A DNA stretch of 6,512 nt from Anaerolineae bacterium CG2_30_58_95 (GTDB lineage: Bacteria > Chloroflexota > Anaerolineae > Anaerolineales > Villigracilaceae): contig MNXK01000108.1 in the NCBI GenBank assembly GCA_001872165.1, positions 1 to 6,512 on the forward strand, in the 5' to 3' direction. Below, one piece after another: positions 1 through 6,512 of the stretch. The position numbers were made by a program, and so were the translations under genes. Position 1 is the stretch's first letter, and each line of letters begins with the position of its first letter. The notes below the pieces were generated by a model. That model did not search any database, had not been told where the DNA came from, and saw nothing but the letters and a program-made list of their open reading frames with translations.

Positions 1-725
1 TCCCAGGCCACCTTCCAGAGCTTGGGATTGTAGGTTGGGCTGTTCATCCAGCCTTCGAATTCTTCCCGCGTCTGCTGGCGGTAGCTCCAATGGTCGCGAA
101 AGGCTTCGTTCATGGCATCAAAGATCGGCCAGACGTGCGCCTCTTCGACCGGGCGTACTTCCAGCCCCTCGGGCATGGGCGTTTCCGGGAAAGGCTCAGT
201 CAGGTCGCGCCGCATGTCAAGCTCATAGCGGATCGGCTTGTAACCCTGGCACTCCAATAAAGCCAGCGCGCCCTTCTCGGTATCCGCCCCAAAGGACTGG
301 AAGAAACGTTCCCCATCCTGTGGGTGGCCGGCCGCGATCTCGCGCAGGCGGCGCTCGGCGTGGCGCAACATGGCCGTGCCAATCCCTTTCCGCCGCCATT
401 GGGGCAGCAAAAAGCCAAAGAGATTGTAAAGGCGGGTTTTATCTTCCAGTTGTTCCCAGAAGACGCGGTTGTAGGCGATCACCTGTCCATTCACCTCGGC
501 GAAGAGCATATCCCGGTGGGGATCGCAATTGACCAGGTGCTGGTAATTGTTCTTGACTTCCTCAGGCGTTTCGGAGCGCTGGATGCCGTCTTCGTCCTTG
601 CTGCCATGTATCACGGCCAGCATGAGTGGGAAGTCCACCTCGCCGCGGAAGCCGTGAAAGTTCAGGCCGGGGATGGCCGGGGCCTCGGCCAAAATGATGT
701 TTTCTTGCTTCGATTGTGTAGTCAT
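1..725 (-). CDS. Tandem-domain GNAT N-acetyltransferase, C-terminus cut by the window edge
   Basis: Reading the minus strand from ATG at 725-723 gives 241 uninterrupted codons that run off the left edge. Residues about 15-175 form a GNAT fold. The acetyl-CoA pyrophosphate-binding signature R-x-x-G-x-G is at R111-G114-G116, after the strand NLFGFLLPQW. A distal helix region ALALLECQGYKPI (153-165) matches the usual GNAT alpha4/beta7 'GFxxxxx' end. From about residue 187 a second GNAT domain starts (GLEVRPVEEAH), with FRDHWSYR at 209-216 and WMNSPTYNPKLW at 226-237. This wording resembles the second half of tandem GNAT proteins such as the mycothiol synthase-like group. A GGAG Shine-Dalgarno (732-735) sits 6 nt before the start. 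The family transfers acetyl from acetyl-CoA to an amine; the substrate here cannot be read. Its mRNA leader (740-959) carries an apparent attenuator, so expression is probably inducible. It could be a resistance, thiol-cofactor or protein-modifying enzyme. Confidence 0.88.
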   Translation of the reverse strand, partial: MTTQSKQENIILAEAPAIPGLNFHGFRGEVDFPLMLAVIHGSKDEDGIQRSETPEEVKNNYQHLVNCDPHRDMLFAEVNGQVIAYNRVFWEQLEDKTRLYNLFGFLLPQWRRKGIGTAMLRHAERRLREIAAGHPQDGERFFQSFGADTEKGALALLECQGYKPIRYELDMRRDLTEPFPETPMPEGLEVRPVEEAHVWPIFDAMNEAFRDHWSYRQQTREEFEGWMNSPTYNPKLWKVAW

Positions 726-744
726 GTCATTCTCCAGTTTTTTT

Positions 745-788
745 AATGAAAACCAAAGCGGCCACAGGATTCGCCCATGGCCGCCTCG
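745..788 (-). terminator. Attenuator terminator 2
   Basis: On the minus strand CGAGGCGGCCA (788-778) pairs with TGGCCGCTTTG (764-754), 11 bp including two G-U pairs around a GC-rich core, with a 13-nt loop. The tail is a short U-rich stretch (GTTTTC). It is weaker than terminator 1 and is only about 10 nt upstream of the GNAT Shine-Dalgarno. Arm 3 can alternatively pair with arm 2 of the first hairpin. Confidence 0.5.
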
Positions 789-825
789 AAAAACAAAACA
801 GCCACGGGAGGGAGCGCACCGTGGC
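789..825 (-). terminator. Attenuator terminator 1
   Basis: On the minus strand GCCACGG (825-819) pairs perfectly with CCGTGGC (807-801) across an 11-nt loop, followed at once by TGTTTTGTTTTT (800-789). This is a standard intrinsic terminator lying between the leader peptide and the GNAT gene. Its loop (arm C) can instead be captured by arm B inside the leader ORF. Confidence 0.72.
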
Positions 826-847
826 CGCAACGAGCTAGATGTGGAAC

Positions 848-934
848 TTACCGGTGAACAGGCGCACTCCGCGCATGCACAAAGATACCGCTGGCGGCAT
901 CGGTGCGAAGACTTGAAAACGAGCTTTTTACCAT
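848..934 (-). CDS. Leader peptide (28 codons) of the attenuator
   Basis: A short minus-strand ORF starts at ATG 934-932 and ends at TAA 850-848. It is preceded by a perfect AGGAGG (948-943) with 8-nt spacing, the strongest ribosome-binding site in the window, which argues that it is translated. The peptide begins MVKSSFSSLRTDAASG and ends FVHARSAPVHR. It has no run of a single amino acid, so ordinary amino-acid starvation attenuation is not obvious. It is Ser-rich at codons 4-8. The start, MVKSS, is loosely like the leader peptides of chloramphenicol-inducible cat genes (for example MVKTD), where drug-stalled ribosomes control expression; that likeness is suggestive only. The codons near the start lie close to arm A and codons 22-25 form arm B, so ribosome position would decide which RNA fold forms. 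A second unsupported frame (876-835, MRGVRLFTGKFHI) overlaps the end. Confidence 0.62.
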   Translation of the reverse strand: MVKSSFSSLRTDAASGIFVHARSAPVHR

Positions 935-965
935 GAAGTGCGCCTCCTTTCTTTGAAGATGGGCA

Positions 966-995
966 AGTTTATCATGGGGGAAAATGTTCAGTCAA
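966..995 (-). promoter_or_regulatory. Sigma70-type promoter for the leader/GNAT transcript
   Basis: On the minus strand, TTGACT (995-990) is followed after 18 nt by TAAACT (971-966). The latter is directly preceded by TGA, an extended -10 (TGn). The predicted start, near 959, lies about 11 nt upstream of the leader peptide's Shine-Dalgarno, which fits a leader transcript of about 235 nt before the GNAT start. Confidence 0.6.
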
Positions 996-1024
996 GGGTT
1001 AGTTAACGCCGCCAAGAATCCCTG

Positions 1025-1082
1025 CCTTAGTCGAGGTATAATCCCCCCTGCTGCTATGCCCAAGTCGCCTGAAGAGTTTTCG
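1025..1082 (+). repeat. Direct repeat copy 1: duplicated sortase promoter and truncated gene start
   Basis: This 58-bp block matches 1620-1676 with two substitutions and one extra C. It carries the same TATAAT (1037-1042) and the same ATG (1056) followed by MPKSPEE. The frame here reaches a stop after 11 residues (TAA 1089-1091), so this is a severed copy of the sortase 5' end and not a gene. The two copies bracket an AT-richer cassette. Confidence 0.85.
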
Positions 1083-1109
1083 CACAAATAATCGGAGCGT
1101 AAACCTTTC

Positions 1110-1139
1110 TTTACTTGAAAACGGTAACAGTGCTACAAT
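1110..1139 (+). promoter_or_regulatory. Putative promoter of the orphan 75-codon gene
   Basis: TTTACT (1110-1115) and TACAAT (1134-1139) are separated by 18 nt and would give a 5' untranslated region of about 125 nt before ATG 1273. Both boxes differ from consensus by one or two bases. An alternative -35 (TTGACC, 1192-1197) has no good -10 partner at normal spacing. Confidence 0.4.
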
Positions 1140-1272
1140 GTGAATATGCTAAAGCAGTTGAACCATTTCGTTGTTTGGGCTGTTTACCTTGTTGACCAAT
1201 AATGGATACCGACTGGAGAACTAATAGAAATAAAAGTTTCCAAGTTACTGAACAAACTCAGGAGAATAACAA

Positions 1273-1500
1273 ATGAGTAAAAGTAATGAAGACGAACTCC
1301 GTGATGTTCTTGATAAAACCGCGCAGGAAATATCGCAAATGTATAGCAACCCGCGTACGTGGCAATCATGGATAGTCTATTTGCTGGGACGTCTAGAGGA
1401 ACAAGCAACGGGAAATTCTGCGCACATGGAATCCTTCAAAGAAATGTTATCGTCCTTACAAGATGAATTAAGGAACCGGTTGAGAACAGGCGGCTGGTAA
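1273..1500 (+). CDS. Orphan small protein, 75 aa, in an AT-richer cassette
   Basis: I do not recognise this protein. The start ATG is preceded by AGGAG (1260-1264) at 8-nt spacing, so translation is plausible. It is predicted to be soluble and mostly helical: an acidic N-terminal helix (EDELRDVLDKTAQEISQMY, residues 6-24), a Trp-rich middle (TWQSWIVYLLGRLEEQ, 29-44) too short and too interrupted by charged residues to be a membrane anchor, and a C-terminal amphipathic helix (MESFKEMLSSLQDELRNRL, 52-70). There is no Cys and no metal or nucleotide motif. The codons (AAA, AAT, GAA, CAA) and surroundings are clearly AT-richer than the neighbouring genes, and the gene lies wholly between two copies of the sortase 5' end, which suggests acquisition. 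It may also be transcribed from the TATAAT of repeat copy 1. Function is unknown. Confidence 0.6.
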   Translation: MSKSNEDELRDVLDKTAQEISQMYSNPRTWQSWIVYLLGRLEEQATGNSAHMESFKEMLSSLQDELRNRLRTGGW

Positions 1501-1619
1501 CACTTTAGGGTAGCCGACTGCGCTATCATTCCCGCACTTCTGGTTGTGACTCGGTTGGTCCGAATATCCTGATTCCTAAAACAACTTCATCACCGCCCCG
1601 CTCGCCAGCGCGAACGGCC
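1501..1619 (+). other. Tail of the inserted block, no gene seen
   Basis: This stretch returns gradually from AT-rich to the GC-rich composition of the host. I see no terminator hairpin after the orphan gene, so readthrough into the sortase is possible. The GC-rich end (from about 1590) probably belongs to the original sequence upstream of the sortase promoter. Confidence 0.4.
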
Positions 1620-1676
1620 CCTCAGTCGAGGTATAATCCCCCTGCTGCTATGCCCAAGTCGCCTGAAGAGCTTTCG
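1620..1676 (+). repeat. Direct repeat copy 2: intact promoter and start of the sortase gene
   Basis: Partner of 1025-1082. It includes a perfect TATAAT (1632-1637) only 12 nt before the sortase ATG. There is no recognisable -35 at 16-18 nt and no Shine-Dalgarno, so the mRNA would have a leader of about six nucleotides or fewer. This copy continues into the full sortase frame. Confidence 0.85.
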
Positions 1677-2579
1677 GAACAGGAACTACGCCGCCTGCTG
1701 CTGGATAAACGTCGCGTTGCCCGCCAGCAGAGACTGGAACGTTTCCGCCGCACCGGCCGGGCGGTGATGCTGGCGCCGGATCTGCCGCCGGCCGCCCTGG
1801 AGGAGTGGCGCACCGAGCCAGCCCTCAAGTCCCCGAACGGCGGGGACGAGACGCTGGATGGAGGTCCGGCCCCCGAACCGGTTCGCTCGCCGCGCCGCCG
1901 CTGGATGGATCGTATCCTGCTGGTTGTGGAGATTCTGGCCGTGGTGGGACTGGCCGGCATTCTGTTCAATGGGATGGGATTGCTGCGCACGCTAAATCAA
2001 GAGGTGGCTGCCGCGCTGCAACAGCCGACGCTCTCGCCCACGCCGCTCATCACGGCGGTCGTCCTGCCCTCCGGCCACACACCGCCCACCTCGCCGGGCG
2101 GCGCGCAGCCCAACGAGGCCGAGATCCCCGAACACCTGCGCCCGCTGGTGCAGTCGCTGGCTAACCTGCCCATCCCGACGCCCGGCCCGGAGCAGGCGAT
2201 CCGCCTCCAGATCCCGGCCATTGGCGTGGATGCGCCCGTCGTTCAAGGCGACGGCTGGGACCAGTTGAAGAAGGGCGTCGGCCAGCACATCGGCTCGGCC
2301 AACCCCGGCCAGGCCGGGAAGGTGGTGCTATCCGGCCACGATGACGTTTTCGGCGAGATCTTCCGCGATCTCATCAACCTCCAGCCCGGCGACCAGGTCA
2401 TCCTGTACACCGCCCAGCACCAGTATATCTATATCGTGACCGGCAGCCAGATCGTTGAGCCGACCCAGGTCGAGGTCATGGCCGCGACCGGCGACCCGAC
2501 CGTCACGTTGATTTCCTGTTATCCTTATCTGATTGACAACAAGCGTATCGTTGTCTCTGCAAAACTTCAAAACCCTTAG
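1650..2579 (+). CDS. Membrane-anchored sortase (class D/E-like cysteine transpeptidase)
   Basis: Sortases cut a sorting signal in secreted proteins and join them to a cell-surface nucleophile. The 309-aa product has a basic cytoplasmic N-terminus (1-86, with an Arg/Lys-rich helix at 14-37), one membrane segment (about 89-112, ILLVVEILAVVGLAGILF), a Pro/Thr-rich extracytoplasmic linker (about 125-182) and a sortase domain from LQIPAIGVDAPVV (186-198) to the end. The catalytic triad is visible: His230 in SGHDDV, Cys290 in LISCYPY, and Arg299 in NKRIVV. Topology is type II (N-in). The GHDDVFGEIFRDL wording resembles sortases of non-pilus, class D/E type; the exact class is uncertain. The N-terminal 86 residues are longer than usual. 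Start ATG 1650 has no Shine-Dalgarno and sits just after a TATAAT. The next gene follows after 8 nt and is probably co-transcribed. No sorting substrate (LPxTG-like tail) is present in the window. Confidence 0.9.
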   Translation: MPKSPEELSEQELRRLLLDKRRVARQQRLERFRRTGRAVMLAPDLPPAALEEWRTEPALKSPNGGDETLDGGPAPEPVRSPRRRWMDRILLVVEILAVVGLAGILFNGMGLLRTLNQEVAAALQQPTLSPTPLITAVVLPSGHTPPTSPGGAQPNEAEIPEHLRPLVQSLANLPIPTPGPEQAIRLQIPAIGVDAPVVQGDGWDQLKKGVGQHIGSANPGQAGKVVLSGHDDVFGEIFRDLINLQPGDQVILYTAQHQYIYIVTGSQIVEPTQVEVMAATGDPTVTLISCYPYLIDNKRIVVSAKLQNP

Positions 2580-2587
2580 GAGAATCT

Positions 2588-2794
2588 ATGAGCAAGAAAA
2601 GCAAACGTCGAGCCAGCCGCACTGTATCTGCATCCGCCTCCGTTTCTTCGTCCGGCAGGTCTGAATTCAACCCGGATTACAGCGTCATCAAGCGCGACTT
2701 GAAGCGCATCGGCATCCTGGCAGGTTCGTTCCTTATGGTCATGATCATCCTGGCCCTCTTCCAGAACCAGATTCTCGCAATCTTCCTGAAATAG
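2588..2794 (+). CDS. Small single-span membrane protein co-transcribed with the sortase
   Basis: A 68-aa protein starts 8 nt after the sortase stop; its AGGAG (2578-2582) overlaps the sortase stop region, so the two genes form a tight operon. Residues 1-25 are basic and Ser-rich (KKSKRR..., SASASVSSS), 27-40 read FNPDYSVIKRDLKR, and 41-67 form one hydrophobic helix (IGILAGSFLMVMIILALFQNQILAIFL) ending almost at the C-terminus. The positive N-terminal part predicts an N-in orientation. There is no cleavable signal and no sorting motif, so it is not an obvious sortase substrate. The 'NPDYSxxKxDLxRIGILAG' wording is one I associate with short conserved hypothetical proteins of Chloroflexota, without known function. 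It may be a membrane partner or unrelated housekeeping protein that shares the transcript. Confidence 0.8.
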   Translation: MSKKSKRRASRTVSASASVSSSGRSEFNPDYSVIKRDLKRIGILAGSFLMVMIILALFQNQILAIFLK

Positions 2795-2826
2795 AAATAG
2801 AATCGAAACTCATGTTGAAAAGGGGT

Positions 2827-2865
2827 GCAATGTGACAGTCACTTTCGAAGTGACTGTCACATTGC
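2827..2865. repeat. Perfect palindrome, 18-bp arms with a 3-nt loop
   Basis: The arm at 2827-2844 (GCAATGTGACAGTCACTT) is the exact reverse complement of 2848-2865, with TCG between. Each arm holds a smaller nested palindrome, GTGAC-A-GTCAC. It lies in the gap between the sortase operon and the P-loop gene. No T-run follows on the plus strand and only ACCCCTTTTC on the minus strand, so it is not a clear intrinsic terminator. It could be a REP/MITE-like repeat, an mRNA-end stabiliser or a protein-binding site. Confidence 0.85.
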
Positions 2866-2875
2866 CACACATAGC

Positions 2876-3601
2876 ATGGTCCATGACACTTTCGATGTTC
2901 TCATCCTGATCGGCCGCCCCGCCTCAGGGAAAAGCGAGATCCTCGATTTCCTGAAGCATACTGCGCCGGATATCCGCCGCAGCCGCTTTCACATCGCCGA
3001 ATTGGACATCCTGGACGACTTTCCCATGCTGTGGATTTGGTTCGAGGAAGACCGCATCCTGAACCAGCAGTTGGGGCAACCCCGTCTATACACCGACGAG
3101 GGCGGTTACTTCAAGCATCCCGCTTACTGGCATCTGCTGATCGAACGCCTCAGCCTGGATTATCAAAAACGCCAGCGCGATGACCCGGCCTACCACGATC
3201 ACACGACGGCGCTGGTCGAGTTTTCGCGCGGCAGTGAGCATGGAGGTTACGGCGAGGCGTTTCCTCACCTGGCAGACGATCTCCTGCAGAAGGCTGCCAT
3301 CGTTTACGTAAACGTGTCTTTCGTCGAGTCGCTGCGTAAGAACCGCCGCCGTTTCAACCCGCAACGCCCAGACAGCATCCTGGAGCACGGCCTATCCGAC
3401 GAGAAGATGGAACGGCTCTATCAAGACGACGATTGGGGGAGCATGGCGCAGGGCGAGGCTGGGTTTGTCACAGTCCGCGCTGAACACGTGCCATACGCCG
3501 TTTTCGAGAACGAAGACGACGTGACCACGGGAAAGCCGGAGTTATTGGCGGAAAGGCTGGAGGAGGTGTTGAACGGACTCTGGGTAATGTATTCTCGATG
3601 A
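2876..3601 (+). CDS. P-loop NTPase/kinase-like conserved hypothetical protein
   Basis: The 241-aa product starts with a beta-strand (FDVLILIG) leading into a textbook Walker A motif, G13-RPAS-G18-K19-S20, so it should bind a nucleoside triphosphate. A second hydrophobic strand, TALVEFSRG (111-119), occupies the place of a Walker B-like element and ends with Glu115. A third strand, AAIVYVNVSF (140-149), is followed by an Arg-rich segment RKNRRRF (154-160), which could be a lid as in small-molecule kinases. Other conserved-looking patches are YTDEGGYFKHPAYWHLL (72-88) and ERLYQDDDWGSM (179-190). The size and layout fit a nucleoside/adenylate-kinase-like fold; the substrate is unknown. The frame is open upstream to GTG 2825, but that extension would be encoded by the palindrome (2827-2865), so ATG 2876 is preferred although it lacks a clear Shine-Dalgarno. 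It stands alone between the sortase operon and the toxin-antitoxin operon. Confidence 0.75.
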   Translation: MVHDTFDVLILIGRPASGKSEILDFLKHTAPDIRRSRFHIAELDILDDFPMLWIWFEEDRILNQQLGQPRLYTDEGGYFKHPAYWHLLIERLSLDYQKRQRDDPAYHDHTTALVEFSRGSEHGGYGEAFPHLADDLLQKAAIVYVNVSFVESLRKNRRRFNPQRPDSILEHGLSDEKMERLYQDDDWGSMAQGEAGFVTVRAEHVPYAVFENEDDVTTGKPELLAERLEEVLNGLWVMYSR

Positions 3602-3619
3602 TGCCGCTGCTCTGTGTTC

Positions 3620-3647
3620 TTGACATACGCCAGCGAACGAGTATAAT
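3620..3647 (+). promoter_or_regulatory. Consensus sigma70 promoter of the toxin-antitoxin operon
   Basis: A perfect TTGACA (3620-3625) and a perfect TATAAT (3642-3647) are separated by 16 nt. This is the strongest promoter-like sequence in the window and would start transcription near 3654, about 32 nt before the antitoxin ATG. Strong promoters checked by autorepression are typical of type II toxin-antitoxin operons. Confidence 0.82.
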
Positions 3648-3651
3648 AATG

Positions 3652-3668
3652 GTGTAATTCGATTACAC
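3652..3668. promoter_or_regulatory. Inverted-repeat operator at the toxin-antitoxin transcription start
   Basis: GTGTAAT-TCG-ATTACAC is a perfect 7-bp inverted repeat with a 3-nt centre, starting 5 nt after the -10 box and covering the predicted transcription start. Ribbon-helix-helix antitoxins bind such short palindromes as dimers, so this is the likely site of autorepression by the antitoxin or the antitoxin-toxin complex. Confidence 0.65.
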
Positions 3669-3685
3669 AATACGGAGGTGCAGTC

Positions 3686-3949
3686 ATGGAACTATGCCGG
3701 GCGCAAATCATGTTAGAAAAAAATCAACTTAACTTGCTTTCGCAAATTGCCCATCAGGAAAGCCGCAGTCTTTCCGACCTGGTACGCGAGATGTTGGCGC
3801 GTGAACTGCTCTACCGTGAGCGCAGGCAAATGCAGCACGCTGCCCGAGAGTTGCAGGCCGAGTACAAAACCAACCCCGAATTGACTGCTTTCACCGCCTT
3901 GGATGGCGATGATTTCCTGTTCGAGGGAGACAAGAATGCACCGGGGTGA
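3686..3949 (+). CDS. Ribbon-helix-helix antitoxin of a MazF/PemK module
   Basis: The 87-aa product has the layout of a ribbon-helix-helix antitoxin. A short N-terminal strand (CRAQIML, 4-10) is followed by two helices (about 12-25 and 28-41, the latter beginning SLSDLVREMLARELL), which together form a dimeric DNA-binding fold. A long charged helix (43-61) leads to an acidic, hydrophobic tail (ELTAFTALDGDDFLFEGD, 65-82) of the kind that wraps and blocks the toxin. Start ATG 3686 has GGAGG (3674-3678) at 7-nt spacing. The gene follows a consensus promoter and palindromic operator, and its last 14 nt overlap the toxin start, so the two are translationally coupled. It should neutralise the toxin in the cytoplasm and repress its own promoter. 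Assignment rests on fold pattern plus the unmistakable neighbour; no catalytic residue applies. Confidence 0.85.
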   Translation: MELCRAQIMLEKNQLNLLSQIAHQESRSLSDLVREMLARELLYRERRQMQHAARELQAEYKTNPELTAFTALDGDDFLFEGDKNAPG

Positions 3950-4274
3950 AGTCTGGCTGGTCAAGCTCGATCCGATGATTGGATCAGAAATCCAAAAAAC
4001 GCGGCCGGCGGTCATTGTGAGTAGTGACGCCGTTGGGGCTTTACCCATCAAAGTCATCGTTCCGTTTACCGATTGGAAAGAACGGTATGAAATTGCACGC
4101 TGGCTTGTGCGCATTGACCCTGATCCTGAGAATGGCCTGACAAAACCTTCCGCCGCTGACGCTCTGCAAATTCGCTCGGTCTCAGAGCAACGATTGGTTC
4201 GGCGTTTGGGTGTTTTGCAACTTCAGCAAGTCGAGCAGATCATTGAGGCGGTGGGGAAAATCCTTCAACGCTGA
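3936..4274 (+). CDS. mazF: PemK/MazF-family endoribonuclease toxin
   Basis: The family cleaves single-stranded RNA at short sequence motifs and arrests growth when not bound by its antitoxin. The 112-aa product opens with the family signature RGEVWLVKLDPMIGSEIQKTRPAVIVSSD (3-31). Arg23 in KTRPAVIV and Thr45 in VPFTDW occupy the places of the catalytic Arg and Thr of characterised MazF proteins. The rest (ALQIRSVSEQRLVRRLGVL, and the C-terminal helix LQQVEQIIEAVGKILQ) also follows the family, and the length is normal, so the toxin looks intact. I choose ATG 3936 over the upstream in-frame ATG 3903 because it puts the signature at the N-terminus and has GGAG (3926-3929) with 6-nt spacing. It overlaps the antitoxin gene by 14 nt in another frame. 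The RNA target motif cannot be read from the sequence. Confidence 0.93.
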   Translation: MHRGEVWLVKLDPMIGSEIQKTRPAVIVSSDAVGALPIKVIVPFTDWKERYEIARWLVRIDPDPENGLTKPSAADALQIRSVSEQRLVRRLGVLQLQQVEQIIEAVGKILQR

Positions 4275-4281
4275 TCGCATC

Positions 4282-4539
4282 ATGCAATCTTCGGCCTTCG
4301 ACCTTCGGCTTGAAAAACTGGCTTATGGCGGCGATGCGCTCGGGCGCCTTGCGGATGGCCGCGCCGCCTTCGTCCCCTTTGCGCTGCCAGGTGAGACCGT
4401 CCGCGCCCGCAGCGTGGAGGAGAAGCGCGGCCACGTTCGCGCCGAATTGACAAAACATTCACCTCGAGAAAAAGGAGCCTGCAATGCCATTCACCCAATC
4501 CGCCTGGAGCTTGAAAGACCTGTTTCCCTCTTTGGATAG
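4282..4539 (+). pseudogene. Severed TRAM-domain N-terminus of a TrmA/RlmD-type rRNA/tRNA uracil methyltransferase
   Basis: The frame from ATG 4282 reads 85 codons to TAG 4537-4539. Residues 7-56 (DLRLEKLAYGGDALGRLADG, then AAFVPFALPGETVRAR and VEEKRGHVRAEL) match the N-terminal TRAM domain of SAM-dependent 23S rRNA/tRNA m5U methyltransferases, a beta-barrel RNA-binding module. The similarity stops near residue 56 (about position 4450). After that the frame simply runs through the pepF ribosome-binding site and into pepF in another frame. The iron-sulphur and SAM-binding domains (normally another 330 or more residues) are absent from the window. There is no Shine-Dalgarno before ATG 4282. The simplest reading is a deletion that fused the start of a methyltransferase gene to pepF. 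A stand-alone TRAM protein is possible but less likely, since its tail would be read from pepF sequence. Confidence 0.72.
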
Positions 4540-6286
4540 TCCGGAACTAGAGGCGGCTTTCAAAGCCCTAGAAGCGCAGGTTGCTGATTTCGAGAAGATC
4601 CGTCCGCAGCTCGAGCCGGATATCCCGGCCGGGAGTTTCGTCGAAATCCTGAAAGACACAGAGGAATCCACCCGCCTGGCGCACCGCATCTACGTCTGCG
4701 CCGGGCTGTCGTTCGCGGCCAACACGCAAGACCAGACCGCCCAGACCCTGCTGGGGCGCGTGCAGCAGTTCATGGCCGAGATGGAAAACCGCACCCTGTT
4801 CTTCAGCTTGTGGTGGAAAGATTTGGACGAGGCCAACGCAGCACGCCTGATGGCCGCCTCTGGGGATTACCGCTACTACCTCGAGGAAATGCGCCTCTTC
4901 AAACCGCATACCTTGAGCGAGCCGGAAGAAAAGATCATCAATCTCAAGAACGTGACCGGCGTCAGCGCGCTGCACACGCTGTACGACTCGGTCACCAATC
5001 GCTACGCCTTCAAGTTAAAAGTGGATGGCAAGACCAAGGAACTGACGCGTGGCGAACTCATGGTTTATGTCCGTAACGCCGATGCAGATCTGCGGGCGCG
5101 CGCCTACCAGGAGCTGTACCGCGTCTACGGGAACGATGGCGTCATCCTCGGCCAGATGTACCAGACCGTGGTGCGTGACTGGCGCAACGAGAACCTGACC
5201 ATGCGTCACTTCACCAATCCCATCGCCGCCCGCAACCTCTTCAACGACATCCCGGATGAGGCGGTGGATACCCTGCTGGAGGTCTGCCGCCGCAACGCTC
5301 CCCTTTTCCAGCGTTACTTCCAGTTGAAAGCGCGGCACATCGGCATGAAACGCCTGCGCCGCTACGACATTTACGCGCCAGTGGTCAAATCCGACAAAAG
5401 GTACGATTTCAACACTGCCGCCGAGATGGTGCTGGATTCATTCGGCCGATTCGACTCACAGGTGGCGGAACATGCGCGCCGCATCTTCGCCGAAAATCAC
5501 CTGGATAGCGAGGTGCGCAAGGGCAAACAGAGCGGCGCGTTCTGCTGGAGCGCCGTCCCGGACCTGCCGCCCTGGGTGCACGTCAACTACCAGGGTCGCC
5601 CCGACGATGTGGCCACGCTGGCGCACGAGCTCGGTCACGCCATCCACGCCATGCTGGCCGCGCACCACGCCGTTTTCACCTACCACTCGTCCCTGCCGCT
5701 GGCCGAGACGGCCTCCACCTTCGGCGAAATGATGCTCGTGGATCGGCTGCTCTCCGAAGAGACGGACGAATCCGTGCGCCGCGACCTGCTCTTCCGCCAG
5801 GTGGATGATGCGTATGCCACCATCATGCGCCAGACCTATTTCGCCCTCTTTGAGCGCCAAGCGCACGAAATGGTGCAGAAGAATGCCTCGGTGGACGAGT
5901 TATCGGCGGCCTACGTGGAAAACCTGAAAGAGCAGTTCGGCGAGGCGGTCGAACTGAGCGACGAGTTCAAGTGGGAGTGGGTCTCCATCCCCCACATCTA
6001 TCACACGCCCTTCTACGTGTATGCCTACACCTTTGGGCAGTTGCTGGTGCTGTCCCTCTATCAGCAATTCAAAGCCGAGGGCGAAGCCTTCAAACCTCGC
6101 TACTTGAAGATCCTCTCGGCCGGCGGCTCGGAGGCCCCGGCCAAGATTTTAGGTGACGCGGGCATAGATATCCGCTCGGCTGCCTTCTGGCAGGGCGGGT
6201 TCGACGTGATTGCTGCGTTGGTAGATGAGTTGGAGAAACTTTCCGTAAAGTCTGGGGAGAGGCGCGGCGTGAAACGTAATTCGTAA
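4484..6286 (+). CDS. pepF: Oligoendopeptidase F (M3B zinc metallopeptidase)
   Basis: A cytoplasmic zinc peptidase that cuts short peptides during peptide turnover. The 600-aa length is normal for the family. The N-terminal half (about 1-190) is the helical Oligopeptidase_F region. The catalytic M3 domain follows, with HELGH at 381-385 (zinc ligands His381 and His385, catalytic Glu382) and Glu408 in LAETASTFGE as third ligand, 27 residues after the first His as expected. The substrate-binding signature PHIYHTPFYVYAYTFGQL (503-520) has the conserved His504/His507 and Tyr511/Tyr515 cluster. There is no signal peptide. ATG 4484 has AGGAG (4473-4477) at 6-nt spacing. It is preceded by a TRAM remnant, so its original promoter may have been lost; I see no good promoter just upstream. 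The last codons (VKRNS) and stop fall in a heptad-repeat cluster, so the C-terminus has been replaced or extended by repeat sequence. Confidence 0.96.
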   Translation: MPFTQSAWSLKDLFPSLDSPELEAAFKALEAQVADFEKIRPQLEPDIPAGSFVEILKDTEESTRLAHRIYVCAGLSFAANTQDQTAQTLLGRVQQFMAEMENRTLFFSLWWKDLDEANAARLMAASGDYRYYLEEMRLFKPHTLSEPEEKIINLKNVTGVSALHTLYDSVTNRYAFKLKVDGKTKELTRGELMVYVRNADADLRARAYQELYRVYGNDGVILGQMYQTVVRDWRNENLTMRHFTNPIAARNLFNDIPDEAVDTLLEVCRRNAPLFQRYFQLKARHIGMKRLRRYDIYAPVVKSDKRYDFNTAAEMVLDSFGRFDSQVAEHARRIFAENHLDSEVRKGKQSGAFCWSAVPDLPPWVHVNYQGRPDDVATLAHELGHAIHAMLAAHHAVFTYHSSLPLAETASTFGEMMLVDRLLSEETDESVRRDLLFRQVDDAYATIMRQTYFALFERQAHEMVQKNASVDELSAAYVENLKEQFGEAVELSDEFKWEWVSIPHIYHTPFYVYAYTFGQLLVLSLYQQFKAEGEAFKPRYLKILSAGGSEAPAKILGDAGIDIRSAAFWQGGFDVIAALVDELEKLSVKSGERRGVKRNS

Positions 6287-6361
6287 AACGTAATATCTCA
6301 CAGCGCGAATTACGTTTTACCCTTCGGCAAGCTCAGGGCAGGCTGTTTCACGTTTTACGTA
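6269..6361. repeat. Heptad-repeat arrays in inverted orientation between pepF and ssb
   Basis: From 6269 four 7-mers follow one another: GTGAAAC, GTAATTC, GTAAAAC, GTAATAT (6269-6296). On the opposite strand the same units appear at 6320-6307 (GTAAAAC, GTAATTC) and around 6359-6346 (GTAAAAC, GTGAAAC). As a result 6283-6294 is a perfect 12-bp inverted repeat of 6309-6320 with a 14-nt loop. A different dispersed motif (6320-6344) separates the two minus-strand arrays. The hairpin may also act as a transcription barrier between the convergent genes, though it has no typical U-tract. Confidence 0.75.
6320..6344. repeat. REP-like dispersed motif CCTTCGGCAAGCTCAGGGCA
   Basis: The block CCTTCGGCAAGCTCAGGGCA and its continuation GGCT match a short, imperfectly palindromic motif (CCTTCG-CAAGCTCAGG-CAGG) that I have seen repeatedly in intergenic regions of unrelated bacterial genomes, including Chloroflexota. 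Its arms CCCT/AGGG are complementary around an AAGCT core. Only one copy lies in this window, so its repeat nature rests on memory and not on this sequence. Confidence 0.5.
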
Positions 6362-6365
6362 TCAC

Positions 6366-6512
6366 CTACGCCTCGTACTCGGCGGGTGCTTCCTCCACCG
6401 CCGCCACCGGCTCCTCGGTCGGCTTCCGGTCGAGCATTTGCAGACCAAGTGCGACGACTTTGGTGTAGTATTTCGTCTCACCCTTGTCTTCAACACGATC
6501 GGTCTTCAGGCG
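6366..6512 (-). CDS. ssb: Single-stranded DNA-binding protein, C-terminal 48 residues
   Basis: The minus strand is open from the right edge (CGC at 6512-6510) to TAG at 6368-6366. The first residues, RLKTDRVEDKGETKYYTKVVALGLQMLD, match the last strands of a bacterial SSB OB-fold (the R-x-x-T-x-R/E-x-x-x-D-x-x-G-x-T-x-Y/F-x-T-x-V-V-A pattern followed by hydrophobic-x-x-L-D). A Glu/Ala/Pro-rich tail follows (PTEEPVAAVEEAPAEYEA). SSB coats single-stranded DNA during replication and repair. The tail is short and ends in YEA, not in the acidic DDxPF tip through which most SSBs recruit partners. The N-terminal two-thirds lie outside the window, so this is an inference from the end only. It is convergent with pepF across the repeat cluster. 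Confidence 0.72.
   Translation of the reverse strand, partial: RLKTDRVEDKGETKYYTKVVALGLQMLDRKPTEEPVAAVEEAPAEYEA

Follow-up and report, generated by a model that had tools for sequence, protein, structure and literature searches.

A leader RNA before acetyltransferase, exporter and other genes of Anaerolineae is a candidate attenuator that would read a ribosome stalled on early codons

The window analysed here, a stretch of 6,512 nucleotides from Anaerolineae bacterium CG2_30_58_95 (contig MNXK01000108.1), contains a GNAT acetyltransferase gene that is separated from its promoter by a short open reading frame and two terminators. This arrangement raises the question of when transcription would reach the gene. 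From comparison of related leaders and from folding models, we consider it probable that the leader RNA keeps transcription out of the GNAT gene unless a ribosome is stalled at one of the earliest codons of the leader ORF.

RESULTS

Architecture of the leader in front of the GNAT gene

The whole leader is located on the minus strand (995–749), upstream of the GNAT gene (3–725, minus strand, ATG at 725–723), which runs off the contig, matches PF00583 and PF13508 above cut-off and has orthologues of 338–348 amino acids. Its promoter consists of TTGACT (995–990), an 18-nt spacer and TAAACT (971–966) with an upstream TG (extended −10), and matches the sigma-70 consensus at 9 of 12 positions; the window holds 5 sigma-70-type sites of this quality versus 2.6 expected. 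The promoter is kept in all three same-genus genomes, and an extended −10 element is found in 74 of 100 leaders compared with 5 in shuffled upstream sequence. The transcript is predicted from the promoter to start near 959. A ribosome-binding site, AGGAGG (948–943), precedes a leader ORF of 28 codons plus stop (934–848, MVKSSFSSLRTDAASGIFVHARSAPVHR), so that a leader ORF with its own ribosome-binding site lies between promoter and terminator, and translation of this ORF is predicted.

Three complementary arms lie in and around this ORF. Arm A (944–935, GGCGCACTTC) overlaps the ribosome-binding site and pairs with arm B (870–861, GGAGTGCGCC), close to the ORF end, in a putative anti-antiterminator that is supported by covariation, by a swap test and by the minimum free energy (MFE) structure. 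Covariation and the swap test also point to a choice of partners for B, the second being arm C (820–811, GGTGCGCTCC), which forms the tip of the 5′ arm and the loop of terminator 1 and whose pairing with B (swap test) would represent the antiterminator. Terminator 1 comprises arm 1 (828–819), arm 2 (808–801) and a U-tract (800–789), and its helix covaries. Terminator 2 (arm 3, 785–774; arm 4, 768–758; U-tract, 757–749) was reported by a simple terminator scan, which missed terminator 1, the loop of which is too long for the scan; the scan found 3 sites in the window versus 6.8 in shuffles, that is, fewer than in shuffled sequence. Folding also predicts a small hairpin within the leader ORF (GATGCCG-CCAG-CGGTATC, minus strand, 884–901), the seven pairs of which are all retained in leader L004 despite base changes. 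All of these elements are on the minus strand.

None of 200 dinucleotide shuffles folds as well as the region 959–723 (z −3.17). The MFE structure calculated without a ribosome consists of A:B, with 10 pairs, together with helices 1:4 and 2:3; because the structure holds 2:3, this alternative is energetically real. An initial annotation of the window had listed the promoter, AGGAGG, the 28-codon ORF, two U-tailed hairpins and complementary arms, with coordinates and arms that we find to be correct. It had further drawn a terminating state composed of A:B, 1:2 and 3:4, of which the MFE structure contains A:B and replaces the other two helices by 1:4 and 2:3. We regard the element in the window as standing above chance because the same element is conserved and covaries in many other genomes, as detailed below.

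Conservation within the genus and near other GNAT homologues

Orthologues of the GNAT protein are present in three same-genus genomes (94, 90 and 83% identity), and in all three genomes searched the whole leader precedes the orthologous gene, with AAAGAAAGGAGGCGCACTTCATG and the B arm invariant. The sequence between leader and gene is not conserved, the distance from terminator 1 to the GNAT ORF being 77 (window), 81, 137 and 253 nt (G002). AGGAGG is invariant in alignments A1 (4 leaders) and A2 (27 of the 30 leaders then available), 25 of the 27 A2 leaders having come from a pattern that requires AGGAGG; it is not invariant in the wider leader set. Comparison of the 28 leader codons of L001 and L004 finds 11 identical, 7 synonymous and 10 residue-changing codons. 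A clean coding-type mode of evolution is not borne out by this pair, as 10 of 28 codons alter the residue.

Outside the genus, the leader is absent near 13 of 16 GNAT homologues (L005–L020; DNA up to 1500 bases on either side). In the other three (L006, L007, and L017), it is found ∼1.3–1.5 kb upstream of the GNAT homologue on the same strand, at the head of an apparent operon with another gene between. The L007 leader is partial, at the end of the stretch examined: at this locus (G031, positions 1–101, plus strand), ∼1.4 kb separates the partial leader from the GNAT homologue downstream, and the intervening gene, identified by eye, is transporter-like, so that this is possibly a pump-GNAT operon under one leader. 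In L033, a short ORF (MPITARPYQGERDL...) between terminator 2 and the GNAT gene resembles by eye the start of the other GNAT that follows the leader in L042, and looks like the remnant of a lost first operon gene.

A leader family of the Anaerolineae

A DNA search of the four genomes of the genus located a second leader in three, including that of the window, each time in front of an ABC exporter. The initial annotation had framed the element as a GNAT attenuator, which is too narrow: we dropped a GNAT-specific role once the window's own genome proved to carry the leader before an ABC exporter as well, and later before other families, GNATs being one of several targets. In the bacterial family, a two-arm pattern returned 27 sites, spread over 23 of the 152 genomes, and the reversed pattern none. 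We built a covariance model from 27 leaders (R1, the sole covariance model used), which has matches in 273 of the 400 genomes sampled from the order Anaerolineales (E ≤ 0.01, training genomes included), in 82 of 396 genomes of the class (E ≤ 1e-4), 32 of these 82 being in the order, and in 33 of 400 genomes of the phylum (E ≤ 1e-4), 32 belonging to the order and the remaining one to the class. Among these 400 phylum genomes, no match at E ≤ 1e-4 falls outside the class. Scanning all phyla with the same two-arm pattern gave at least 117 stretches, 80 of which were listed; among these 80, seven score ≥97.8 bits with R1, all labelled Chloroflexi or Anaerolineales, and the other 73 (three labelled Chloroflexi) score ≤16.2 bits or have no R1 match. 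A third match in the window's own genome (C63, 25 bits) is located inside a response regulator-like coding region and was set aside as chance.

Searches of Rfam release 15 with the window (E up to 1) returned only a mir-192 match away from the leader, which is below the gathering score and was rejected, and 20 leader loci returned only a tRNA. The initial annotation had called the element undescribed; no Rfam family matches it in the window or in these loci. Such leaders in Anaerolineae, Chloroflexi or Chloroflexota were not found among the papers listed from the open-licence literature, judged by title and start of abstract, which is not proof of absence, and a term search of two noncoding RNA surveys (PMC8632094, PMC11109978) did not return the words Anaerolin or Chloroflex. 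The leader family is real and widespread and, to the searches made, undescribed.

Covariation of the alternative helices

The initial annotation had suggested that covariation of the arms be looked for in relatives. We used two sets of leaders: alignment A3 contains 100 leaders (20 of the first 30, all of them R1 training sequences, and 80 of 100 later ones), chosen by eye and mostly omitting near relatives, and A6 contains 40 held-out leaders, namely the best-scoring listed places outside the order, with G549 (already in the first set) and a second G887 site both left out. For A:B together with terminator 1, 94.6% of cells are paired in A3, with 17 of 18 pairs changed on both sides (8 of 8 in the terminator 1 helix), and 93.8% in A6, with 13 of 18 pairs changed on both sides, counts that are inflated by the alignments having been fitted to these very helices and in which kinship is only partly controlled. 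None of 500 shuffles reaches as high a value in either set, and slid versions yield 34–50% (A3) and 30–49% (A6).

The B:C helix is not part of the covariance model. In a swap test, B pairs more strongly with the C arm of its own leader than with that of another: the 42 leaders with a non-canonical B give −16.05 kcal/mol for own versus −13.37 kcal/mol for swapped arms, and the 40 held-out leaders −18.17 versus −14.96 kcal/mol (0 of 20000 permutations as good in either case). The 58 leaders with a canonical B carry no signal: their own arms pair slightly less strongly than swapped ones, and 18350 of 20000 permutations equal or surpass them. Examples of non-canonical B:C helices are GUAAUGCGCC with GGCGCGUUAC in L315, CGAAAUGC with GCGUUUCG in L246, and eleven pairs in L279. 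At the second base of B, the expected partner is present in arm C for C in 3 of 3, for A in 6 of 8 and for U in only 2 of 14 leaders. B covaries both with A and with C, consistent with mutually exclusive anti-antiterminator, antiterminator and terminator helices. The arms of the initial annotation hence covary in the 100 leaders and again in the 40 held-out ones, and these sequences support the alternative pairing well; induction, and its inducer, we infer.

Of the 39 leaders that precede genes of the two main exporter families, recognised by two N-terminal motifs, only 3 have a second terminator, and its stem is unrelated in each. Of the remaining 61, which still hold a few ABC proteins, 55 have one. 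Own arms 2 and 3 pair better than swapped ones (−15.4 versus −14.47, n = 55, 0 of 5000 permutations). The same is true for 1:4, 1:2 and 3:4, so that 2:3 is not singled out and is compatible with the data rather than proven. Of the read-through state drawn in the initial annotation, B:C is thus borne out by covariation in both leader sets, and 2:3 is compatible with a swap test that is unspecific.

Ribosome position and the predicted switch

We modelled nascent transcripts that end before arm 2, with a ribosome footprint of ∼15 nt on either side, and counted leaders with at least five B:C pairs. Among the 100 leaders, B:C forms in 93, 90, 57 and 56 when the ribosome is placed at codons 2, 4, 6 and 8, respectively, in none when it is at the stop codon and in 42 with no ribosome, compared with 29, 19, 6, 6, 0 and 2 when C is shuffled. 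The corresponding numbers for the 40 held-out leaders are 39, 39, 29, 27, 2 and 26, versus 9, 9, 4, 3, 0 and 2 with shuffled C. In the model, arrest on the first codons favours B:C. The leader of the window is a weak performer, with 8.4 nascent B:C pairs in the absence of a ribosome, 3.5 at codon 2 and 6.0 at codon 4; its terminator 1 probability is 0.56 at codon 2, 0.76 at codon 4 and 0.96 at the stop.

A simple equilibrium switch is mostly not supported by these calculations. Once terminator 1 is fully transcribed, a ribosome on the early codons lowers its probability by more than 0.3 relative to a ribosome at the stop in only 12 of 100 leaders at codon 2 and 10 of 100 at codon 4 (4 of 100 at codon 4 when B is shuffled), and in 11 of 40 held-out leaders at codon 2, so that terminator 1 persists with arm A masked in the remaining 88 of 100 and 29 of 40. 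It follows that the antiterminator must take effect while terminator 1 is still being made, by a kinetic route, or that the switch differs somewhat from the initial drawing. B:C also forms without a ribosome (see above), and transcription order would thus have to favour A:B first. The proposal in the initial annotation that an early stalled ribosome frees B for C accordingly finds a counterpart in nascent RNA modelling and, at equilibrium with terminator 1 complete, mostly does not.

We propose the following mechanism. During normal translation, a ribosome at the stop codon would cover B and terminator 1 would form. With no ribosome, A (including part of the ribosome-binding site) would pair with B, and terminator 1 would again form. 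A ribosome arrested at about codons 1–4 would cover A, leaving B free to pair with the emerging C, and terminator 1 would be delayed or blocked. Terminator 2, in leaders of GNATs and of several other genes, has a stem nearly like that of terminator 1, and its 5′ arm could pair with arm 2; we infer that the same event would likely open both terminators.

Target genes and the nature of the signal

We took as target the next ORF after the leader, looking at the same strand only. Among the 100 leaders, this ORF matches ABC_tran in 51 (ABC_membrane in 42), Acetyltransf_1 in 29 (with up to 20 matching further GNAT models), MFS_1 in 4, RsgA in 3 and a methyltransferase in 1. Two ABC-F targets of this set pass the NCBIfam ribosomal-protection cut-off, and the three RsgA targets pass TIGR00157. 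The 40 held-out leaders precede ABC_tran in 15, RsgA in 6, Acetyltransf_1 in 6, Acetyltransf_9 in 3, RIO1 in 4 and a HAD hydrolase in 2 cases. The RIO1-like targets match NF041645 below its cut-off. Some of the first-ORF picks have no Pfam match, 8 of 10 in one group looked at and 4 of 10 in another.

Inspection of individual loci places RsgA, a 30S maturation GTPase, behind the leader in L294, L301, L312, L331, L341 and L351, several of them with altered B arms; judged by N-terminal sequence, L332, L334 and L337 are probably also RsgA targets (the Pfam total being 6 of 40). RIO1-like kinases follow the leader in bacterial loci L328, L340, L345 and L349, and to our knowledge little is known of their role in bacteria.

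Taken together, the exporters, acetyltransferases, ABC-F proteins, RsgA and RIO1-like kinases likely form one ribosome-distress regulon, and the most likely cause of arrest would be ribosome-targeting antibiotics. The same attenuator could respond to another trigger, such as slow or failed early elongation when mature ribosomes or initiation factors are scarce, and so provide feedback on ribosome assembly. We hold this to be possible, if clearly the less probable reading. RsgA (in both leader sets) and the RIO1-like kinases of the held-out set are not usual drug-resistance genes and speak for such feedback, but the targets in the 100-leader set are mostly exporters, GNATs, MFS pumps and ribosomal-protection ABC-F proteins, the usual set behind drug-induced attenuators. 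Moreover, a shortage of mature ribosomes would mean leaders with no ribosome on them, not leaders with a stalled one, and A:B would then be expected.

The target genes also bear on whether the element belongs to the downstream gene at all. Two terminators intervene before the GNAT gene, and the distance between terminator 1 and the GNAT ORF varies from 77 nt in the window to 253 nt in G002, as might be seen for a stand-alone small protein or small RNA gene with its own terminators that merely adjoins GNAT genes. However, a few coherent families account for the next gene in at least 88 of 100 loci (a sum that takes the families as non-overlapping), and none of the target families is among those listed (25 of 37) after chance pattern matches treated alike, these controls being from other phyla with an ORF of ≥150 codons in 59 of 73 loci. 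The peptide is not conserved, the arms covary three ways, and we think such a gene quite improbable.

The leader ORF as a ribosome track

An ORF that starts just past the ribosome-binding site is open through B in all 100 leaders and in all 40 held-out ones, compared with 970 of 2000 shuffled interiors (49%) and with 29 and 41 of 100 in the two other frames. It is 20–35 codons long in the 100-leader set, and in 99 of 100 its stop codon is located 2–17 nt past B. No two of the 100 leaders share their first ten residues, and for this reason the leader probably acts as a generic landing strip for ribosomes and would report their arrest on the start codon or shortly past it. Codons 2–11 of the A3 leader ORFs are enriched in Asn, Ile, Phe and Thr and depleted in Glu, Gly, Trp and Asp when compared with the downstream proteins, a bias that may reflect avoidance of G in the RNA.

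A majority frame reads B in 87 of the 100 leaders and in 37 of the 40 held-out ones, and other frames do so in the rest (the 13 of 100 off-majority frames were counted by script, and a few stem from a shortened B). Clear off-frame cases read LGVRL (L035, L048, L280) or S(E/G)CAC (L224, L261, L274, L281, L317). The RNA rather than the peptide is therefore conserved, and we rejected the peptide motif PRSAPVxR as the sensor, the RNA being kept in other frames. The majority frame usually places RSAP just before the stop codon, and nascent-peptide arrest through this shared C terminus would hold the ribosome near the stop; this we judge very improbable, since the same RNA is kept in other frames and a ribosome held at that position is predicted by our model to cover B, which would favour termination. 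A search of the first 14 residues for peptide-specific arrest motifs of the ErmC or RLR type found RLR in 2 of 100 and IFV in 2 of 100 leaders.

The architecture resembles trp or his leaders, and an attenuator sensing an amino acid or tRNA charging would carry repeated codons for the amino acid under control. Three identical residues follow one another in 16 of 100 leaders and four in 1 of 100, with no common codon run, and the targets are not biosynthetic; we consider such an attenuator extremely unlikely. A ligand-binding riboswitch or protein-binding leader with an incidental ORF would fit a strongly structured and widespread RNA, but is scarcely credible given an ORF that is open in 140 of 140 leaders against 970 of 2000 shuffled sequences, with its start adjoining A and its stop just past B.

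By eye, exporter-type leaders often contain a small hairpin (GTTGACC..GGTCAA), the loop of which holds the stop codon, and GNAT-type leaders often carry ATACACGCAGTGTAT just after the stop. These elements near the leader stop are possible pause hairpins.

DISCUSSION

T-box leaders represent one RNA family that precedes many genes and builds a regulon by terminator control, and they read tRNA directly; the whiB7 regulon is built through a transcription factor. The Anaerolineae leaders are T-box-like in their reuse before many genes, but their sensor would be a ribosome on the leader ORF, and they have no Rfam match. We lean somewhat towards the view that they constitute a T-box-like, ribosome-reading RNA regulon, in which a portable attenuator with an irrelevant peptide is placed before many targets across the Anaerolineae and early-codon arrest would switch on a distress response without a protein regulator.

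Several individual systems are related to this design. In Bacillus subtilis, bmrB-bmrCD is described, in the part of the report available, as ribosome-mediated transcription attenuation before a multidrug ABC exporter, with three alternative stem-loops; translation of the leader is required, and drugs that target protein synthesis induce (PMC4191407). The Anaerolineae leaders are alike in their predicted attenuation through a leader ORF, and would be inducible by such drugs. bmrB-bmrCD is one locus in one organism as described there (PMC4191407), whereas the Anaerolineae family precedes many gene families and often has a second terminator. In Listeria monocytogenes, the accessible text on rli80-hflXr reports an anti-antiterminator, an antiterminator and a terminator, a small ORF over the anti-antiterminator, a ribosome-acting resistance factor as target, and induction by lincomycin and erythromycin (PMC6310831). 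According to the same text, rli80-hflXr needs a 14-aa peptide with the macrolide motif RLR (PMC6310831), whereas the Anaerolineae leaders share no peptide and RLR is rare among them.

The upstream ORF toiL of the Escherichia coli toiL-topAI-yjhQ operon reads ribosome arrest by several drug classes, and tetracycline and retapamulin stall the ribosome at its start codon, as stated in the portions available of that study (PMC12121999). This arrest position is close to the one favoured by our modelling of the Anaerolineae leaders. As described there, toiL acts on topAI translation and Rho-dependent termination in a single operon (PMC12121999), whereas the Anaerolineae leaders use intrinsic terminators. 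The same portions mention that each of the upstream ORFs of vmlR, cplR, vga(A) and whiB7 responds to ribosome-targeting drugs of several classes, with arrest likely at the start codon for the first three (PMC12121999). As far as these sources describe them, the four leaders are gene-specific, whereas in the Anaerolineae the RNA itself precedes each target.

In the literature that we found, each antibiotic-sensing leader is described for its own gene, and several depend on a peptide of their own. What is new here is one covarying RNA with an interchangeable peptide that is reused before many targets, ribosome assembly factors included. If our reading is correct, one covarying RNA family would define a class-wide regulon in Chloroflexota that are known mostly from metagenomes, ribosome position rather than peptide would be what gets read, and unstudied GNATs, exporters, RsgA and bacterial RIO1-like kinases would be marked as parts of one ribosome-stress response. 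Covariance model R1 can be used for finding more leaders.

Other features of the window

On the plus strand, region 3620–4274 contains a sigma-70 promoter that matches at 12 of 12 positions, a small ORF (3686–3949) with no Pfam match and a PemK/MazF-like toxin ORF (3927–4274, PF02452), the two ORFs being a likely toxin-antitoxin pair. A perfect inverted repeat with 16-bp arms around TCG occupies an intergenic position (2829–2863) and yields only the sub-threshold mir-192 match. The promoter region and first codons of a sortase gene are present twice, as a duplication of ∼50 bases at about 1028–1082 and 1623–1676, and an unknown ORF (1273–1500) sits between the two copies. In G003 (L002), the sortase start directly adjoins the leader, without that insert.
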